Source of the DNA: Halomonas sp. YLGW01
GTDB taxonomy: Bacteria; Pseudomonadota; Gammaproteobacteria; Pseudomonadales; Halomonadaceae
DNA length: 64,000 nucleotides
Direction: 5' to 3'
Assembly (NCBI RefSeq): GCF_014840935.1
Contig: NZ_CP062005.1
Span: 2,790,001-2,854,000, forward strand
Both the position numbers and the translations under genes were made by a program. The notes beneath the pieces were generated by a model. That model saw only the letters and a list, made by a program, of their open reading frames with translations. It was not told where the DNA came from and ran no database searches. This document shows positions 1 to 64,000 of the stretch, piece after piece (within the stretch, counting starts at the first letter, position 1; every line of letters starts with the position of its first letter).

Positions 1-1127
1 AGGCGACGCCTCGCCAGCTCGTCCCCCAGCGCCTTGCCCTTGAAGCCTTCCTCGAGCAGTGCCTTGGGCGCGATCGCCTGCGCCGCCCGATAGGCCTCGT
101 CCAGGCGCCGGGCGAGCTCCGGCGCGTCCAGCGACAGGAGTGCCAACTGCGGCGCCAGGCGCTCGTCGCGCCGCCAGGCATCGATGCCGTCCAGCCAGCC
201 GAGTACCTGGGCGGCGGCGAGGGGCGCTGCCTCACTGTCCAAGCGCAACGCTCGGGTCCGGGATGCCTGGCGCGCCAGGTCGGCGTAGGCCTTGGGCAGC
301 TTGAGACGCTCGGCAAGCGCGGCCCGGTCGCCTTCCTCGAGGTGCTCGAGAAGCCGCGCCCAGCGCCAGCGCCGCAGGTCACTGGCCTCGTCGTCCGCGC
401 CATCGCTCGGCGGCGCCGGCAGGCGATGCAGCCGGTCCAGGGCCACGCTCAGGGCCTCACGGTCGACCACCAGCTCCGGCATCAGCACGTCGAGCGCCCC
501 GCAGTCATCGAGGGCCGTGAAATAGGCCGCGGGAGACGGCTCGCCCAGCGCCTTCTCGGTCTCGGTCCAGACCCGCTCGGCGACCAGGTGCGCAAGCTCG
601 CCACTCTCGGCGAGCTCGCGCATCAGGGCCTGAGTGTCCTCGGCGATATGAAAGCCAAGCCCCCGATAGCGGGCCAGGAAGCGCGCGGTACGCAGCACCC
701 GCAGCGGGTCCTCGACGAAGGCCGGCGAGACGTGGCGCAGCCGCTTCGCGGCGAGGTCCTGCTGGCCCTGGAAGGGATCGGTCAGGGTGCCGTCGGCGGC
801 CTCGGCCATGGCGTTGATGGTCAGGTCGCGGCGCGCCAGGTCATCTTCGAGGCTGACCTCTGGACTGGCATGCACGACGAAGCCGGTGTAGCCGTGACCG
901 CGCTTGCGCTCGGTGCGCGCCAGGGCGTATTCCTCATGGGTCACCGGATGCAGGAAGACCGGAAAGTCGCGACCCACCGGGGTGAAGCCGCGCCGAGTCA
1001 TCTCCTCGACGCTTGCCCCGACCACCACCCAGTCATGATCGACCACCGGCCAGCCCAGGCGCGCATCGCGCACCGCACCGCCCACGCAATAGACCTCGAG
1101 GCCTTCAAGGAAACGATCGCCGCTCAT
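1..1127 (-). CDS. cca: CCA tRNA nucleotidyltransferase (3' part beyond window)
   Basis: Adds or repairs the 3' CCA of tRNAs from CTP and ATP. My translation on the minus strand from ATG 1127 gives the class II N-terminus [15 protein letters not shown] followed by DHDWVVVGA; the nucleotidyltransferase G-G-A-V-R-D loop, the [11 protein letters not shown] stretch and the [15 protein letters not shown] segment are all present. The frame stays open to base 1, so the gene is cut by the window edge and its C-terminus (HD domain, if any) cannot be judged. The start overlaps the glpE stop as ATGA, which fixes the start and implies translational coupling at the end of the lptD-surA-pdxA-rsmA-apaGH-glpE gene chain. 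Confidence 0.95.
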
Positions 1128-1462
1128 GCCGGTGCCGTGGCCACACGGGTAGGATGCCGGGCAGCCCAGTCAGTGAAGCCGCCATCCAGACTGTACACCC
1201 GGGCATAGCCCTGGCCGGCGAGCCAGGCCGCGGCCTGCTGACTGGAATGGCCGTGGTAGCAGACCACCACCAGCGGCGTGTCCTTGGACGTTTCGTCGAG
1301 CAGCGCGCCGACGCTTGCGTTATCCAGATGGCGGCTCGCCGGGATATGGCCCTGGGCGAAGCTCATCGGGTCGCGGATATCGACCAGCGCAAGCGACTCG
1401 CCGGCGTCCAGCCAGGTTTTCAGGGTGGGGATGTCCAGGTGCTCGAAGGGCGTATCGCTCAT
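1124..1462 (-). CDS. glpE: Thiosulfate sulfurtransferase GlpE (single-domain rhodanese)
   Basis: Transfers sulfane sulfur from thiosulfate to cyanide or thiols in the cytoplasm. The 112-residue length is close to E. coli GlpE (108). The active-site loop CYHGHSS is present with the catalytic cysteine at residue 68, preceded by the [15 protein letters not shown] rhodanese signature. A longer frame reaches back to 1879, but the start at ATG 1462 is preceded by GGAG at good spacing and gives the family N-terminus. It lies between apaH and cca; in E. coli glpE instead sits with glpG, so the link here to cca is lineage-specific synteny rather than pathway logic. Confidence 0.93.
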
Positions 1463-1533
1463 GGTAACTCCAGGAAAGAGAAGGTACGGGAAGAAAAGGG
1501 ACGGAAGAGAAGGTGATGCAGGCCTCGGGGCGG

Positions 1534-2391
1534 TCAGGGCCGGGCCCGTCTGGGATCGCGGCTCGGCTGGTGATAGCGCTTGCCGGTGGAGAGATCCAGC
1601 GCGGTCAGGCTGCCGCCCCACACGCAGCCGGTATCCAGGGCCTCGGCGCGCACCCGGCTGCCGGGGGTGGCCCCTTCCAGCGCCGCCCAGTGGCCAAAGA
1701 GGATGTGGGGATCGTCCTCGCGGGGATAGATGAACCAGGGAGCGAAGCCCTCCGGCGCCGAGTCGAGCCCTTCCTTGGCGGAGAAATCGAGATGCCCCTC
1801 GGAATCGATGAAGCGCATGCGGGTGAAGGCATTGGTAATGAAGCGCAGGCGTTCGATGCCGTCGAGATCGTCCCGCCAACGGTTCGGACGGTTGCCATAC
1901 ATCCGAGCGAGGAAGTCACCGGCGTCCCCGGCGAGCCGCGCCTCGACCTCACCGGCCAGCGCCTGAGCCTTTGCCACCGACCACTGGGGCAGCAATCCCG
2001 CATGGCACATCACGGTATCGCCCGCCTCGCCTGGTTCTATACCTGACACGCCCACTCGCTCGCGCACCATCAGCGGCTGCTGCTGCAGCCAGTCGAGCAG
2101 CATCTCGCGATCTCGCGCCTCGAGAATCGGCGCCAGGGTGTCGGAGCGCTTGGTGGTCGCCCCGCCGCGGGCTACCGCCAGCAGATGAAGATCATGGTTG
2201 CCGAGCACCACCCGGGCCGAGGCGCCGAGCGCGATGACTTCGCGCAGGCAATCGAGCGAGCCCGGCCCACGATTGACCAGGTCGCCGGCCAGCCACAGCC
2301 GGTCGCGACCCGGGGCGAAGTCGAGCCGCTCGAGCAGCGCCACGAACTCCCGGTGGCAGCCCTGCAGATCGCCGATCGCATAGGTGGTCAT
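1534..2391 (-). CDS. apaH: Diadenosine tetraphosphatase (symmetrical) ApaH
   Basis: Hydrolyses Ap4A to two ADP and acts on NpnN RNA caps. The 285 residues contain the metallophosphatase signature: IGDLQG near the N-terminus, then GDLVNRGP and GNHDLHL, and later H-A-G and FGHWAAL histidine motifs. I chose ATG 2391 rather than an upstream frame because AGGAGAC precedes it and it gives the standard MTTYAIGDLQG start. The gene follows apaG by about 130 bp on the same strand in the conserved rsmA-apaG-apaH order, so co-transcription is likely. Confidence 0.96.
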   Translation of the reverse strand: MTTYAIGDLQGCHREFVALLERLDFAPGRDRLWLAGDLVNRGPGSLDCLREVIALGASARVVLGNHDLHLLAVARGGATTKRSDTLAPILEARDREMLLDWLQQQPLMVRERVGVSGIEPGEAGDTVMCHAGLLPQWSVAKAQALAGEVEARLAGDAGDFLARMYGNRPNRWRDDLDGIERLRFITNAFTRMRFIDSEGHLDFSAKEGLDSAPEGFAPWFIYPREDDPHILFGHWAALEGATPGSRVRAEALDTGCVWGGSLTALDLSTGKRYHQPSRDPRRARP

Positions 2392-2524
2392 GACGTCTCC
2401 TGGTGACAAGGGCTTGAAGGATGCGAACCGAAGATACCGCGAGGCCGGCAGGGCCACGACACGGCTCGCCGTATGCTCACCATATCAGGCGCCGAGCCCA
2501 GCCTTGCAGGACCGCCGATGGCGG

Positions 2525-2923
2525 TCAATGCACCTGGTGGGGGCTGGCCAGGCGGAAGGGCGTGATCGGCACCTCGACGTGCTGCTGGGTGGCGGCATCG
2601 ACACAGGTGTAGTCGCCTTCCATCACGCCCACCGGGCCATCCAGTACCGCGCGACTGGTGTAGCTGAAGGTCTGACCGGGGCCGATCAGCGGCTGCTTGC
2701 CGACCACGCCCTTGCCGCGCACCTCCTGCACCTTGCCGCTGCTCTGGGTGATCTTCCAGTGCCGTGCCAGCAGCTGCACGCTGTGGGACGAGCGGTTGTG
2801 CACGGTCACGGTGTAGCTGAACACGTAACGGGACTCGGCCACGTCGGATTCCTCGGCACGATAGGCCGGCTCGACATCGACGGAGATCGCCGCGATCAGG
2901 GCCTCGCGGTGGCTTTCACTCAT
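2525..2923 (-). CDS. apaG: ApaG protein (Co2+/Mg2+ efflux-associated, DUF525)
   Basis: Small beta-sandwich protein of the ApaG/DUF525 family; its biochemical role is unsettled and it was linked genetically to Co2+ resistance. The 132-residue frame shows the family core: [15 protein letters not shown], the [14 protein letters not shown] glycine-rich motif, and the [19 protein letters not shown] strand. It is translationally coupled to rsmA upstream (its ATG overlaps the rsmA stop by four bases) and precedes apaH, the classic gammaproteobacterial arrangement. Confidence 0.95.
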
Positions 2924-3726
2924 GCGACCTCCTCGGCCAGGTGATCGGCGATGCGCACGAACTCCTCGACGGAGAGGGTCTGCGGCCGCCGGGTCGGATC
3001 GATGCCCAGCGCCTCGAGGGCCTCGGCGGATACACGCCCCTTGAGGTTGTTGCGCAGGGTCTTGCGGCGCTGGCCGAAGGCCTCACGGACCACATCGAAC
3101 AGCAAGGCCGGATCCTTGGCCGGATGCGGCAGGGTCTCGTGGGGCGCCAGCCGCACGATGGCCGACTCGACCTTGGGTTGCGGCACGAAGGCCTCCGGGG
3201 GCACCACGAACAGCGACTCGACCTGGCAATGGTACTGGGCCAGCACCGACAGCCGTCCCCAGTTGGTGCCGCCGGGCTCGGCGGCCAGGCGCTCGACCAC
3301 TTCCTTCTGCAGCATGAAGTGCATGTCGGCAATCGCCCCGGAGGTCTCGAGCAGGTGCACGATCAGCGGCGTAGAGATGTTGTAGGGCAGGTTGCCGACC
3401 ACCCGCAACGCCGGACCGTCGCCACGCAGGGCGGCGAAATCGAAGGCCAGGGCATCTCCCTCGTGGATCACGAAATCGGGATACTGGAAGAACTGCACCC
3501 TAAGGCCGGGGATCAGGTCGCGGTCGAGCTCGATCACTTCCAAAGCGCCGCCGGCGGCCTCGATCAGCGGCTCGGTCAGCGCGCCCTGGCCGGGGCCGAT
3601 CTCGACCAACCGCTCGCCGGCGCGCGGATCGATGGCCCGCACGATGCGCGAGATGATGCCTGAATCGCGCAGGAAGTTCTGGCCGAAACGCTTGCGGGCC
3701 CGATGCATGGGAGGGCGTGAAGACAT
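2920..3726 (-). CDS. rsmA: 16S rRNA (adenine1518-N6/adenine1519-N6)-dimethyltransferase
   Basis: KsgA/RsmA dimethylates two adenines in the 3' hairpin of 16S rRNA during late 30S assembly. Visible: the KRFGQNFL N-terminal motif, SAM-binding [13 protein letters not shown], catalytic NLPYNIS, and a C-terminal helical RNA-binding region. I prefer ATG 3726 (268 residues) because AAGGA lies about 11 bases upstream and the peptide then begins just before HRARKRFGQ; a frame start at 3786 adds 20 poorly conserved residues. It follows pdxA after about 110 bp and overlaps apaG by 4 bp. Confidence 0.96.
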
Positions 3727-3839
3727 GCGATTGATGATCCTTTGGTTCTGACGGGTGTGGGGGCTTGCCGACACGGCAACCGACACGGATGGATGACGGG
3801 GACGGCCGCGGACGAAACTGAGCAGGTGGCCGAGGCCGG

Positions 3840-4877
3840 CTAGGCCTGAGTGCCACTCGCGGCCATCTCGGCCGCCAGGGCCACGGCGACTCGCAGGCTG
3901 CCGGTGTCGGCGATGCCGCGACCGGCGAGATCCAGGGCGGTGCCGTGATCCACCGAGGTACGCACCAGCGGCAGACCCAGGGTAATGTTGGCGGCGCGCC
4001 CGAAGCCCGCGTACTTGAGCACGGCAAGTCCCTGGTCATGATACATGGCCAGCACCGCATCGGCGTCATCGAGATGCCGCGGCGTGAAGAGGGTATCGGC
4101 GGGATAGGGGCCACGCACATCGAGCCCTTCGGCCGCCAGGCGCTCAAGCGTCGGGGTGATGGTCTCGAGCTCCTCGCGGCCCAGGTGGCCGTCTTCGCCG
4201 GCATGGGGATTGAGCCCGCAGACCTTGAGCCGCGGCGCGGCCAGGCCGAAGTAGCGTTTCAGGTCGCGATCGAGGATGCGCAATACACGGCTCAGCCCCG
4301 CGGCGGTGATGCCATCGGCCACCTCGCGCAGCGGCAGGTGGGTGGTGGCCAGCGCCACCCGCAGCGGACAGCGCGCCGGGCCATCGAGCTGGCCGTGCAG
4401 GGCCTGGTCGGTGGCGAGCATCATCACCACCTCCTCGACCCCGCAGGCATCCCGCAGGTACTCCGTATGGCCGGTGAAGCCGGCCTGGCCGCCCTCGATG
4501 ATCACCCCCTTGTGCAGGGGCGCGGTGACCATGCCCTGAGCCTGGCCCTCGCGACAGGCGGCGATGGCCAGATCCAGCGTCTCGAGCACGTAGGCGCCAT
4601 TGGCGGGCTCGAGTTCGCCGGCCCGGCATGGCGCCTTCAGCGCCACCGGCCACACCGGCAGCACCCCGGATTGCGGCGCCGGCGGCGTCTCGCCGGGGGT
4701 CAGCACCCGCAGCGTCACGGCGAGCCCCAGTTGAGCCGCCCGAGCCTCGAGCAGGTCCGGGTCCCCTACCGCCACCAGGGTAACGTAGGCCACGCCCTCG
4801 GCGGCCAGCTGAAGCGCCAGTTCCGGGCCGATGCCGGCGGGCTCGCCGGTTGTCAGCGCCAGTACCGGCGGCTTCAT
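3840..4877 (-). CDS. pdxA: 4-hydroxythreonine-4-phosphate dehydrogenase
   Basis: Oxidises 4-phosphohydroxy-L-threonine for pyridoxal-phosphate synthesis with NAD+ and a divalent metal. The 345-residue length is slightly above E. coli PdxA (329). Motifs: [12 protein letters not shown] at the N-terminus, GFTGHTEYL and NPHAGE with metal-binding histidines, and AMYHDQGL. Its ATG overlaps the surA stop by four bases. The surA-pdxA-rsmA-apaG-apaH order is conserved in enterics and pseudomonads, which supports the call. Confidence 0.96.
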
Positions 4878-5866
4878 GATCCGCTGGCCCCGTTCAGGCG
4901 GTTATCGATGTAGGCGCCGGCGCGGATCTCCTGCAGCCAGACTTCCATCTCGTCGTTGGCCTTGCGCTGGAAGAGGGTCTGGCGCACCTGATTGCGCTGG
5001 GTCGGATTGCGGCCCTGGCCGCCCTCGCGGTCGGCGAGCCTGACCAGATGAAAGCCGCTGGGGCTTCTGATCGGCGCGGAGACCTCACCCACGTCCAGCG
5101 ACGGCACCGCCTGGGTGAAGATGCTCGGCACCTCGGCGGCCGAGCGCCAGCCCAGATCGCCACCGTTGAGGGCCTGGCCGCCATCGGATTCCGCGGCCGC
5201 CAGACTGGCGAAGTCGGCGCCATTGTCGAGCCGACGACGCAGGCCCTCGATCGTGGCACGGGCCTCGTCGACCTCGGCCTGGCTGGGCGACTGGGGCAGC
5301 GCGACCATGATGTGCGACAGGCGATAGCGCACGTCGCCGTTGGCGCCCTGCTGCTCCAGGTAACGCTCCACCTCGCGCTCGCTGATGGTGACCCGGCTGG
5401 CCACGCGGCGCTGCTGCAGCTGGCGCATCAAGAGCTCGCGACGCACATCCTCGCGCACCGCGGCCAGCGTCAGGCCATCGGCCTCGAGGGTATCGGCGAA
5501 CTGCTCGAGGCTCATACCGTTGCTCTCGGCGATGCCACGCACCGTGCGGTTGAGCTCGGTGTCGTCGACGCTCAGGTTGGCGTCACGGGCCATCTGCAGC
5601 TGAATCTCCTCGACGATCATGCGATCCAGCACCTGCTGTTCCAGGGCCGTATCGCTGGGCGGCGTGACGCCGCGCTTGGCCAGCTGATCGCGGGCCCGGG
5701 CGACCCGGCTCTCGAGCTCGCTGTGCATGATTGCGCCCTCGTTGACCACCGCCACGATGTGATCCAGAGGCCTGAGCTGCTGGGCCAGGGCCGTCAGCGG
5801 GGCCGCCCCCAGGGGCAGGGCCACCATCAGGGCCATGGCCAGCGGGGCGATCAGTCGACTGCGCAT
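4874..5866 (-). CDS. surA: Periplasmic chaperone SurA with a single parvulin domain
   Basis: Escorts unfolded outer-membrane proteins, including LptD, to the BAM complex. The start at ATG 5866 has AGAGG upstream and opens a signal peptide (residues 1-29, cleavage after ALA). Residues about 30-175 form the SurA N-domain (LDHIVAVVNEGAIMHSELE), 181-280 one parvulin-type PPIase module (RYRLSHIMVALPQSP to GFHLVRLADREG), and 290-325 the C-terminal helix (VWLQEIRAGAYIDNRL). The length is 330 residues versus 428 in E. coli: the module that resembles P1 joins directly to the C-terminal segment, so one PPIase domain is absent. No frameshift is seen. It is downstream of its client lptD. Confidence 0.94.
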   Translation of the reverse strand: MRSRLIAPLAMALMVALPLGAAPLTALAQQLRPLDHIVAVVNEGAIMHSELESRVARARDQLAKRGVTPPSDTALEQQVLDRMIVEEIQLQMARDANLSVDDTELNRTVRGIAESNGMSLEQFADTLEADGLTLAAVREDVRRELLMRQLQQRRVASRVTISEREVERYLEQQGANGDVRYRLSHIMVALPQSPSQAEVDEARATIEGLRRRLDNGADFASLAAAESDGGQALNGGDLGWRSAAEVPSIFTQAVPSLDVGEVSAPIRSPSGFHLVRLADREGGQGRNPTQRNQVRQTLFQRKANDEMEVWLQEIRAGAYIDNRLNGASGS

Positions 5867-5933
5867 AAGTACCTCTTTCGTGATGATGTCTGGAACGCCG
5901 GTATCGATGCCTGCGCGCCGCGGCGCCCAAGGC

Positions 5934-8366
5934 TCAGAAATCGGTGGAGCGGTAGCCGGGAATGGCCTGCTCGAAGTAAGTGTCCGCTTCCTGCCCCACC
6001 CCGCCGAGGCCCTTGAAGATGAAGCGCAGGAAGATGCCGCGATCGGTGTAGTCATCGTCGATGGAATCGGCGGTATCGTTGTCCTCGACCCAGTCGCGCC
6101 ACACCAGCTGCAGGCCATAGCAGCAGTCATTCCACTGCACCCCTGCCAGACGCTCCAGGGAGCGGCTGTTGGTATTGTCGTACAGGTAGCGCCCGATCAG
6201 GTCGAAGCGTGCGCCGGTACTCAGGGCGAAGGAGACATCGAACTCCTCCTGGTCATAGCCGACCTGATCTTCCTCGTCATCGGCGGAGGGGTCATAGCCC
6301 TGAAGCTCCCAGCCATAGCCGAGGTTCAGCACATGGCCATCGGGGTGGCGATAGGCGAGATCCACGCCGCTGCGCTCGGTCAGGTCGCGTTCGGTATCGT
6401 AGAGCCAGGTGGAGCCGGCGCTCCAGGCCTCATTGATCTGCCACTCGGCCTTAGTCACCAGGGGCGTGCGATCCCGGGTGGCGCGATACCAGGCGTCATA
6501 GTCGCTATCGCGATCCGGCACGTCGTTCGGGTCGCCGTCCATGTCGATGGTGCGATCCTCGAAGTAGACGCCCATGCCGATGCCGAGATCGAGGCGCTCG
6601 CGGCCGCTGTCGTCCGCCAGGAAGCGGGAACTGACGCCACCCGAGAGCCGGTTCAGATCACCGACCCGGTCCGCGCCCGAGAAGCGATAGGGCGACCACA
6701 GCTGCCCCCAGGAGAAGGCCTTCTCGCTGGTATCGAAGTCGGGGTACTCCTGCTGATCCTCGGCCGGCACATAGGCGTAGTTGAGGCGCGGCTCCAGGGT
6801 CTGACGATAGTCGCCACCGAAGGCCGACAGCTCGCGTTCGAACACCAGGCCGCCATCGATGGAGCTGACCGGCACGCTGCGGGACAGGGTGGTGGCGTTG
6901 TCGGTGTCCCGGTTGCCATAGTCGAGCTCGTAGTGGGTGGAGTCCAGGGTGACCTTCGGCTCCAGGAAGCCCCAGCTCGGGTCCGCACGCCACCCCAGCG
7001 CCGGCGCCAGGTGCACCCGGCTGCCGTTGGCGGCTTCATCGTCGTCGATGTCGCTGTCCGTCTCGTCGACGTCGCGCCAGAAGTAGGTCGCGTTGGAGCG
7101 CCACTGCTGATAGACACCGTTGTCCTGATCCCAGCGCGCGTTGGCGGTCAGGCTCGGCAGGCGGTAGAAGGGCTTGTCGTCATCATCCAGAGGATCCTCG
7201 AGCTTCTGATACCCCTGGGCGCTGGCCTCGAGCTGCCACGTCTCGCCACCATAGCCGAGGCGCGCCAGACGCGACAGCTTGTCGGTCTCGGACTCGCCGA
7301 AGTCGCGGCCGAAGTCGTCGAAGTAGGCGCCGTCGCTGGCCGCGCCATAGGCTAGCTCGTAGCCGAGCCGGGAACTCAGCTGGCCCTGGTGGTGATAGTC
7401 CATATACCAGCGGGTATCGCCATCCTCGAGTGCCGTGCTGCCATCATCGTCGCCGGCGTTGCGATCGCGGGACAGGTAGGCGCCTTCCAGGGTGCCGGAG
7501 AAGTCCCGTTGCAGGTAGCGATACTCGCCGCCCAGCAGCAGGCCGCTGTCGCTGACCCAGCGCGGGGTGATGGTGGCATCCTGATTCGGAGCGATGTTCC
7601 AGTAGAAGGGCTGCGAATAGTCGAGGCCATTGCCGGAGACACTGATCGCCGGCCACAGGAAGCCGGTCTGACGGCGGTCATCGATCGGGAAGCGCACCCA
7701 GGGCCAGTAGAAGACCGGCACCTCCTGCACCTCGAGGCGGGCGTGTTTGGCAGTACCGAAGCCCGACTCGCGATCCAGCACGATGTCGCTGCCCACCAGT
7801 CGCCACAGCGCATTGCCCGGCTCGCAGGTGGTGAAGCTGGCGTCGCTGAGCTGGTAGCGTCCGTCCTCGAGACGGGCGAGCCGCTGCGCATCGCCCCGTA
7901 GGCGGGCATCGTGAGTCACGTAGTGGGCGCTGTCGACCGAGGCGGCATCGCTGTTCAACGCCACCTCGGCGGACGCGCCGCGCACCAGCAGGCCCCGGTC
8001 GCGCAGGGCCAGCGGCCCCGAGACCTGGGCACGCTCGCGCGCAGGGCCCAGCAACACCTCGGGCGCCTCGACCTGGCTGTTGCCGCGGCGCAGCAGCACC
8101 TCGCCGGCCAAGCGCACCGTGCCGTCCTCGTCATAGCGGGCGCTGTCCGACGAGGAGCGGATAGCCTCGGGGTTCTCACCGGCCGGCAGCCGGTAGTCCG
8201 GCATCACATAGTGACCCCGGCACAGCGCATCCGCGGGTGCCTCGTCGCCCCAGGGCTGCCAGTCGAGCTGAGCCGCCGGCAGCGATGCCGGCGGAGCCGC
8301 CAGGGCATGATTGCCGGCGACGGTGGCGAGACCGGCCAGGGCACTCCAATAGTGTCGCTTGCCCAT
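5934..8366 (-). CDS. lptD: LPS-assembly protein LptD (outer-membrane beta-barrel)
   Basis: Inserts lipopolysaccharide into the outer leaflet together with LptE. The 810 residues contain a signal peptide (cleavage near residue 23, HALA), an N-terminal OstA-type beta-jellyroll (about 75-190) and a large C-terminal barrel with very acidic loops typical of halophile surface proteins (DDDDK, DSDIDDDE, ADDEED). Four cysteines, C49, C181 and the pair C748-C749, match the four cysteines whose non-consecutive disulfides are required in E. coli. ATG 8366 is preceded by GAGGAAG. It is the first gene of the lptD-surA-pdxA-rsmA-apaGH chain. Confidence 0.97.
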   Translation of the reverse strand: MGKRHYWSALAGLATVAGNHALAAPPASLPAAQLDWQPWGDEAPADALCRGHYVMPDYRLPAGENPEAIRSSSDSARYDEDGTVRLAGEVLLRRGNSQVEAPEVLLGPARERAQVSGPLALRDRGLLVRGASAEVALNSDAASVDSAHYVTHDARLRGDAQRLARLEDGRYQLSDASFTTCEPGNALWRLVGSDIVLDRESGFGTAKHARLEVQEVPVFYWPWVRFPIDDRRQTGFLWPAISVSGNGLDYSQPFYWNIAPNQDATITPRWVSDSGLLLGGEYRYLQRDFSGTLEGAYLSRDRNAGDDDGSTALEDGDTRWYMDYHHQGQLSSRLGYELAYGAASDGAYFDDFGRDFGESETDKLSRLARLGYGGETWQLEASAQGYQKLEDPLDDDDKPFYRLPSLTANARWDQDNGVYQQWRSNATYFWRDVDETDSDIDDDEAANGSRVHLAPALGWRADPSWGFLEPKVTLDSTHYELDYGNRDTDNATTLSRSVPVSSIDGGLVFERELSAFGGDYRQTLEPRLNYAYVPAEDQQEYPDFDTSEKAFSWGQLWSPYRFSGADRVGDLNRLSGGVSSRFLADDSGRERLDLGIGMGVYFEDRTIDMDGDPNDVPDRDSDYDAWYRATRDRTPLVTKAEWQINEAWSAGSTWLYDTERDLTERSGVDLAYRHPDGHVLNLGYGWELQGYDPSADDEEDQVGYDQEEFDVSFALSTGARFDLIGRYLYDNTNSRSLERLAGVQWNDCCYGLQLVWRDWVEDNDTADSIDDDYTDRGIFLRFIFKGLGGVGQEADTYFEQAIPGYRSTDF

Positions 8367-8398
8367 CTTCCTCGCTGTCCTTGACGGGTGAAATCGGT

Positions 8399-8404
8399 AT
8401 TATA
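8399..8404 (-). promoter_or_regulatory. Candidate -10 box for lptD
   Basis: On the minus strand a perfect TATAAT lies 33 bp upstream of the lptD start. No good -35 is visible at 16-18 bp (CAGACA or GCAGAC), so the promoter is inferred from the -10 and its position only. Confidence 0.45.
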
Positions 8405-8555
8405 CAGATCGCATTCCGGCTGTCTGCCACCGCTCGGCCGGCACCGCTGCCGCCCGCCGAGGTCCCGGCGGACGGCGCGCAAGACATTCAGCATGTGATG
8501 CCCCGAGGAGAGCGTCAACCCGCACACCGCGGTCGGTATCACTACAGGAGAGCCC

Positions 8556-10285
<1,730 letters not shown>

Positions 10286-10356
10286 GCGTCTCGTTACGCC
10301 TTTGGTGCCCCTTGGCCGCGCCCCTTTTCCTCAAGCGCCGTTCGCGTGGATAGCCA

Positions 10357-10392
10357 TTTTACCTCAGGTTTTACCCCAGCTTTTACCCCAGA
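10357..10392 (+). repeat. Three tandem 12-bp repeats in the OsmC-gene leader
   Basis: TTTTACCTCAGG, TTTTACCCCAGC and TTTTACCCCAGA follow each other without spacer and end 15 bp before the ATG at 10408, just upstream of the GGAGAG ribosome-binding site. The period is close to one helical turn. Nothing in the sequence tells whether this is a protein-binding array or slippage product. Confidence 0.85.
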
Positions 10393-10407
10393 TGGAGAGA
10401 TAGCCTC

Positions 10408-10827
10408 ATGAAAGCCAGCGTCAAGTGGACCGATGGTCGCCAGTTCGTCGCCGAATCGGGCAGCGGCCACAGCGTGGTGATCGACGGACCGCCCGACCAC
10501 GGCGGCCGCGACACCGGTCCCCGCCCCATGGAGATGCTGCTGATGGGGCTCGGGGCCTGCACCTCCTTCGACGTGCTGCAGATCCTCGAGAAGTCCCGCG
10601 CCCCGATCAGCGACTGTGTGGCCAGCATCGAGGCCGAGCGCGCCGACAGCGTGCCCAGTGTCTTCACCAAGATCCATGTCCATTTCACCGTCAGCGGCCA
10701 GGGCCTCAAGGAGAAGCAGGTCGAGCGGGCGGTGGCCCTGTCAGCGGAGAAATACTGCAGCGCCTCCATCATGCTCGCCAACGGCGGGGTCGAGGTGACG
10801 CACTCCTTCACCATCGTCGAGGACTGA
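10408..10827 (+). CDS. OsmC-family peroxide-detoxifying protein (YhfA type)
   Basis: OsmC/Ohr-fold protein; family members reduce organic or fatty-acid hydroperoxides through two cysteines. The 139 residues carry the conserved pair: C51 in GLGACTSFD and C117 in EKYCSAS. The early PRPMEMLLMGLGAC motif groups it with the YhfA branch rather than Ohr. ATG 10408 has GGAGAGA upstream. It stands alone between murU and speD. The substrate is unknown. Confidence 0.88.
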   Translation: MKASVKWTDGRQFVAESGSGHSVVIDGPPDHGGRDTGPRPMEMLLMGLGACTSFDVLQILEKSRAPISDCVASIEAERADSVPSVFTKIHVHFTVSGQGLKEKQVERAVALSAEKYCSASIMLANGGVEVTHSFTIVED

Positions 10828-10838
10828 ATTCCGCCAAA

Positions 10839-10874
10839 ACACCCCGGAGCGGGTGCGCCCGTGCTTCGGGGTGT
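10839..10874 (+). terminator. Imperfect hairpin after the OsmC gene
   Basis: ACACCCCG at 10839-10846 pairs with CGGGGTGT at 10867-10874, with a nested CGGG/CCCG stem inside. No uridine run follows, so intrinsic termination would be weak. Confidence 0.45.
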
Positions 10875-10986
10875 GCATAATACGCGCCTTTCATGCAGCC
10901 CCGGCCAAGTCCGCCAGCCATGTCGGCTTGCGCTTGCGACACCGCCAGGCATACCACGCACTCAAGCACCTGAGGGAGGCTCGGAC

Positions 10987-11781
10987 GTGAGCGACAATCT
11001 CCGACTCCACGGCTTCAACAACCTGACCAGTTCGTTGAGCTTCAACATCTATGACATCTGCTATGCCAAGACCGAAGATCAGCGTCGGGCCTACATCGAT
11101 TACATCGACGAGCTCTACAATGCCGAGCGGCTGACGCAGATCCTCAAGGATGTCACCAATATCATCGGCGCCCATGTGCTCAACATCTCGCGTCAGGACT
11201 ACGAGCCCCACGGTGCCAGCGTGACCATCCTGATCGCCGAGCATGAGCTCGAGGATCCCGCGCCGGAGCAGACCGCCCCCGGCCCGGGCCCGCTGCCGGA
11301 GACCGTGGTCGGCCACCTGGACAAGAGCCACGTCACGGTGCACAGCTACCCGGAGTCCCACCCGGACAACGGCATCAGCACCTTCCGTCTGGACATCGAT
11401 GTCTCGACCTGCGGCATGATCAGCCCGCTCAAGGCGCTGAACTACCTGATCCACAGCTTCGATTCCGACATCGTCACCATGGACTACCGGGTGCGGGGCT
11501 TCACCCGCGACGTCGACGGCAAGAAGCTGTTCATCGACCACGACATCACCTCGATCCAGGACTACCTGGCCGAGGACACCAAGAACGCCTACCAGATGGT
11601 CGACGTGAACGTGTATCAGGAAAACATGTTCCACACCAAGATGTTGCTGAAGGACTTCGAGCTCGACAATTACCTGTTCGGCACCTCGCGCCGGGACCTG
11701 ACCTTCGAGGAGGCGCGCGACATCGAGAGCCGCCTGCGCAAGGAGATGCTCGAGATCTTCTACTCGCGCAACATGGACTGA
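10987..11781 (+). CDS. speD: S-adenosylmethionine decarboxylase proenzyme, class 1A
   Basis: Makes decarboxylated SAM, the aminopropyl donor for spermidine. The 264 residues align throughout with E. coli SpeD ([38 protein letters not shown]). Self-cleavage should occur at LDK|SH, with S114 becoming the pyruvoyl group. I chose GTG 10987, preceded by GAGGGAGG, because it gives the family N-terminus; a longer frame from 10861 would add unrelated residues. No speE is adjacent. A very strong hairpin follows. Confidence 0.96.
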
Positions 11782-11811
11782 CGAGCACTCGCCCCCGCGA
11801 CACGCTCTCAT

Positions 11812-11848
11812 GACGACGCCCCGCCAGGCTGCCTGGCGGGGCGTCGTC
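11812..11848. terminator. Perfect 18-bp hairpin between speD and coq7
   Basis: The arms at 11812-11829 and 11831-11848 are exact reverse complements around a single central base, lying between two convergent genes. This is best read as a bidirectional terminator, although no long T run follows on either side. Confidence 0.7.
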
Positions 11849-11868
11849 TGTGGGCAGTACGGTAAGCG

Positions 11869-12510
11869 TCAGAGCCGATAGACGCTGGTGGTCATCAGCT
11901 TGGAGACCAGCCGCATGCCGGCCTTGACCGGGGCCGGGAACTCGGCGCCACCGGCTTCCAGCGCCCAGCGTTCGTGATGGGCCTCGTCCTCACGCATCTT
12001 CTCGAGCACCGCCCGGGAGCGGCGATCTCCCGCCGGCAAGGCCTCCAGGTGCTCGTCCAGGTGCTCACCAACCTGCTCCTCGGTGGCGGCCACGAAGCCC
12101 AGGCTCACCCGGTCGCCCACCGCCCCGGCCACGGCGCCCAGCCCGAAGGAGGCGCCGTAGAAGAGCGGGTTGAGCAGGCTGGTGCGGCCGTCGAGCTCCT
12201 CGAGACGGGCATCGCACCAGGCCAGGTGATCGATCTCCTCCTGGGCGGCCTGCTCCATCTGGCTGCGAATATCGGGCAGCTTGGCGGTCAGCCCCTGCCC
12301 CTGGTAGAGGGCCTGGGCACAGACCTCGCCGGTGTGGTTGATGCGCATCAGGCCCACGGCGTGGGCGCGCTCGGTCTCGTCGAGCGCGCCGTCCTGCACC
12401 CCCGCCGCCGGGCTCGGCCGCGACGGCTGAGCGGCGTGGGGCACCAGGGTGCGAAGAATGGTATCGAACTGCTGGATCAGGTGATCGTTGCGGGAAAACT
12501 GGCGGTTCAT
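11869..12510 (-). CDS. coq7: 3-demethoxyubiquinol 3-hydroxylase (COQ7 family)
   Basis: Carboxylate-bridged diiron hydroxylase of the penultimate step of ubiquinone synthesis. The 213 residues show two ferritin-like repeats with iron-binding motifs: GEVCAQALY with EEIDHLAWC, and EEQVGEHL with [10 protein letters not shown] short hydrophobic patch ([11 protein letters not shown]) would dip into the inner membrane. Bacterial lineages with Coq7 usually lack UbiF. The gene is convergent with speD and monocistronic by position. Confidence 0.95.
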
Positions 12511-12667
12511 AGGGCCCCCGTGGATGACATCTCTAGTCTACCCGAGCCGCGACGCGACCAGAAGTTCCGGCCCGCGACGAACTGCCCGACTCCTCTCCAA
12601 CGCCTCGACCGACCTCATGCACCCCGGGTCCTGATCCCCCGCGATTACAGACCCGCCCGGCTAATGC

Positions 12668-12694
12668 AAAAGGCCCGGGGGAGTTCCCCGGGCC
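12668..12694 (-). terminator. Intrinsic terminator after hinT
   Basis: On the minus strand GGCCCGGGG and CCCCGGGCC form a 9-bp stem with a 5-nt loop followed by TTTT. It lies about 80 bp past the hinT stop. Confidence 0.75.
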
Positions 12695-12771
12695 AAGCAC
12701 CGATGCATCGGACTCGTCTGCGCCTCGACAGGCCCGCGGCCTGATACCGGCTACCGGCTACCGGTTTCCCG

Positions 12772-13113
12772 CTACCCCGCCGGCCAAGTGAAGTCGCGAC
12801 CGCCCATCAGATGCATATGGACATGATAGACCGTCTGGCCGCCACGCTCATTGCAGTTCATCACCACCCGATAGCCCTCGTCGGCGAAGCCCGCCTGCTT
12901 GGCCAGCGAGGCGGCAGTGAACTGCAGCCGGCCGATCAGCGCCAGGTCCTCCTCGGCGATATCGTTGAGGGTCGGGATATGACGCTTGGGAATCACCAGC
13001 TGATGCGTGGGCGCCTGGGGGCTGATGTCGTTGAAGGCCAGCACCTCATCGTCTTCATAGACGATATCGGCGGGAATCTCGCGGTTGATGATCTTGCAGA
13101 ACAGGCAATCCAT
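12772..13113 (-). CDS. hinT: Histidine-triad nucleotide-binding protein (HinT-like)
   Basis: HIT-family purine nucleoside phosphoramidase. The 113 residues contain the N-terminal CLFCKIINREIPADIVYEDD block and the terminal triad HVHMHLMGGR, the defining His-x-His-x-His. ATG 13113 has GGAGGGGC upstream. It follows the PrkB-type kinase by about 40 bp on the same strand and could be the last gene of the purD-thioesterase-kinase-hinT run, closed by the hairpin at 12668-12694. Confidence 0.93.
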   Translation of the reverse strand: MDCLFCKIINREIPADIVYEDDEVLAFNDISPQAPTHQLVIPKRHIPTLNDIAEEDLALIGRLQFTAASLAKQAGFADEGYRVVMNCNERGGQTVYHVHMHLMGGRDFTWPAG

Positions 13114-13153
13114 GGTGCCCCTCCCTTCTGGAACGGTCGGTGGTGGTCGGCCT

Positions 13154-14026
13154 TCAGCGGAAGCGCCGCTGGGCCAGCAGGTGGCGGACCAGTGGGCCCA
13201 GGATCAGCTCCATGGCCAACGGCATGCGCGCCCCGGGCACCACCAGGGTGTGGGGGCGGCTCATGAAGGCATCCTGAATCATCGCCAGCAGGTAGGGGAA
13301 GTCCACCGTGGAAGGATCGCGGAAGCGAATCACCACGAAGGACTCGGCGTCGGTGGGGATGTCCTGGACCTCGAAGGGGTTGGAGGTATCCACCGTGGGC
13401 ACCCGCTGGAAATTGATGTGGCTGCGCGAGAACTGCGGCTGGATATAGCGCACATAGTCGTGCATCCGCCCGAGGATGGTGTCGATCACCGCCTCCTGAG
13501 AGTAGCCCCGCAGCTTGGTGTCGCGATCGATCTTCTGGATCCACTCGAGGTTCATGGTCGGCGCCACCCCCACCAGCAGGTCGACGTGGCGCGCGATGTC
13601 GTGCTCAGGCGTCACCAGGCCACCATGCAGCCCCTCGTAGAACAAGAGATCGGTGCCGCTGGGCAGCGGCTGCCAATCGGTGAAGGTGCCGACCTGGTGC
13701 CCAAGCTCGATCATCCGCTTGTCTTCGGCGTGGATGTAGTGGCGGAAGGTGCCGGAGCCCTGGTCACCATACTCCTGGAACAGCGCCTCGAGGCGATCCA
13801 GCAGGTTGGCCTCCACCGCGAAGTGCGACAGCTCGTCGGTGCGCTCGGGTTCCTCGCGGAAGATCCGGGCCAGCTCGTCCTTGGTATAGCGATGGAAGGC
13901 GTCACCGTCGACGGTGGCGGCATGCACGTCCTCGCGGGTGAACATGCGCTCGAAGGTCCGGCGCACCGTGGTGGTCCCCGCCCCGCTGGAGCCGGTCACG
14001 GCGATGATCGGATATTCCCGGGACAT
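13154..14026 (-). CDS. PrkB-type phosphoribulokinase/uridine kinase family protein
   Basis: P-loop kinase of the phosphoribulokinase family. The 290 residues match E. coli PrkB in size; the P-loop GSSGAGTT is at 12-19, followed by DGDAFHRY and HYIHAEDKRM, and a FYEGLHGG segment. No RuBisCO or other Calvin-cycle gene is visible, so a role in carbon fixation is not supported; the physiological substrate of this gammaproteobacterial subgroup is uncertain. The start ATG 14026 overlaps the thioesterase stop by one base (TGATG), indicating coupling. Confidence 0.85.
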   Translation of the reverse strand: MSREYPIIAVTGSSGAGTTTVRRTFERMFTREDVHAATVDGDAFHRYTKDELARIFREEPERTDELSHFAVEANLLDRLEALFQEYGDQGSGTFRHYIHAEDKRMIELGHQVGTFTDWQPLPSGTDLLFYEGLHGGLVTPEHDIARHVDLLVGVAPTMNLEWIQKIDRDTKLRGYSQEAVIDTILGRMHDYVRYIQPQFSRSHINFQRVPTVDTSNPFEVQDIPTDAESFVVIRFRDPSTVDFPYLLAMIQDAFMSRPHTLVVPGARMPLAMELILGPLVRHLLAQRRFR

Positions 14027-14481
14027 CAGGCACCACCTTCGGGGCGAGGCCACGCCGGCGACAGGGCCTCCTGCACAGACTCGGGCACCGGCACCGGCTT
14101 GCCGGTGGCGGGGTCGAGCAGCACCAGGTTCAGTCGGGCGGTGGCCACGGGACGCTGGTCATGCTCGCGCACCACCCGGTGATAGACGCACAGCGCCTTG
14201 CCCTCGACGGGCGGAATCGCGGTCTCGACGATCAGGGCGTCGGGCCAGGCGGCCTCGCCCTGATACTGGATGGCAAGATCGGCGACCACACTCGGGCAGC
14301 CCTCCAGATCCCATTCCCGAAGCCCTCGGGAGGCCAGCGCCTCGGTCCTGGCCTCGTGCAGCAGCGATACCAGGGCATCGTGGCCCAAGTGGCGGCCGTA
14401 ATTCATGTCGGTGATGCGCACCGACAGAGAGTGGCGATGCAGGATGGCGTCTGCCGGAAATTCCAGGCGTACTCGTGGCAT
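14026..14481 (-). CDS. Acyl-CoA thioesterase, 4HBT hotdog family
   Basis: The 151 residues show the 4-hydroxybenzoyl-CoA thioesterase pattern: RITDMNYGRHLGHDALVSLLHEAR, with the Asp-Met-Asn-Tyr-Gly-Arg-His motif preceding the catalytic helix, then a VADLAIQYQGEA strand and VETAIPPVEGKAL. Such proteins hydrolyse acyl- or aryl-CoAs; the exact substrate cannot be read. GGGAG precedes ATG 14481. The gene sits between purD and the PrkB-type kinase with one-base overlap to the latter. Confidence 0.82.
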   Translation of the reverse strand: MPRVRLEFPADAILHRHSLSVRITDMNYGRHLGHDALVSLLHEARTEALASRGLREWDLEGCPSVVADLAIQYQGEAAWPDALIVETAIPPVEGKALCVYHRVVREHDQRPVATARLNLVLLDPATGKPVPVPESVQEALSPAWPRPEGGA

Positions 14482-14536
14482 GTCAACTCCCTGTCGTCGA
14501 AGCTCTCGTCGGGCCTATCGTCAGACCTGGGGGCGC

Positions 14537-15823
14537 TCAGCGCCCCCGGGCGATGGCGCGGAAGGCGATGTCGCGGCGATAGCTCATGTCCGGCCAATCG
14601 ATGGCCGCCACCCCTTCGTAGGCCAGCGCCTGGGCATTCGCCACCGTGTCGCCCAGGGCGGTCACACATAGCACGCGCCCGCCGCTGGTCGCGACCCGAC
14701 CTTGGTCATCCTGGGTGGTACCGGCATGGAATACCTTGCAGCCGGTATCCTCGGCGGCTTCGATGCCATCGATCACATCGCCCTTGCGGTAGCTGCCCGG
14801 GTACCCGCCAGCGGCCAGCACCACGCCGACCGCGGCTCGCTCGTCCCACTCGATGGTCGCGCGATCGAGCTCGCCCTGGCTGCCCGCCAGGCACAGCGCG
14901 GCGAGATCGGATTCCAGGCGCATCATGATCGGCTGGGTCTCCGGATCACCGAAGCGGCAGTTGTACTCGATCACCTTGGGCGCGCCGCTCTTGTCGATCA
15001 TCAGTCCCGCGTAGAGGAAGCCTGTGTAGGGGTGTCCCTCGGCCGCCATGCCCTTGACTGTGGGCAGGATCACCTCGTCCATGATGCGCTGATAGACCGC
15101 CTCGGTGACCACCGGGGCCGGGGAATAGGCGCCCATGCCACCGGTATTGGGGCCGGTGTCACCGTCGCCGGCGCGCTTGTGATCCTGGCTAGTGGCCATC
15201 GGCAGCACGTGCTCGCCGTCGACCATGACGATGAAGCTGGCCTCCTCGCCATCGAGGAATTCCTCGATCACCACCCGGGCGCCGGCATCGCCGAAGGCGT
15301 TGGCCTCGAGCATGTCGCGGATCGCCGCTTCGGCCTCGGCCTCGGTCATGGCCACAATGACGCCCTTGCCGGCGGCCAGGCCGTCTGCCTTGATGACGAT
15401 CGGCGCGCCCTTCTCGGCGAGGTAGGCCAGCGCCGGCTCCACGGCGGTGAAGGTCTGGTAGTCCGCGCTGGGAATCGCGTGGCGGGCCAGGAAGTCCTTG
15501 GTGAAGGACTTGGAGCCTTCGAGCTGGGCGGCGGCCTGGGTCGGGCCGAAGATCGCAAGCCCCGCAGCCTGGAAGCGGTCGACCACGCCCTCGACCAGCG
15601 GCGCCTCGGGACCGACGATGGTCAGCTCGATGGCGTGGTCGCGGGCGAAGGCCTCGAGGGCCGCCAGGTCGGTGGCCGCGATGTCGACATTGGAGACCTT
15701 GGGCTCGACCAGGCTGCCGGCGTTGCCGGGAGCCACGTAGACCGCCTCGACGCGAGGAGACTGGGCGACCTTCCAGGCCAGGGCATGTTCGCGGCCGCCG
15801 CCGCCGATGATCAGAACCTTCAT
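14537..15823 (-). CDS. purD: Phosphoribosylamine-glycine ligase (GARS)
   Basis: Second step of de novo purine synthesis, ATP-dependent joining of phosphoribosylamine and glycine. The 428 residues have MKVLIIGGGGREHAL, the ATP-grasp region (PIVIKADGLAAGKGVIVA, EEFLDGEEASF) and GDPETQPIMMRL, and match the usual length. AAGG lies upstream of ATG 15823. The usual partner purH is not adjacent. Upstream on the minus strand an extended -10-like TGGCATAAT occurs at 15875-15883, a weak promoter candidate. Confidence 0.97.
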   Translation of the reverse strand: MKVLIIGGGGREHALAWKVAQSPRVEAVYVAPGNAGSLVEPKVSNVDIAATDLAALEAFARDHAIELTIVGPEAPLVEGVVDRFQAAGLAIFGPTQAAAQLEGSKSFTKDFLARHAIPSADYQTFTAVEPALAYLAEKGAPIVIKADGLAAGKGVIVAMTEAEAEAAIRDMLEANAFGDAGARVVIEEFLDGEEASFIVMVDGEHVLPMATSQDHKRAGDGDTGPNTGGMGAYSPAPVVTEAVYQRIMDEVILPTVKGMAAEGHPYTGFLYAGLMIDKSGAPKVIEYNCRFGDPETQPIMMRLESDLAALCLAGSQGELDRATIEWDERAAVGVVLAAGGYPGSYRKGDVIDGIEAAEDTGCKVFHAGTTQDDQGRVATSGGRVLCVTALGDTVANAQALAYEGVAAIDWPDMSYRRDIAFRAIARGR

Positions 15824-15910
15824 CTTCAGACCTTGCTCGACTGATGGGTAGGGAGAATGCGCAATAGGTCGCGCATTATGCCAGAAAGCCGGCGGCCTTG
15901 TCGGGCGGGC

Positions 15911-16381
15911 TCAATCCTTGTCGCTGCCCTTGTCACCGTCCTTTTCACTGCCCCGAGGCCCCTGCTGGAAGGTCTGCTGCCAGAAGCGCATGTTTTCCTC
16001 GGCCATCTCGCGCATCATTTCCATTGGCGTATGGCGCATGGCCTCCTTCCACTGGTCCTGCATGCGCTGCTGCTGCTCCATCATCAACTGGGTACCCTGC
16101 TCCAGATACCGGGCCAGCGGCAGCGGCTGCGCCATGTCGTAGACGCGGATGAACTGGGCCAGCAGATCGTTGGAGAAGACCTCTGAATCGCCGCCGGCCT
16201 GTTCCTGTTCGATGATGATCGACAAGAGGATGGTGCGGGTCAGGTCCTCACCGGACTTGGCATCCTCGACGCGAAAGGGCACTTCCTCGAGGATCAGGTT
16301 GCGCAGGTCCTCGAGCGTCACATAGCGGCTCTGTTCGGTATCATAGAGCCGGCGGTTGGCATACTTGCGAATCACGCGCAC
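15911..16381 (-). CDS. phaR: Polyhydroxyalkanoate synthesis repressor PhaR
   Basis: DNA- and PHB-granule-binding regulator that controls phasin expression. The 156 residues begin at GTG 16381 (AGGAG upstream) with the PHB_acc_N domain signature VIRKYANRRLYDTEQSRYVTL, followed by the PHB_acc region (LARYLEQGTQLMMEQQQRMQ) and a charged, Lys/Asp-rich C-terminal tail. Presence implies PHA storage, typical of Halomonas. Divergent from rsmE with only 104 bp between starts, so the two promoters must share that interval. Confidence 0.93.
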   Translation of the reverse strand: MRVIRKYANRRLYDTEQSRYVTLEDLRNLILEEVPFRVEDAKSGEDLTRTILLSIIIEQEQAGGDSEVFSNDLLAQFIRVYDMAQPLPLARYLEQGTQLMMEQQQRMQDQWKEAMRHTPMEMMREMAEENMRFWQQTFQQGPRGSEKDGDKGSDKD

Positions 16382-16485
16382 GGACGGTGCTCCTGTTATC
16401 GGCTTTGCTGGTATTGTGCACCGCGTCTGGCGTTCTAGCCACCGTCGCCGTCTCCCTGTCATCCGCTGCGCGCCGCCGAGGCCAC

Positions 16486-17199
16486 ATGAACCTGATCCTG
16501 CTCGACCCCGCCGACCTGACCGACGACCATCACGCCTGGGTGCGCGACCCTCGGCGTCTTCGCCACCTGCGCGAGGTGCATCGCGCCCGCCCCGGCGATG
16601 AACTGACCCTTGGCGTGCGCGGCGGGGCCATCGGCCGTGGCCGGCTGGTGACGCTGGATGAAGACGGCGCCCGCTTCGCCCTCGATGCCCTCGACCAGGC
16701 CCCGCCGCCGGCGCTGGACATCGAGCTTGTCCTGGCCCTGCCCCGTCCGCGCATGCTGGCCCGATCGCTTGAGCACGTCACGGCTCTCGGCGTGAAGCGC
16801 ATCACCCTGCTACACACCCGGCGAGTGGAAAAGAGCTATTGGCAGTCGCCCGAACTGTCCGAAGAGAAGATCCATCAGCACCTGGTGCTGGGCCTCGAGC
16901 AGGCCCGCGACACGGCCCTGCCCGAGGTACACCTGGAAACCCGCTTCAAGCCCTTCGTCGAAGATCGCCTGCCGGCGCAGCTCAAAGGGCGCACCGGCCT
17001 GCTCGCCCATCCCGGCATGGAGGCGGCCTGCCCCCGCGGGCTCGAGGCCCCGGCGACCCTGGTGGTGGGCCCCGAGGGCGGTTTCATCCCCTATGAGGTG
17101 GAGGCGCTATTGGCGGCCGGCTGCCAGGGCATTCACCTGGGCCGCCGTATCCTGCGGGTCGAGACGGCGGTCGTCGCCCTGCTGGCACGGCTCGGCTAG
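16486..17199 (+). CDS. rsmE: 16S rRNA (uracil1498-N3)-methyltransferase
   Basis: SPOUT-class methyltransferase acting on the 30S subunit. The 237 residues from ATG 16486 (GAGG upstream) show a PUA-like N-terminus (RHLREVHRARPGDELTLG) and the knotted SAM site near the C-terminus: VVGPEGGFIPYEVE and HLGRRILRVETAVVALL. A longer frame begins at 16387 but overlaps the phaR start region and adds a hydrophobic stretch not seen in RsmE. Two copies of a 14-bp CTAGCTCGGYTCGA unit follow at 17196-17223. Confidence 0.96.
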   Translation: MNLILLDPADLTDDHHAWVRDPRRLRHLREVHRARPGDELTLGVRGGAIGRGRLVTLDEDGARFALDALDQAPPPALDIELVLALPRPRMLARSLEHVTALGVKRITLLHTRRVEKSYWQSPELSEEKIHQHLVLGLEQARDTALPEVHLETRFKPFVEDRLPAQLKGRTGLLAHPGMEAACPRGLEAPATLVVGPEGGFIPYEVEALLAAGCQGIHLGRRILRVETAVVALLARLG

Positions 17200-17276
17200 C
17201 TCGGTTCGACTAGCTCGGCTCGACGGGGCACGCACGGGTGAGCCGAGGCCTCCGGCAAAGGGCCGGCGGGCCACCC

Positions 17277-18575
17277 TCACTCCTGCAGCCGCTCGAGCAG
17301 CGACACCGTGGCGAAGCCGTCTGGCGTCAGGCCCTGGGAGGCCTGGAAGGCGCGCAGCCCGGCGCGGGTATTGGGTCCCATGATGCCATCCGGCGTGCCG
17401 GTGGCGAAGCCGCGGGCGTTGAGCGCGCGCTGCAGCTCGCGCACCTGAGCTCGGGAAAGCGGTGTCTCCTGGCGCGGCCAGTCGGCACGGATGCCCGGCT
17501 CCCCCGCCACGCGGCGCGACAGCGTGCCCACAGCCAGCGCATAGCTGGTGGCGTTGTTGTAGCGCAGGATAGCGCGATAGTTGCCACCGACCAGGAAGGC
17601 GGGGCCCCGGGCGCCAGCGGGGGCGAGGATCGACGCCTGGCCGAGCGTCGGCAGCGCGCCGCCGTCCACCGCGCGCACGCCCTGCTTAGCCCAGGCCTCG
17701 CTCGCGCGCCGGGTGGCGAGCTCGGTCTGGGCGTAGTCGAAATCGGGCGGCAGACGCACCTCGATGCCCCATGGCTCGCCGGCCTGCCAGCCGGCCCGGG
17801 CCAGGTAGTTGGCGGTGGAGGCCATCACGTCGGGGATACTGCCCCAGATGTCACGGCGGCCGTCACTATCGCCGTCTTCGGCATAGGCCAGGTAGCTCGA
17901 GGGCAGAAACTGGGTGTGCCCCATGGCCCCCGCCCAGCTACCGATCATGCGCTCCGGGGCGATATCGCCGGCCTCGATGATGCGCAGCGCGGCGATCAGC
18001 TCGCCGCGGGCGAAGTCGCGGCGGCGGCCGTCGAAGGCCAGGGTCGCCAGGGCGTCCAGGGTCGAGAAACTGCCGAAGTGGCTGCCGTAGTTGCTCTCCA
18101 CGCCCCAGATCGCCACCACCACCTCGGCCGGCACGCCATAGCGACCGGCCATGCGCTCGGCGGTGGTGCGGTGCTCGGCCAGGCGCTCGCGCCCGGTGTT
18201 CACCCGGGTCGACGACACGGCACTGTCCAGGTATTGCCAGATGGGGCGCACGAACTCGGGCTGGGCCCGGTCGTACTCGAGAATCTTCGGCCGGTAGCGG
18301 ACATCGGCCAGGACGCGATCGAGGGTCGACGCGGCGATGCCCTCGGCCCGCGCCTGGCGGCGGAAAGAAGCGAGCCAGGCATCAAAAGACGCCGGCCGCT
18401 CGGCGGTGACTGGCTCAGCGGACGTATCGCCGAGGGACGTCTCGGAAGACACGGATGAAGCCTGGTCTTGAGTCTGGTTTCGAGCCGAGTCTTGAGCCTG
18501 AGCCTGGCTCAGGGGACTGCCCTGACAGCCGGCCAGCGCGCCGAGCAACAGCGCGCCTACGAGGATCCTGCGCAT
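17277..18575 (-). CDS. Lytic murein transglycosylase, MltB-like lipoprotein with PG-binding domain
   Basis: Cleaves the MurNAc-GlcNAc bond with 1,6-anhydro formation. From ATG 18575 the protein has a lipoprotein signal (LLLGALAGC, lipidated C17), a Ser/Gln linker, an SLT_2 domain (about 75-370) with the catalytic glutamate in AIWGVESNYGSHFG, and a C-terminal PG_binding_1 domain (about 372-430, ALNARGFATGTPDGIMGPNTR). This two-domain layout fits the MltB_2 subgroup rather than E. coli MltB itself. It is convergent with rsmE. Confidence 0.92.
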   Translation of the reverse strand: MRRILVGALLLGALAGCQGSPLSQAQAQDSARNQTQDQASSVSSETSLGDTSAEPVTAERPASFDAWLASFRRQARAEGIAASTLDRVLADVRYRPKILEYDRAQPEFVRPIWQYLDSAVSSTRVNTGRERLAEHRTTAERMAGRYGVPAEVVVAIWGVESNYGSHFGSFSTLDALATLAFDGRRRDFARGELIAALRIIEAGDIAPERMIGSWAGAMGHTQFLPSSYLAYAEDGDSDGRRDIWGSIPDVMASTANYLARAGWQAGEPWGIEVRLPPDFDYAQTELATRRASEAWAKQGVRAVDGGALPTLGQASILAPAGARGPAFLVGGNYRAILRYNNATSYALAVGTLSRRVAGEPGIRADWPRQETPLSRAQVRELQRALNARGFATGTPDGIMGPNTRAGLRAFQASQGLTPDGFATVSLLERLQE

Positions 18576-18719
18576 CGCGGGTGATACTCCATCATCACGG
18601 GGGTAGGCAGGCATCATCGCGCAGATCCCCCTACGTCACCAGCCTTACCCACCCCGGCTTTGGTTCACTCCATCTAAGGCCCCGCACGGCGCACGCTCAA
18701 GGCTTCTCCCAACGCCTGC

Positions 18720-19187
18720 TCAGGACACTGGCCACAGGCGGGCGATCACCAGCAGATGGCAGACCACCACCACCGCGGTCAGAACGTTGCGCAGCCTGCG
18801 GTACCAACTGGGCAGGCCGGCCACGCTCGCCGGACTGGCCTCAAGGCCTCGCACCGCCAGGAACCCCAGCATCATGACCAGGGCCCCCGGCAGCCCGCCC
18901 CACAAGAGCCCCGGCCAGGCGATCAGGCTCGGGGCCATGCTCGCCACCAGTCGGCGGCGAAAGGCGGGGCTCGAGGGGGCATCACGGCCCATGGCCAACC
19001 CCCAATGGATGCCACCGAGGAAGGACAGGATCACCGCGCCGTAGGCGAGAAAGGCCGCCAGCGCCGGCACCTGCCAGGCAACCGGTGCCCACCAGCCGCC
19101 CAGGGCCGTGACCACGAAGGGGATCAGGCCGGCCAGGCCGAGCAGGATGGGCAGACGGGGCTCACCGGAGGGGAACAAGAGGCGCAT
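18720..19187 (-). CDS. DUF3429 membrane protein
   Basis: The 155 residues are predicted to form about five hydrophobic helices, with the motif SFLGGIHWGLAMG characteristic of DUF3429. No biochemical role is established. Its ATG overlaps the photolyase stop by one base (TGATG), so it is the third gene of the DUF2256-CRY-DASH-DUF3429 operon, which hints at a light- or photodamage-associated role; that is guilt by association only. Confidence 0.82.
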   Translation of the reverse strand: MRLLFPSGEPRLPILLGLAGLIPFVVTALGGWWAPVAWQVPALAAFLAYGAVILSFLGGIHWGLAMGRDAPSSPAFRRRLVASMAPSLIAWPGLLWGGLPGALVMMLGFLAVRGLEASPASVAGLPSWYRRLRNVLTAVVVVCHLLVIARLWPVS

Positions 19188-20626
19188 CAGGTCTCCTTGG
19201 CAGGGTCATCGTTTGCGAGGACATCATGACGCCTGGCTTGCGGCATCAGCTCGGTCTCCCAGGCGGCAGGCATGACGCCGGGCGGAGAGAAGGTTTCGGG
19301 CGCCGCCCGCCAGGGCTGGTGGCGGGTGGCGCCTTGAGCCAGGCCTGTGAGCTCGGGTAGCCAATGGCTCACATAATCGCCAGCCGGATCATAGCGGCGC
19401 GCCTGCCAGAGCACGTTGAAGTAGCGCTCCCGGCCCGCCTCACGCCCCACGCCGGCCACATAGCCCCAGTTCCCCCAGTTGCTGGCCACGTCGAAGTCGA
19501 TCAGGCAATGCTCGAACCAGGCCGCCCCCAGCCGCCAGTCGATGCCCAGATCATGAACCAGGAAGCTCGCCACGTTCTGGCGCCCCCGGTTGGACAACCA
19601 GCCAGTCGCGGCGAGTTCGCGCATGCCGGCATCGATGAAGGGCACCCCGGTCTTGCCGCGACACCAGTCGATAAAGGCGGGGGGCGGCGCGGGCAGCGCA
19701 CGGGAGCCAAAGAGCCGATCGCCTTCCCCGCGGGCAACCCAGTGGAAGTAGTCCCGCCACAGCAGCTCGAAGATGACCCAGTAGCTCGACGCACAGGCAC
19801 CCTGCTCCGCTTCCCAGGCGCGTACCCGATCATGGACCTGGCGCGCCGAGAGACAGCCCGTGGCCAGCCAGGGCGACAGCCGGGTCGAGAAGTCGCTGCC
19901 CTTGAGGCCGTTGCGGGTCTGCTTATAGCGGGCGATGGCGCCGCTGTGCCAGAGATAGTGCTCGAGTCGCGCCAGGCCGGGCTCTTCACCGCCGTGGAAG
20001 CGGAACTCGCCGCGGGCATCCGCCTGCCAAGCCGCGGCCTCGGGGCAGAGTCGCTTGAGGGGCGGCAGGCCACGGGGCGCCCGTTCCGGCCACAGGGGCA
20101 GGGTGACCGGCGCGGGGCTAGCCGCCGGCACCGCCCACCCCGCCTCCATGTGGCGACGAAAGGCCGAGAAACTGCTCGGCAGGGCCTCGAGGGCGAAGGG
20201 CAGCGCTTCTTGCTCGAACAGGGTGCCGCTTTCGCATCGCCGAAGGTCACAGCTCGCGGGCAGCCGTTCGGCCAGGCTCGACAGGTCGGCGGTCTCGTCA
20301 TGACCGGGGGCGTCGCGCACATGAACGCGACAGACATCTAACCCAGCGGCAAGCTCCGAGATCACCGCAGGCGGGTCGCCGATGCGTACCAGCAGGTCGC
20401 TGCCTCGCGTCAGCAGCTCGCCTCGCAGGGCGATCAGGCTCTGCCAGAGAAAACTCAGCCGCGCCGGGCCGATGCGCCTGACGGTCAGCCCCGGTGCCAG
20501 AGGCGCCAGCCAGCGCTCGTCGAGCACGTAGACACACAACAACGAGGCCGGCGGCGCATCGAACTGAAACAGGGGGTTGTCGCCCAGGCGCAGGTCATCC
20601 CGCAGCCACACCAGTTCGGGGCTCAC
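19187..20626 (-). CDS. Cryptochrome/photolyase of the CRY-DASH class
   Basis: FAD-containing blue-light enzyme; CRY-DASH proteins repair CPDs, mainly in single-stranded DNA. From GTG 20626 the protein has 479 residues: N-terminal antenna domain (LVWLRDDLRLGDNPLF), then the FAD domain with RLSPWLATGCLSARQVHD, YWVIFELLWRDYFHWVARG, NRGRQNVASFLVHDLGIDWRLGAAWFE, NWGNWGYVAGVG and the DASH-like RYFNVLWQARRYDPAGDYVSHWLPEL. The GTG overlaps the DUF2256 stop (GTGA), fixing the start. A class I CPD photolyase is the alternative; the DASH-type C-terminal blocks favour the present call. Confidence 0.88.
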   Translation of the reverse strand: MSPELVWLRDDLRLGDNPLFQFDAPPASLLCVYVLDERWLAPLAPGLTVRRIGPARLSFLWQSLIALRGELLTRGSDLLVRIGDPPAVISELAAGLDVCRVHVRDAPGHDETADLSSLAERLPASCDLRRCESGTLFEQEALPFALEALPSSFSAFRRHMEAGWAVPAASPAPVTLPLWPERAPRGLPPLKRLCPEAAAWQADARGEFRFHGGEEPGLARLEHYLWHSGAIARYKQTRNGLKGSDFSTRLSPWLATGCLSARQVHDRVRAWEAEQGACASSYWVIFELLWRDYFHWVARGEGDRLFGSRALPAPPPAFIDWCRGKTGVPFIDAGMRELAATGWLSNRGRQNVASFLVHDLGIDWRLGAAWFEHCLIDFDVASNWGNWGYVAGVGREAGRERYFNVLWQARRYDPAGDYVSHWLPELTGLAQGATRHQPWRAAPETFSPPGVMPAAWETELMPQARRHDVLANDDPAKET

Positions 20627-20775
20627 GAGGCCCTCCTGGCGCGACGCGCCTCGCGGCGGCAGCGCTCGCTGCAATGCTGCACCTCATCCCAGCAACGAGC
20701 CCACTTGCGCCGCCAGCGGAAGGGACGCTCGCACTGACGGCAGGTCTTGACGGGAAGCTCGGCCTTGCGTCGCAT
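20623..20775 (-). CDS. DUF2256 zinc-ribbon-like small protein
   Basis: A 50-residue protein starting at ATG 20775 with AAGGGGGTGG upstream. It has a CxxC pair (C12, C15), the block WRRKWARCWDEVQHCSERC with C28, C35 and C39, and a very basic tail. This is the DUF2256 pattern, commonly found beside cryptochrome and photolyase genes. It is translationally coupled to the CRY-DASH gene by a GTGA overlap. Function unknown; metal binding through the cysteines is inferred. Confidence 0.88.
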   Translation of the reverse strand: MRRKAELPVKTCRQCERPFRWRRKWARCWDEVQHCSERCRREARRARRAS

Positions 20776-20815
20776 GCCACCCCCTTGGCCATGCCCGACG
20801 GCAGGCCCGCACAGT

Positions 20816-20850
20816 TGGACAAAAAAATATATAAGTACAGCTATTGTACA
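20816..20850. promoter_or_regulatory. AT-rich promoter/operator region of the CRY-DASH operon
   Basis: An AT-rich island in a GC-rich context. It contains GTACA-N5-TGTAC (20835-20849) and TGGACA-N12-AGTACA (20816-20839), the latter matching the box I recall for LitR-type B12 photoreceptor repressors, T(G/A)TACA-N12-TGTA(C/T)A, at 10 of 12 positions. On the minus strand TATATT at 26-31 of this stretch could be the -10. The match is weaker than the one at 34191-34220. Confidence 0.45.
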
Positions 20851-20881
20851 TGATAATGACCGGGCAGGAAGGCATCACGAA

Positions 20882-20905
20882 GAAGGCCGCCCGAGGGCGG
20901 CCTTC
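20882..20905 (-). terminator. Hairpin terminator after the first mrp operon
   Basis: GAAGGCCGCCC and GGGCGGCCTTC are exact complements around a tight loop, 30 bp downstream of the mrpG stop on the minus strand; the following TTCTTC is only modestly T-rich. Confidence 0.65.
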
Positions 20906-20934
20906 ACGAGGGCGAAATGCGACGAAGAGCCGGC

Positions 20935-21342
20935 TCAGCCGGCCTCATCGGACTCTCCGGGGGCACGGGCGGCATTGGCCTCGGTCTCCCGATGGCTGCT
21001 GAGCCGGTGGGTGACCGGGTCATAGTTGGGCCTGAGCTCATCTTTGATCGTGCCGCTCCACAGGCGCGTGCCGACGAAGTACCCCGCCCGCCCGATCACA
21101 TGGGCGGCCACCGGTGCGGTCAGCAGGATGAAGAGTATGACCCCGAAGGCCCGGGCCACCACGGCCTCGACGGCGAAATGCAGCGCCACCGCCAGCATGA
21201 TCAACGAGACACCGAGGGTCGCGGCCTTGGTGGTGGCGTGCATGCGAGTCATCAGGTCGGGCAGGCGCAGCACGCCGAGGGCGGCCACCAGCATGAAGGC
21301 GGACCCGGCCAGGATCAGGACGCTCTCGATCGGTTCAATCAT
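20935..21342 (-). CDS. mrpG: Mrp antiporter subunit G (operon 1)
   Basis: Small membrane subunit of the hetero-oligomeric Na+/H+ antiporter. The 135 residues show three hydrophobic helices and the PhaG/MnhG hallmark VLRLPDLMTRMHATTKAATLGVSL. The C-terminal 30 residues are hydrophilic and acidic. ATG 21342 overlaps the mrpF stop by 8 bp. Last gene of the seven-gene operon and closed by the hairpin at 20882-20905. Confidence 0.95.
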   Translation of the reverse strand: MIEPIESVLILAGSAFMLVAALGVLRLPDLMTRMHATTKAATLGVSLIMLAVALHFAVEAVVARAFGVILFILLTAPVAAHVIGRAGYFVGTRLWSGTIKDELRPNYDPVTHRLSSHRETEANAARAPGESDEAG

Positions 21343-21604
21343 CCCGCGGCCCTCCTCGCTCCAGGAAACGGGCGAAGCCGATGGTGGCCATGAAGGCCAT
21401 CAGCGCCATGACGATGGCCACATCCAGCAGGCTCGGCACATCGGTGGCGATGGCAATCAGGCCGATCATGCCGACGAGGATCGCCGAGAAGAGCTCCAGC
21501 GCTACCACCCGGTCCGGCAGGCTGGGGCCTCGATAGAGGCGCACGAAGGCCAGGCACAGTGCCAGCGCCATCATGGCAAGACTCACAAGGATGATGCTCG
21601 ACAA
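21335..21604 (-). CDS. mrpF: Mrp antiporter subunit F (operon 1)
   Basis: 89 residues, three transmembrane helices, with the MrpF signature RLYRGPSLPDRVVALELFSAILVGMIGL. The start is TTG at 21604, supported by a strong GGAGGAGA eight bases upstream; no ATG gives a complete first helix. It lies 18 bp after mrpE and overlaps mrpG. Confidence 0.93.
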   Translation of the reverse strand: MSSIILVSLAMMALALCLAFVRLYRGPSLPDRVVALELFSAILVGMIGLIAIATDVPSLLDVAIVMALMAFMATIGFARFLERGGPRDD

Positions 21605-21622
21605 GGGACTCTCCTCCCGTCG

Positions 21623-22096
21623 CTAGTGAAACAGGGCCAGTGCCCGGCGCTCCAGTTCGGCCAGGCTGCGCCGAAGCGCCGGCTCGTCGTCCAGGAACAT
21701 GGCATGGATATAGAGCACCTGCCGATCGTCGGACACGTCCAGGCTCAGGGTCCCCGGTGTCAGCGAGATGAGGTTGGCGACGAAGGCGATCTCGAACTCG
21801 GTCCTGGCCTTCAGCGGCATGGCGATCACCCCCGGCGTCATGTACCAGGGCGGCGTCACGATGTCATAGGCGACCTTGAGGTTGGCGGCCACCAGCTCCT
21901 TGAGGAAGAAGCCGATGAAGCGGACCAGGCGCGGCAGGCGCTGCGCATAGCCGGCCAGGGCCGGCACCTGAGGCTGGATAAGCGCCAGCGCCAGATAGCC
22001 GAAGACCAGCCCGGCCAGCAGGCTGCCCCCGCTGAAGTCGCCGGTGAGCACCACCCAGGCCACGCCGAGCAACAGGTTCCAGGCGGCTCCGGTCAT
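21623..22096 (-). CDS. mrpE: Mrp antiporter subunit E (operon 1)
   Basis: 157 residues starting at ATG 22096, which overlaps the mrpD stop by four bases. Two or three N-terminal helices are followed by a cytoplasmic domain with the MrpE motif [28 protein letters not shown]. MrpE is needed for assembly and activity of the complex. A longer in-frame start at 22258 lies inside mrpD and is rejected. Confidence 0.94.
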
Positions 22097-23610
22097 GGCA
22101 TCTCCTCCCCGGTTGCGCCTAGCACGGCCTCGATATAGCGATCGGGCGCCAGCAGCTGACCCGCAGAGGCCTCGGCCAGGGCATAGAGGGGCTCGGCGTT
22201 GAGGCCGATGAACAGGGTACAGAGCGAGAGCCCTACCACCGGCGTGGCCATCAGCCACATCTCCCGCTGGCCCACCGCCCTGAGGGCGCCGGCGTCCTCT
22301 TCCTCAGGCGGCGCCTTCCAGAACACCTCGGCCCAGATCTTGATCATCGAATAGAGCGTCAGCAGCCCCACTAGCAGGGCGATGAAGGTCACCCCATAGG
22401 CCTCTGCCTCGAGGCCGGCGCGGATGACGATGAACTTGGCGAAAAAACCAGAGAGGGGCGGCATGCCCGCCAGCGACAACGCCGGGATCAGGAACAGCAC
22501 GGCAAGCCAGGGGTGGCTGCGATACAGCCCGCCCAGCGACTCGAGCCGATAGCTGCCCTGGAGCCGGTGGACGATGCCGCTGATCAGGAAGAGGGTCGTC
22601 TTCACGATGATGTGGTGCATGATGTAGAAGACCCCGCCGATGATCGCCAGCGGCGTGAACAGCGCCAGCCCCAGGAGCATGTACCCGATCTGGCTGACGA
22701 TATGGAAGGACAGGATGCGCCGGAACTCGAACTGCGCCGCCGCCCCCAGCACCCCGGAGAGCATGGTCAGGCCGGCGCCCCACAGCAGAATCTCGTGGGT
22801 ATAGCCCGGGCTTTGGTGAAAGATCAGCGTGAAGACCCGAAACAGCGCATAGACGCCGACCTTGGTCAGCAGGGCGGCGAACAGCGCCGAGACCGCCACC
22901 GGCGGGGTGTGATAGGAGGCCGGCAGCCAGAAAAACAGGGGAAAGGCGGCGGCCTTGATGCCGAAGGCCACCATGAACATCATCGCCAGGACATCGGCCA
23001 TGCCGCCGTCCTCGCGGGTCGCCAGACGGCGGGCGATGTCGGCCATGTTGAGCGTGCCCACCATGCCGTAGAGCAGCCCCACCGCGACCAGGAAGATCAC
23101 CGAGGAGACCAGGTTAAGCGTGACGTACTTGATCGCCCCTTCCATCTGCGCCTTCTCGCTACCCAGGATCAGCAACGCGAAGGAGGCCACCAGCATCACT
23201 TCAAACCAGACATAGAGGTTGAAGATGTCGCCGGTGAGAAAGGCGCCGGCCACGCCGGCCAGCAGCAGATGCATCAAGGGAAAGTAGCCATAGGCCTCGT
23301 GACCGCGTCCCACCGTCGCCAGCGAGAAGAGCGCCACCGCGAAGCCGATCATGCCGGTGAGCACCACCATGATCGCGCCGAGCAGGTCGGCCACCAGGCT
23401 GATGCCGAAGGGGGCCGCCCAGCCGCCCATGTGCATGACCTGGATGCCGTCGCCCCGTACCGTGGCGAGCAGCCACAGGCTGGTGACCAGCAGGCCGGCC
23501 GTCCCGGCCACCGCGATGAATCGCTGCATGCTGCGGGAGCGCCAGAACACCAATGAGACGGCGCCCGCGAACAGCGGGATGAGAATGGGCAGCGCGACCT
23601 GGGGCATCAT
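22093..23610 (-). CDS. mrpD: Mrp antiporter subunit D (operon 1), NuoN/M-like
   Basis: 505-residue polytopic subunit homologous to the proton-pumping antiporter-like subunits of complex I. The membrane glutamate in [13 protein letters not shown] (about residue 137) and lysines in the central helices ([28 protein letters not shown]) are the residues used for ion transfer in this family. Overlaps of four bases with both mrpC and mrpE suggest tight coupling. Confidence 0.95.
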
Positions 23611-23954
23611 GTGTCAGTGTCCTTCATCTGATCCAGATCATCGGCGCCCACGATCTCCCAGGCGCGACGCACCAGCACCACGGCGAAGGACAGCACCCCG
23701 AAGGCGATGACGATCGCCGTGAGCACCAGCGCCTGAGGCAGCGGGTCGGCCACCGCCGCCTCGGGGGCGGCCAGGCCCTTCGGCACCAGGGGCGGGGCGC
23801 CCCGCACCATCCCCGCCGTGGCGAAGATCAGGAGGTTGGCGGCATTCGAAAGCAGGATCAGCCCGATCACCAGCTTGACGATCGAGCGCCGCAGCATCAT
23901 GTAGATGGCGGCGGCAAACAGGATGCCGATGGTGATAGCCATCAAGGGCTCCAT
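23607..23954 (-). CDS. mrpC: Mrp antiporter subunit C (operon 1), NuoK-like
   Basis: 115 residues, three helices, with the NuoK/MrpC pattern [18 protein letters not shown] and [23 protein letters not shown] precedes ATG 23954. It is 9 bp after mrpB and overlaps mrpD by four bases. Confidence 0.94.
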
Positions 23955-23963
23955 GGGATCTCC

Positions 23964-24420
23964 TTAACCGTCGTGGTTGGCCGGGTCGTGGTCGGTCTGC
24001 TCATGGTCGGCGTGGTCGGTATCGACCAGGGCGGTGATGGCGGTCAGCACCGAGCCCACCACCACCAGGTAGACGCCGATATCGAAGATCAGGGGCGTCG
24101 AGGCCTTGAAATCGATGACCGGAATCGTCCACCACTGGGCGGTGAAGAACGGCTCGCCGGCCCACCAGCCGGGCAGCGTCGAGATCACGCCGAACAGGAG
24201 CCCCATGCCGATCAGGTCGCGGGGCGACACCTTCAGCATCTCGGCCAGCGCATGCCGTCCCTGGGAAAAGAGGTAGAGGGCGAAGGCGCCCGCGGCCACC
24301 AGTCCGGCGATGAAGCCGCCGCCCGGCTCGTCGTGCCCCCGCAGCAGCAGGAACACCGAGAACAGCAGCTGCAGCGGTAGCAGCAGGCGTGCCGCCGCAT
24401 TGAGGATCAGGGTGCCCGAT

Positions 24421-24428
<8 letters not shown>
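23964..24428 (-). CDS. mrpB: Mrp antiporter subunit B (operon 1)
   Basis: 154 residues from ATG 24428, overlapping mrpA by 8 bp. The MnhB domain is clear: [23 protein letters not shown] and [14 protein letters not shown]. The C-terminal 20 residues are an unusual His/Asp-rich tail ([19 protein letters not shown]) that could bind metal or simply reflect halophile acidification. In operon 2 the equivalent domain is fused to MrpA. Confidence 0.94.
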
Positions 24429-26766
<2,338 letters not shown>

Positions 26767-26832
26767 GCAGATGCACCTCCCTCGCCAGTGGAGGAATCCG
26801 GCGCGATAGACCCGCCGATTCGCTTGGCCGAG

Positions 26833-26860
26833 TCTATAGAGATAACGCATTGAAAGGCAA
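26833..26860 (-). promoter_or_regulatory. Candidate promoter of mrp operon 1
   Basis: On the minus strand TTGCCT (26860-26855), a 16-bp spacer and TATAGA (26838-26833) lie about 70 bp before the mrpA start. This is a reasonable sigma-70 promoter by sequence alone. Confidence 0.5.
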
Positions 26861-27014
26861 GGAGGCAGCGAGCGGGCGAGCTTTGAGGTAGAGTGGCAAC
26901 TTAGCCATGGGAGGGCAGGCGCCCCGCCCCGGGGCGCCCATGATCATCGGTCACGGACGTCTCCTTAGTGCGCCTGTCGCTCCTGTATCACGTCCCGTGC
27001 AGGAAGACCGATCG

Positions 27015-29848
<2,834 letters not shown>

Positions 29849-29849
<1 letters not shown>

Positions 29850-30193
29850 TGGAAAGCCTCTATGCCATCACCACCGGCGTGCTGACCGCCTGTGGCCTCT
29901 ATCTGGTATTGCGCGGCAGCACCTTTCCGGTGGTGGTCGGCCTGACCCTGCTCTCCTATGCGGTGAACCTCTTTCTGTTCTCCATGGGCGGGCTGACCAC
30001 CGACGGCGCCGCCATCCTCGACGGGGCGGGCGACTACGCGGACCCGCTGCCTCAGGCGCTGGTACTGACCGCCATCGTGATCGGCTTCGCCATGACCGCC
30101 TTCGTGGTGATCCTGGCCATGCGGGCCCGCAGTGAGGCCGGCAACGATCACGTAGACGGTCGCCGGCATGAAGACGGGGAGGGCCGCTCGTGA
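29849..30193 (+). CDS. mrpC: Mrp antiporter subunit C (operon 2)
   Basis: 114 residues from ATG 29849 (AAGGAGA upstream; TGATG overlap with the A/B gene). Three helices, with GLTLLSYAVNLFLFSMGGL and [23 protein letters not shown] as in NuoK/MrpC. The last 20 residues are charged. Four-base overlap with mrpD. Confidence 0.95.
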
Positions 30194-31701
30194 TGCAGCA
30201 TCTGATCGTCCTGCCCGTGGTGCTGCCGCTGATCGCCGGCATCCTGCTGCTGTACCGCGGCCATGGCGCCACCCACTTCAAACGCCTGGTGGGAGGCCTG
30301 GCCACCGCCCTGCTGGTGGTGATCGGCATCGTGCTGGTGGCGCGCGCCAGCAGCGGCGAGATCACCTACTATGCCTTGGGCGACTGGCAGCCGCCCTTCG
30401 GCATCGTGCTGGTGCTCGACCGGCTATCCGCCATGATGGTGCTGCTCACCGCAGTGCTCGCCCTGGGCGCCGTGGTGTTCGCCAGCGCCGGCGACGACGA
30501 ACGGGGCAGCAACTTCCACGGCCTCTTCCAGTGGCAGCTGATGGGCATCAACGGCGCCTTCCTCACCGGCGACCTGTTCAACCTGTTCGTGTTCTTCGAG
30601 GTGCTGCTGCTGGCCTCCTACGCCCTGCTGCTGCACGGCGGCGGCAAGGCACGCATCATGGCCGGAGTGCACTATGTGGTGCTCAACCTGGCCGGCTCCT
30701 CGCTGTTCCTGATCGCGGTGGGGGTGCTCTATGGCGCCACCGGCACCCTGAACATGGCCGATATGGCCATGCGCCTGGGCGAGCTGCCCGCGGAGCGGGC
30801 CGGGCTGGTCACCGCCGGCGGCCTGATGCTGCTGGTGGTCTTCGGCCTCAAGGCCGCGATCCTGCCCCTCTACTTCTGGCTGCCCCGCGCCTATGCCGCC
30901 GCCCCGGCCCCGGTCGCGGCGCTGTTCGCGATCATGACCAAGGTCGGCATCTACGCCATCCTGCGGGTCTATTCGCTGGTCTTCGGCGACGAGGCCGGCG
31001 CCCTGGCCCAGCTGGGCCAGGGCTGGGTCTGGTGGCTGTCGCTGGGCACCCTGGCGGCGGCCGGGGTAGGCGTGCTGGCCGCCCGCGACCTGCGCCTGCT
31101 GGTGGCCTACCTGGTGCTGGTCTCGGCGGGCACCCTGCTGGCCGGCATCGGCATGGGCTCGCCATCCGCCATCGCCGCCCTGCTCTACTACCTGCTGCAT
31201 ACCACCCTGGTCACCGGCGGCCTCTTCCTGCTGGCCGAGCTGATCGGGGTGCAGCGTGGCAAGGCCGGCACCCGGCTGGTCAAGGGCCGCCCGCTGCGCA
31301 ACGGCGGCCTGCTCGCCGGCCTGTTCCTGATGGGCGCCGCGGCGGTGGCCGGTTTGCCGCCCCTGTCCGGCGCCATCGGCAAGGCCCTGCTGATGATGGC
31401 GGCGAGCCCCGCCCAGCAGCCCTGGCTGTGGCCGCTGCTGCTGCTGGTGGGACTCTGTTCGCTAGTGGCACTGTCCCGTGCCGGCTCGACGCTGTTCTGG
31501 CGCAGCCATGAGGGCGAACCCAGCGATACGCCGCTGAAGCGGCGTCAGCTGTTCGGCGTGCTGTGGCTGCTCGGCGCCTCCCCGCTGCTGGTGGCCCTGG
31601 CCGGCCCGGTCAGCGACTATACCCGGGCGACCGCCGACCAGCTGGCCGCACCCCAGATGATGATCGATGCGCTGATCAACGACGCAGGAGACACGCCATG
31701 A
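30190..31701 (+). CDS. mrpD: Mrp antiporter subunit D (operon 2), NuoN/M-like
   Basis: 503 residues. Conserved FFEVLLLASYALLLHG with the membrane glutamate, then FGLKAAILPLYFWLPRAYAAAPAPVAALFAIMTKVGIYAILRVYSL, whose lysines belong to the ion path. Sequence identity to the operon 1 MrpD is clearly partial, so the two systems are old paralogues or independently acquired, not a recent duplication. Confidence 0.95.
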   Translation: MMQHLIVLPVVLPLIAGILLLYRGHGATHFKRLVGGLATALLVVIGIVLVARASSGEITYYALGDWQPPFGIVLVLDRLSAMMVLLTAVLALGAVVFASAGDDERGSNFHGLFQWQLMGINGAFLTGDLFNLFVFFEVLLLASYALLLHGGGKARIMAGVHYVVLNLAGSSLFLIAVGVLYGATGTLNMADMAMRLGELPAERAGLVTAGGLMLLVVFGLKAAILPLYFWLPRAYAAAPAPVAALFAIMTKVGIYAILRVYSLVFGDEAGALAQLGQGWVWWLSLGTLAAAGVGVLAARDLRLLVAYLVLVSAGTLLAGIGMGSPSAIAALLYYLLHTTLVTGGLFLLAELIGVQRGKAGTRLVKGRPLRNGGLLAGLFLMGAAAVAGLPPLSGAIGKALLMMAASPAQQPWLWPLLLLVGLCSLVALSRAGSTLFWRSHEGEPSDTPLKRRQLFGVLWLLGASPLLVALAGPVSDYTRATADQLAAPQMMIDALINDAGDTP

Positions 31702-32195
31702 TCAAGCCCCGTCCCTGGCTCCCCACGCCCCTGCTTTCGATCCTGCTGCTGGTGGTCTGGCTGCTGCTGGCGCGCAGCACCGCCTTCGGCCAGGTGTTGC
31801 TGGGCGGATTCCTGGCGATCGTGATTCCCCTGGCCACCCACCGCTTCTGGGATGCCCAGCCTCACGTGGCCAAGCCCTTCCTGCTGCTGCGGTTCGTGCT
31901 GCGGGTGCTCTGCGACATCCTCGTCGCCAACATCGAGGTGGCCTGGCTGATCATCAATCCATGGCGGCGGCTGCGGCCCCACTTCGTGGAATACCCCCTG
32001 ATGCTCGAGGACCGCTTCACCATCACGCTGCTGGCCAACACCATCAGCCTCACGCCGGGCACGGTGTCGACCAACCTGCGCCTGGATGGCAAGACGCTGT
32101 TGATTCACGCCCTGGACGTAGACGACGAGGAGGCACTGATCGCCCATATCCGCCGACGCTACGAACAGCCGCTCAAGGAGATCTACGAATGCTAG
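31698..32195 (+). CDS. mrpE: Mrp antiporter subunit E (operon 2)
   Basis: 165 residues from ATG 31698, overlapping mrpD by four bases (CAGGAGAC upstream). Two N-terminal helices, then the cytoplasmic MrpE domain with TITLLANTISLTPGTVSTNLRLDGKTLLIHALDVDDEE. The stop overlaps the mrpF start by seven bases. Confidence 0.94.
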   Translation: MIKPRPWLPTPLLSILLLVVWLLLARSTAFGQVLLGGFLAIVIPLATHRFWDAQPHVAKPFLLLRFVLRVLCDILVANIEVAWLIINPWRRLRPHFVEYPLMLEDRFTITLLANTISLTPGTVSTNLRLDGKTLLIHALDVDDEEALIAHIRRRYEQPLKEIYEC

Positions 32196-32458
32196 ACACT
32201 GCCCTGTGGATCAGCATGGCACTGGTGGTCGCGGCCCTGCTGCTCAACGTCTACCGCCTCGCGGTCGGGCCGGACATGCCCGACCGGCTCCTGGCCTTGG
32301 ATACCATGTACGTGAATTCCATCGCCCTGATCGTGCTGATGGGACTATGGCTGAACACCAAGACCTACTTCGAGTCGGCGCTGCTGATCGCCATGCTCGG
32401 TTTCATCAGTACCGTGGCGGTCTGCAAGTACCTGTTGCGCGGCGACATCATCGAATAG
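32189..32458 (+). CDS. mrpF: Mrp antiporter subunit F (operon 2)
   Basis: 89 residues read from ATG 32189: MLDTALWISMALVVAALLL, then VYRLAVGPDMPDRLLALDTMY, the MrpF hallmark, and a last helix containing LLIAMLGFISTVAVCKYLLR. AAGGAG sits six bases before the start, inside the end of mrpE. Eight bases separate it from mrpG. Confidence 0.94.
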   Translation: MLDTALWISMALVVAALLLNVYRLAVGPDMPDRLLALDTMYVNSIALIVLMGLWLNTKTYFESALLIAMLGFISTVAVCKYLLRGDIIE

Positions 32459-32466
32459 GAGGCGTC

Positions 32467-32859
32467 ATGACGCTGTATGTGATTCTGGAAGGCGTGATCG
32501 CCTTCCTGCTGGTCGCCGGTGGCGCATTCGCCTTCATCGGCTCGCTGGGCATGGCCCACCTGCGGGATTTCTACATGCGCCTGCACGGCCCCACCAAGGC
32601 CACCACCCTGGGCATCGGCTGCATGCTGATCGCCTCGATGCTCTATTTCTGGGTCCTCGAGGGCAAGCCCGACATTCAGGAAATGCTGATCACGCTGTTC
32701 CTGTTCATCACCGCCCCGGTCAGCGCGCACCTGCTCGCCAAGACCGGCCTGCACCTGAAGCTCAGGCACGCCGACAAGACCCGAGGCAAGCCGGTGGAAC
32801 TGCAGCGCGAGGAGGTCGGCGAGAAGCCGGTGCTGCACCCGGACAGGGGGCATGGCTGA
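32467..32859 (+). CDS. mrpG: Mrp antiporter subunit G (operon 2)
   Basis: 130 residues from ATG 32467 (AGGAGG upstream). Three helices with LGMAHLRDFYMRLHGPTKATTLGIG, the MrpG signature, and a hydrophilic tail ending HPDRGHG. Directly after the TGA at 32857-32859 the same frame encodes a His-rich pentapeptide repeat, so the tail may have been longer in an ancestor or be extended by readthrough; see the repeat at 32865-32939. Confidence 0.94.
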   Translation: MTLYVILEGVIAFLLVAGGAFAFIGSLGMAHLRDFYMRLHGPTKATTLGIGCMLIASMLYFWVLEGKPDIQEMLITLFLFITAPVSAHLLAKTGLHLKLRHADKTRGKPVELQREEVGEKPVLHPDRGHG

Positions 32860-32864
32860 TCCTG

Positions 32865-32939
32865 CCCGCCCCACCAGGACCCGCACCACCAGGGCCCGCA
32901 CCACCACGACCCGCACCACCACGACCCGCACCATCACAA
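32865..32939 (+). repeat. Five 15-bp tandem repeats in frame with mrpG after its stop
   Basis: Unit CCCGCACCACCACGA, five copies starting at 32865, 32880, 32895, 32910 and 32925, the middle ones identical. In the mrpG frame they read PHQD-PHHQG-PHHHD-PHHHD-PHHHN after S-C-P. The period of exactly five codons suggests former or conditional coding; in a second frame (ATG 32852) they would read Thr/Arg-rich repeats. Confidence 0.9.
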
Positions 32940-32940
32940 T

Positions 32941-32969
32941 AAGGCCCCGTACATCGCGTTCGGGGCCTT
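32941..32969. terminator. Hairpin between mrpG (operon 2) and hemH
   Basis: AAGGCCCCG and CGGGGCCTT form a 9-bp stem around an 11-nt loop between convergent genes, suited to terminate both transcripts; only short T runs follow. Confidence 0.65.
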
Positions 32970-33018
32970 CGTCTATCGGGACGGCGCCGCGCCGGCGCTC
33001 TTCATACTCATACCGGGC

Positions 33019-34122
33019 CTAGAGCCAGCCGCCAAGTTCCTGCTTCACGATGGCCGTCAGCACATCGATGTGCGCCTCATCGGCATTGAGGCAGGGCACA
33101 TAGGTGAAGGTCTCGCCCCCGGCGGCGAGGAAGGCCTCGCGAATCTCCTGCTGGACCTCCTCGAGGGTCTCGACGCAGTCCGAGGCGAAGGCCGGGGAGA
33201 TCACCGCGATGTGCTTCTTCCCCGCCCGGGCGAGTTCGACCACCGTATCCACGGTCGCCGGCCCCACCCACTTCTCCGGCCCGAACTTGGACTGGAAGGC
33301 GGTGATGATCTCGTCGTCCTCCATCCCCAGGTGCTCCTTCACCAGGCGTGTGGTCTTGTGGCACTGGCAATGGTAGGGATCTCCGTCGAGCAGGTAGCGC
33401 TCCGGCACTCCGTGGTAGGACGCCACCAACACCTCGGGGCGGGTGCCATGGGCGGTGCGGGCATCATCGTAGGCCTCCCGAACCGAGCTGCCCAGCGCCG
33501 CGATATAGTCCGGGCGATCGAAGTAGGCCGGCACGGTACGCAGCGCCGGCTGCCACTTCAGCGTCATCAGGGTGCGGAACACCTCATCGTTGGCGCTGGC
33601 GGTGGTGGGCGAGCCGTATTGCGGGTAGAGCGGGAAGACCAGCAGCCGTTCGCAGCCCTGCGCCTGCAGGCGCCGGATCACGCTATCGGTCGAGGGGTTG
33701 CCGTAACGCATGCAGAAATCGACCAGCACCTCATCGCCGAAGGCCGCCTCGAGGCGCGCCGCGACCTTCTCGGTCTGCTCGCGGGTGATGGTCAGAAGCG
33801 GGCTCTCGTCGCGCTCGGTGTTCCAGATGCTTCGATAGGCCTTGCCGGAGATGAAGGGTCGGCGGGTCAGGATGATGCCCTGCAGCAGCGGCTGCCACAG
33901 CCAGCGGGAGTAATCGACCACCCGCCGATCGGAGAGAAACTCGGACAAATAGCGGCGCATCGACCAGTAGTCGGTGGCATCCGGCGTCCCCAGGTTGGCC
34001 AGCACCACACCGACCTTCTTGCGCGGCACCGGCGGGTGATCGGCCCCGGCATGGACGAGGCGCCCCTCGCCGGGCTGATCGAGGGCGGCGGCAGACGAAC
34101 GGGGAGTGGCTGCGGACATCAT
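33019..34122 (-). CDS. hemH: Ferrochelatase
   Basis: Inserts Fe2+ into protoporphyrin IX, the last step of protoheme synthesis. The 367 residues include KVGVVLANLGTPDATD, RYGNPS, FPLYPQYGSPTTAS, the catalytic histidine in VASYHGVPERY, and SPAFASDCVETLEEV with the active-site glutamate. The first 30 residues form a non-conserved N-terminal extension. AAGGA lies five bases before ATG 34122. It is divergent from the iron-sulfur photolyase gene, with the palindrome 34191-34220 between them, so both could share control. Confidence 0.96.
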   Translation of the reverse strand: MMSAATPRSSAAALDQPGEGRLVHAGADHPPVPRKKVGVVLANLGTPDATDYWSMRRYLSEFLSDRRVVDYSRWLWQPLLQGIILTRRPFISGKAYRSIWNTERDESPLLTITREQTEKVAARLEAAFGDEVLVDFCMRYGNPSTDSVIRRLQAQGCERLLVFPLYPQYGSPTTASANDEVFRTLMTLKWQPALRTVPAYFDRPDYIAALGSSVREAYDDARTAHGTRPEVLVASYHGVPERYLLDGDPYHCQCHKTTRLVKEHLGMEDDEIITAFQSKFGPEKWVGPATVDTVVELARAGKKHIAVISPAFASDCVETLEEVQQEIREAFLAAGGETFTYVPCLNADEAHIDVLTAIVKQELGGWL

Positions 34123-34190
34123 GAAATCCTTGTGACGTGACCGACGGATGGCTCAATAGCTTACCAAAGGGATGCCATCGTGAAGAATGG

Positions 34191-34220
34191 AGTTATACTA
34201 CCATTCACATTTGTATAACT
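34191..34220. promoter_or_regulatory. Palindromic operator between hemH and the Fe-S photolyase gene
   Basis: AGTTATAC (34191-34198) and GTATAACT (34213-34220) are an exact 8-bp inverted repeat with a 14-bp spacer. Within it TATACT-N12-TGTATA agrees at 11 of 12 positions with the reported LitR-type box T(G/A)TACA-N12-TGTA(C/T)A (recalled, not searched). It ends 12 bp before the photolyase ATG and lies about 70 bp from hemH, so it must overlap the photolyase promoter; TATACT itself could be a -10. Confidence 0.7.
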
Positions 34221-34232
34221 TCAGGTTAAATC

Positions 34233-35885
34233 ATGTCGAAGCCATTGATCCTGGTGCTGGGTGATCAGCTCAGCCCATCACTGGCGAGCCTCCAGGCGCT
34301 ACCGGACGAGGCCGTGGTGGCTCTGTGCGAGGTCGCCGAAGAAGGCCACTACGTGCCCCATCACCCGCAGAAGATCGCGATGATGTTCGCCGCCATGCGC
34401 CACTTCGCCGCCGAGCTCGAGGCGACGGGGCTCAAGGTGCATTACAGCCGCCTCGACGATGCCGACAACCGCCAGCGGCTGCTCGAAGAAGCCGAACGCT
34501 TGGCGGCACACTACGACTGCGACGAGATCCGTGTGGCACGGCCAGGGGAGTGGCGACTCTACGAGGCCATCCGGGCGCGCACCGACATCGGTACCCAGGA
34601 GGCGAAGCATGCCCCCCTGCCCTGGCGAGTCATCGAGGATGATCGCTTCTTCACCACCCCCGAGGACTTTGCGGCCTGGGCACGAGGCCGCAAGACCTAT
34701 CGCCTCGAGCACTTCTACCGGCATCTTCGCGAGCGCACCGGGCTCCTGATGGACGACGGCCAGCCGGCCGGCGGCAAGTGGAACTTCGATCATGACAACC
34801 GTGAGCCGCTGCCCGACCACCCCGCCTTTCCCACGCCGCCGATCCATGAGCAGGATGCCACTACCACGGCGGTGCTCGATCTGGTGGCGACACGGTTCGC
34901 TGAGCATTTCGGCTCGCTCGAGGGCTTCCACTGGCCGGTGACCCGCGCCCAGGCCCTCGACGAGCTCGAGCACTTCCTTACCGAACGCCTGTCGGACTTC
35001 GGCCGCTACCAGGATGCCCTGAGCGACGCCGCCCCCTTTCTCTATCATTCGCGCCTGGCCGCGGCGCTGAACATCGGCCTGCTCTCGCCCATCGAGGTCT
35101 GCGAGGCCGCCGAACGGGAGTATCGCGAGGGGCGTGCGCCGCTCAACTCGGTGGAGGGCTTCATTCGCCAGATCCTCGGCTGGCGGGAGTATGTGCGCGG
35201 GCTCTATTGGACCCGCATGCCCGACTACAAGCGCGGCAATGGCCTCGGCGCTCGCCGCGACCTGCCGGCCTTCTACTGGAGCGGCGATACCGAGATGCGC
35301 TGCCTGAAGCGCGCCATCGAGATGACTCGCGATCACGCCTATGCCCACCACATCCAGCGCCTGATGGTCACCGGCAACTTCGCCCTGCTGTGCGGGGTCA
35401 AGCCCGAGGCCCTGTGCGACTGGTACCTGGCGGTGTATGCCGATGCCTGCGAATGGGTCGAGCTGCCCAACACCCTGGGCATGGTGCTGCACGCCGATGG
35501 CGGCCTGATGGGCTCCAAGCCCTACTGTGCCTCGGGCAAGTACATCGACCGCATGGGCGATCACTGCAGGCACTGCCGCTTCGATCCCAAGCAGGTCACC
35601 GGTACTCATGCCTGCCCCTTCAACAGCCTCTACTGGCACTTCCTCGAGGAGCACCGGGAGGCGCTCGATACCAACCCGCGCATGAAACTGATCTACGGCT
35701 CGCTCGATCGCATGAAGGACGAGAAGCGCGAGGCCATGCGCCAGCAGGCCGAGGCCTTCCTGGCTCGCCTGGACACCGCCCCCGCCTATGGCCGAGGCAC
35801 ACACCTGGCCGGCTATCGCGAGACCGGCGACACCCCTGATGCCACCGCCCCGTCGACCCGCCCCGGTGCCCAGGAGCCTTCCTGA
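34233..35885 (+). CDS. Iron-sulfur bacterial cryptochrome/(6-4) photolyase (FeS-BCP, PhrB-like)
   Basis: Prokaryotic photolyase with FAD, a lumazine antenna and a [4Fe-4S] cluster; Agrobacterium PhrB repairs (6-4) photoproducts. The 550 residues start with LILVLGDQLSPSLASL and the cluster cysteines are C357, C445, C448 and C461, a constant +7 offset from the PhrB ligands 350/438/441/454. Other hallmarks: EGFIRQILGWREYVRGLYW, YAHHIQRLMVTGNFALL and HADGGLMGSKPYCASGKYIDRM. The last 30 residues are low-complexity. AGG seven bases before ATG 34233 serves as RBS. TGATG coupling to the DUF393 gene. Confidence 0.95.
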   Translation: MSKPLILVLGDQLSPSLASLQALPDEAVVALCEVAEEGHYVPHHPQKIAMMFAAMRHFAAELEATGLKVHYSRLDDADNRQRLLEEAERLAAHYDCDEIRVARPGEWRLYEAIRARTDIGTQEAKHAPLPWRVIEDDRFFTTPEDFAAWARGRKTYRLEHFYRHLRERTGLLMDDGQPAGGKWNFDHDNREPLPDHPAFPTPPIHEQDATTTAVLDLVATRFAEHFGSLEGFHWPVTRAQALDELEHFLTERLSDFGRYQDALSDAAPFLYHSRLAAALNIGLLSPIEVCEAAEREYREGRAPLNSVEGFIRQILGWREYVRGLYWTRMPDYKRGNGLGARRDLPAFYWSGDTEMRCLKRAIEMTRDHAYAHHIQRLMVTGNFALLCGVKPEALCDWYLAVYADACEWVELPNTLGMVLHADGGLMGSKPYCASGKYIDRMGDHCRHCRFDPKQVTGTHACPFNSLYWHFLEEHREALDTNPRMKLIYGSLDRMKDEKREAMRQQAEAFLARLDTAPAYGRGTHLAGYRETGDTPDATAPSTRPGAQEPS

Positions 35886-36310
35886 TGTCCCGCCCCGTCA
35901 CTTCCCCCTACCACGCCACCGCCCCGGTAACGCTCTTCCACGACGGCCACTGCCCCTTCTGCCAGCGCGAGGTCGCCTGGCTGGCGCGCCACCCGCGTCG
36001 CGAGCGAGTCGTGCTGATCGACATCCAGGCAGATGACTTCGATGCCGCCGCCTGGGGACGCTCGTTCGAGGCCATGATGGGACGCCTGCATGTGCGCGAT
36101 GCGAGGGGCGCCTGGTTCGTGGGCATGGACGCCAGCCGGGCCCTCTATGCGGTGCTGGGCTATCGGCGGCTCGTAGGGCTGACGATGCTGCCGGTCCTTG
36201 CCTGGTGCTTCGACCGCGGCTATGTCGTCTTCGCCCGCCATCGGGTACGGCTGGGAGCATGGTGGGAAGCAAGGCGTCGCCGGCGCGAGAAAGCCAGGCG
36301 TGAGGCATGA
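35885..36310 (+). CDS. DCC-family thiol-disulfide oxidoreductase (DUF393)
   Basis: 141 residues with a thioredoxin-like N-terminus: VTLFHDGHCPFCQREVAWL, where the CPFC motif is the predicted redox pair, and a conserved GMDASRALYAVLGYRRL region before a hydrophobic segment and a very basic C-terminus. DUF393 proteins often neighbour photolyases. The ATG overlaps the photolyase stop by one base, so the two are co-translated. Its partner and substrate are unknown. Confidence 0.85.
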   Translation: MSRPVTSPYHATAPVTLFHDGHCPFCQREVAWLARHPRRERVVLIDIQADDFDAAAWGRSFEAMMGRLHVRDARGAWFVGMDASRALYAVLGYRRLVGLTMLPVLAWCFDRGYVVFARHRVRLGAWWEARRRRREKARREA

Positions 36311-36446
36311 CGTCTACAGGCGCGACGCTCTGCCCGGGGCAAGGTCGGGAGTCTGCTCAAGGATGGAGCGATGGCCCGTTAAGGACGTGGACGACATGCC
36401 CGTTCAGGCGTCATGTACATAGGGAGATCAAAGACAGAAGGGGCGC

Positions 36447-36749
36447 CTAGAAGACCAGCGGCATGCGCGAACTGAGCGCATCGTGGTAGTGGGCGTCGCG
36501 GCCGATCATCTCGTCATGAGCCACGTACTGCACCAGATAGGCCCGGTGGATGCCGACCCGCTTCAGCTCGAGATAGACATCGTCGAGGGCGCGGAACAGC
36601 ATCGGCTTGCCGCGCTGGGTCAGCAGATGACGCTCCCCCTCGATATCCTCCAGCTCGACCTGGTAGAAGCGGCTGCCGGCGTGGCTGATGACGCGAATCT
36701 CGAAGTTGTCGTGTCGCTTGGCGAAGACCTTGAAGTCGTGAAGTTCCAT
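36447..36749 (-). CDS. DUF6482 family protein
   Basis: 100 residues from ATG 36749, preceded by AGGAGG. The C-terminal block AYLVQYVAHDEMIGRD is the conserved part of this small family, known from Halomonas and Pseudomonas relatives; function is unknown. A longer frame back to 36890 lacks any ribosome site and is rejected. It is monocistronic by position, between the DUF393 gene (convergent) and the unrecognised 97-residue gene. Confidence 0.75.
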   Translation of the reverse strand: MELHDFKVFAKRHDNFEIRVISHAGSRFYQVELEDIEGERHLLTQRGKPMLFRALDDVYLELKRVGIHRAYLVQYVAHDEMIGRDAHYHDALSSRMPLVF

Positions 36750-36865
36750 GCTGTCCTCCTGGGCATCATGCCGATGACCGGACGCGATGACGTCCTGCCA
36801 TGAAAGATCCTGAGACGGTGGTTCCAGATATAGCGGGTCCGGACATGTCGGGGCTGAAAATGACT

Positions 36866-36888
36866 GGGGCACAGCTTGGCTGTGCCCC
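36866..36888 (-). terminator. Hairpin after the 97-residue gene
   Basis: GGGGCACAGC and GCTGTGCCCC form a 10-bp stem with a 3-nt loop; on the minus strand AGTCATTTTC follows. It lies about 110 bp past the stop at 36998. Confidence 0.55.
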
Positions 36889-36978
36889 ATGACGACAATA
36901 TGACATGCCGCCTCACCGTTATGACCCTGGCCGCTACGCCATGTTCCACTCAGACAGCACTTCAGACAGCACTAGCGC

Positions 36979-37012
36979 CATCAGTGATAATCCGCCATCA
37001 CTGATAATCGGC
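36979..37012. repeat. 17-bp tandem duplication spanning a stop codon
   Basis: Two adjacent copies (36979-36995 and 36996-37012) of CATCASTGATAATCSGC differ at two positions. The second contains the stop codon of the 97-residue gene. Just outside, CAGACAGCACT is also repeated at 36951 and 36963. Confidence 0.75.
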
Positions 37013-37291
37013 GGGATCGATGGCCTTGCCCAGGGAGTTGCGATCGACCCAGTTGCCGGCCTTGGTTTCCTTGTAGCGGAACACCACCTTGTCGCCGACC
37101 GCTACCGGAATCTCGGTGTCCTCGGTCTGATAGCTGAAGGTTTCGCCATCGACCACCAGTCGATAGCGATACAGGTCGGGCATGCCGAGCCATTCCTTGA
37201 ACGGCCCTTCCCGCTCGACTTCCTGAAGCTCGCCGCGCCCCTCGAGCTTGGGGGTCCGCTTGCGGTTGCCGCGTCGAAATCCGCCTGCCAT
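36998..37291 (-). CDS. Unrecognised 97-residue basic protein
   Basis: I do not recognise this family. From ATG 37291 (GAGGATAG upstream) it begins with a strongly basic MAGGFRRGNRKRTPKLEGRG and continues with a predicted all-beta region (LYRYRLVVDGETFSYQTED, IPVAVGDKVVFRYKETKAGN) resembling a small barrel, ending DPADYQ. A nucleic-acid-binding role is conceivable from the basic N-terminus, but this is inference. It has its own convincing promoter (37363-37390) and a repeat-rich leader, between dnaB and DUF6482. Confidence 0.7.
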   Translation of the reverse strand: MAGGFRRGNRKRTPKLEGRGELQEVEREGPFKEWLGMPDLYRYRLVVDGETFSYQTEDTEIPVAVGDKVVFRYKETKAGNWVDRNSLGKAIDPADYQ

Positions 37292-37311
37292 AAGCTATCC
37301 TCGTCCACCTG

Positions 37312-37350
37312 ACTGATTCATCTGACTGGTTCATTAAACTGGTTCATGGG
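37312..37350 (-). repeat. 13-bp tandem repeats in the leader of the 97-residue gene
   Basis: On the plus strand ACTGATTCATCTG, ACTGGTTCATTAA and ACTGGTTCATGGG start at 37312, 37325 and 37338. The minus-strand leader therefore carries ATGAACCAG-type repeats with small potential start codons, between the promoter and the ribosome-binding site. Confidence 0.8.
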
Positions 37351-37362
37351 ACCAAGCCGGGC

Positions 37363-37390
37363 ATTATACGGGGGCCCGGTGCAGTCTCAA
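37363..37390 (-). promoter_or_regulatory. Candidate sigma-70 promoter for the 97-residue gene
   Basis: Minus-strand TTGAGA (37390-37385), 16-bp spacer, perfect TATAAT (37368-37363). It lies about 70 bp upstream of the ATG at 37291 and 30-57 bp past the dnaB stop. Confidence 0.65.
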
Positions 37391-37419
37391 CCATGATCCC
37401 GACGCCGGGACCGGGCCGA

Positions 37420-38808
37420 CTACTCGCCGAAGTGCTGACCGTAGCTGTCCGGCGCCAGGTCCTCGAAGCGGGTGTACTTGCCGATGAAGGCCATGTGCAC
37501 CGTGCCGATCGGGCCGTTACGCTGCTTGCCGATGATCAGCTCGGCCAGCCCCTGATTGTCCGGGTTATCGGGGTTGTAGACCTCGTCACGGTAGACGAAG
37601 GCGATCACGTCGGCGTCCTGCTCGATGGCCCCCGATTCGCGAAGGTCCGACATCACCGGGCGCTTGTTGGGGCGCTGTTCCAGGGAGCGGTTGAGCTGCG
37701 ACAGCGACACCACCGGACAGCCGAACTCCTTGGCGATTCCCTTCAGCGAGCGCGAGATCTCGGAGATCTCGCCGGTGCGGTTCTCGGAGAAACCGGGAAT
37801 CTGCATCAACTGAAGGTAATCGATCATCACCAGGCCGATGTTGCCGTGCTCGCGTACCACCCGACGGATCCGCGAACGCATCTCGTTGGGCGACAGGGCC
37901 GCGGTGTCATCGATGAACAGCTGCTTGTCCTTCAAAAGGTTCACCGCCGAGGTCAGTCGCGGCCAGTCCTCGTCCTCGAGCTGGCCGGTGCGCACCCGTG
38001 TCTGATCGATGCGACCCAGCGAAGACAGCATGCGCAGCATCAACGACTCGGCGGGCATCTCCATGGAAAACACCATCACCGGCTTGTCGCTGGAGATCAC
38101 CGCATGCTCGACCAGATTCATGGCGAAGGTGGTCTTGCCCATCGAGGGACGTCCGGCAATGATCACCAGATCCGAGGGCTGCAGCCCCGAGGTCATGTCG
38201 TCGAGATCGCGAAAGCCGGTGGAGAGCCCGGTCATCTCGCCTTCCATGTTGAACATCTCGTCGATGCGATCCACCGCCTTGGCCAGCAGCTCGCTCATGC
38301 CGATGGGGCCACCGCTCTTGGGGCGGTCCTCGCTGATCTGGAAGACCAGCCTCTCCGCCTCGTTGACCAGCTCGTCGGCCGGCCGCCCCTGAGGGGCAAA
38401 GGCGCTGTCGGCGACCTGGCTGGCCGCCTGGATCAGCTTGCGCAGCGTGGCTCGCTCGCGAACGATCTCGGCATAGGCACGGATGTTGCTCGCCGACGGA
38501 GTGTTGCGGGCGAGCTCGGCCAGATAGGCGAGGCCGCCGACGGTATCCAGCTGATCGCGGTTCTCGAGCGCCTCGGACAGCGTCACCACGTCCAGGGGAT
38601 GCGCCCCCTCGGCCAGGCCCGCCATGGCATTGAAGATCAGCCGGTGCTCATAGCGATAGAAATCGCCGGCCACCAGCTGCTCGGAGACCGCGTCCCAGGC
38701 CGAGTTGTCCAGCATCAGGCCACCCAGCACCGACTGCTCGGCCTCCAGGGAGTGGGGCGGCACCTTCAGTGCGGCAGTTTCCTGATCGAGCTCGACAGAT
38801 TCATTCAT
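37420..38808 (-). CDS. dnaB: Replicative DNA helicase DnaB
   Basis: Hexameric 5'-3' helicase at the replication fork. The 462 residues from ATG 38808 hold the N-terminal DnaB domain (PHSLEAEQSVLGGLML) and a RecA-like C-terminal domain with Walker A GRPSMGKT (219-226), MVFSMEMP, and IGLVMIDYLQLM as Walker B. A GTG at 38820 is an alternative start without a ribosome site. In many gammaproteobacteria dnaB follows rplI directly; here a porin gene separates them. No intein is present. Confidence 0.97.
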   Translation of the reverse strand: MNESVELDQETAALKVPPHSLEAEQSVLGGLMLDNSAWDAVSEQLVAGDFYRYEHRLIFNAMAGLAEGAHPLDVVTLSEALENRDQLDTVGGLAYLAELARNTPSASNIRAYAEIVRERATLRKLIQAASQVADSAFAPQGRPADELVNEAERLVFQISEDRPKSGGPIGMSELLAKAVDRIDEMFNMEGEMTGLSTGFRDLDDMTSGLQPSDLVIIAGRPSMGKTTFAMNLVEHAVISSDKPVMVFSMEMPAESLMLRMLSSLGRIDQTRVRTGQLEDEDWPRLTSAVNLLKDKQLFIDDTAALSPNEMRSRIRRVVREHGNIGLVMIDYLQLMQIPGFSENRTGEISEISRSLKGIAKEFGCPVVSLSQLNRSLEQRPNKRPVMSDLRESGAIEQDADVIAFVYRDEVYNPDNPDNQGLAELIIGKQRNGPIGTVHMAFIGKYTRFEDLAPDSYGQHFGE

Positions 38809-38904
38809 GGGGTCGGGCACCTTCGGTGAGTCGGTAAGCGGCGCTCATTCTACCCCATCCCCACGGCGCACCCCATTCCCGTCCGGCGTCCCTGCCAACG
38901 AAAA

Positions 38905-38932
38905 TCCCCGCATGCCTTGTGGCACGCGGGGA
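38905..38932 (-). terminator. Intrinsic terminator of the porin gene
   Basis: On the minus strand TCCCCGCGTGCC and GGCATGCGGGGA form a 12-bp stem (one G-U) with an ACAA loop, followed by TTTTCGTT. About 100 bp past the porin stop. Confidence 0.8.
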
Positions 38933-39029
38933 AGGATCGAAACACTCATTGGCGGGCATCGGCTGGCGGCACAGCGACCGTCGCGACACGGCCGGCCCGC
39001 CGTTCTATGCAGTATGGGTGACGTTTACA

Positions 39030-40571
<1,542 letters not shown>

Positions 40572-40661
40572 ATGACAGGCGAAAACGCATGTCTCCACTG
40601 TCATCGGGGAGCCCCTGAACGACCCCTTCCGCCGGAGGAGAGAGATCGTACAGAGCACGAA

Positions 40662-40675
40662 CTTAATCGTTTAAG
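40662..40675. promoter_or_regulatory. LacI-family-like operator O2 of the porin gene
   Basis: CTTAATCGTTTAAG differs from O1 at two positions and lies 104 bp away centre to centre, close to ten helical turns. The two together suggest one regulator bound at both sites, possibly with looping. Confidence 0.5.
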
Positions 40676-40830
40676 CGCTGCCTCGTAAAAGGAAATCGCC
40701 TCTTTTTCTACCAATGTCTAAGCACGATCGAGGAACTTGTTCGCCGGGTAACAATTCCTGACGGAGGGCTGGAAACCGCCATCACGCTCGCGACACCTGC
40801 CGCCAGCCGCCATCGGGGAGACCGCCAGAC

Positions 40831-40871
40831 AGGAGGGGGGAAGGAGAAAAAGAAGGAGGGAGAGAAGGAGA
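40831..40871 (+). other. 41-nt homopurine tract in the porin-rplI intergenic region
   Basis: Every base from 40831 to 40871 is A or G, with GGAGG and GGGGGG runs. The 450-bp interval 40509-40959 holds, in order, the porin operators, this tract and the rplI terminator; I see no gene in it. Confidence 0.85.
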
Positions 40872-40893
40872 TAGAGACGGAAGTACAGGCATG

Positions 40894-40924
40894 AAAAAAG
40901 GCACACGGGATACCCCGTGTGCCT
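40894..40924 (-). terminator. Intrinsic terminator of the rpsF-rpsR-DUF2232-rplI operon
   Basis: On the minus strand AGGCACACGGG and CCCGTGTGCCT form an 11-bp stem with a 4-nt loop followed by TTTTT, 36 bp beyond the rplI stop. Confidence 0.9.
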
Positions 40925-40959
40925 CTTCATGTCAGGCTCGCGCCGAGGCGCGGCGAGAC

Positions 40960-41406
40960 TTACTCGGCGACGATAACGACGCGCACGCTGGATGCCACTT
41001 CGGCATGCAGCTGCAGGGCGATGTCGTATTCGCCGGTCTTGCGCAGCGGACCTTCCGGCATGCGGACTTCGCTCTTGGCGATGTCGATGCCGGCCTGAGC
41101 GATGGCTTCGGCCAGGTCGCGCGGACCGATGGAACCGAACAGCTTGCCGTCTTCGCCAGACTTGGCGACCAGCGAGAGCTCGATCTCGGCCAGCTGCGCG
41201 GCGCGCGCTTCGGCTTCGGCCTTGCGCTCGGCGGCCTGAGCTTCGAGCTCGGCACGCTGGGCTTGGAAGGCTTCCAGGTTTTCCTTGGTTGCCGGTACGG
41301 CCAGGCCGTAAGGCATCAGGTAGTTACGGCCGTAACCGGGCTTGACGGTGACCTTGTCACCCAGGCCGCCCAGCTTGCCAATGTTGTCGAGCAGAATGAC
41401 TTCCAT
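40960..41406 (-). CDS. rplI: 50S ribosomal protein L9
   Basis: 148 residues, two-domain L9: N-terminal [40 protein letters not shown], a long connecting helix rich in Ala/Glu (40-80), and the C-terminal rRNA-binding domain. AGAGG lies upstream of ATG 41406. Last gene of the r-protein operon and followed by a strong terminator. Confidence 0.98.
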
Positions 41407-41421
41407 CTCGTGAACCTCTTG

Positions 41422-42273
41422 TCAGACGCTGCGGGCCAGACGCGTGCGGAAGTCCGCAAACGTATCGATCAGAGCCAACAGCAGCACAATCAGAATCGTG
41501 GGCCAGGTAGTGATCAGTAGCGCATAGAAAGCCACCAACCAGAGCCCCTTCATCCCCTTGAGACCAATAATTCCGTGAATCAGCGCAATGCCCGCGATCA
41601 GCAGGGGACCCCAGGCGAGAATCGCCAGCCCCGGCAGCGCCAGCAGCGAACCGAGGACACCCAGCACCACCAGGGTCACCAGCTCCCGCGGCGCAAGACG
41701 CAGGACGTGGAACTCCTCGCGGAAGCCGCCGGGATTATAGAGCCCGGCCTGCCAGCTGCGCGCCATGGCCAGGCAGGCGACGCCAAGCAGCAGCACGATG
41801 ATGCCGCTGACGCCACCGACGACCAGGGTCGCGAGGGCCTCGGTGGAGATGCCCTGACGGGTCAGCTCCTCCAGCATCCGCTGTGCCTCCGGCGAGCTCT
41901 GGCGCAGGGCCTCGAGCAGTGCCTCGCTGCCCCCGGCTGGCATGAAGACGCCCAGCTGGACCAGCGCGGCGCCGCCAAGGGCGCCGCCGATCAGCGCCTC
42001 CGACCAGCTCAGGCGCTCTCTCAGCACCACGGCCATCAGCGTCACCAGCAGCAGGGTTGCCAGCGGGATCACATCCCCCTGGACCCACCACCAGCCGGCC
42101 GGCAGCCCCGCAGCCAGGATCACCGGCAATGCCGATGCCATTCCCTGGCGCAGGGTCACCAGACCCGCAATGGCGGCGCTCAGCCAGAACAGCCAAGGCA
42201 CCAACCCCGCCAGCGCAACACCTCCGGCGGCGTAGGGCAGTCCCCGCATCATCCAGCGGGCAATCGACAGCAT
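41422..42273 (-). CDS. DUF2232 polytopic membrane protein
   Basis: 283 residues with about eight hydrophobic helices (GLPYAAGGVALAGLVPWLFWL, VLGSLLALPGLAILAWGPLLIAGIALI). No catalytic motif is evident. The gene sits between rpsR and rplI, the position taken by a similar protein in Pseudomonas; a role linked to cell envelope or division has been guessed but not shown. Start: ATG 42273 directly after an in-frame GTG at 42276; neither has a strong ribosome site, so coupling to rpsR (12 bp upstream) is likely. Confidence 0.85.
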   Translation of the reverse strand: MLSIARWMMRGLPYAAGGVALAGLVPWLFWLSAAIAGLVTLRQGMASALPVILAAGLPAGWWWVQGDVIPLATLLLVTLMAVVLRERLSWSEALIGGALGGAALVQLGVFMPAGGSEALLEALRQSSPEAQRMLEELTRQGISTEALATLVVGGVSGIIVLLLGVACLAMARSWQAGLYNPGGFREEFHVLRLAPRELVTLVVLGVLGSLLALPGLAILAWGPLLIAGIALIHGIIGLKGMKGLWLVAFYALLITTWPTILIVLLLALIDTFADFRTRLARSV

Positions 42274-42285
42274 CACGCGAACGGC

Positions 42286-42513
42286 TTACTGGTGGCTATC
42301 GGAGTACGGCAGCAGAGCCAGGTAGCGAGCGCGCTTGATGGCGCTGGACAGCTGACGCTGGTAGCGTGCCTTGGTACCGGTGATGCGGCTCGGAACGATC
42401 TTGCCGGTCTCGGTGACGTAGGCCTTGAGAGTGTCCAGATCCTTGTAGTCGATCTGCTTCACGCCTTCAGCGGTGAAACGGCAAAACTTACGGCGACGGA
42501 AAAAGCGTGCCAT
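42286..42513 (-). CDS. rpsR: 30S ribosomal protein S18
   Basis: 75 residues, typical S18: [68 protein letters not shown] upstream of ATG 42513. Forms the S6:S18 dimer on the 30S platform with the product of the preceding gene. No priB lies between rpsF and rpsR, unlike E. coli. Confidence 0.98.
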
Positions 42514-42537
42514 GTAAAATCCTCCTGGCGGTGCGTA

Positions 42538-42921
42538 TCAGTTAGCTTCGGCGGTTTCGGTACGTTCGCGCGGCTTGTCTTCGCGACGCGGACGCTTTTC
42601 TTCCGCCGGCTTCATCATCGGTGAAGCTTCGGTGATGGCTTCCTTGCAACGCACGACCAGGCTACGGATGATCGCGTCGTTGAAGCGGAAGATGTTCTCG
42701 ATTTCTTCGAGGGTCTCGCCGCTGCACTCGACGTTCATCAGCACGTAGTGAGCCTTGTGGATCTTGTTGATCGGATACGCCAGGTGGCGACGGCCCCAAT
42801 CTTCCAGACGATGAACGCTACCGCCGCTCTCGGTGACGAGGCTGGTATAACGCTCGACCATCGCCTGAACCTGTTCGCTCTGGTCCGGGTGGACCATGAA
42901 CACGATTTCGTAATGACGCAT
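42538..42921 (-). CDS. rpsF: 30S ribosomal protein S6
   Basis: 127 residues from ATG 42921 (GGAGACACT upstream): [43 protein letters not shown], and a charged C-terminal tail of Lys/Glu/Arg that is the site of glutamylation in E. coli S6. First gene of the operon with a good promoter at 43047-43075. The 125-nt leader contains a small GTCCG/CGGAC hairpin; autoregulation by S6:S18 is known in other bacteria but I cannot show it here. Confidence 0.97.
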
Positions 42922-43046
42922 AGTGTCTCCTTTCGGTTTGACAGCTTCCATAGGGCCATCGCGAAGCTAAACCTTCACGGCACCTGGGGAAGCAAGGAGT
43001 GATTAAACGGGTGTGGTGTCTGGCCGCAGTCCGACCAAGCCGGACA

Positions 43047-43075
43047 ATTGTAGTGACCGGCCGGCTAGCTTGCAA
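43047..43075 (-). promoter_or_regulatory. Candidate promoter of the rpsF operon
   Basis: Minus-strand TTGCAA (43075-43070), 17-bp spacer, TACAAT (43052-43047), about 125 bp before rpsF. The -35 overlaps the last codons of rlmB, so the r-protein operon can be expressed independently of rnr-rlmB. Confidence 0.65.
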
Positions 43076-43853
43076 GCTGGCGCTGTCGCAGGGCCTCGAA
43101 CAGACAGATGCCGGTGGCCACCGAGACGTTGAGGCTCGACACGCTGCCTACCATCGGCAGCTTGACCAGGTTATCGCAGGCCTCGCGAGTCAGCCGGCGC
43201 ATGCCCTTGCCCTCGGCTCCCATCACCAGCGCACAGGGCACGGTGAAGTCGCCATCGAAGACGCTGGCCTCGGCCTCGCCGGCGGTGCCGGTGATCCAGA
43301 CGCCCTGCTCCTTAAGCTTGCCCATGGCCCGCGCCAGGTTGGTGACCTGATAGACCGGCACGCTCTCGGCGGCCCCGCAGGCGACCTTGCGCACGGTGGC
43401 ATTGAGCGGCGCGGCCTTGTCCTTGGGCACGATGACGCCATCCACACCGGCGGCATCGGCGCTGCGCAGACAGGCACCGAAGTTGTGCACGTCGGTGACG
43501 CCATCGAGAATCAGCAGCAGCGGCGGCGTGTCCTTGGTCCAGCCCTTGAGCCTGAGCCACAGAGACTCCTCGCCCTCGGCGGCCAGGGGCGGACAAAAAG
43601 CAATCACGCCCTGATGGGCCGCGCCCTGCGCCAGCGCATCGAGGGCATCGCGAGGCTGAGACTGAACGCGGGAGCCGCGGCCACGAGCCTCGTCGATCAG
43701 GTCGGCGAGCCGCGTGCCCGCACTCCCCTCCTGCACCCAGAGTTCGCGGGGTGCTTCGCCCCGCGCCAACAGGGCGCGCACCGCGTGCACGCCATATACC
43801 GCATCTAGGCCAGCAGGCGCCTTGGGCCCCCGCTGACCGGGACGTCGTTTCAT
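43065..43853 (-). CDS. rlmB: 23S rRNA (guanosine2251-2'-O)-methyltransferase RlmB
   Basis: SpoU/TrmH-class enzyme, 262 residues. N-terminal substrate-binding domain (VYGVHAVRALLARGEAPRELWV) and SPOUT motifs: ILDGVTDVHNFGACLRSADAAG, ALVMGAEGKGMRRLTREACD, and LPMVGSVSSLNVSVATGICLFEALRQR. It follows rnr by 63 bp on the same strand, the conserved rnr-rlmB pair. Confidence 0.96.
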   Translation of the reverse strand: MKRRPGQRGPKAPAGLDAVYGVHAVRALLARGEAPRELWVQEGSAGTRLADLIDEARGRGSRVQSQPRDALDALAQGAAHQGVIAFCPPLAAEGEESLWLRLKGWTKDTPPLLLILDGVTDVHNFGACLRSADAAGVDGVIVPKDKAAPLNATVRKVACGAAESVPVYQVTNLARAMGKLKEQGVWITGTAGEAEASVFDGDFTVPCALVMGAEGKGMRRLTREACDNLVKLPMVGSVSSLNVSVATGICLFEALRQRQLAS

Positions 43854-43916
43854 GATCGGCTATTCCTGATATATCAAAGCATGCCGGCGCCGGGGCATTC
43901 ACCCCGGCGCCCGATC

Positions 43917-46325
43917 TCAGCGCTTGTTGCCACCGCCGCCTCGCGGCTTGCGGGGCCCGCGGCGACGGCCCTTGGGCTTTTCAGACTGAGGCTTGTCACC
44001 TTGCGGCTTGTCGGCCTTCGCGGCGGCCTGCGCCTGAGGCTCGGTACCCGGTTTGCGGCGCGGCGCGCGCTTGTGGCGGGGCTTCTCGTCGACCAGATCG
44101 AAGTCGATCTTGCGGTCGTCGAGATCGACCCGTGCCACCTGCACGGTCACACCGTCGCCCAGTCGATAGCTGACGCCAGAACGCTCGCCCTTGAGGCGAT
44201 GCTTCTCGGCCTCGTAGTGGTAGTAGTCGGAGGGCAGCGAGGTGACGTGCACCAGGCCCTCGACGTAGACCTCGTCGAGGCGTACGAAGATGCCGAACTG
44301 GGTGACCGAGGCGATGGTGCCCTCGAAGACATCGCCGACCTTGTCGGACATGAACTCGCACTTGAGCCAGTCTTCCACGTCGCGGGTGGCATCGTCGGCG
44401 CGCCGCTCGGTCATCGAGCAATGCTCACCGAAATGCACCATCTGCTCGAAGGAGTACGGCGACCAACGGCTGGGCGGTTCCACAGAGGCGCCCTCGGCCC
44501 GTAGCACGGTCGCGGTCTGGCGCGGCCCGCGGATCACCGAGCGGATGGCGCGGTGCACCAGCAGGTCCGGATAGCGACGAATCGGCGAGGTGAAGTGGGC
44601 ATAGGCCGGGTAGGCCAGGCCGAAGTGACCGTCGTTCTGGGGCGAGTAGACCGCCTGGTTCATCGAGCGCAGCATCACCGTCTGGATGATGTCGGCATCC
44701 GGACGGTCCTTGATGACCTCGCGCAGCGCCTGGTAGTCCTGCGGGGTCGGCTCGTCGCCGCCGCCCAGGGACAGGCCCAGCTCGTTGAGGAACAGGCGCA
44801 GGCGATCCAGTCGCTCGGGCGTCGGCGGCTGGTGGATGCGGTACAGCGCCGGCAGGTCGTGCTTGTCGAGGAAGCGCGCGGTGGCGACGTTGGCCGCCAG
44901 CATGCACTCCTCGACGATCTTGTGGGCGTCGTTGCGCGAACGCGGCACGATGGCATCGATCTTGCGCTCCTCGTTGAAGAGGATCGCCGTCTCGGTGGTC
45001 TCGAAGTCGATGGCCCCGCGTTCGCTGCGCGCCGAGCGCAGGATCCCGTAGAGCTCATGCAACTGCTCGAGCGACGGCACCAGCGAGGCGTGCTCCTCCC
45101 GCAGCGCCTGGCCCTCGGGGCTCTCCGGCTCCTGCAGGATCTTGCCGACCTTGTTGTAGGTCAGGCGGGCATGGGACTGGAAGACCGCCTCGTAGAAGCG
45201 ATAGCGGCTGATGGCGCCGGTCTTGGAGATGTTCATCTCGCAGACCATGGCCAGCCGGTCGACCGCCGGATTCAGCGAACACAGGCCGTTGGACAGCAGT
45301 TCCGGCAGCATCGGCACGACCTGACCGGGGAAGTAGACCGAGTTGCCGCGTGTCAGGGCCTCCTGATCCAAGGCGCTGCCGGGGCGGACATAGTGCGAGA
45401 CGTCGGCGATGGCGACGAGCAGCTTCCAGCTGCCCGACTTGGTCTGATAGGCGCAGATGGCATCGTCGAAGTCCTTGGCGCTCTCGTCATCGATGGTCAC
45501 CAGCGGCAGGTGGCGCAGGTCGATGCGATGCGCCTTGTCGTCCTCGGCCACCTCGGCGGACATCGAGGCGATCTGCTCGTCCACCTCGGGAGGGAACTGA
45601 TCCGGGATGTCATAGCTGCGGATGGCGATGCCGATCTCCATGCCCGGGTCCATGCGCTCGCCGAGCACCTCGATGACCTCGCCCACTGGCTGCTTGCGGG
45701 TCTCGGGCTGCTGGACGATGCGCGCCGAGACGACCTGGCCGTCCTGGGCGCCACCGCTGGCGCTATGGGGAATCAGCACTTCCTGAGAAATGCGGCTGTT
45801 CTCGGGAATCAGCACCGCGAACTCGTCATTGTTCTGACGATAGATGCCCACCACCGTCTGGGTGTTGCGGGCGATGACCTCGGCGATGGTCGCCTCGTCA
45901 CGGCCGCGGCGATCGCGGCCGCTGACCCGCACCAGCACATGATCGCCGTGGAATACACGGCGCATCTGTCGCGGCGGCAGCACCAGATCCGGCTTCTTGC
46001 CGTCATCGCGCAGGATGAAGCCGAAGCCGTCACGGTGCCCGAGCACCTTGCCCTTGATCAGGTCGAGCTTGTCGATCAGCGCATAGGCGCCACGACGGTT
46101 GCGCAGCACCTGACCGTCGCGCTCCATGGCCGCCAGGCGGCGACGCACGGCCTCCTGCTGATCCTCGTCGTCGAGGCCCAGCAGCCGACTCATGTTCTCA
46201 TGAGTGATCGGCTTGCCCGCCTCTTCGAGGCGGCGCAGCAGGTATTCGCGGCTGGGTACCGGATTGTCATACTTGTGGGCTTCACGTTCCGCGTGGGGAT
46301 CGTCGCTGAGCGTCCACTGAGTCAT
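43917..46325 (-). CDS. rnr: Ribonuclease R
   Basis: Processive 3'-5' exoribonuclease of the RNase II family that degrades structured RNA. 802 residues from ATG 46325 (AAGGA upstream): winged-helix N-terminus (PSREYLLRRLEEAGKPI), cold-shock domains, RNB domain with the metal-binding DDESAKDFDDAICA motif, S1 domain (VGDVFEGTIASVTQFGIFVRLDEVYVEGLVHVTSL), and a C-terminal Lys/Arg/Gly-rich tail (RRRGPRKPRGGGGNKR). A frame start at 46457 is not supported. Confidence 0.97.
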   Translation of the reverse strand: MTQWTLSDDPHAEREAHKYDNPVPSREYLLRRLEEAGKPITHENMSRLLGLDDEDQQEAVRRRLAAMERDGQVLRNRRGAYALIDKLDLIKGKVLGHRDGFGFILRDDGKKPDLVLPPRQMRRVFHGDHVLVRVSGRDRRGRDEATIAEVIARNTQTVVGIYRQNNDEFAVLIPENSRISQEVLIPHSASGGAQDGQVVSARIVQQPETRKQPVGEVIEVLGERMDPGMEIGIAIRSYDIPDQFPPEVDEQIASMSAEVAEDDKAHRIDLRHLPLVTIDDESAKDFDDAICAYQTKSGSWKLLVAIADVSHYVRPGSALDQEALTRGNSVYFPGQVVPMLPELLSNGLCSLNPAVDRLAMVCEMNISKTGAISRYRFYEAVFQSHARLTYNKVGKILQEPESPEGQALREEHASLVPSLEQLHELYGILRSARSERGAIDFETTETAILFNEERKIDAIVPRSRNDAHKIVEECMLAANVATARFLDKHDLPALYRIHQPPTPERLDRLRLFLNELGLSLGGGDEPTPQDYQALREVIKDRPDADIIQTVMLRSMNQAVYSPQNDGHFGLAYPAYAHFTSPIRRYPDLLVHRAIRSVIRGPRQTATVLRAEGASVEPPSRWSPYSFEQMVHFGEHCSMTERRADDATRDVEDWLKCEFMSDKVGDVFEGTIASVTQFGIFVRLDEVYVEGLVHVTSLPSDYYHYEAEKHRLKGERSGVSYRLGDGVTVQVARVDLDDRKIDFDLVDEKPRHKRAPRRKPGTEPQAQAAAKADKPQGDKPQSEKPKGRRRGPRKPRGGGGNKR

Positions 46326-46405
46326 ACGCAAGGCGTCCTTGATAAGGGAAAAACGATGCACCACGGACGTGAGGCAAGAAATCGCATCTTCATTAACATC
46401 GCGCC

Positions 46406-46434
46406 AGTATAGCGTCGCAGCGAGCCCGACCCAA
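46406..46434 (-). promoter_or_regulatory. Candidate promoter of rnr-rlmB
   Basis: Minus-strand TTGGGT (46434-46429), 17-bp spacer, TATACT (46411-46406), about 80 bp before the rnr ATG. Confidence 0.5.
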
Positions 46435-46522
46435 CCATAACCGTGGCCGCGCCTCAAGTCGCCCGGGGTGGCCGGCCGGTGCCGCCGGCAAAGAAAAATC
46501 CGCGTGCCACCGGGCCCAAGTC

Positions 46523-46550
46523 TTGCATTGTCTCATGGAATCGGTATTAT
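46523..46550 (+). promoter_or_regulatory. Candidate promoter of the tRNA-Leu cluster
   Basis: TTGCAT (46523-46528), 16-bp spacer, TATTAT (46545-46550), followed by a C-rich discriminator. The mature tRNA begins at 46563, so the primary leader would be only a few bases. Confidence 0.6.
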
Positions 46551-46562
46551 ACCGCTCACGTT

Positions 46563-46649
46563 GCCCGGGTGGCGGAATTGGTAGACGCGCTAGCTTCAGG
46601 TGCTAGTGTCCGTATGGACGTGGAGGTTCAAGTCCTCTCCCGGGCACCA
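46563..46649 (+). tRNA. tRNA-Leu (anticodon CAG), copy 1
   Basis: 87 nt including encoded CCA. Acceptor GCCCGGG pairs with CCCGGGC; anticodon stem CTAGC/GCTAG closes loop TTCAGGT, anticodon CAG (reads CUG); long variable arm as in class II tRNAs; T-loop GGTTCAAGTCC. Confidence 0.97.
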
Positions 46650-46770
46650 ACGATGATTTAAGGCTCTCGCCGCGATCATCACGGGATGCAAATCCCATCG
46701 GCAGCGACCTGTCGAAAGAAGTACCAGCAGTACCCGTTGATCATTCAGCGGCACAATATGGCTCGTGTTC

Positions 46771-46857
46771 GCCCAGGTGGCGGAATTGGTAGACGCGCTA
46801 GCTTCAGGTGCTAGTGTCCGTAAGGACGTGGAGGTTCAAGTCCTCTCCTGGGCACCA
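46771..46857 (+). tRNA. tRNA-Leu (anticodon CAG), copy 2
   Basis: Same body as copy 1 but acceptor GCCCAGG/CCTGGGC, a compensated G-C to A-U change, and a GTAAG variable-arm tip. CCA is encoded. It is 121 bp downstream of copy 1. Confidence 0.97.
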
Positions 46858-46921
46858 TCGATAATGTCTTTTTCAAGACGGACTCGATGACCCGGCAAGC
46901 GAACACCGGCCAGCATGATGC

Positions 46922-47008
46922 GCCCGGGTGGCGGAATTGGTAGACGCGCTAGCTTCAGGTGCTAGTGTCCGTATGGACGTGGAGGTTCAAGTCCTCTCCC
47001 GGGCACCA
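46922..47008 (+). tRNA. tRNA-Leu (anticodon CAG), copy 3
   Basis: Identical to copy 1 over its 87 nt as far as I can read, including acceptor GCCCGGG/CCCGGGC and the GTATGG variable arm. Spacer of 64 bp from copy 2. Confidence 0.97.
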
Positions 47009-47061
47009 ATTCGCATCATGTAGTATCACCTTCCCGAGACGCCGGTTCCGGCGAACCCGCT

Positions 47062-47148
47062 GCCCAGATGGCGGAATTGGTAGACGCGCTAGCTTCAGGT
47101 GCTAGTGTCCTTATGGACGTGGAGGTTCAAGTCCTCTTCTGGGCACCA
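47062..47148 (+). tRNA. tRNA-Leu (anticodon CAG), copy 4
   Basis: Acceptor GCCCAGA/TCTGGGC, two compensated pair changes relative to copies 1 and 3; the variable arm reads CTTATGG. T-rich runs follow (TTTTCC, TTTTTTCG at 47150-47180) without a clear hairpin. Confidence 0.97.
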
Positions 47149-47364
47149 TCGGTTTTCCCCGCTTTTCCCTGTTTTTTCGTACTATTCCCCATCGCTCTAA
47201 CATCTTGCACGCCTGGCCGAAATGGACCGCACCAGCCGCTCTCGCCTGCGGGTATTCTGCGTGCTCCTGTTACGCGGCTTGCTTCTGACCGACCCTGTCT
47301 TCTCGTCGTACGGCCATGTCGCCGCGCCTTGTCGTGCGCGCTCGCCAGGATTCCAGGAATGGGA

Positions 47365-48222
47365 TTACTGGAAGCGACCGGGGCGCCGCGCCACGACCTG
47401 TAGCGCCCAGCCATCATCGCTGATACCGCCTTCGAGACGCGCCGCCACCGACGCTGGCAGCTGCGGGAAGAAATCCAGGCCGGTGCGAGCCTCGATCTCA
47501 TCGACGCTGGCCAGGAAACGATCCAGCGGCTCGTTCCCGCTGACATCCTGGGGCATGATGAAGGCCAGCACTCGCGGCGATTCGGACGGCACCACCAGGA
47601 TCTTGTAGAAGGCCTCGGGGACCTGGGTGAAGCCCACCCGGCGAAAGACGCCGTCGAGAAAGTCATCGGCGTAGATAGGGCCGGTGATGACCTGCAGGGT
47701 GCCGAAGCGCGGCACGAAATGATCCATCACCGCCTCCTCCAGCCGCTGCCAGAGCTGGCGGTTGAGGTTGGGGCGCTGCGGCGACATGTTGCTCATCAGA
47801 AAGGTCTGACGCTGCGCCTCGCGGCCGTGCACGGCCGCGATGGCATAGTTGGGCGCCAGGTGGCCGCGATCATAGCCGCTGCCTCGGTAGCTGTCGGTGG
47901 TCACCGGCCACAGCGTTCGCCAGTCGCGCTGAAAGCCCGGGCGGTCGCCGATGCGCGCCGCCCCGTCATCGGTGAGCCAGTAGCTGGCCCACAGCGGGTT
48001 GACCCGCAGGTCGGACCAACCCACCAGGAAGCCGTCATTGCGCAGCACCCGGTGCAGATTCAGCGGGCTTGGGGTTTCCCAGGTCGTCACGCCCATCCAG
48101 CTCAAGCGATTGCGATACTCGGCCTCCTGGCTGTACCAGAGCCCCGTGGCCACTACCACGAACAGGCCCGAGATCATCAGGCGGCGCAGCCCGCTGCGCC
48201 CCATCGACAGCAACTTCCCCAT
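47365..48222 (-). CDS. Membrane-anchored DNA/RNA non-specific endonuclease
   Basis: 285 residues: a short basic N-terminus, one membrane helix (about 14-30, MISGLFVVVATGLWY), then a beta-beta-alpha-metal nuclease domain with the active-site motif YDRGHLAPN (D118-H121) and the NMSPQRPNLNRQLWQRLEE segment carrying the metal-ligand Asn. It would face the periplasm and degrade incoming or released nucleic acid. GGGAGTGA precedes ATG 48222. Monocistronic, divergent from hip. Confidence 0.9.
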   Translation of the reverse strand: MGKLLSMGRSGLRRLMISGLFVVVATGLWYSQEAEYRNRLSWMGVTTWETPSPLNLHRVLRNDGFLVGWSDLRVNPLWASYWLTDDGAARIGDRPGFQRDWRTLWPVTTDSYRGSGYDRGHLAPNYAIAAVHGREAQRQTFLMSNMSPQRPNLNRQLWQRLEEAVMDHFVPRFGTLQVITGPIYADDFLDGVFRRVGFTQVPEAFYKILVVPSESPRVLAFIMPQDVSGNEPLDRFLASVDEIEARTGLDFFPQLPASVAARLEGGISDDGWALQVVARRPGRFQ

Positions 48223-48615
48223 TCACTCCCCCGTCACGGCTCTCGCCCGATCCTCGCCAAACCGCCCATGCCGGCCGCCCCGGCACTGCGGCCTTAGGCG
48301 GCGGAGTATACCAGCGGCGGACCGAGCGCACAGGCGACACCGCGCGTGCGGCCGATTGCCGCGCGCGGTGGTCTCGATTCCCTGTACTCATCGCCATGCA
48401 CTAAAATGAGTGACGAACTCCGCACGCCACCGCCGGTCCCAAGAGAGGCAACGCGGAAACGAAGCAGTCGCCGCGAGTCCCGCCATTCGGCCTCGCGCAA
48501 ACCAGAGGCGGCCGAAGCCGCCCGATGACCGTGATACGGGCCCAGTCCCTGGCAGGACATCCTTGGCAGGACAATCGAGGGGCCCGAAAAAGAAGATCAA
48601 CCCGAAGGAGACACC
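48223..48615. other. Intergenic region between the nuclease and hip genes
   Basis: 393 bp between divergent genes. It contains TAAAAT at 48402-48407 without a clear -35, and TGGCAGGACA repeated at 48550 and 48564 before the hip ribosome site. A 40-codon Arg/Ser-rich frame (48406-48528) has no ribosome site. I see no RNA gene. Confidence 0.5.
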
Positions 48616-48927
48616 ATGGCTAATCAGAGTCGCCGCGACTTTATGCGCAACAGCCTACTGGGCCTCGCGGCCCTGCCGCTGGGTGCCGGCATCCTGTCAC
48701 GTCAGGCCCTGGCGCAGGACCTGCCGCGCCTGGACCCGGAAAACCCGCAAGCCAAGGCCCTCAACTACGTCGTCAAGGCAAGCGATGCCAGCGATCACCC
48801 GGCCTATGCCGAGGGCGAGAAGTGCTCCAACTGCATGTTCTACAACGCCGACACTCAGGGCTGCCAGCTGTTCCCACAGAACAGCGTGGAAGCCGAAGGC
48901 TGGTGCCAATCCTGGACCGCCGCCTGA
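48616..48927 (+). CDS. hip: High-potential iron-sulfur protein (HiPIP), Tat-exported
   Basis: Periplasmic [4Fe-4S] electron carrier. The 103 residues start with a twin-arginine signal (SRRDFMRNSLLGLAALPLG, cleavage after residue 33 near ALA), then a HiPIP domain with ligands C70, C73, C83 and C97 in the pattern C-x2-C-x9-C-x13-C. GAAGGAGA precedes ATG 48616. HiPIPs carry electrons from the bc1 complex to reaction centres or terminal oxidases; with no photosystem here, delivery to a cytochrome oxidase is plausible. Confidence 0.95.
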   Translation: MANQSRRDFMRNSLLGLAALPLGAGILSRQALAQDLPRLDPENPQAKALNYVVKASDASDHPAYAEGEKCSNCMFYNADTQGCQLFPQNSVEAEGWCQSWTAA

Positions 48928-48931
48928 GCCC

Positions 48932-49000
48932 GCCTGCCGCCTCGGCGGCAGGCCCCTAACGACACAACCCGCCATGAAGGGCGGGTTGTGTCGTTAGGGG
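48932..49000. terminator. Two adjacent strong hairpins after hip
   Basis: First hairpin GCCTGCCGCC/GGCGGCAGGC (48932-48953), then a perfect 21-bp stem (48953-48973 with 48980-49000) with a 6-nt loop. They share base 48953, so the two structures compete at their junction. No T run follows; a bidirectional terminator between hip and spoVR is the simplest reading. Confidence 0.65.
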
Positions 49001-49049
49001 CTGGTAAAACAGCGTCGCTTGCGCATGCGGTCGGACCCGCATCGTCCTA

Positions 49050-49084
49050 TTTTCCTCCTCTCCCTCTCCCTCTCCCTCTTTCCC
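49050..49084 (+). other. 35-nt homopyrimidine tract with CTCCCT repeats
   Basis: Uninterrupted C/T from 49050 to 49084, including four consecutive CTCCCT-like units, in the 212 bp between the hip hairpins and the spoVR stop. No gene seen. Confidence 0.8.
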
Positions 49085-49212
49085 ACCTTCACGCTTCACC
49101 CATCATCGAATATGGGCGAACACTATTTCCTCCTAGGCTTCACCTCAGACTTCGCTCCAGGCGCCGCGCTGATACCCAGCCTACGGCTTCTCGTCTTCGG
49201 TCAACTATCGCG

Positions 49213-50769
49213 TCACTCCTGCCCGGTTTCATTGGGCAGCGGCCACTGATAGCGACGCGCCACTTCGTCCTCCTCGATCGACTCGAGGCGAACCGGGAAG
49301 CCCCACAGCTGATGCAGGTGGCGCATCACCGGATAGACGCTCTTTGCCAGCGGCCGACGGCGGTCCTGGACGTGGCGCAGGGTCAGCGAGCGATCCCCCC
49401 GGATATCGGCCGCGTAGACCTGGATGTTCGGCTCACGGACCGACAGCGCGTACTGCACCGACAGCGCCTCGCGAATGCGCCGATAGCCTCGCTCGTCATG
49501 AATCGCCGCCACCGTCAGCATCTCGTCCTGATCGTCATCGATCACGTTGAAGAGCTTGAGATCGCGAATCACCTTCGGTGACAGGAACTGCTGGATGAAG
49601 GACTCGTCCTTGAAATTCCGCATCGCGAAATGCAGCGTCTCGAGCCAGTCACTGCCGGCAATATCGGGGAACCACTCCCGGTCCTCGGCGGTGGGGGACT
49701 CGCAGATGCGGCGAATGTCGGTAAACATCGCGAAGCCCAGCGCATAGGGGTTGAGGCCGTTGTAGTAGGGACTGTCGAAGGGCGGCTGATTGACCACGGC
49801 GGTGTGCGATTGCAGGAACTCGAGGATCAGACCCTCGTCGACGAGCCCCTCGTCGAACATCCGGTGCATCAGGGTATAGTGCCAGAAAGTCGCCCAGCCC
49901 TCGTTCATGACCTGGGTCTGGCGCTGGGGATAGAAATACTGGGCCAGCTTGCGCACGATGCGCACGATCTCCCGCTGCCAGGGCGCGAGCAGGGGCGCAT
50001 TCTTCTCGATGAAATAGAGCAGATTCTCCTGCGGCTCCGGCGGGTAGCGGCCGGCCTGGTGAAGGTCCAGCGGATCGTCATCGTCCATCCGGTCGCCGGC
50101 CACCTGCTCCTGCTCGGCCAGCGGAATCGTCCGCCACAGCATGTTCACCTGCGCCTGCAGGTACTCCTCACGCTCGGCCTGGCGAAGCGCCTCCTCCTCG
50201 GGGGAGATCGGCGAGGGCCGCTTGTAGCGATCGACCCCATAGTTCTGCAACGCGTGGCAGGCATCCAGCAGCTGCTCCACCGCCGCCACCCCGTGACGCT
50301 CCTCGCACTCGGCCACGTATTTCCGCGCGAACACCAGGTAGTCGATGATCGAGCCGGCATCGGTCCAGGCGCGAAACAGGTAGTTGCCCTTGAAGAAGGA
50401 GTTGTGCCCGTAGCAGGCATGCGCCATCACCAGCACCTGCATCATCAGGGTGTTCTCTTCCATCAGATAGGCGATGCAGGGATCGGAGTTGATGACCAGC
50501 TCATAGGCGAGCCCCATCTGGCCACGACGATAGGCCTGCTCAACGGACAGGAACTGCTTGCCGAAGGACCAGTGATGGTAGCCCACCGGCATGCCCACGC
50601 TGGCGTAGGCATCCATCATCTGCTCCGAGGTGATCACCTCGATCTGATTAGGATAGGTATCGAGGCGATATTCATCGGCGAGTCGGGCGATCTCGCGCTC
50701 GAACTCGGCGAGCACCTCGAAGTTCCAGTCCGAACCGGTGGCGAGGGGAGTCTGTCGGGTCTTGCTCAT
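49213..50769 (-). CDS. SpoVR family protein (YcgB-like)
   Basis: 518 residues, similar to E. coli YcgB and Bacillus SpoVR. Recognisable blocks: NQIEVITSEQMMDAYASVGMPVGYHHWSFGKQFL, MMQVLVMAHACYGHNSFFKGNYLF and NEGWATFWHYTLMHRMFDEGL, with His/Glu-rich motifs. Molecular function is unknown. AGGAGG precedes ATG 50769. It lies 18 bp downstream of yeaH and forms the conserved prkA-yeaH-spoVR unit, which in enterics responds to stationary phase and nitrogen starvation. Confidence 0.95.
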   Translation of the reverse strand: MSKTRQTPLATGSDWNFEVLAEFEREIARLADEYRLDTYPNQIEVITSEQMMDAYASVGMPVGYHHWSFGKQFLSVEQAYRRGQMGLAYELVINSDPCIAYLMEENTLMMQVLVMAHACYGHNSFFKGNYLFRAWTDAGSIIDYLVFARKYVAECEERHGVAAVEQLLDACHALQNYGVDRYKRPSPISPEEEALRQAEREEYLQAQVNMLWRTIPLAEQEQVAGDRMDDDDPLDLHQAGRYPPEPQENLLYFIEKNAPLLAPWQREIVRIVRKLAQYFYPQRQTQVMNEGWATFWHYTLMHRMFDEGLVDEGLILEFLQSHTAVVNQPPFDSPYYNGLNPYALGFAMFTDIRRICESPTAEDREWFPDIAGSDWLETLHFAMRNFKDESFIQQFLSPKVIRDLKLFNVIDDDQDEMLTVAAIHDERGYRRIREALSVQYALSVREPNIQVYAADIRGDRSLTLRHVQDRRRPLAKSVYPVMRHLHQLWGFPVRLESIEEDEVARRYQWPLPNETGQE

Positions 50770-50787
50770 GCTGCCTCCTGGAGCCGC

Positions 50788-52065
50788 TCAGGCCTCGACC
50801 TTGCGAAACAGCTCACGAAAGACCGGATAGATATCTCCCGGCTCGACGATCTGGCGCATGGCGAATCGAGAAGGAAACTCCTGCTCGACGGCCTCATACT
50901 CTTCCCACAGCGCCTGATGGGCATGGGGCGTGATCTCGACATAGGTGAAATAGGCGAGCCGCGACATCAGCGACTGGGACAACAGCTCCCGACAGGTGGT
51001 GGAGTCGTCGTCCCAGTTGTCGCCGTCGGAGGCCTGAGCGACGTAGAGATTCCAGTCGGCGGGCGGGTAACGGTCACGAATGATCTCGTCGACAAGGGTC
51101 AGGGCGCTGGACACGATGGTGCCGCCGGTCTCCCGGGAATAGAAGAATTCCTCCTCGTCCACCTCCTTGGCCGCGGTATGGTGGCGCACGAAGACCAGCT
51201 CTACCTTCTCGTAGTTGCGCTCGAGAAACAGGTAGAGCAGCAGAAAGAAGCGCTTGGCGATGTCCTTGTGGGACTGGGTCATCGAGCCCGAGACATCCAT
51301 CACGCAGAACATGACCGCCTTGTTGGATGGCGTGGGCTGATTGACCACGTTGTTGTAACGCAGGTCATAGGTGTCGATGAAAGGCACGGCTTCCAGACGC
51401 TTCTCCAGGCGCTCGATCTCGGCCTTGAGCTCCTGGATACGCGAGGGGTTGCGCAGCACCGGGTCCTTGCGCTCCTCTTCCGCCAGAGCCTCCACGGCCT
51501 CGCGCAGGGCACGGCGAATCGGGGCTCGCATGGCGATGCGCCTGGCCTGCGCCTCGCGCATCGAGCGCACGATATTGATCCGCGACGGCACGCCGTCGCG
51601 GGTGATGCCGGCCCGCACCGGCTTCACTTCCTCGAGATCCATCAACTGCTTGCGCTCGAGATGAGGCAGCTCCAGGCCATCGAAGACGAAATCGAGAAAC
51701 TCGTCACGGGTCAGGCTGAAGGCGAACTCGTCCATGCCCTCCCCCTGATTCGACGCCCCTCCCTCGCCGCTGCCGCCACCGCCCCCACCGCTAGGCCGAC
51801 GCAGCCGATCCCCCTCGTCGAATTCGCGATTGCCGGGACTGACGATGGAGCGATGACCGCCCTGGCCGTGCTGAAAGACCGGCTCGGAGATGTCCCGGGC
51901 CGGAATGGAGACCTTCTCGCCGTGCTGCATGTCGGTGATCGAGCGCCGATTGACGGCCTCCTCCACCGATCGCTTGATGTGGGTGCGATAGCGATCGAGG
52001 AAGCGCTGCCGATTGACCGCACTCTTGTGCTTGGCATTGGCTCGTCGATCGATGAAATAGCTCAT
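50788..52065 (-). CDS. yeaH: YeaH/YhbH family protein (DUF444)
   Basis: 425 residues from ATG 52065 (GGGAGGGC upstream). N-terminal [24 protein letters not shown], a Gly/Ser-rich linker ([16 protein letters not shown]), and a von Willebrand A-like region with [10 protein letters not shown], the MIDAS-type DxSxS motif. It is thought to act with the PrkA kinase. A longer frame to 52293 overlaps the prkA end and lacks support. Confidence 0.95.
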
Positions 52066-52162
52066 GCTGCCCTCCCGGCGCCTCGCGCCGCTGGCCGGGC
52101 CGTCTTCCGGCCCGGCAATACGCCCCTCGGCGCCGCCTCCTCCCGTGTTGCGTGGCGGAGGC

Positions 52163-54085
52163 CTACTGCGACTTGCGCACCCGCAGGTACCACTCCGACA
52201 GCAGCCGCACCTGCTTCTCGGTGTAGCCGCGATCGACCATCCGGGCCACAAAGTCCTCGTGCTTCTTCTGATCCGATTGAGACGCCTTGGCATTGAAGGA
52301 GATCACCGGCAGCAGCTCCTCGGTATTGGCGAACATCTTCTTCTCGATCACGCCCCTGAGCTTCTCGTAGGAGCCCCAACTGGGGTTCATGCCGTTGTTC
52401 TGCGCTCGGGCCCGCAGCACGAAATTCACCACTTCGTGGCGGAAATCCTTGGGATTGGAGATACCCGCCGGCTTCTCGATCTTCTCGAGCTCCTCGTTGA
52501 GCGACTGGCGATTGAACAGTTCGCCGGTCTCCGGGTCGCGGTACTCCTGATCCTGAATCCAGAAATCCGCGTAGGTGACGTAGCGATCGAAGATGTTCTG
52601 GCCGTACTCGGAGTAGGACTCCAGATACGCGGTCTGAATCTCCTTGCCGATGAAGTCGACGTAGCGCGGCGCCAGGAACTCCTTGATGAAGCGCAGATAA
52701 CGCTCGAAGACTTCCTTGGGCAGCTGCTCCTGCTCCAGGCGCTGTTCCAGCACATAGAGCAGATGCACCGGGTTGGCGGCGATCTCGTGGGTATCGAAGT
52801 TGAAGACCTTAGATAGGATCTTGAAAGCGAAACGGGTCGAGAGACCTGTCATGCCCTCGTCGACCCCGGCACCGTCGCGATATTCCTGGATCGACTTGGC
52901 CTTGGGATCGGTGTCCTTGAGGTTCTTGCCGTCATAGACCCGCATCTTCGAGTAGATACTGGAATTCTCGGGCTCCTTGAGCCGGGACAGCACCGTGAAT
53001 TGCGCCAGCATGCGCAGGGTGTCGGGCGCACAGGGCGCCTTGGACAGCGAGGAATGCTCCAGCAGTTTCTGGTAGATCTTGACCTCTTCGGTCACCCGCA
53101 GGCAGTAGGGCACCTTGACCATATAGACCCGGTCGAGGAAGGCCTCATTGTTGCGGTTGTTGCGGAAGGTCTGCCACTCGCTCTCGTTGGAGTGCGCCAG
53201 CACCACCCCGTCGAAGGGGATCGCGCCCATGCCTTCGGTGGGGTTGTAGTTTCCCTCCTGAGTCGCCGTCAGCAGCGGGTGCAGCACCTTGATCGGTGCC
53301 TTGAACATCTCCACGAACTCCATCAGGCCCTGGTTGGCCTTGCACAGCCCGCCGGAGAAGCTGTAGGCATCCGGATCATCCTGGGAGTAGAGCTCGAGCT
53401 GGCGGATGTCGACCTTGCCGACCAGCGAGGAGATATCCTGGTTGTTCTCGTCGCCGGGTTCGGTCTTGGAGATGGCGATCTGGTTGAGGCGCGACGGGAA
53501 GAGGCGCACCACCCGGAACTGGGAGATATCGCCGCCATACTCCTTGAGGCGTTTGGAGGCCCAGGGCGACATCACGCTCTTCAGGCAGCGCCTGGGAATG
53601 CCGTATTCCTTCTCGAGCAGCTCGCCGTCCTCCTCGGGGGAGAACAACCCCAGCGGCGACTCGAAGACCGGCGAGCCCTTGATGGCATAGAAGGGCACCC
53701 GCTCCATCAGGAGCTTCAGGCGCTCGGCCAGAGACGATTTCCCGCCCCCCACCGGGCCCAACAGGTAGAGGATCTGCTTGCGCTCCTCGAGTCCCTGGGC
53801 GGCATGCCGGAAGTAGGCCACGATCTGCTCGATGGCCTCCTCCATGCCGTAGAACTCGGAAAACGCCGGGTAGCGCCGAATCACCTTGTTGGAAAAGATA
53901 CGGGACAGCCGGGAATCCTTGGCAGTGTCGATCACCTCGGGCTCCCCGATCGCCACCAGCATGCGCTCGGCAGCCGAGGCATAGGCGGTGGGATCGCTAC
54001 GACAGAGCTCCAGGTACTCCGTGAGACTGAGTTCCTCCTGTTTCACGCGTTCGTAGCGATTCTGGACATGATCGAAGATGCTCAT
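52163..54085 (-). CDS. PrkA family serine protein kinase/AAA+ protein (YeaG)
   Basis: 640 residues from ATG 54085 (GGAGGCTTCG upstream). An AAA-type N-terminal region with P-loop GPVGGGKS (110-117), then the PrkA C-terminal kinase-like domain. Reported as a Ser/Thr kinase in Bacillus and as YeaG in E. coli stress survival; later work also supports AAA+ protease-like activity, so the chemistry is debated. First gene of prkA-yeaH-spoVR. The 267 bp upstream hold no clear promoter that I would defend. Confidence 0.94.
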
Positions 54086-54352
54086 CGAAGCCTCCTTAAG
54101 CACGATACCTCGACGATGACGGGACCTGTCAGTTCGAGGGGGCACATCTATCAGCGTAGACAGATTTAGTTGCCTGAGACTTCCGGCATGCTTCAACGCA
54201 ACGACCTTCCCACGCTTCTGCTCAATAAGAGCCCATAAGCGTGAGCAAGGTTCGTTGAATGTCGATGGAATTTTGAACGCTAGGAGACAAGACGCCGACC
54301 ACCGGGAAGCGACGGTCGGCAGGAACGCGGTCGGACCAGGCCAGGATACGGC

Positions 54353-55402
54353 TCAGGCCTGGCCCAGGGCGTCGCGAATATCGCTAAGCAAGGCGTCGAG
54401 CAGCTCGGTAGTGGTATTCCAGGAGCAGACGAAGCGCGCCCCGCCGGCACCGATGAAGGTATAGAAGGTCCAGCCACGCGCCTTGAGGGCAGCGATCGCG
54501 GCCGGCGGCAGGCTGACGAAGACGCTGTTGGCTTGGGTGGGGAACATCGCCTCGACCCCGGGCAGCCCGATCAGACCATCGGCCAGATAGCGGGCCATGG
54601 CGTTGGCGTGTTCGGCATTGGTCCGCCAGGCGCCACTCTCAAGAAGCCCCAGCCAGGGGGCGGCGATGAAGCGCATCTTGGAGGCCAGCTGACCCGCCTG
54701 CTTGCAGCGGTAGGCGAAGTCCTCGGACAGATCCCGATTGAAGAACAGGATCGCCTCCCCCATCGCCATGCCGTTCTTGGTACCCGAAAAGCACAGCGCA
54801 TCGATGCCGACCTGCCAGGTCAGCTCGGCGGGCGACATGTCCAGTGCCGCACAGGCGTTGGCGAAGCGCGCGCCGTCCATGTGTAGGCGCAGGTCATGCT
54901 TGTCGGCCATGGCGCGGATCGCCCGCAGCTCCTCGAGGCTGTAGAGGGTGCCGACCTCGGTGGCCTGGGTCAGCGAGATCACCCGGGGCTTGGGGTAGTG
55001 AATGTCACTGCGCTTGGTGACCAGTGCCTCGATGCCCTCGGGGGTCAGCTTGCCATGGTCGCCCGGCGAGGTCAGCAGCTTGGCGCCGTTGGAGAAGAAT
55101 TCCGGCCCGCCGCACTCGTCGGTCTCGATATGGGCGAGCTCATGGCAGATCACGCTGTGATAGCTGCGCCCCATGGCGGCCAGGGTCAGCGAGTTGGCGG
55201 CGGTGCCATTGAAGACGAAGAAGACATCGCAGTCGTAGTCGAAGAGTTCGCGGAAACGATCGGTCGCCCGCTCGGTCCAGCGATCGTTGCCGTAGGCGAG
55301 ATCATCGCTGCGATTGGCCTCAAGCAGGTATTCCATGGCCTCTGGACAGATCCCGGAGGTGTTGTCACTGGCCAAGTAGCGCGGAGTGCAGTCGGGTTCC
55401 AT
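54353..55402 (-). CDS. ltaE: Low-specificity L-threonine aldolase
   Basis: PLP enzyme cleaving L-threonine or L-allo-threonine to glycine and acetaldehyde. 349 residues, fold-type I aminotransferase-like: ASDNTSGICPEAMEYL, DDLAYGNDRWTERATDRF, HMDGARFANA, and the Schiff-base lysine K209 in FSGTKNGMAMGEA. AAGGACAC upstream of ATG 55402. Single gene between fadH and prkA on the same strand. Confidence 0.94.
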   Translation of the reverse strand: MEPDCTPRYLASDNTSGICPEAMEYLLEANRSDDLAYGNDRWTERATDRFRELFDYDCDVFFVFNGTAANSLTLAAMGRSYHSVICHELAHIETDECGGPEFFSNGAKLLTSPGDHGKLTPEGIEALVTKRSDIHYPKPRVISLTQATEVGTLYSLEELRAIRAMADKHDLRLHMDGARFANACAALDMSPAELTWQVGIDALCFSGTKNGMAMGEAILFFNRDLSEDFAYRCKQAGQLASKMRFIAAPWLGLLESGAWRTNAEHANAMARYLADGLIGLPGVEAMFPTQANSVFVSLPPAAIAALKARGWTFYTFIGAGGARFVCSWNTTTELLDALLSDIRDALGQA

Positions 55403-55576
55403 CTGAGGTGTCCTTACACACAGTATTCACGAAGGCGCATTGCGACGGGGTCATCGCAACACCCTGGCAGTCGGCGTGGATGGCACGCTAAAGCCAGTCT
55501 ACCACCCTCGCGAGAGGCTGCACCTGCTGGCTCCCATCGCCCATTACACGGCAAGACCAGGGGGGGCACGGCAACG

Positions 55577-57598
55577 CTAGAGACGCGCTGCCAGCCGCGT
55601 ACCCTGGTCGATGGCCCGCTTGGCATCGAGCTCGGCGGCCTCGTCGGCACCGCCGATCAGATGCACGGCCACCCCTGCGGCCTCGAGCGGAGCGAAGAGC
55701 TCGCGCACCGGCTCCTGGCCGGCACAGACCACGATGCTGTCGACCTCGAGCAGCCGCGGCTCGCCCGACACGCGCATATGCAGCCCGGCATCGTCGATGG
55801 CCAGGTACTCGCAGCCGGCCAGCATCTCGACGCCGCGATGGCGCAGCGAGGCCCGATGCACCCAGCCCGAGGTCGTGCCGAGTCCCTTGCCCGGCTTACT
55901 GGCCTTGCGCTGCAGCAGGGTGACCCGCCGCGCTGCCGGCGGCCGCTCCGGGTCGGTGAGCCCGGCCCCCTCGCGGGCCGCGAGATCGACGCCCCACTCC
56001 CGGCACCAGCCGGCCAGCGCCTGACCCGGCGCCTCGTCCTGCCTCACATGGGTCAGCAGCTCGGCGACGTCGAAGCCGATACCACCGGCACCGATGATCG
56101 CCACTCGCGCCCCGATCCGCTCGGGGTGGCGGATTGCCTCGGGATAGTCGAACACCTTGGGGTGCTCGCCGCCCGGAAGCGTCAGCGGGCGCGGGCGTAC
56201 GCCGCTGGCCAGCACCACGGTGGCGAAGCCCGCAAGCGCCTCCAGGTTCGCCTCGGTGTTCAGGCGCACCTCGACACCATGCTTGTCGAGCATCACCCGG
56301 AAGTAGCGGAGCGTCTCGTCGAATTCCTCCTTGCCGGGAATCCGCCGGGCATGGTTGAACTGCCCGCCCACCTCGCCCGCCCGCTCGAAGAGTACGACCC
56401 GGTGGCCGCGACGGGCGGCGGTGACGGCCGCCGCCAATCCTGCCGGGCCGGCGCCGACCACCGCGATATCCTGCGGCACTTCGGCCGGCGTGATCGCCAG
56501 TTCGGTCTCGTGGCAGGCCCGCGGATTGACCAGGCAGGAGGTCAGCTTGCCCTGGAAGGTATGGTCGAGGCAGGCCTGGTTGCAGGCAATGCAGGTGTTG
56601 ATCTCGTCACGACGCCCCGCCCGGGCCTTGGCCACCCAGTCGGGATCGGCCAGGAAGGGTCTCGCCATCGACACCAGGTCGGCATGGCCCTCGGCCAGCA
56701 CCCGCTCGGCGACCTCGGGCATGTTGATGCGGTTGGTGGTGATCAGGGGCACCGACAACTCGGCCTTCATGCGCCGGGTCACCTCGGTGAAGGCAGCTCG
56801 CGGCACGCTGGTGACGATGGTCGGCACCCGCGCCTCGTGCCAGCCGATGCCGGTGTTGATCAGATCCACGCCGACGGCCTCGAGGGCGCGCCCCAGTGCC
56901 ACCACCTCCTGCCAGCAGCTACCCTCCTCGACCAGGTCCAGCATCGACAAGCGGAAGATGATCAGGAAGTCCGCGCCCAGCGCGGCCCGGATGCGCCGCA
57001 CGATCTCCACCGGAAAGCGCATGCGCGCGGCGAAGTCACCGCCCCAGCCATCCTCGCGCCGGTTGGTGCGCCGGCACAGGAACTGGTTGATCAGATACCC
57101 CTCCGAGCCCATCACCTCGACCCCGTCGTAGCCCGCCTCCCTGGCGAGGCGAGCGCAGCGCACATAGTCCTCGATCTGTGCCTCGACCTCGTCGCCCTCC
57201 AGCGCCCGCGGCGTGACGGCGTTGATCGGGGCGCGGATCGCCGAGGGAGCGACCGGCGCGGAGGAGTAGGCATAGCGCCCCGCGTGCAAAATCTGCAGGC
57301 AGATCCGCCCGCCCTCGTCATGCACCGCCTCGGTGACCGGCCGATGGGCGGCGGCCTCCCGCGCGTCGGTAAGCTTGGCGGCGCCCTCGAACACCGCCCC
57401 TTCGGCGTTGGGCGCGATGCCACCGGTGACGATCAGCCCCACCCCGGCTCGTGCGCGTTCGCCGTAGAAGGTTGCCAGGCGGGCGAAGCCGTCGGGCGCC
57501 TCCTCGAGATTGGTGTGCATCGAGCCCATCAGCACGCGATTGGGCAGGGTCAAGTTACCCAGCGTAAGCGGCTGGAAAAGATGCGGGTAGGTGGTCAC
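55577..57598 (-). CDS. fadH: 2,4-dienoyl-CoA reductase (NADPH)
   Basis: Reduces 2,4-dienoyl-CoA during beta-oxidation of unsaturated fatty acids. 673 residues from GTG 57598 (GAGGA six bases upstream), equal to E. coli FadH (672). Domains: FMN TIM barrel of the Old Yellow Enzyme family (1-370: LFQPLTLGNLTLPNRVLMGSMHTNLE), a [4Fe-4S] site (CIACNQACLDHTF, then C and C in SCLVNPRAC), and an FAD/NADPH-binding part (VVGAGPAGLAAAVTAARRGH, AIIGAGGIGFDVAELL). No fad neighbours. Confidence 0.95.
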   Translation of the reverse strand: MTTYPHLFQPLTLGNLTLPNRVLMGSMHTNLEEAPDGFARLATFYGERARAGVGLIVTGGIAPNAEGAVFEGAAKLTDAREAAAHRPVTEAVHDEGGRICLQILHAGRYAYSSAPVAPSAIRAPINAVTPRALEGDEVEAQIEDYVRCARLAREAGYDGVEVMGSEGYLINQFLCRRTNRREDGWGGDFAARMRFPVEIVRRIRAALGADFLIIFRLSMLDLVEEGSCWQEVVALGRALEAVGVDLINTGIGWHEARVPTIVTSVPRAAFTEVTRRMKAELSVPLITTNRINMPEVAERVLAEGHADLVSMARPFLADPDWVAKARAGRRDEINTCIACNQACLDHTFQGKLTSCLVNPRACHETELAITPAEVPQDIAVVGAGPAGLAAAVTAARRGHRVVLFERAGEVGGQFNHARRIPGKEEFDETLRYFRVMLDKHGVEVRLNTEANLEALAGFATVVLASGVRPRPLTLPGGEHPKVFDYPEAIRHPERIGARVAIIGAGGIGFDVAELLTHVRQDEAPGQALAGWCREWGVDLAAREGAGLTDPERPPAARRVTLLQRKASKPGKGLGTTSGWVHRASLRHRGVEMLAGCEYLAIDDAGLHMRVSGEPRLLEVDSIVVCAGQEPVRELFAPLEAAGVAVHLIGGADEAAELDAKRAIDQGTRLAARL

Positions 57599-57717
57599 GG
57601 CGAGTCCTCGCAGGGTGCACGGCTGGATTTCAAACAACCGTATGACAAGCCCGACCGGAGCCGCAAGACGGCCAAGGTCGACCATCGGTGGCATGGCGCG
57701 ACAGATCCAGAGCACAA

Positions 57718-57750
57718 CAGGGGCGAAACAGGGGCGAAACAGGGGCGAAA
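57718..57750. repeat. Three perfect 11-bp tandem repeats upstream of fadH
   Basis: CAGGGGCGAAA at 57718, 57729 and 57740 with no spacer. The site is 120-152 bp upstream of the fadH GTG and downstream of the tRNA operon terminator. A spacing of 11 bp places equivalent bases on one helix face. Confidence 0.85.
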
Positions 57751-57804
57751 GGAGGGGAGACAGGCGCCGAGAGGCGCGAAGAAAAACGGAGGGCTAGAAA
57801 CGAC

Positions 57805-57832
57805 AAAACCCCAAGCGACAAGGCTCGGGGTT
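57805..57832 (-). terminator. Intrinsic terminator of the Val/Asp tRNA operon
   Basis: Minus-strand AACCCCGAGC and GCTTGGGGTT form a 10-bp stem (one G-U) with a 6-nt loop, running into TTTTGTCGTTT; 18 bp past the last tRNA. Confidence 0.85.
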
Positions 57833-57849
57833 AATATCGGGTATCGAAA

Positions 57850-57926
57850 TGGCGGACCGGACGGGACTCGAACCCGCGACCTCCGGCGTGACAGGCCGGC
57901 ATTCTAACCAACTGAACTACCGGTCC
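57850..57926 (-). tRNA. tRNA-Asp (anticodon GTC), copy 3 in transcript order
   Basis: 77 nt on the minus strand with encoded CCA. Acceptor GGACCGG/CCGGTCC, D-arm GTTCAGTTGGTTAGAA, anticodon stem GGCCT-GTC-ACGCC region, T-arm GGGTTCGAGTCCC. Differs from the other two Asp copies by one compensated acceptor pair. Confidence 0.97.
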
Positions 57927-57929
57927 GCG

Positions 57930-58006
57930 TGGTGGGTGATACTGGACTCGAACCAGTGACCCCCAGCATGTGAAGCTGGTGCTCTAACCAACTGAGCTAA
58001 TCACCC
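57930..58006 (-). tRNA. tRNA-Val (anticodon CAC)
   Basis: 77 nt, acceptor GGGTGAT/ATCACCC with CCA encoded. Anticodon stem CCAGC/GCTGG closes loop TTCACAT, anticodon CAC, reading GUG only. Confidence 0.95.
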
Positions 58007-58042
58007 ACATATTCGACAGGCTGCATGCACTTGAATGATCGA

Positions 58043-58119
58043 TGGCGGACTGGACGGGACTCGAACCCGCGACCTCCGGCGTGACAGGCCGGCATTCTAA
58101 CCAACTGAACTACCAGTCC
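58043..58119 (-). tRNA. tRNA-Asp (anticodon GTC), copy 2
   Basis: 77 nt, acceptor GGACTGG/CCAGTCC, otherwise identical to the copy at 57850-57926; identical to the copy at 58195-58271. CCA encoded. Confidence 0.97.
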
Positions 58120-58194
58120 ATCGAACAACAAAACAACATTTGCCTTGGTACTGCACTTGCAAGGGTACTGCCAATAAGTACTGCGTGAGAAAAG

Positions 58195-58271
58195 TGGCGG
58201 ACTGGACGGGACTCGAACCCGCGACCTCCGGCGTGACAGGCCGGCATTCTAACCAACTGAACTACCAGTCC
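58195..58271 (-). tRNA. tRNA-Asp (anticodon GTC), copy 1
   Basis: 77 nt, acceptor GGACTGG/CCAGTCC; second in the transcript after tRNA-Val(TAC), from which a 37-bp spacer separates it. CCA encoded. Confidence 0.97.
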
Positions 58272-58308
58272 ACATTTTTCTCGACGTCTCCAGGGCATCT
58301 CGACGAGA

Positions 58309-58384
58309 TGGTGGGTGGTACTGGGCTCGAACCAGTGACCCCCAGCTTGTAAGGCTGGTGCTCTTCCAACTGAGCTAACCACCC
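58309..58384 (-). tRNA. tRNA-Val (anticodon TAC)
   Basis: 76 nt, acceptor GGGTGGT/ACCACCC with encoded CCA. Anticodon stem CCAGC/GCTGG closes loop CTTACAA, anticodon TAC. First gene of the tRNA operon, about 12 bp after the predicted transcription start. Confidence 0.96.
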
Positions 58385-58402
58385 TTGGGGACGTGGCGCT
58401 GC

Positions 58403-58430
58403 ATTCTACAGGGCGCCGGATCAAAGTCAA
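58403..58430 (-). promoter_or_regulatory. Promoter of the Val/Asp tRNA operon
   Basis: Minus-strand TTGACT (58430-58425), 16-bp spacer, TAGAAT (58408-58403), followed by a G/C-rich discriminator (GCAGCGCC) as expected for stringently controlled tRNA promoters. Confidence 0.75.
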
Positions 58431-58585
58431 CGCCTGCCGCGCAAATAATTCACTCGATGCGGGTTCGAATTTCACAGGGCATTCATCGACTTGCGCGCCT
58501 CATGGGCCACAGCCCCCGTCAGCCGTGGGCGCCAGCCCTATCGACATGGATTGTCCCCTTCCGCCGACCGGGTCGCCGCATAAGC

Positions 58586-59335
58586 CTACGACGAGGCGAG
58601 AACCATTCGTTCGGCGATCACCCGGGCCGCTGCATGGATCAGGTCGGCCTGGGTCAGGCCGCTGCGCCGGGTCGGCAACCAGTCATGATCGCCCGCCTCC
58701 AGGAAATGCACCTCGGCGCAGCCAGGCAGCGTGTAGCCTTCCACCTCGTCGCGGCGCCCGAAGGGGTCTCGCGTGCCCTGCAGCACCAGCGTCGGACAGT
58801 TAAGCGCCGGCCAATGCGCCAATCGCGTCTTTTCGGGCTTGCCCGGTGGGTGGAAGGGGTAGCCACACAGGGCCAGGCCAGCAATGCCGGGGGCCTCGTC
58901 CTGCCCGCCTCCTCGCTGGGCGGCCAGCAGGCTCGCCACGCGCCCGCCCATCGACTTGCCGCCGAGCCAAGGCGCGGGCAGCCCAGCCTGCGTCAAGGTG
59001 TCGCACCAGCCGGCCAGTTCGTCCACCAGGTGTTCGATCTTCGGCGGCGGCCGCCGGCGCCCCTCGCGGCGCATCTGCTGCATATAGGCGAATTCGATCG
59101 CCAGCACCTGGACGCCGGCCGAGGCCAGCGCCTCGCGCAGCGCGACAAGAAAGGCCGAATCATGACCCGCGCCGGCCCCGTGCGTCAGCAGCAGCCGACC
59201 ATGGCGAGGGGACCCGCTCACCTCGACCGGCCCCCGGCCCTCGACCCACCAGGAGCCCGTCTGCCCTTGGGCAAGGCAGCGCCCGAAGGCGGTCGGCGTG
59301 AGCAACGAGGTGCTGGCATCTATGGGGTAAGCCAC
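58586..59335 (-). CDS. Alpha/beta hydrolase, KANL3/Tex30-like
   Basis: 249 residues from GTG 59335 (AAGGAGGG upstream). The LLLTHGAGAGHDSAF oxyanion loop, the nucleophile elbow GGKSMGGR (S128), TLVLQGTRDPFG with the acid, and EAGDHDW with the histidine complete the triad. This is the small bacterial branch of KANL3/Tex30 hydrolases; substrate unknown. Divergent from ccoN with 173 bp between starts. Confidence 0.87.
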   Translation of the reverse strand: MAYPIDASTSLLTPTAFGRCLAQGQTGSWWVEGRGPVEVSGSPRHGRLLLTHGAGAGHDSAFLVALREALASAGVQVLAIEFAYMQQMRREGRRRPPPKIEHLVDELAGWCDTLTQAGLPAPWLGGKSMGGRVASLLAAQRGGGQDEAPGIAGLALCGYPFHPPGKPEKTRLAHWPALNCPTLVLQGTRDPFGRRDEVEGYTLPGCAEVHFLEAGDHDWLPTRRSGLTQADLIHAAARVIAERMVLASS

Positions 59336-59420
59336 TTACCCTCCTTATTAATGACTAACATGTGGACGAGCTTCGTGATGCGGGGGTCGCGAGCGCTGGG
59401 CTAGAATCACGCCCGGACTC

Positions 59421-59434
59421 TTGACCTGCATCAT
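59421..59434 (+). promoter_or_regulatory. Anr/Fnr-like box upstream of ccoN
   Basis: TTGACCTGCATCAT matches the Fnr consensus TTGAT-N4-ATCAA at 8 of 10 defined bases, 75 bp before the ccoN ATG. Oxygen-responsive control of cbb3 oxidase by Anr/Fnr is established in pseudomonads; here it is inferred from the site. Confidence 0.6.
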
Positions 59435-59508
59435 TATGGCGGCGACATGCCTCGGGCACACTGCGGCCGGGAACGTCTCCCCAACACCGCGTTCGATGGG
59501 AACCTGAC

Positions 59509-60933
59509 ATGAACACAGCATTTGAGCACCCGACCTACAACTACAAGGTGGTTCGGCAGTTCGCGATCATGACCGTGGTATGGGGCATCGTCGGCATGAG
59601 CCTGGGCGTGATCATTGCCGCGCAGCTGGTCTGGCCGGAACTCAACCTGGGGCTGCCCTGGACCAGCTTCGGCCGCCTGCGTCCGCTGCACACCAACGCG
59701 GTGATCTTCGCCTTCGGCGGCTCGGCCCTGATGGCGACTTCGTACTACGTGGTGCAGCGCACCTGCCAGGTTCGCCTGTTCTCCGACCGGCTCGCCGCCT
59801 TCACGTTCTGGGGCTGGCAGGCGGTGATCGTCTCCGCGGTCATCACCCTGCCGCTGGGGTTCACCACCTCCAAGGAGTATGCCGAGCTCGAGTGGCCGAT
59901 CAACATCCTGATCGCGGTGGTCTGGGTCAGCTACGCCATCGTCTTCCTGGGCACCATCAAGCAGCGCAAGACCTCCCACATCTACGTGGCGAACTGGTTC
60001 TATGCGGCCTTCATCCTGACCGTGGCCGTGCTGCACATCGTCAACAACGCCGCCATTCCGGTCGGGGCCTTCAAGTCCTACTCGATCTACCCCGGCGCGG
60101 TCGACGCCATGGTCCAGTGGTGGTGGGGCCACAACGCCGTGGGTTTCTTCCTGACCGCCGGCTTCCTCGGCATGATGTACTACTTCGTGCCCAAGCAGGC
60201 CGAGCGGCCGGTCTATTCCTATCGCCTGTCCATCGTCCACTTCTGGGCGCTGATCACCACCTACATGTGGGCCGGCGCCCACCACCTGCACTACACCGCC
60301 CTGCCCGACTGGGCGCAGTCGGTGGGCATGATCATGTCGATCATCCTGCTGGCGCCCTCCTGGGGCGGCATGATCAACGGCATGATGACCCTGTCCGGCG
60401 CCTGGCATAAGCTGCGCACCGACCCGACCCTGCGTTTTTTGGTGGTGGCGCTTTCGTTCTACGGCATGTCGACCTTCGAGGGGCCGATGATGGCGGTGAA
60501 GACCGTCAACGCCCTGTCGCACTATACCGACTGGACCATCGGTCACGTCCACTCCGGGGCCCTTGGGTGGGTGGCGATGATCACCATCGGCTCCATGTAC
60601 CACCTGATTCCGCGACTGTTCGGCGAAACCGAGATGCACTCGGTCAAGCTGATCGCCGTTCACTTCTGGCTGGCCACCATAGGCACCGTGCTCTATATCG
60701 CCGCGATGTGGGTCAACGGCATCCTGCAGGGCCTGATGTGGCGGGCGGTCAACGCCGACGGCACCCTGATGTACACCTTCGTGGAAGCCCTCGAGGCCAG
60801 CCATCCCGGCTACGTGGTTCGCTGGATCGGCGGCCTGTTCTGGGTCGTCGGCATGCTGCTCATGGCCTTGAACGTCTACCTGACGATCAAGCGCAGCAAC
60901 GTCGAGCGCCAGCCGCTTCCTCAGACCGCCTGA
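59509..60933 (+). CDS. ccoN: Cytochrome c oxidase cbb3-type subunit I
   Basis: Catalytic heme b/b3-CuB subunit of the high-affinity cbb3 oxidase. 474 residues, 12 predicted helices; conserved [54 protein letters not shown] with the CuB histidine, [13 protein letters not shown], and [15 protein letters not shown] with heme ligands. First of ccoN-O-Q-P behind the Fnr-like site. The ribosome site is weak (GGGAACC). Confidence 0.97.
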
Positions 60934-60952
60934 CTACAGGGAACCTGCACCG

Positions 60953-61561
60953 ATGAGACACGAGATAGTCGAAAAGAACGTGGGCCTGCTCGCCGTGCTG
61001 ATCCTGGTGGTGATCAGTTTCGGCGGTCTGACAGAGATCGTGCCGCTATTCTTCCAGAAGGAAACGACCCAGCCGGTGGCCGGCCTCGAGCCGTTGACGC
61101 CGCTGGAGCTCGAGGGCCGTGACATCTACATCCGTGAGGGCTGTGTGGGCTGTCACTCGCAGATGGTGCGCCCCTTCCGCGCCGAGACCGAACGCTATGG
61201 CCACTACAGCGTGGCCGGCGAATTCGTCTACGATCACCCCTTCCTGTGGGGGTCCAAGCGCACCGGCCCCGATCTGGCGCGGGTCGGCGGCCGCTATTCC
61301 GACGACTGGCACCGGGCTCACCTCTACAACCCCCGTGACGTGGTACCGGAATCCAAGATGCCGGCCTATCCCTGGCTGTTCGACAACACCCTCGACGGCG
61401 AGGCCACCGAGACCAAGCTGCGCGCCCTGCAGAGCATGGGCGTGCCCTATACCGACGAACAGATCGCAGGCGCCGGCGACGAGGTCCGCGGCGAACAGGA
61501 GATCACCGCCCTGGTTGCCTACCTGCAACAGTTGGGCACCGTTCTCAAGGACTCGCGCTGA
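60953..61561 (+). CDS. ccoO: Cytochrome c oxidase cbb3-type subunit II (monoheme c)
   Basis: 202 residues: an N-terminal membrane anchor (about 10-33) and a periplasmic cytochrome c domain with CVGCH (C64, C67, H68) and axial M136 in [11 protein letters not shown]. Receives electrons from CcoP and passes them to CcoN. Located 19 bp after ccoN. Confidence 0.97.
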
Positions 61562-61563
61562 TC

Positions 61564-61779
61564 ATGGACATGGGCACCTTTCGGGGCATCACCACCCTGC
61601 TGATCCTGATCGCCTTTCTCGGCATCGTGGCCTGGGCCTACTCCAAGCGTCGCCGCAAGGACTTCGACGAGGCGGCCAACCTGCCCTTCGCCGACGAGCA
61701 GGATGACGCGACACCTGACGACCGCGCCTCGCCGGGCGAGGTACATTCCCGACAGGACAGGGGAGACAAGAACACATGA
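61564..61779 (+). CDS. ccoQ: Cytochrome c oxidase cbb3-type subunit IV (CcoQ)
   Basis: 71 residues: one membrane helix (GITTLLILIAFLGIVAWAYS) followed by SKRRRKDFDEAANLPF, the CcoQ/FixQ hallmark, and an acidic tail. It stabilises the oxidase complex. ATG 61564 is two bases after the ccoO stop; its own stop overlaps ccoP by four bases. Confidence 0.95.
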   Translation: MDMGTFRGITTLLILIAFLGIVAWAYSKRRRKDFDEAANLPFADEQDDATPDDRASPGEVHSRQDRGDKNT

Positions 61780-62699
61780 ACAACCTATGGGGCGACTCCC
61801 TTTCAGGCTTCTGGAGTGGTTGGATCATCGTCATCACGCTGGGCACCATTGCCTTCTGCTGGTGGATCCTGTTTGCCAACCGCAAGACCGACAAGGCGCC
61901 GGATGCCGAGGGTAATGTCGGCACCACCGGTCACACGGCCGACGGCATCGAGGAATACGACAACCCGCTGCCGCGCTGGTGGTTCATGTTGTTCGTCGGC
62001 ACCATCATCTTCTCGCTGGGCTATCTCGCCCTCTACCCCGGGCTTGGCAACTATGGCGGCCTGCTGGGCTGGACCCAGGAGAACCAGTGGGATCAGGAAG
62101 TGGCGCGCGCCGAAGAGCGCTACGCCCCGATCTTCTCCCAGTACAACGACGTGCCGGTCCCGGAGCTTGCCAAGGACGGCGAGGCCATGCGCGTCGGCGA
62201 GCGCATCTATCTCAACAACTGCGCGGTCTGCCACGGCTCCAACGCCCAGGGCGGCTATGGCTTCCCCAACCTGACCGACGACGACTGGCTCTACGGCGGC
62301 GCCCCGGAGAACATCAAGACCACCCTGCATCAGGGACGCAACGGCCTGATGCCCGCCTGGCAGCAGCTGGGCGAGACCAACATCGACAACGTGGCCCAGT
62401 ACGTGATGTCGCTGTCCGGCGCCGAGCATGACGCCGAGGCCGCCGCCCAAGGGCAGCCGATCTTCGCCGCCTCCTGCGTGGCCTGTCACGGGCCGGAAGG
62501 CAAGGGTAACCAGGCGCTTGGCGCCCCCAACCTGACCGACACCATCTGGCTGTATCGCCAGCCCGGTCAGGCCCTGGGCGATGCCATCCGCCAGACCCTG
62601 CGCAACGGCCGCAACGGTCATATGCCGGCTCAGGCCCCCTACATCGGCGAAGACAAGGTGCACCTGGTCGCCGCCTACGTCTACAGCCTCTCGCACTGA
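61776..62699 (+). CDS. ccoP: Cytochrome c oxidase cbb3-type subunit III (diheme c, CcoP)
   Basis: 307 residues: two N-terminal helices (about 11-35 and 68-90) and two cytochrome c domains, CAVCH (C149, C152, H153) and CVACH (C234, C237, H238), each with a downstream axial methionine (NGLMPAW, NGHMPAQ). The conserved EEYDNPLPRWWF linker joins the helices. GGGGAGA precedes ATG 61776. Confidence 0.97.
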   Translation: MNNLWGDSLSGFWSGWIIVITLGTIAFCWWILFANRKTDKAPDAEGNVGTTGHTADGIEEYDNPLPRWWFMLFVGTIIFSLGYLALYPGLGNYGGLLGWTQENQWDQEVARAEERYAPIFSQYNDVPVPELAKDGEAMRVGERIYLNNCAVCHGSNAQGGYGFPNLTDDDWLYGGAPENIKTTLHQGRNGLMPAWQQLGETNIDNVAQYVMSLSGAEHDAEAAAQGQPIFAASCVACHGPEGKGNQALGAPNLTDTIWLYRQPGQALGDAIRQTLRNGRNGHMPAQAPYIGEDKVHLVAAYVYSLSH

Positions 62700-62709
62700 T
62701 CCCTCGACC

Positions 62710-62792
62710 GCCGGGTGCGTCTCGCCGTCGCACCCGGCCATCCACCGGGTGAACCACCGCTACAATGGCGATGAGCCCGGTGTCCACCGGGC
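62710..62792 (+). terminator. Two hairpins between ccoP and ccoG
   Basis: GCCGGGTGCG/CGCACCCGGC (62710-62719 with 62729-62738) and GCCCGGT/ACCGGGC (62775-62781 with 62786-62792, followed by CTTTG). TACAAT at 62760-62765 between them could be a -10 for ccoG. Partial termination after ccoP is likely. Confidence 0.5.
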
Positions 62793-62824
62793 CTTTGAGG
62801 GCCTCGAGCCGCTGCGGTGATGCC

Positions 62825-64000
62825 ATGTCCGACAGGATTCCGACCCAAGACGTCAGCGCCGACCATCGCGTCGGTCACCATGACCCCGCCTCATCGACGC
62901 AGACCGACATGTATGAAAGCCGGCGTCATATCTATGTGCGCGAGATCAAGGGCGTCTTCCAGCGACTGCGGCGTGCCGCCAACTGGGTGCTGATGGGCCT
63001 GTTCTTCGGTCTTCCCTGGCTGTCCTGGGGGGACCGCCCGCTGATCCTGTTCGACCTGCCCGCCCGTCAGTTCCATATCTTCGGCGGCACCTTCTACCCG
63101 CAGGAGTTCATGTTGCTCTCCTGGCTGCTAATCATCTGCGCCTTCGGGCTCTTCTTCATCACCGTCTTCGCCGGCCGCGTCTGGTGCGGCTATACCTGCC
63201 CACAGAGCGTCTGGACCTGGCTCTACATCTGGGTCGAGAAGATCACCGAGGGCCGTCGCAACCGCCGCATCAAGCTCGACCAGCAGTCCATGAGCCTCGA
63301 CAAGGCCTGGCGAAAGGGCGCCAAGCATCTGCTGTGGCTGGTGATCGCCTTCGCCACGGGGTTGGCCTTCGTCGGCTACTTCACCCCCATTCAGGGGCTG
63401 GTCACCGACCTGACACGCCTCGAGCTGGGCGGCTGGGCGCTGTTCTGGATCGGCTTCTTCACGGTCTTCACCTACTTGAACGCCGGCTGGCTTCGGGAGC
63501 AGGTCTGCATCTACATGTGTCCCTATGCCCGCTTTCAATCGGTGATGTTCGACAGCGACACCCTGATCGTCTCCTACGACAGCGCCCGCGGAGAACCACG
63601 CGGCCCGCGCAAGAAGCGTCTCGGCCACGAGGAATCCCGCGCCGCTGGTCACGGCGACTGCATCGATTGCGACCTGTGCGTGCAGGTCTGTCCCACCGGC
63701 ATCGATATCCGCGCTGGTCTGCAGTACGAGTGCATCAGTTGCGCGGCCTGCATCGATGCCTGCGACAGCGTGATGGACAAGATGGGCTACCCCCGGGGCC
63801 TGATCCGCTACACCACCGAGCATGCCCTGGAGGGCGGCAAGACCCATCTCCTACGGCCACGCCTGATCGGCTATCTGGTGGCCCTGGTGGTGATGATCGG
63901 CCTCTTCGGCTGGGCGGTGAACGACCGCCCGACCCTGGAATTCGACATCGAGCGCGACCGCAACCAGCTCTATCAGATGACCCAGGACGGACGCATCAGC
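62825..64000 (+). CDS. ccoG: Cytochrome c oxidase accessory protein CcoG (truncated by window end)
   Basis: My translation from ATG 62825 is open to the last base (392 codons). CcoG is a membrane iron-sulfur protein that reduces Cu2+ for CuB insertion into cbb3 oxidase. Visible: MYESRRHIYVREIKGVFQRLRR, helices around 55-75 and 90-115, VWCGYTCPQSVWTW, CIYMCPYARFQSVMFD, and two [4Fe-4S] motifs, CIDCDLCVQVCP and CISCAACIDACD. The C-terminal Ig-like part lies beyond the window. It normally starts the ccoGHIS assembly operon. Confidence 0.96.
   Translation, partial: MSDRIPTQDVSADHRVGHHDPASSTQTDMYESRRHIYVREIKGVFQRLRRAANWVLMGLFFGLPWLSWGDRPLILFDLPARQFHIFGGTFYPQEFMLLSWLLIICAFGLFFITVFAGRVWCGYTCPQSVWTWLYIWVEKITEGRRNRRIKLDQQSMSLDKAWRKGAKHLLWLVIAFATGLAFVGYFTPIQGLVTDLTRLELGGWALFWIGFFTVFTYLNAGWLREQVCIYMCPYARFQSVMFDSDTLIVSYDSARGEPRGPRKKRLGHEESRAAGHGDCIDCDLCVQVCPTGIDIRAGLQYECISCAACIDACDSVMDKMGYPRGLIRYTTEHALEGGKTHLLRPRLIGYLVALVVMIGLFGWAVNDRPTLEFDIERDRNQLYQMTQDGRIS

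Follow-up and report, generated by a model that had tools for sequence, protein, structure and literature searches.

The palindromic sequence lying between the divergently oriented hemH, which encodes ferrochelatase, and a gene for an FeS-BCP family photolyase in Halomonas sp. YLGW01 is found to track hemH, and not the photolyase, through the family Halomonadaceae, and a LitR-type operator is the most likely identity for it. The best explanation of the observations as a whole, to which a probability of roughly 0.75 is attached, is that it is the operator of a class II LitR encoded elsewhere on the chromosome, through which hemH and the photolyase-DCC1 pair would be repressed in the dark, this repression being relieved by a LOV protein in blue light. 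Three components of this explanation are present in the DNA itself: the box in the promoter of litR, the fixed spacing of the hemH sites with their A/G and C/T alternatives, and a gene for a short LOV protein in the same genome.

In the window (the whole 64,000-nucleotide stretch of the chromosome that was analysed), the arms AGTTATAC and GTATAACT are exact over 8 bp each, and the full site reads AGTTATACTACCATTCACATTTGTATAACT (Table 1); this confirms both the arms and the position between the two genes reported in the first-pass annotation. The site is 13-42 bases ahead of the photolyase start and 69-98 bases ahead of that of hemH, and is unique in the window at up to three mismatches. The perfection of the palindrome was rejected as significant by itself, as six perfect 8-bp inverted repeats with a 14-base gap are found in the window, which has a G+C content of 66%; this site is the one of the six with A+T-rich arms.

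Table 1. Positions in the window of the predicted operator, the elements overlapping it and the genes on either side.
Feature	Coordinates	Strand	Basis
hemH, ferrochelatase, 367 aa, predicted main operator target	33019..34122	-	Pfam PF00762, E 1e-106; NCBIfam TIGR00109
Promoter-like ATGCCA-N16-TATACT toward photolyase	34172..34199	+	Consensus scan, 9/12; putative function
Palindromic operator (predicted LitR-binding site), AGTTATAC-N14-GTATAACT	34191..34220	.	Exact in window
TATAAC, possible -10 toward hemH, inside operator arm	34192..34197	-	Read from sequence; putative function
LitR-box core TATACT-N12-TGTATA	34194..34217	.	11/12 to T(G/A)TACA-N12-TGTA(C/T)A
FeS-BCP family (6-4) photolyase/CryB-like protein, 550 aa, predicted second target	34233..35885	+	PF04244
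DCC1-like thiol-disulfide oxidoreductase	35885..36310	+	PF04134; overlaps photolyase stop

A recount upholds the 11/12 match of the core to the class II LitR box, the consensus of which was correctly quoted in that annotation and agrees with the T(G/A)TACA-N12-TGTA(C/T)A given in a study of Pseudomonas mendocina (PMC9758184). The sole mismatch in the core is the inner base of one half-site, and this departure is itself conserved, with A replacing the T of the box in approximately 92% of 65 unique hemH sites. As the P. mendocina folM box, TGTACA-N12-GGTATA, has a mismatch at the corresponding position (PMC9758184), binding of LitR to the off-consensus hemH site is plausible. The outer AGT/ACT flanks of the hemH sites, the conservation of which was partly imposed by the search pattern, are absent from most of the boxes in litR promoters.

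The genome-wide scan proposed in the first-pass annotation, applied to the single 3.45 Mb contig, detected seven LitR boxes with no more than one mismatch, against approximately 1.1 expected under a first-order model of the window's composition and none with a reversed control pattern. Two of the seven are exact, where the same model predicts 0.016, and these precede litR and folE-folX. Since the site beside hemH is one among five 1-mismatch boxes in the genome, its sequence alone is merely suggestive, and the case for its being a LitR site rests instead on conservation. For the four remaining 1-mismatch boxes (C1:1142901, 1519179, 3205511 and 3302349), the frames inspected nearby contain nothing clearly related to light, and these boxes may be due to chance; the one at C1:3205511 (L043), which falls in repetitive sequence of the TATATGTAC type close to a gene resembling a transporter, probably is.

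Elements resembling promoters overlap the site on both strands. A single promoter-like pair directed toward the photolyase was found, compared with a mean of 0.1 in shuffled sequences, and its second hexamer, TATACT, falls in the left arm of the palindrome. The TATAAC directed toward hemH is conserved in the profile of the 65 unique sites; a large part of these sites were retrieved with a pattern that fixes those bases. Neither the consensus scan nor the site profile revealed a convincing -35 element for hemH; a TTGACC-like stretch 7-12 bases outside the core in the hemH orientation was rejected for this role, being too far from TATAAC.

The palindrome, at up to one mismatch, is found in 106 of 275 Halomonadaceae genomes, at one place in each of those tabulated, while the reversed pattern matches approximately 18 of the 275. 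When one genome per species was scanned across 84,980 species, the exact asymmetric form was retrieved in 47 named records, whose titles without exception give Halomonas, Vreelandella, Billgrantia, Onishia, Bisbaumannia, Aidingimonas or Halovibrio; Onishia and Halovibrio were established as Halomonadaceae by look-up. The surroundings of the palindrome were examined in 62 of the 106 positive genomes, comprising a set of 30 loci, a further 20, eight others (G000-G006 and G016) and G024, G194, G225 and G149. In 60 of these 62 the palindrome adjoins hemH, the other two (G024 and G194) being litR promoters. By contrast, a photolyase, either complete or cut by the end of the retrieved sequence, is present at 35 of the 60 site-bearing hemH loci, and is absent or reduced to a fragment at 25. 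The set of 30 has 16 loci with the photolyase, 13 without and one with a fragment of 48 residues; the set of 20 divides into 11 and nine; all eight of the third set retain the gene; and the final two have remnants or nothing. None of these 25 genomes belongs to the group of 161 in which a photolyase was matched at E 1e-100. Hence hemH is the constant partner of the site and the photolyase the variable one, and ownership of the site chiefly by the photolyase was rejected. The proposal of an operator common to both genes therefore stands in so far as the box is between them, while understating the role of hemH, which keeps the site where the photolyase is missing. Several relatives show loss or truncation of the photolyase, with DCC1 or short remnants of the photolyase gene still present next to an intact hemH and operator (L053, L059, L111, L112, L266 and L271).

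From the perspective of the photolyase, orthologues with at least 57% identity were compared in 15 genomes: in 11 the site precedes the gene with no more than one mismatch, in G032 and G009 it has three mismatches, and in G018 and G020 no site is upstream. None of the 14 loci with a photolyase of 55% identity or less, five in the family and nine outside it, has the site. The first-pass annotation had made its reading depend on the palindrome being present upstream of orthologues, and it precedes many of them, being absent in some (G018 and G020). The closest solved relatives of the photolyase are CryB (3zxs) and PhrB (4dja, a (6-4) photolyase); residues 4-515 align to 3zxs, and four cysteines match cysteines of CryB and are presumably the ligands of the FeS cluster. 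The DCC1-like gene is likely to be on the photolyase transcript.

A single ferrochelatase match was found in each of the 46 other Halomonadaceae genomes tested, and hemH is probably essential and needed in the dark. The hemH adjoining the same operator is approximately 45% identical to that of the window in some genera (g6, g7 and g9) and at least 70% identical in others; this jump in identity, noted over loci L014, L018, L050-L052, L054-L056 and L262, looks as if the gene had been replaced in place.

The regulator proposed to act at the site is a LitR-like MerR protein of 303 aa, encoded outside the window at C1:265302-266210. The initial reading had been contingent on the genome containing a LitR/CarH homologue, and this is one; it is among four MerR-type matches in the genome, the other three being in shorter open frames of 147-190 aa. 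Its nearest solved relative is CarH, and the MerR-type DNA-binding domain is shared with the B12 photoreceptors of Thermus and Myxococcus. Unlike CarH, the only Pfam families found in it are MerR and general HTH, and no B12-binding domain was identified up to E 10, a limit at which HMMER filters drop most matches above approximately 0.1. Its score against the NCBIfam CarH equivalog, 96.7 bits, is below the cut-off of 400. The cobalamin motif is E/DxHxxG; the region of LitR reading PEAHGML aligns to GERHEIG of CarH, an alignment uncertain by one residue in which the last G is not kept; the motif may not be intact. In view of the Pfam result, the B12-based photoreceptor originally suggested is unsupported and was set aside, and the lack of a detected B12-binding domain together with the presence of a short LOV gene leads to its replacement by a proposed class II LitR coupled to a LOV protein. 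According to PMC9758184, the class II LitR/LOV system does not require B12, and class II LitR of Pseudomonas is, as here, a CarH-related MerR protein with no detectable B12-binding domain.

litR heads a same-strand set of genes encoding the photolyase PhrB, a SnoaL-like protein, a short-chain dehydrogenase, an FAD amine-oxidase-like protein, DUF1365, a CMAS-type methyltransferase and DUF2878. The exact box in its promoter is at C1:266303-266326. Among the best 30 of 262 genomes with a litR match, an exact box is present within 350 bp of litR in 25 and a 1-mismatch box in two; of the remaining three, which have none, G014 and G059 belong to genus g9, a genus in which the hemH palindrome is present. 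In the litR promoters of two genus g19 genomes (G024 and G194) the sequence is AGTTATAC-N14-GTACAACT, one base different from the arms of the hemH palindrome, and this near identity provides a direct link between the two kinds of site. A gene for a CbiX/SirB-like chelatase immediately precedes litR in the same orientation, with the box in between (L003, 1900-2268; G000, C1 approximately 266364-266732).

The gene for the short LOV protein is at C1:2354660-2355073. The best solved match of the protein is 6gg9, annotated as a sensory box protein (E 1.3e-56), and its full length aligns with the solved short LOV proteins 6gg9 and 3sw1, which are taken to be P. putida PpSB1-LOV and variants of it. 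A short LOV is present in 33 of 37 litR-positive genomes sampled, there being no match at E 1e-35 in G010, G011, G028 and G034. It may be argued that LitR does bind the site while the light input comes from B12 or another photoreceptor, or that LitR is an activator, since G011 and G028, two of these four, have both litR and the palindrome beside hemH, and the LOV gene of Halomonas sp. YLGW01 is unlinked to litR. Set against the absence of a B12-binding domain from LitR by Pfam, the co-occurrence of the two genes in most litR-positive genomes and the description of P. mendocina PmlR2 as a repressor inhibited by LOV (PMC9758184), this alternative appears unlikely. The LOV motif NCRFLQ is also found in three large proteins (L045-L047; G000 C1:149847, 2467511 and 3399711) in which regions of GGDEF/EAL type were recognised by eye; these proteins suggest a further putative blue-light input into cyclic-di-GMP.

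The relationship between the site and litR was studied in 46 genomes, comprising all 13 with no litR match at E 1e-30 and 33 litR-positive genomes hand-picked from the 158 without a strict match to the palindrome; the promoters of two of the 33 (G018 and G020, both lacking the site) were known beforehand, the other 31 not. The strict palindrome was lacking from 44 of the 46 promoters, the litR-negative G260 and G275 being known to carry it. The core TRTAC-N14-GTAYA precedes hemH in 26 of the 46: 23 of 33 litR-positive genomes versus three of 13 litR-negative ones (Fisher p 0.007, a value that ignores shared ancestry), the intact core being absent from the other ten litR-positive genomes. Among the 23, many have the sequence TGTACAAAT or finish with GTACA, and it is by these alternatives that the LitR box is defined. 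The three litR-negative genomes with the site are split into 230-440 contigs, and all keep the short LOV gene; as such fragmented assemblies retain LOV, it is plausible that litR was missed in them; the gene is present in one (G181) of the ten genomes negative for both litR and the site. A looser search for litR in the 13 litR-negative genomes gave weak general MerR matches and nothing better. In one of those also negative for the site, the 77% complete G157, there is an apparent decayed site before hemH.

The association bears on the possibility that the site belongs to another regulator, whether responsive to oxidative stress, iron or heme or a second MerR protein, with a LitR-like DNA preference. 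In E. coli, hemH is under OxyR, and the conserved base and flanks of the hemH element are mostly missing from litR-promoter boxes. Nevertheless, the presence of the site is associated with that of litR, near-identical arms stand in the litR promoters of the two genus g19 genomes, and the other three MerR matches are the shorter ones, such that ownership by another regulator is judged improbable.

The spacing of the arms is likewise informative: an N14 gap is found at 58 of 78 hemH loci, of which 32 had been chosen by the N14 palindrome, while each other spacing from N8 to N20 occurs once or not at all. Least probable of all is that the site consists of back-to-back promoters whose TATAAC -10 hexamers are mirrored by accident, with no regulator involved, as despite a -10-like hexamer within each arm, the overlap of the photolyase-ward pair with one of them and the frequency of perfect repeats of this type in the window, the arms keep their fixed spacing and vary between A and G and between C and T as the LitR box does, the site is less frequent in the absence of litR, and symmetry and spacing persist without a photolyase in the locus, the core being present at 26 of 43 photolyase-less hemH loci.

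Under the preferred explanation of a class II LitR operator, the steps beyond the DNA site, all of which we infer, would be as follows. In the dark, LitR would occupy the operator and cover the promoter elements of both strands, so that hemH and the FeS photolyase-DCC1 pair would be transcribed less; binding of the LOV protein to LitR in blue light would relieve the repression. The greater amount of ferrochelatase in the light would use up, and so drain, the photosensitiser protoporphyrin IX, while the photolyases would repair DNA. As hemH is probably essential, strong repression of it in the dark is implausible, and its probable requirement in the dark gives rise to the speculative idea that the one-base departure from the ideal box keeps the repression of hemH partial.

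The folE-folX box is kept at up to one mismatch in all six genomes of genus g1, the genus of the window, in which the folE locus was examined, and in seven of the 30 folE loci examined overall (those six and G017; box-bearing loci L223-L228 and L230), not being seen at the other 23. Owing to this restricted distribution, the folE box was not used as family-wide support, and the folate/pterin genes may have come under light control only recently.

Several of these components have counterparts in the class II LitR/short-LOV systems of Pseudomonas (PMC9758184). The box consensus is the same for PplR1-3 and for PmlR2 with PmSB-LOV, a short LOV and a box-bearing folE are found as here, with folE belonging to the LitR light regulon, and downstream of litR the order of phrB, short-chain dehydrogenase, FAD oxidoreductase and CMAS-type methyltransferase genes is as in the P. 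mendocina pmlR1 region. In Pseudomonas, hemH is situated close to the phr-MerR cluster. The arrangement differs in that litR and LOV are unlinked in Halomonas sp. YLGW01, and in that, when the hemH and folE boxes are compared, the widely conserved box outside litR is that of hemH; neither hemH nor ferrochelatase occurs in the text of the P. mendocina paper. Control of a bacterial ferrochelatase by LitR or short LOV was not found in text searches of an open-access library; work on P. putida (Sumi et al. 2020), outside that scope, may contain a prior report.

A different bacterial link between ferrochelatase and photo-oxidative stress is known from Shewanella, where hemH2 is under RpoE2/ChrR and a double hemH mutant is inviable in the light (PMC6664582). 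That system, unlike the one proposed here, depends on a sigma factor reacting to oxidative stress and a second ferrochelatase copy, and not on a light-sensing repressor. hemH mutants of E. coli accumulate protoporphyrin IX and move away from blue light (PMC12627116), and endogenous porphyrins are the prevailing explanation for the killing of bacteria by blue light (PMC8508746).

Blue-light control of ferrochelatase, proposed here, is shared with the fungal White Collar system, while the transcription factors and DNA sites are unrelated, and the likeness is convergent at most. White Collar 1 senses light via a LOV domain. Fungal ferrochelatase is light-induced, and in Trichoderma a bidirectional light-inducible promoter is common to ferrochelatase and a DNA-repair gene (PMC8966179; see also the citation of Idnurm and Heitman 2010).

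On balance, it seems probable that in the Halomonadaceae ferrochelatase is a core and widely conserved target of a LOV-LitR blue-light switch, a separately evolved counterpart of the fungal White Collar link, to which the photolyase comes and goes, and in which the fixed off-consensus base would allow tuning by light without shutting the gene off in the dark. That related genomes keep the site suggests that these bacteria respond to light by consuming a heme precursor that is toxic in the light. If true, bacteria would pre-empt light damage by pulling protoporphyrin IX into heme, beyond repair alone, and there would be a bacterial parallel to the control of ferrochelatase by blue light in fungi.
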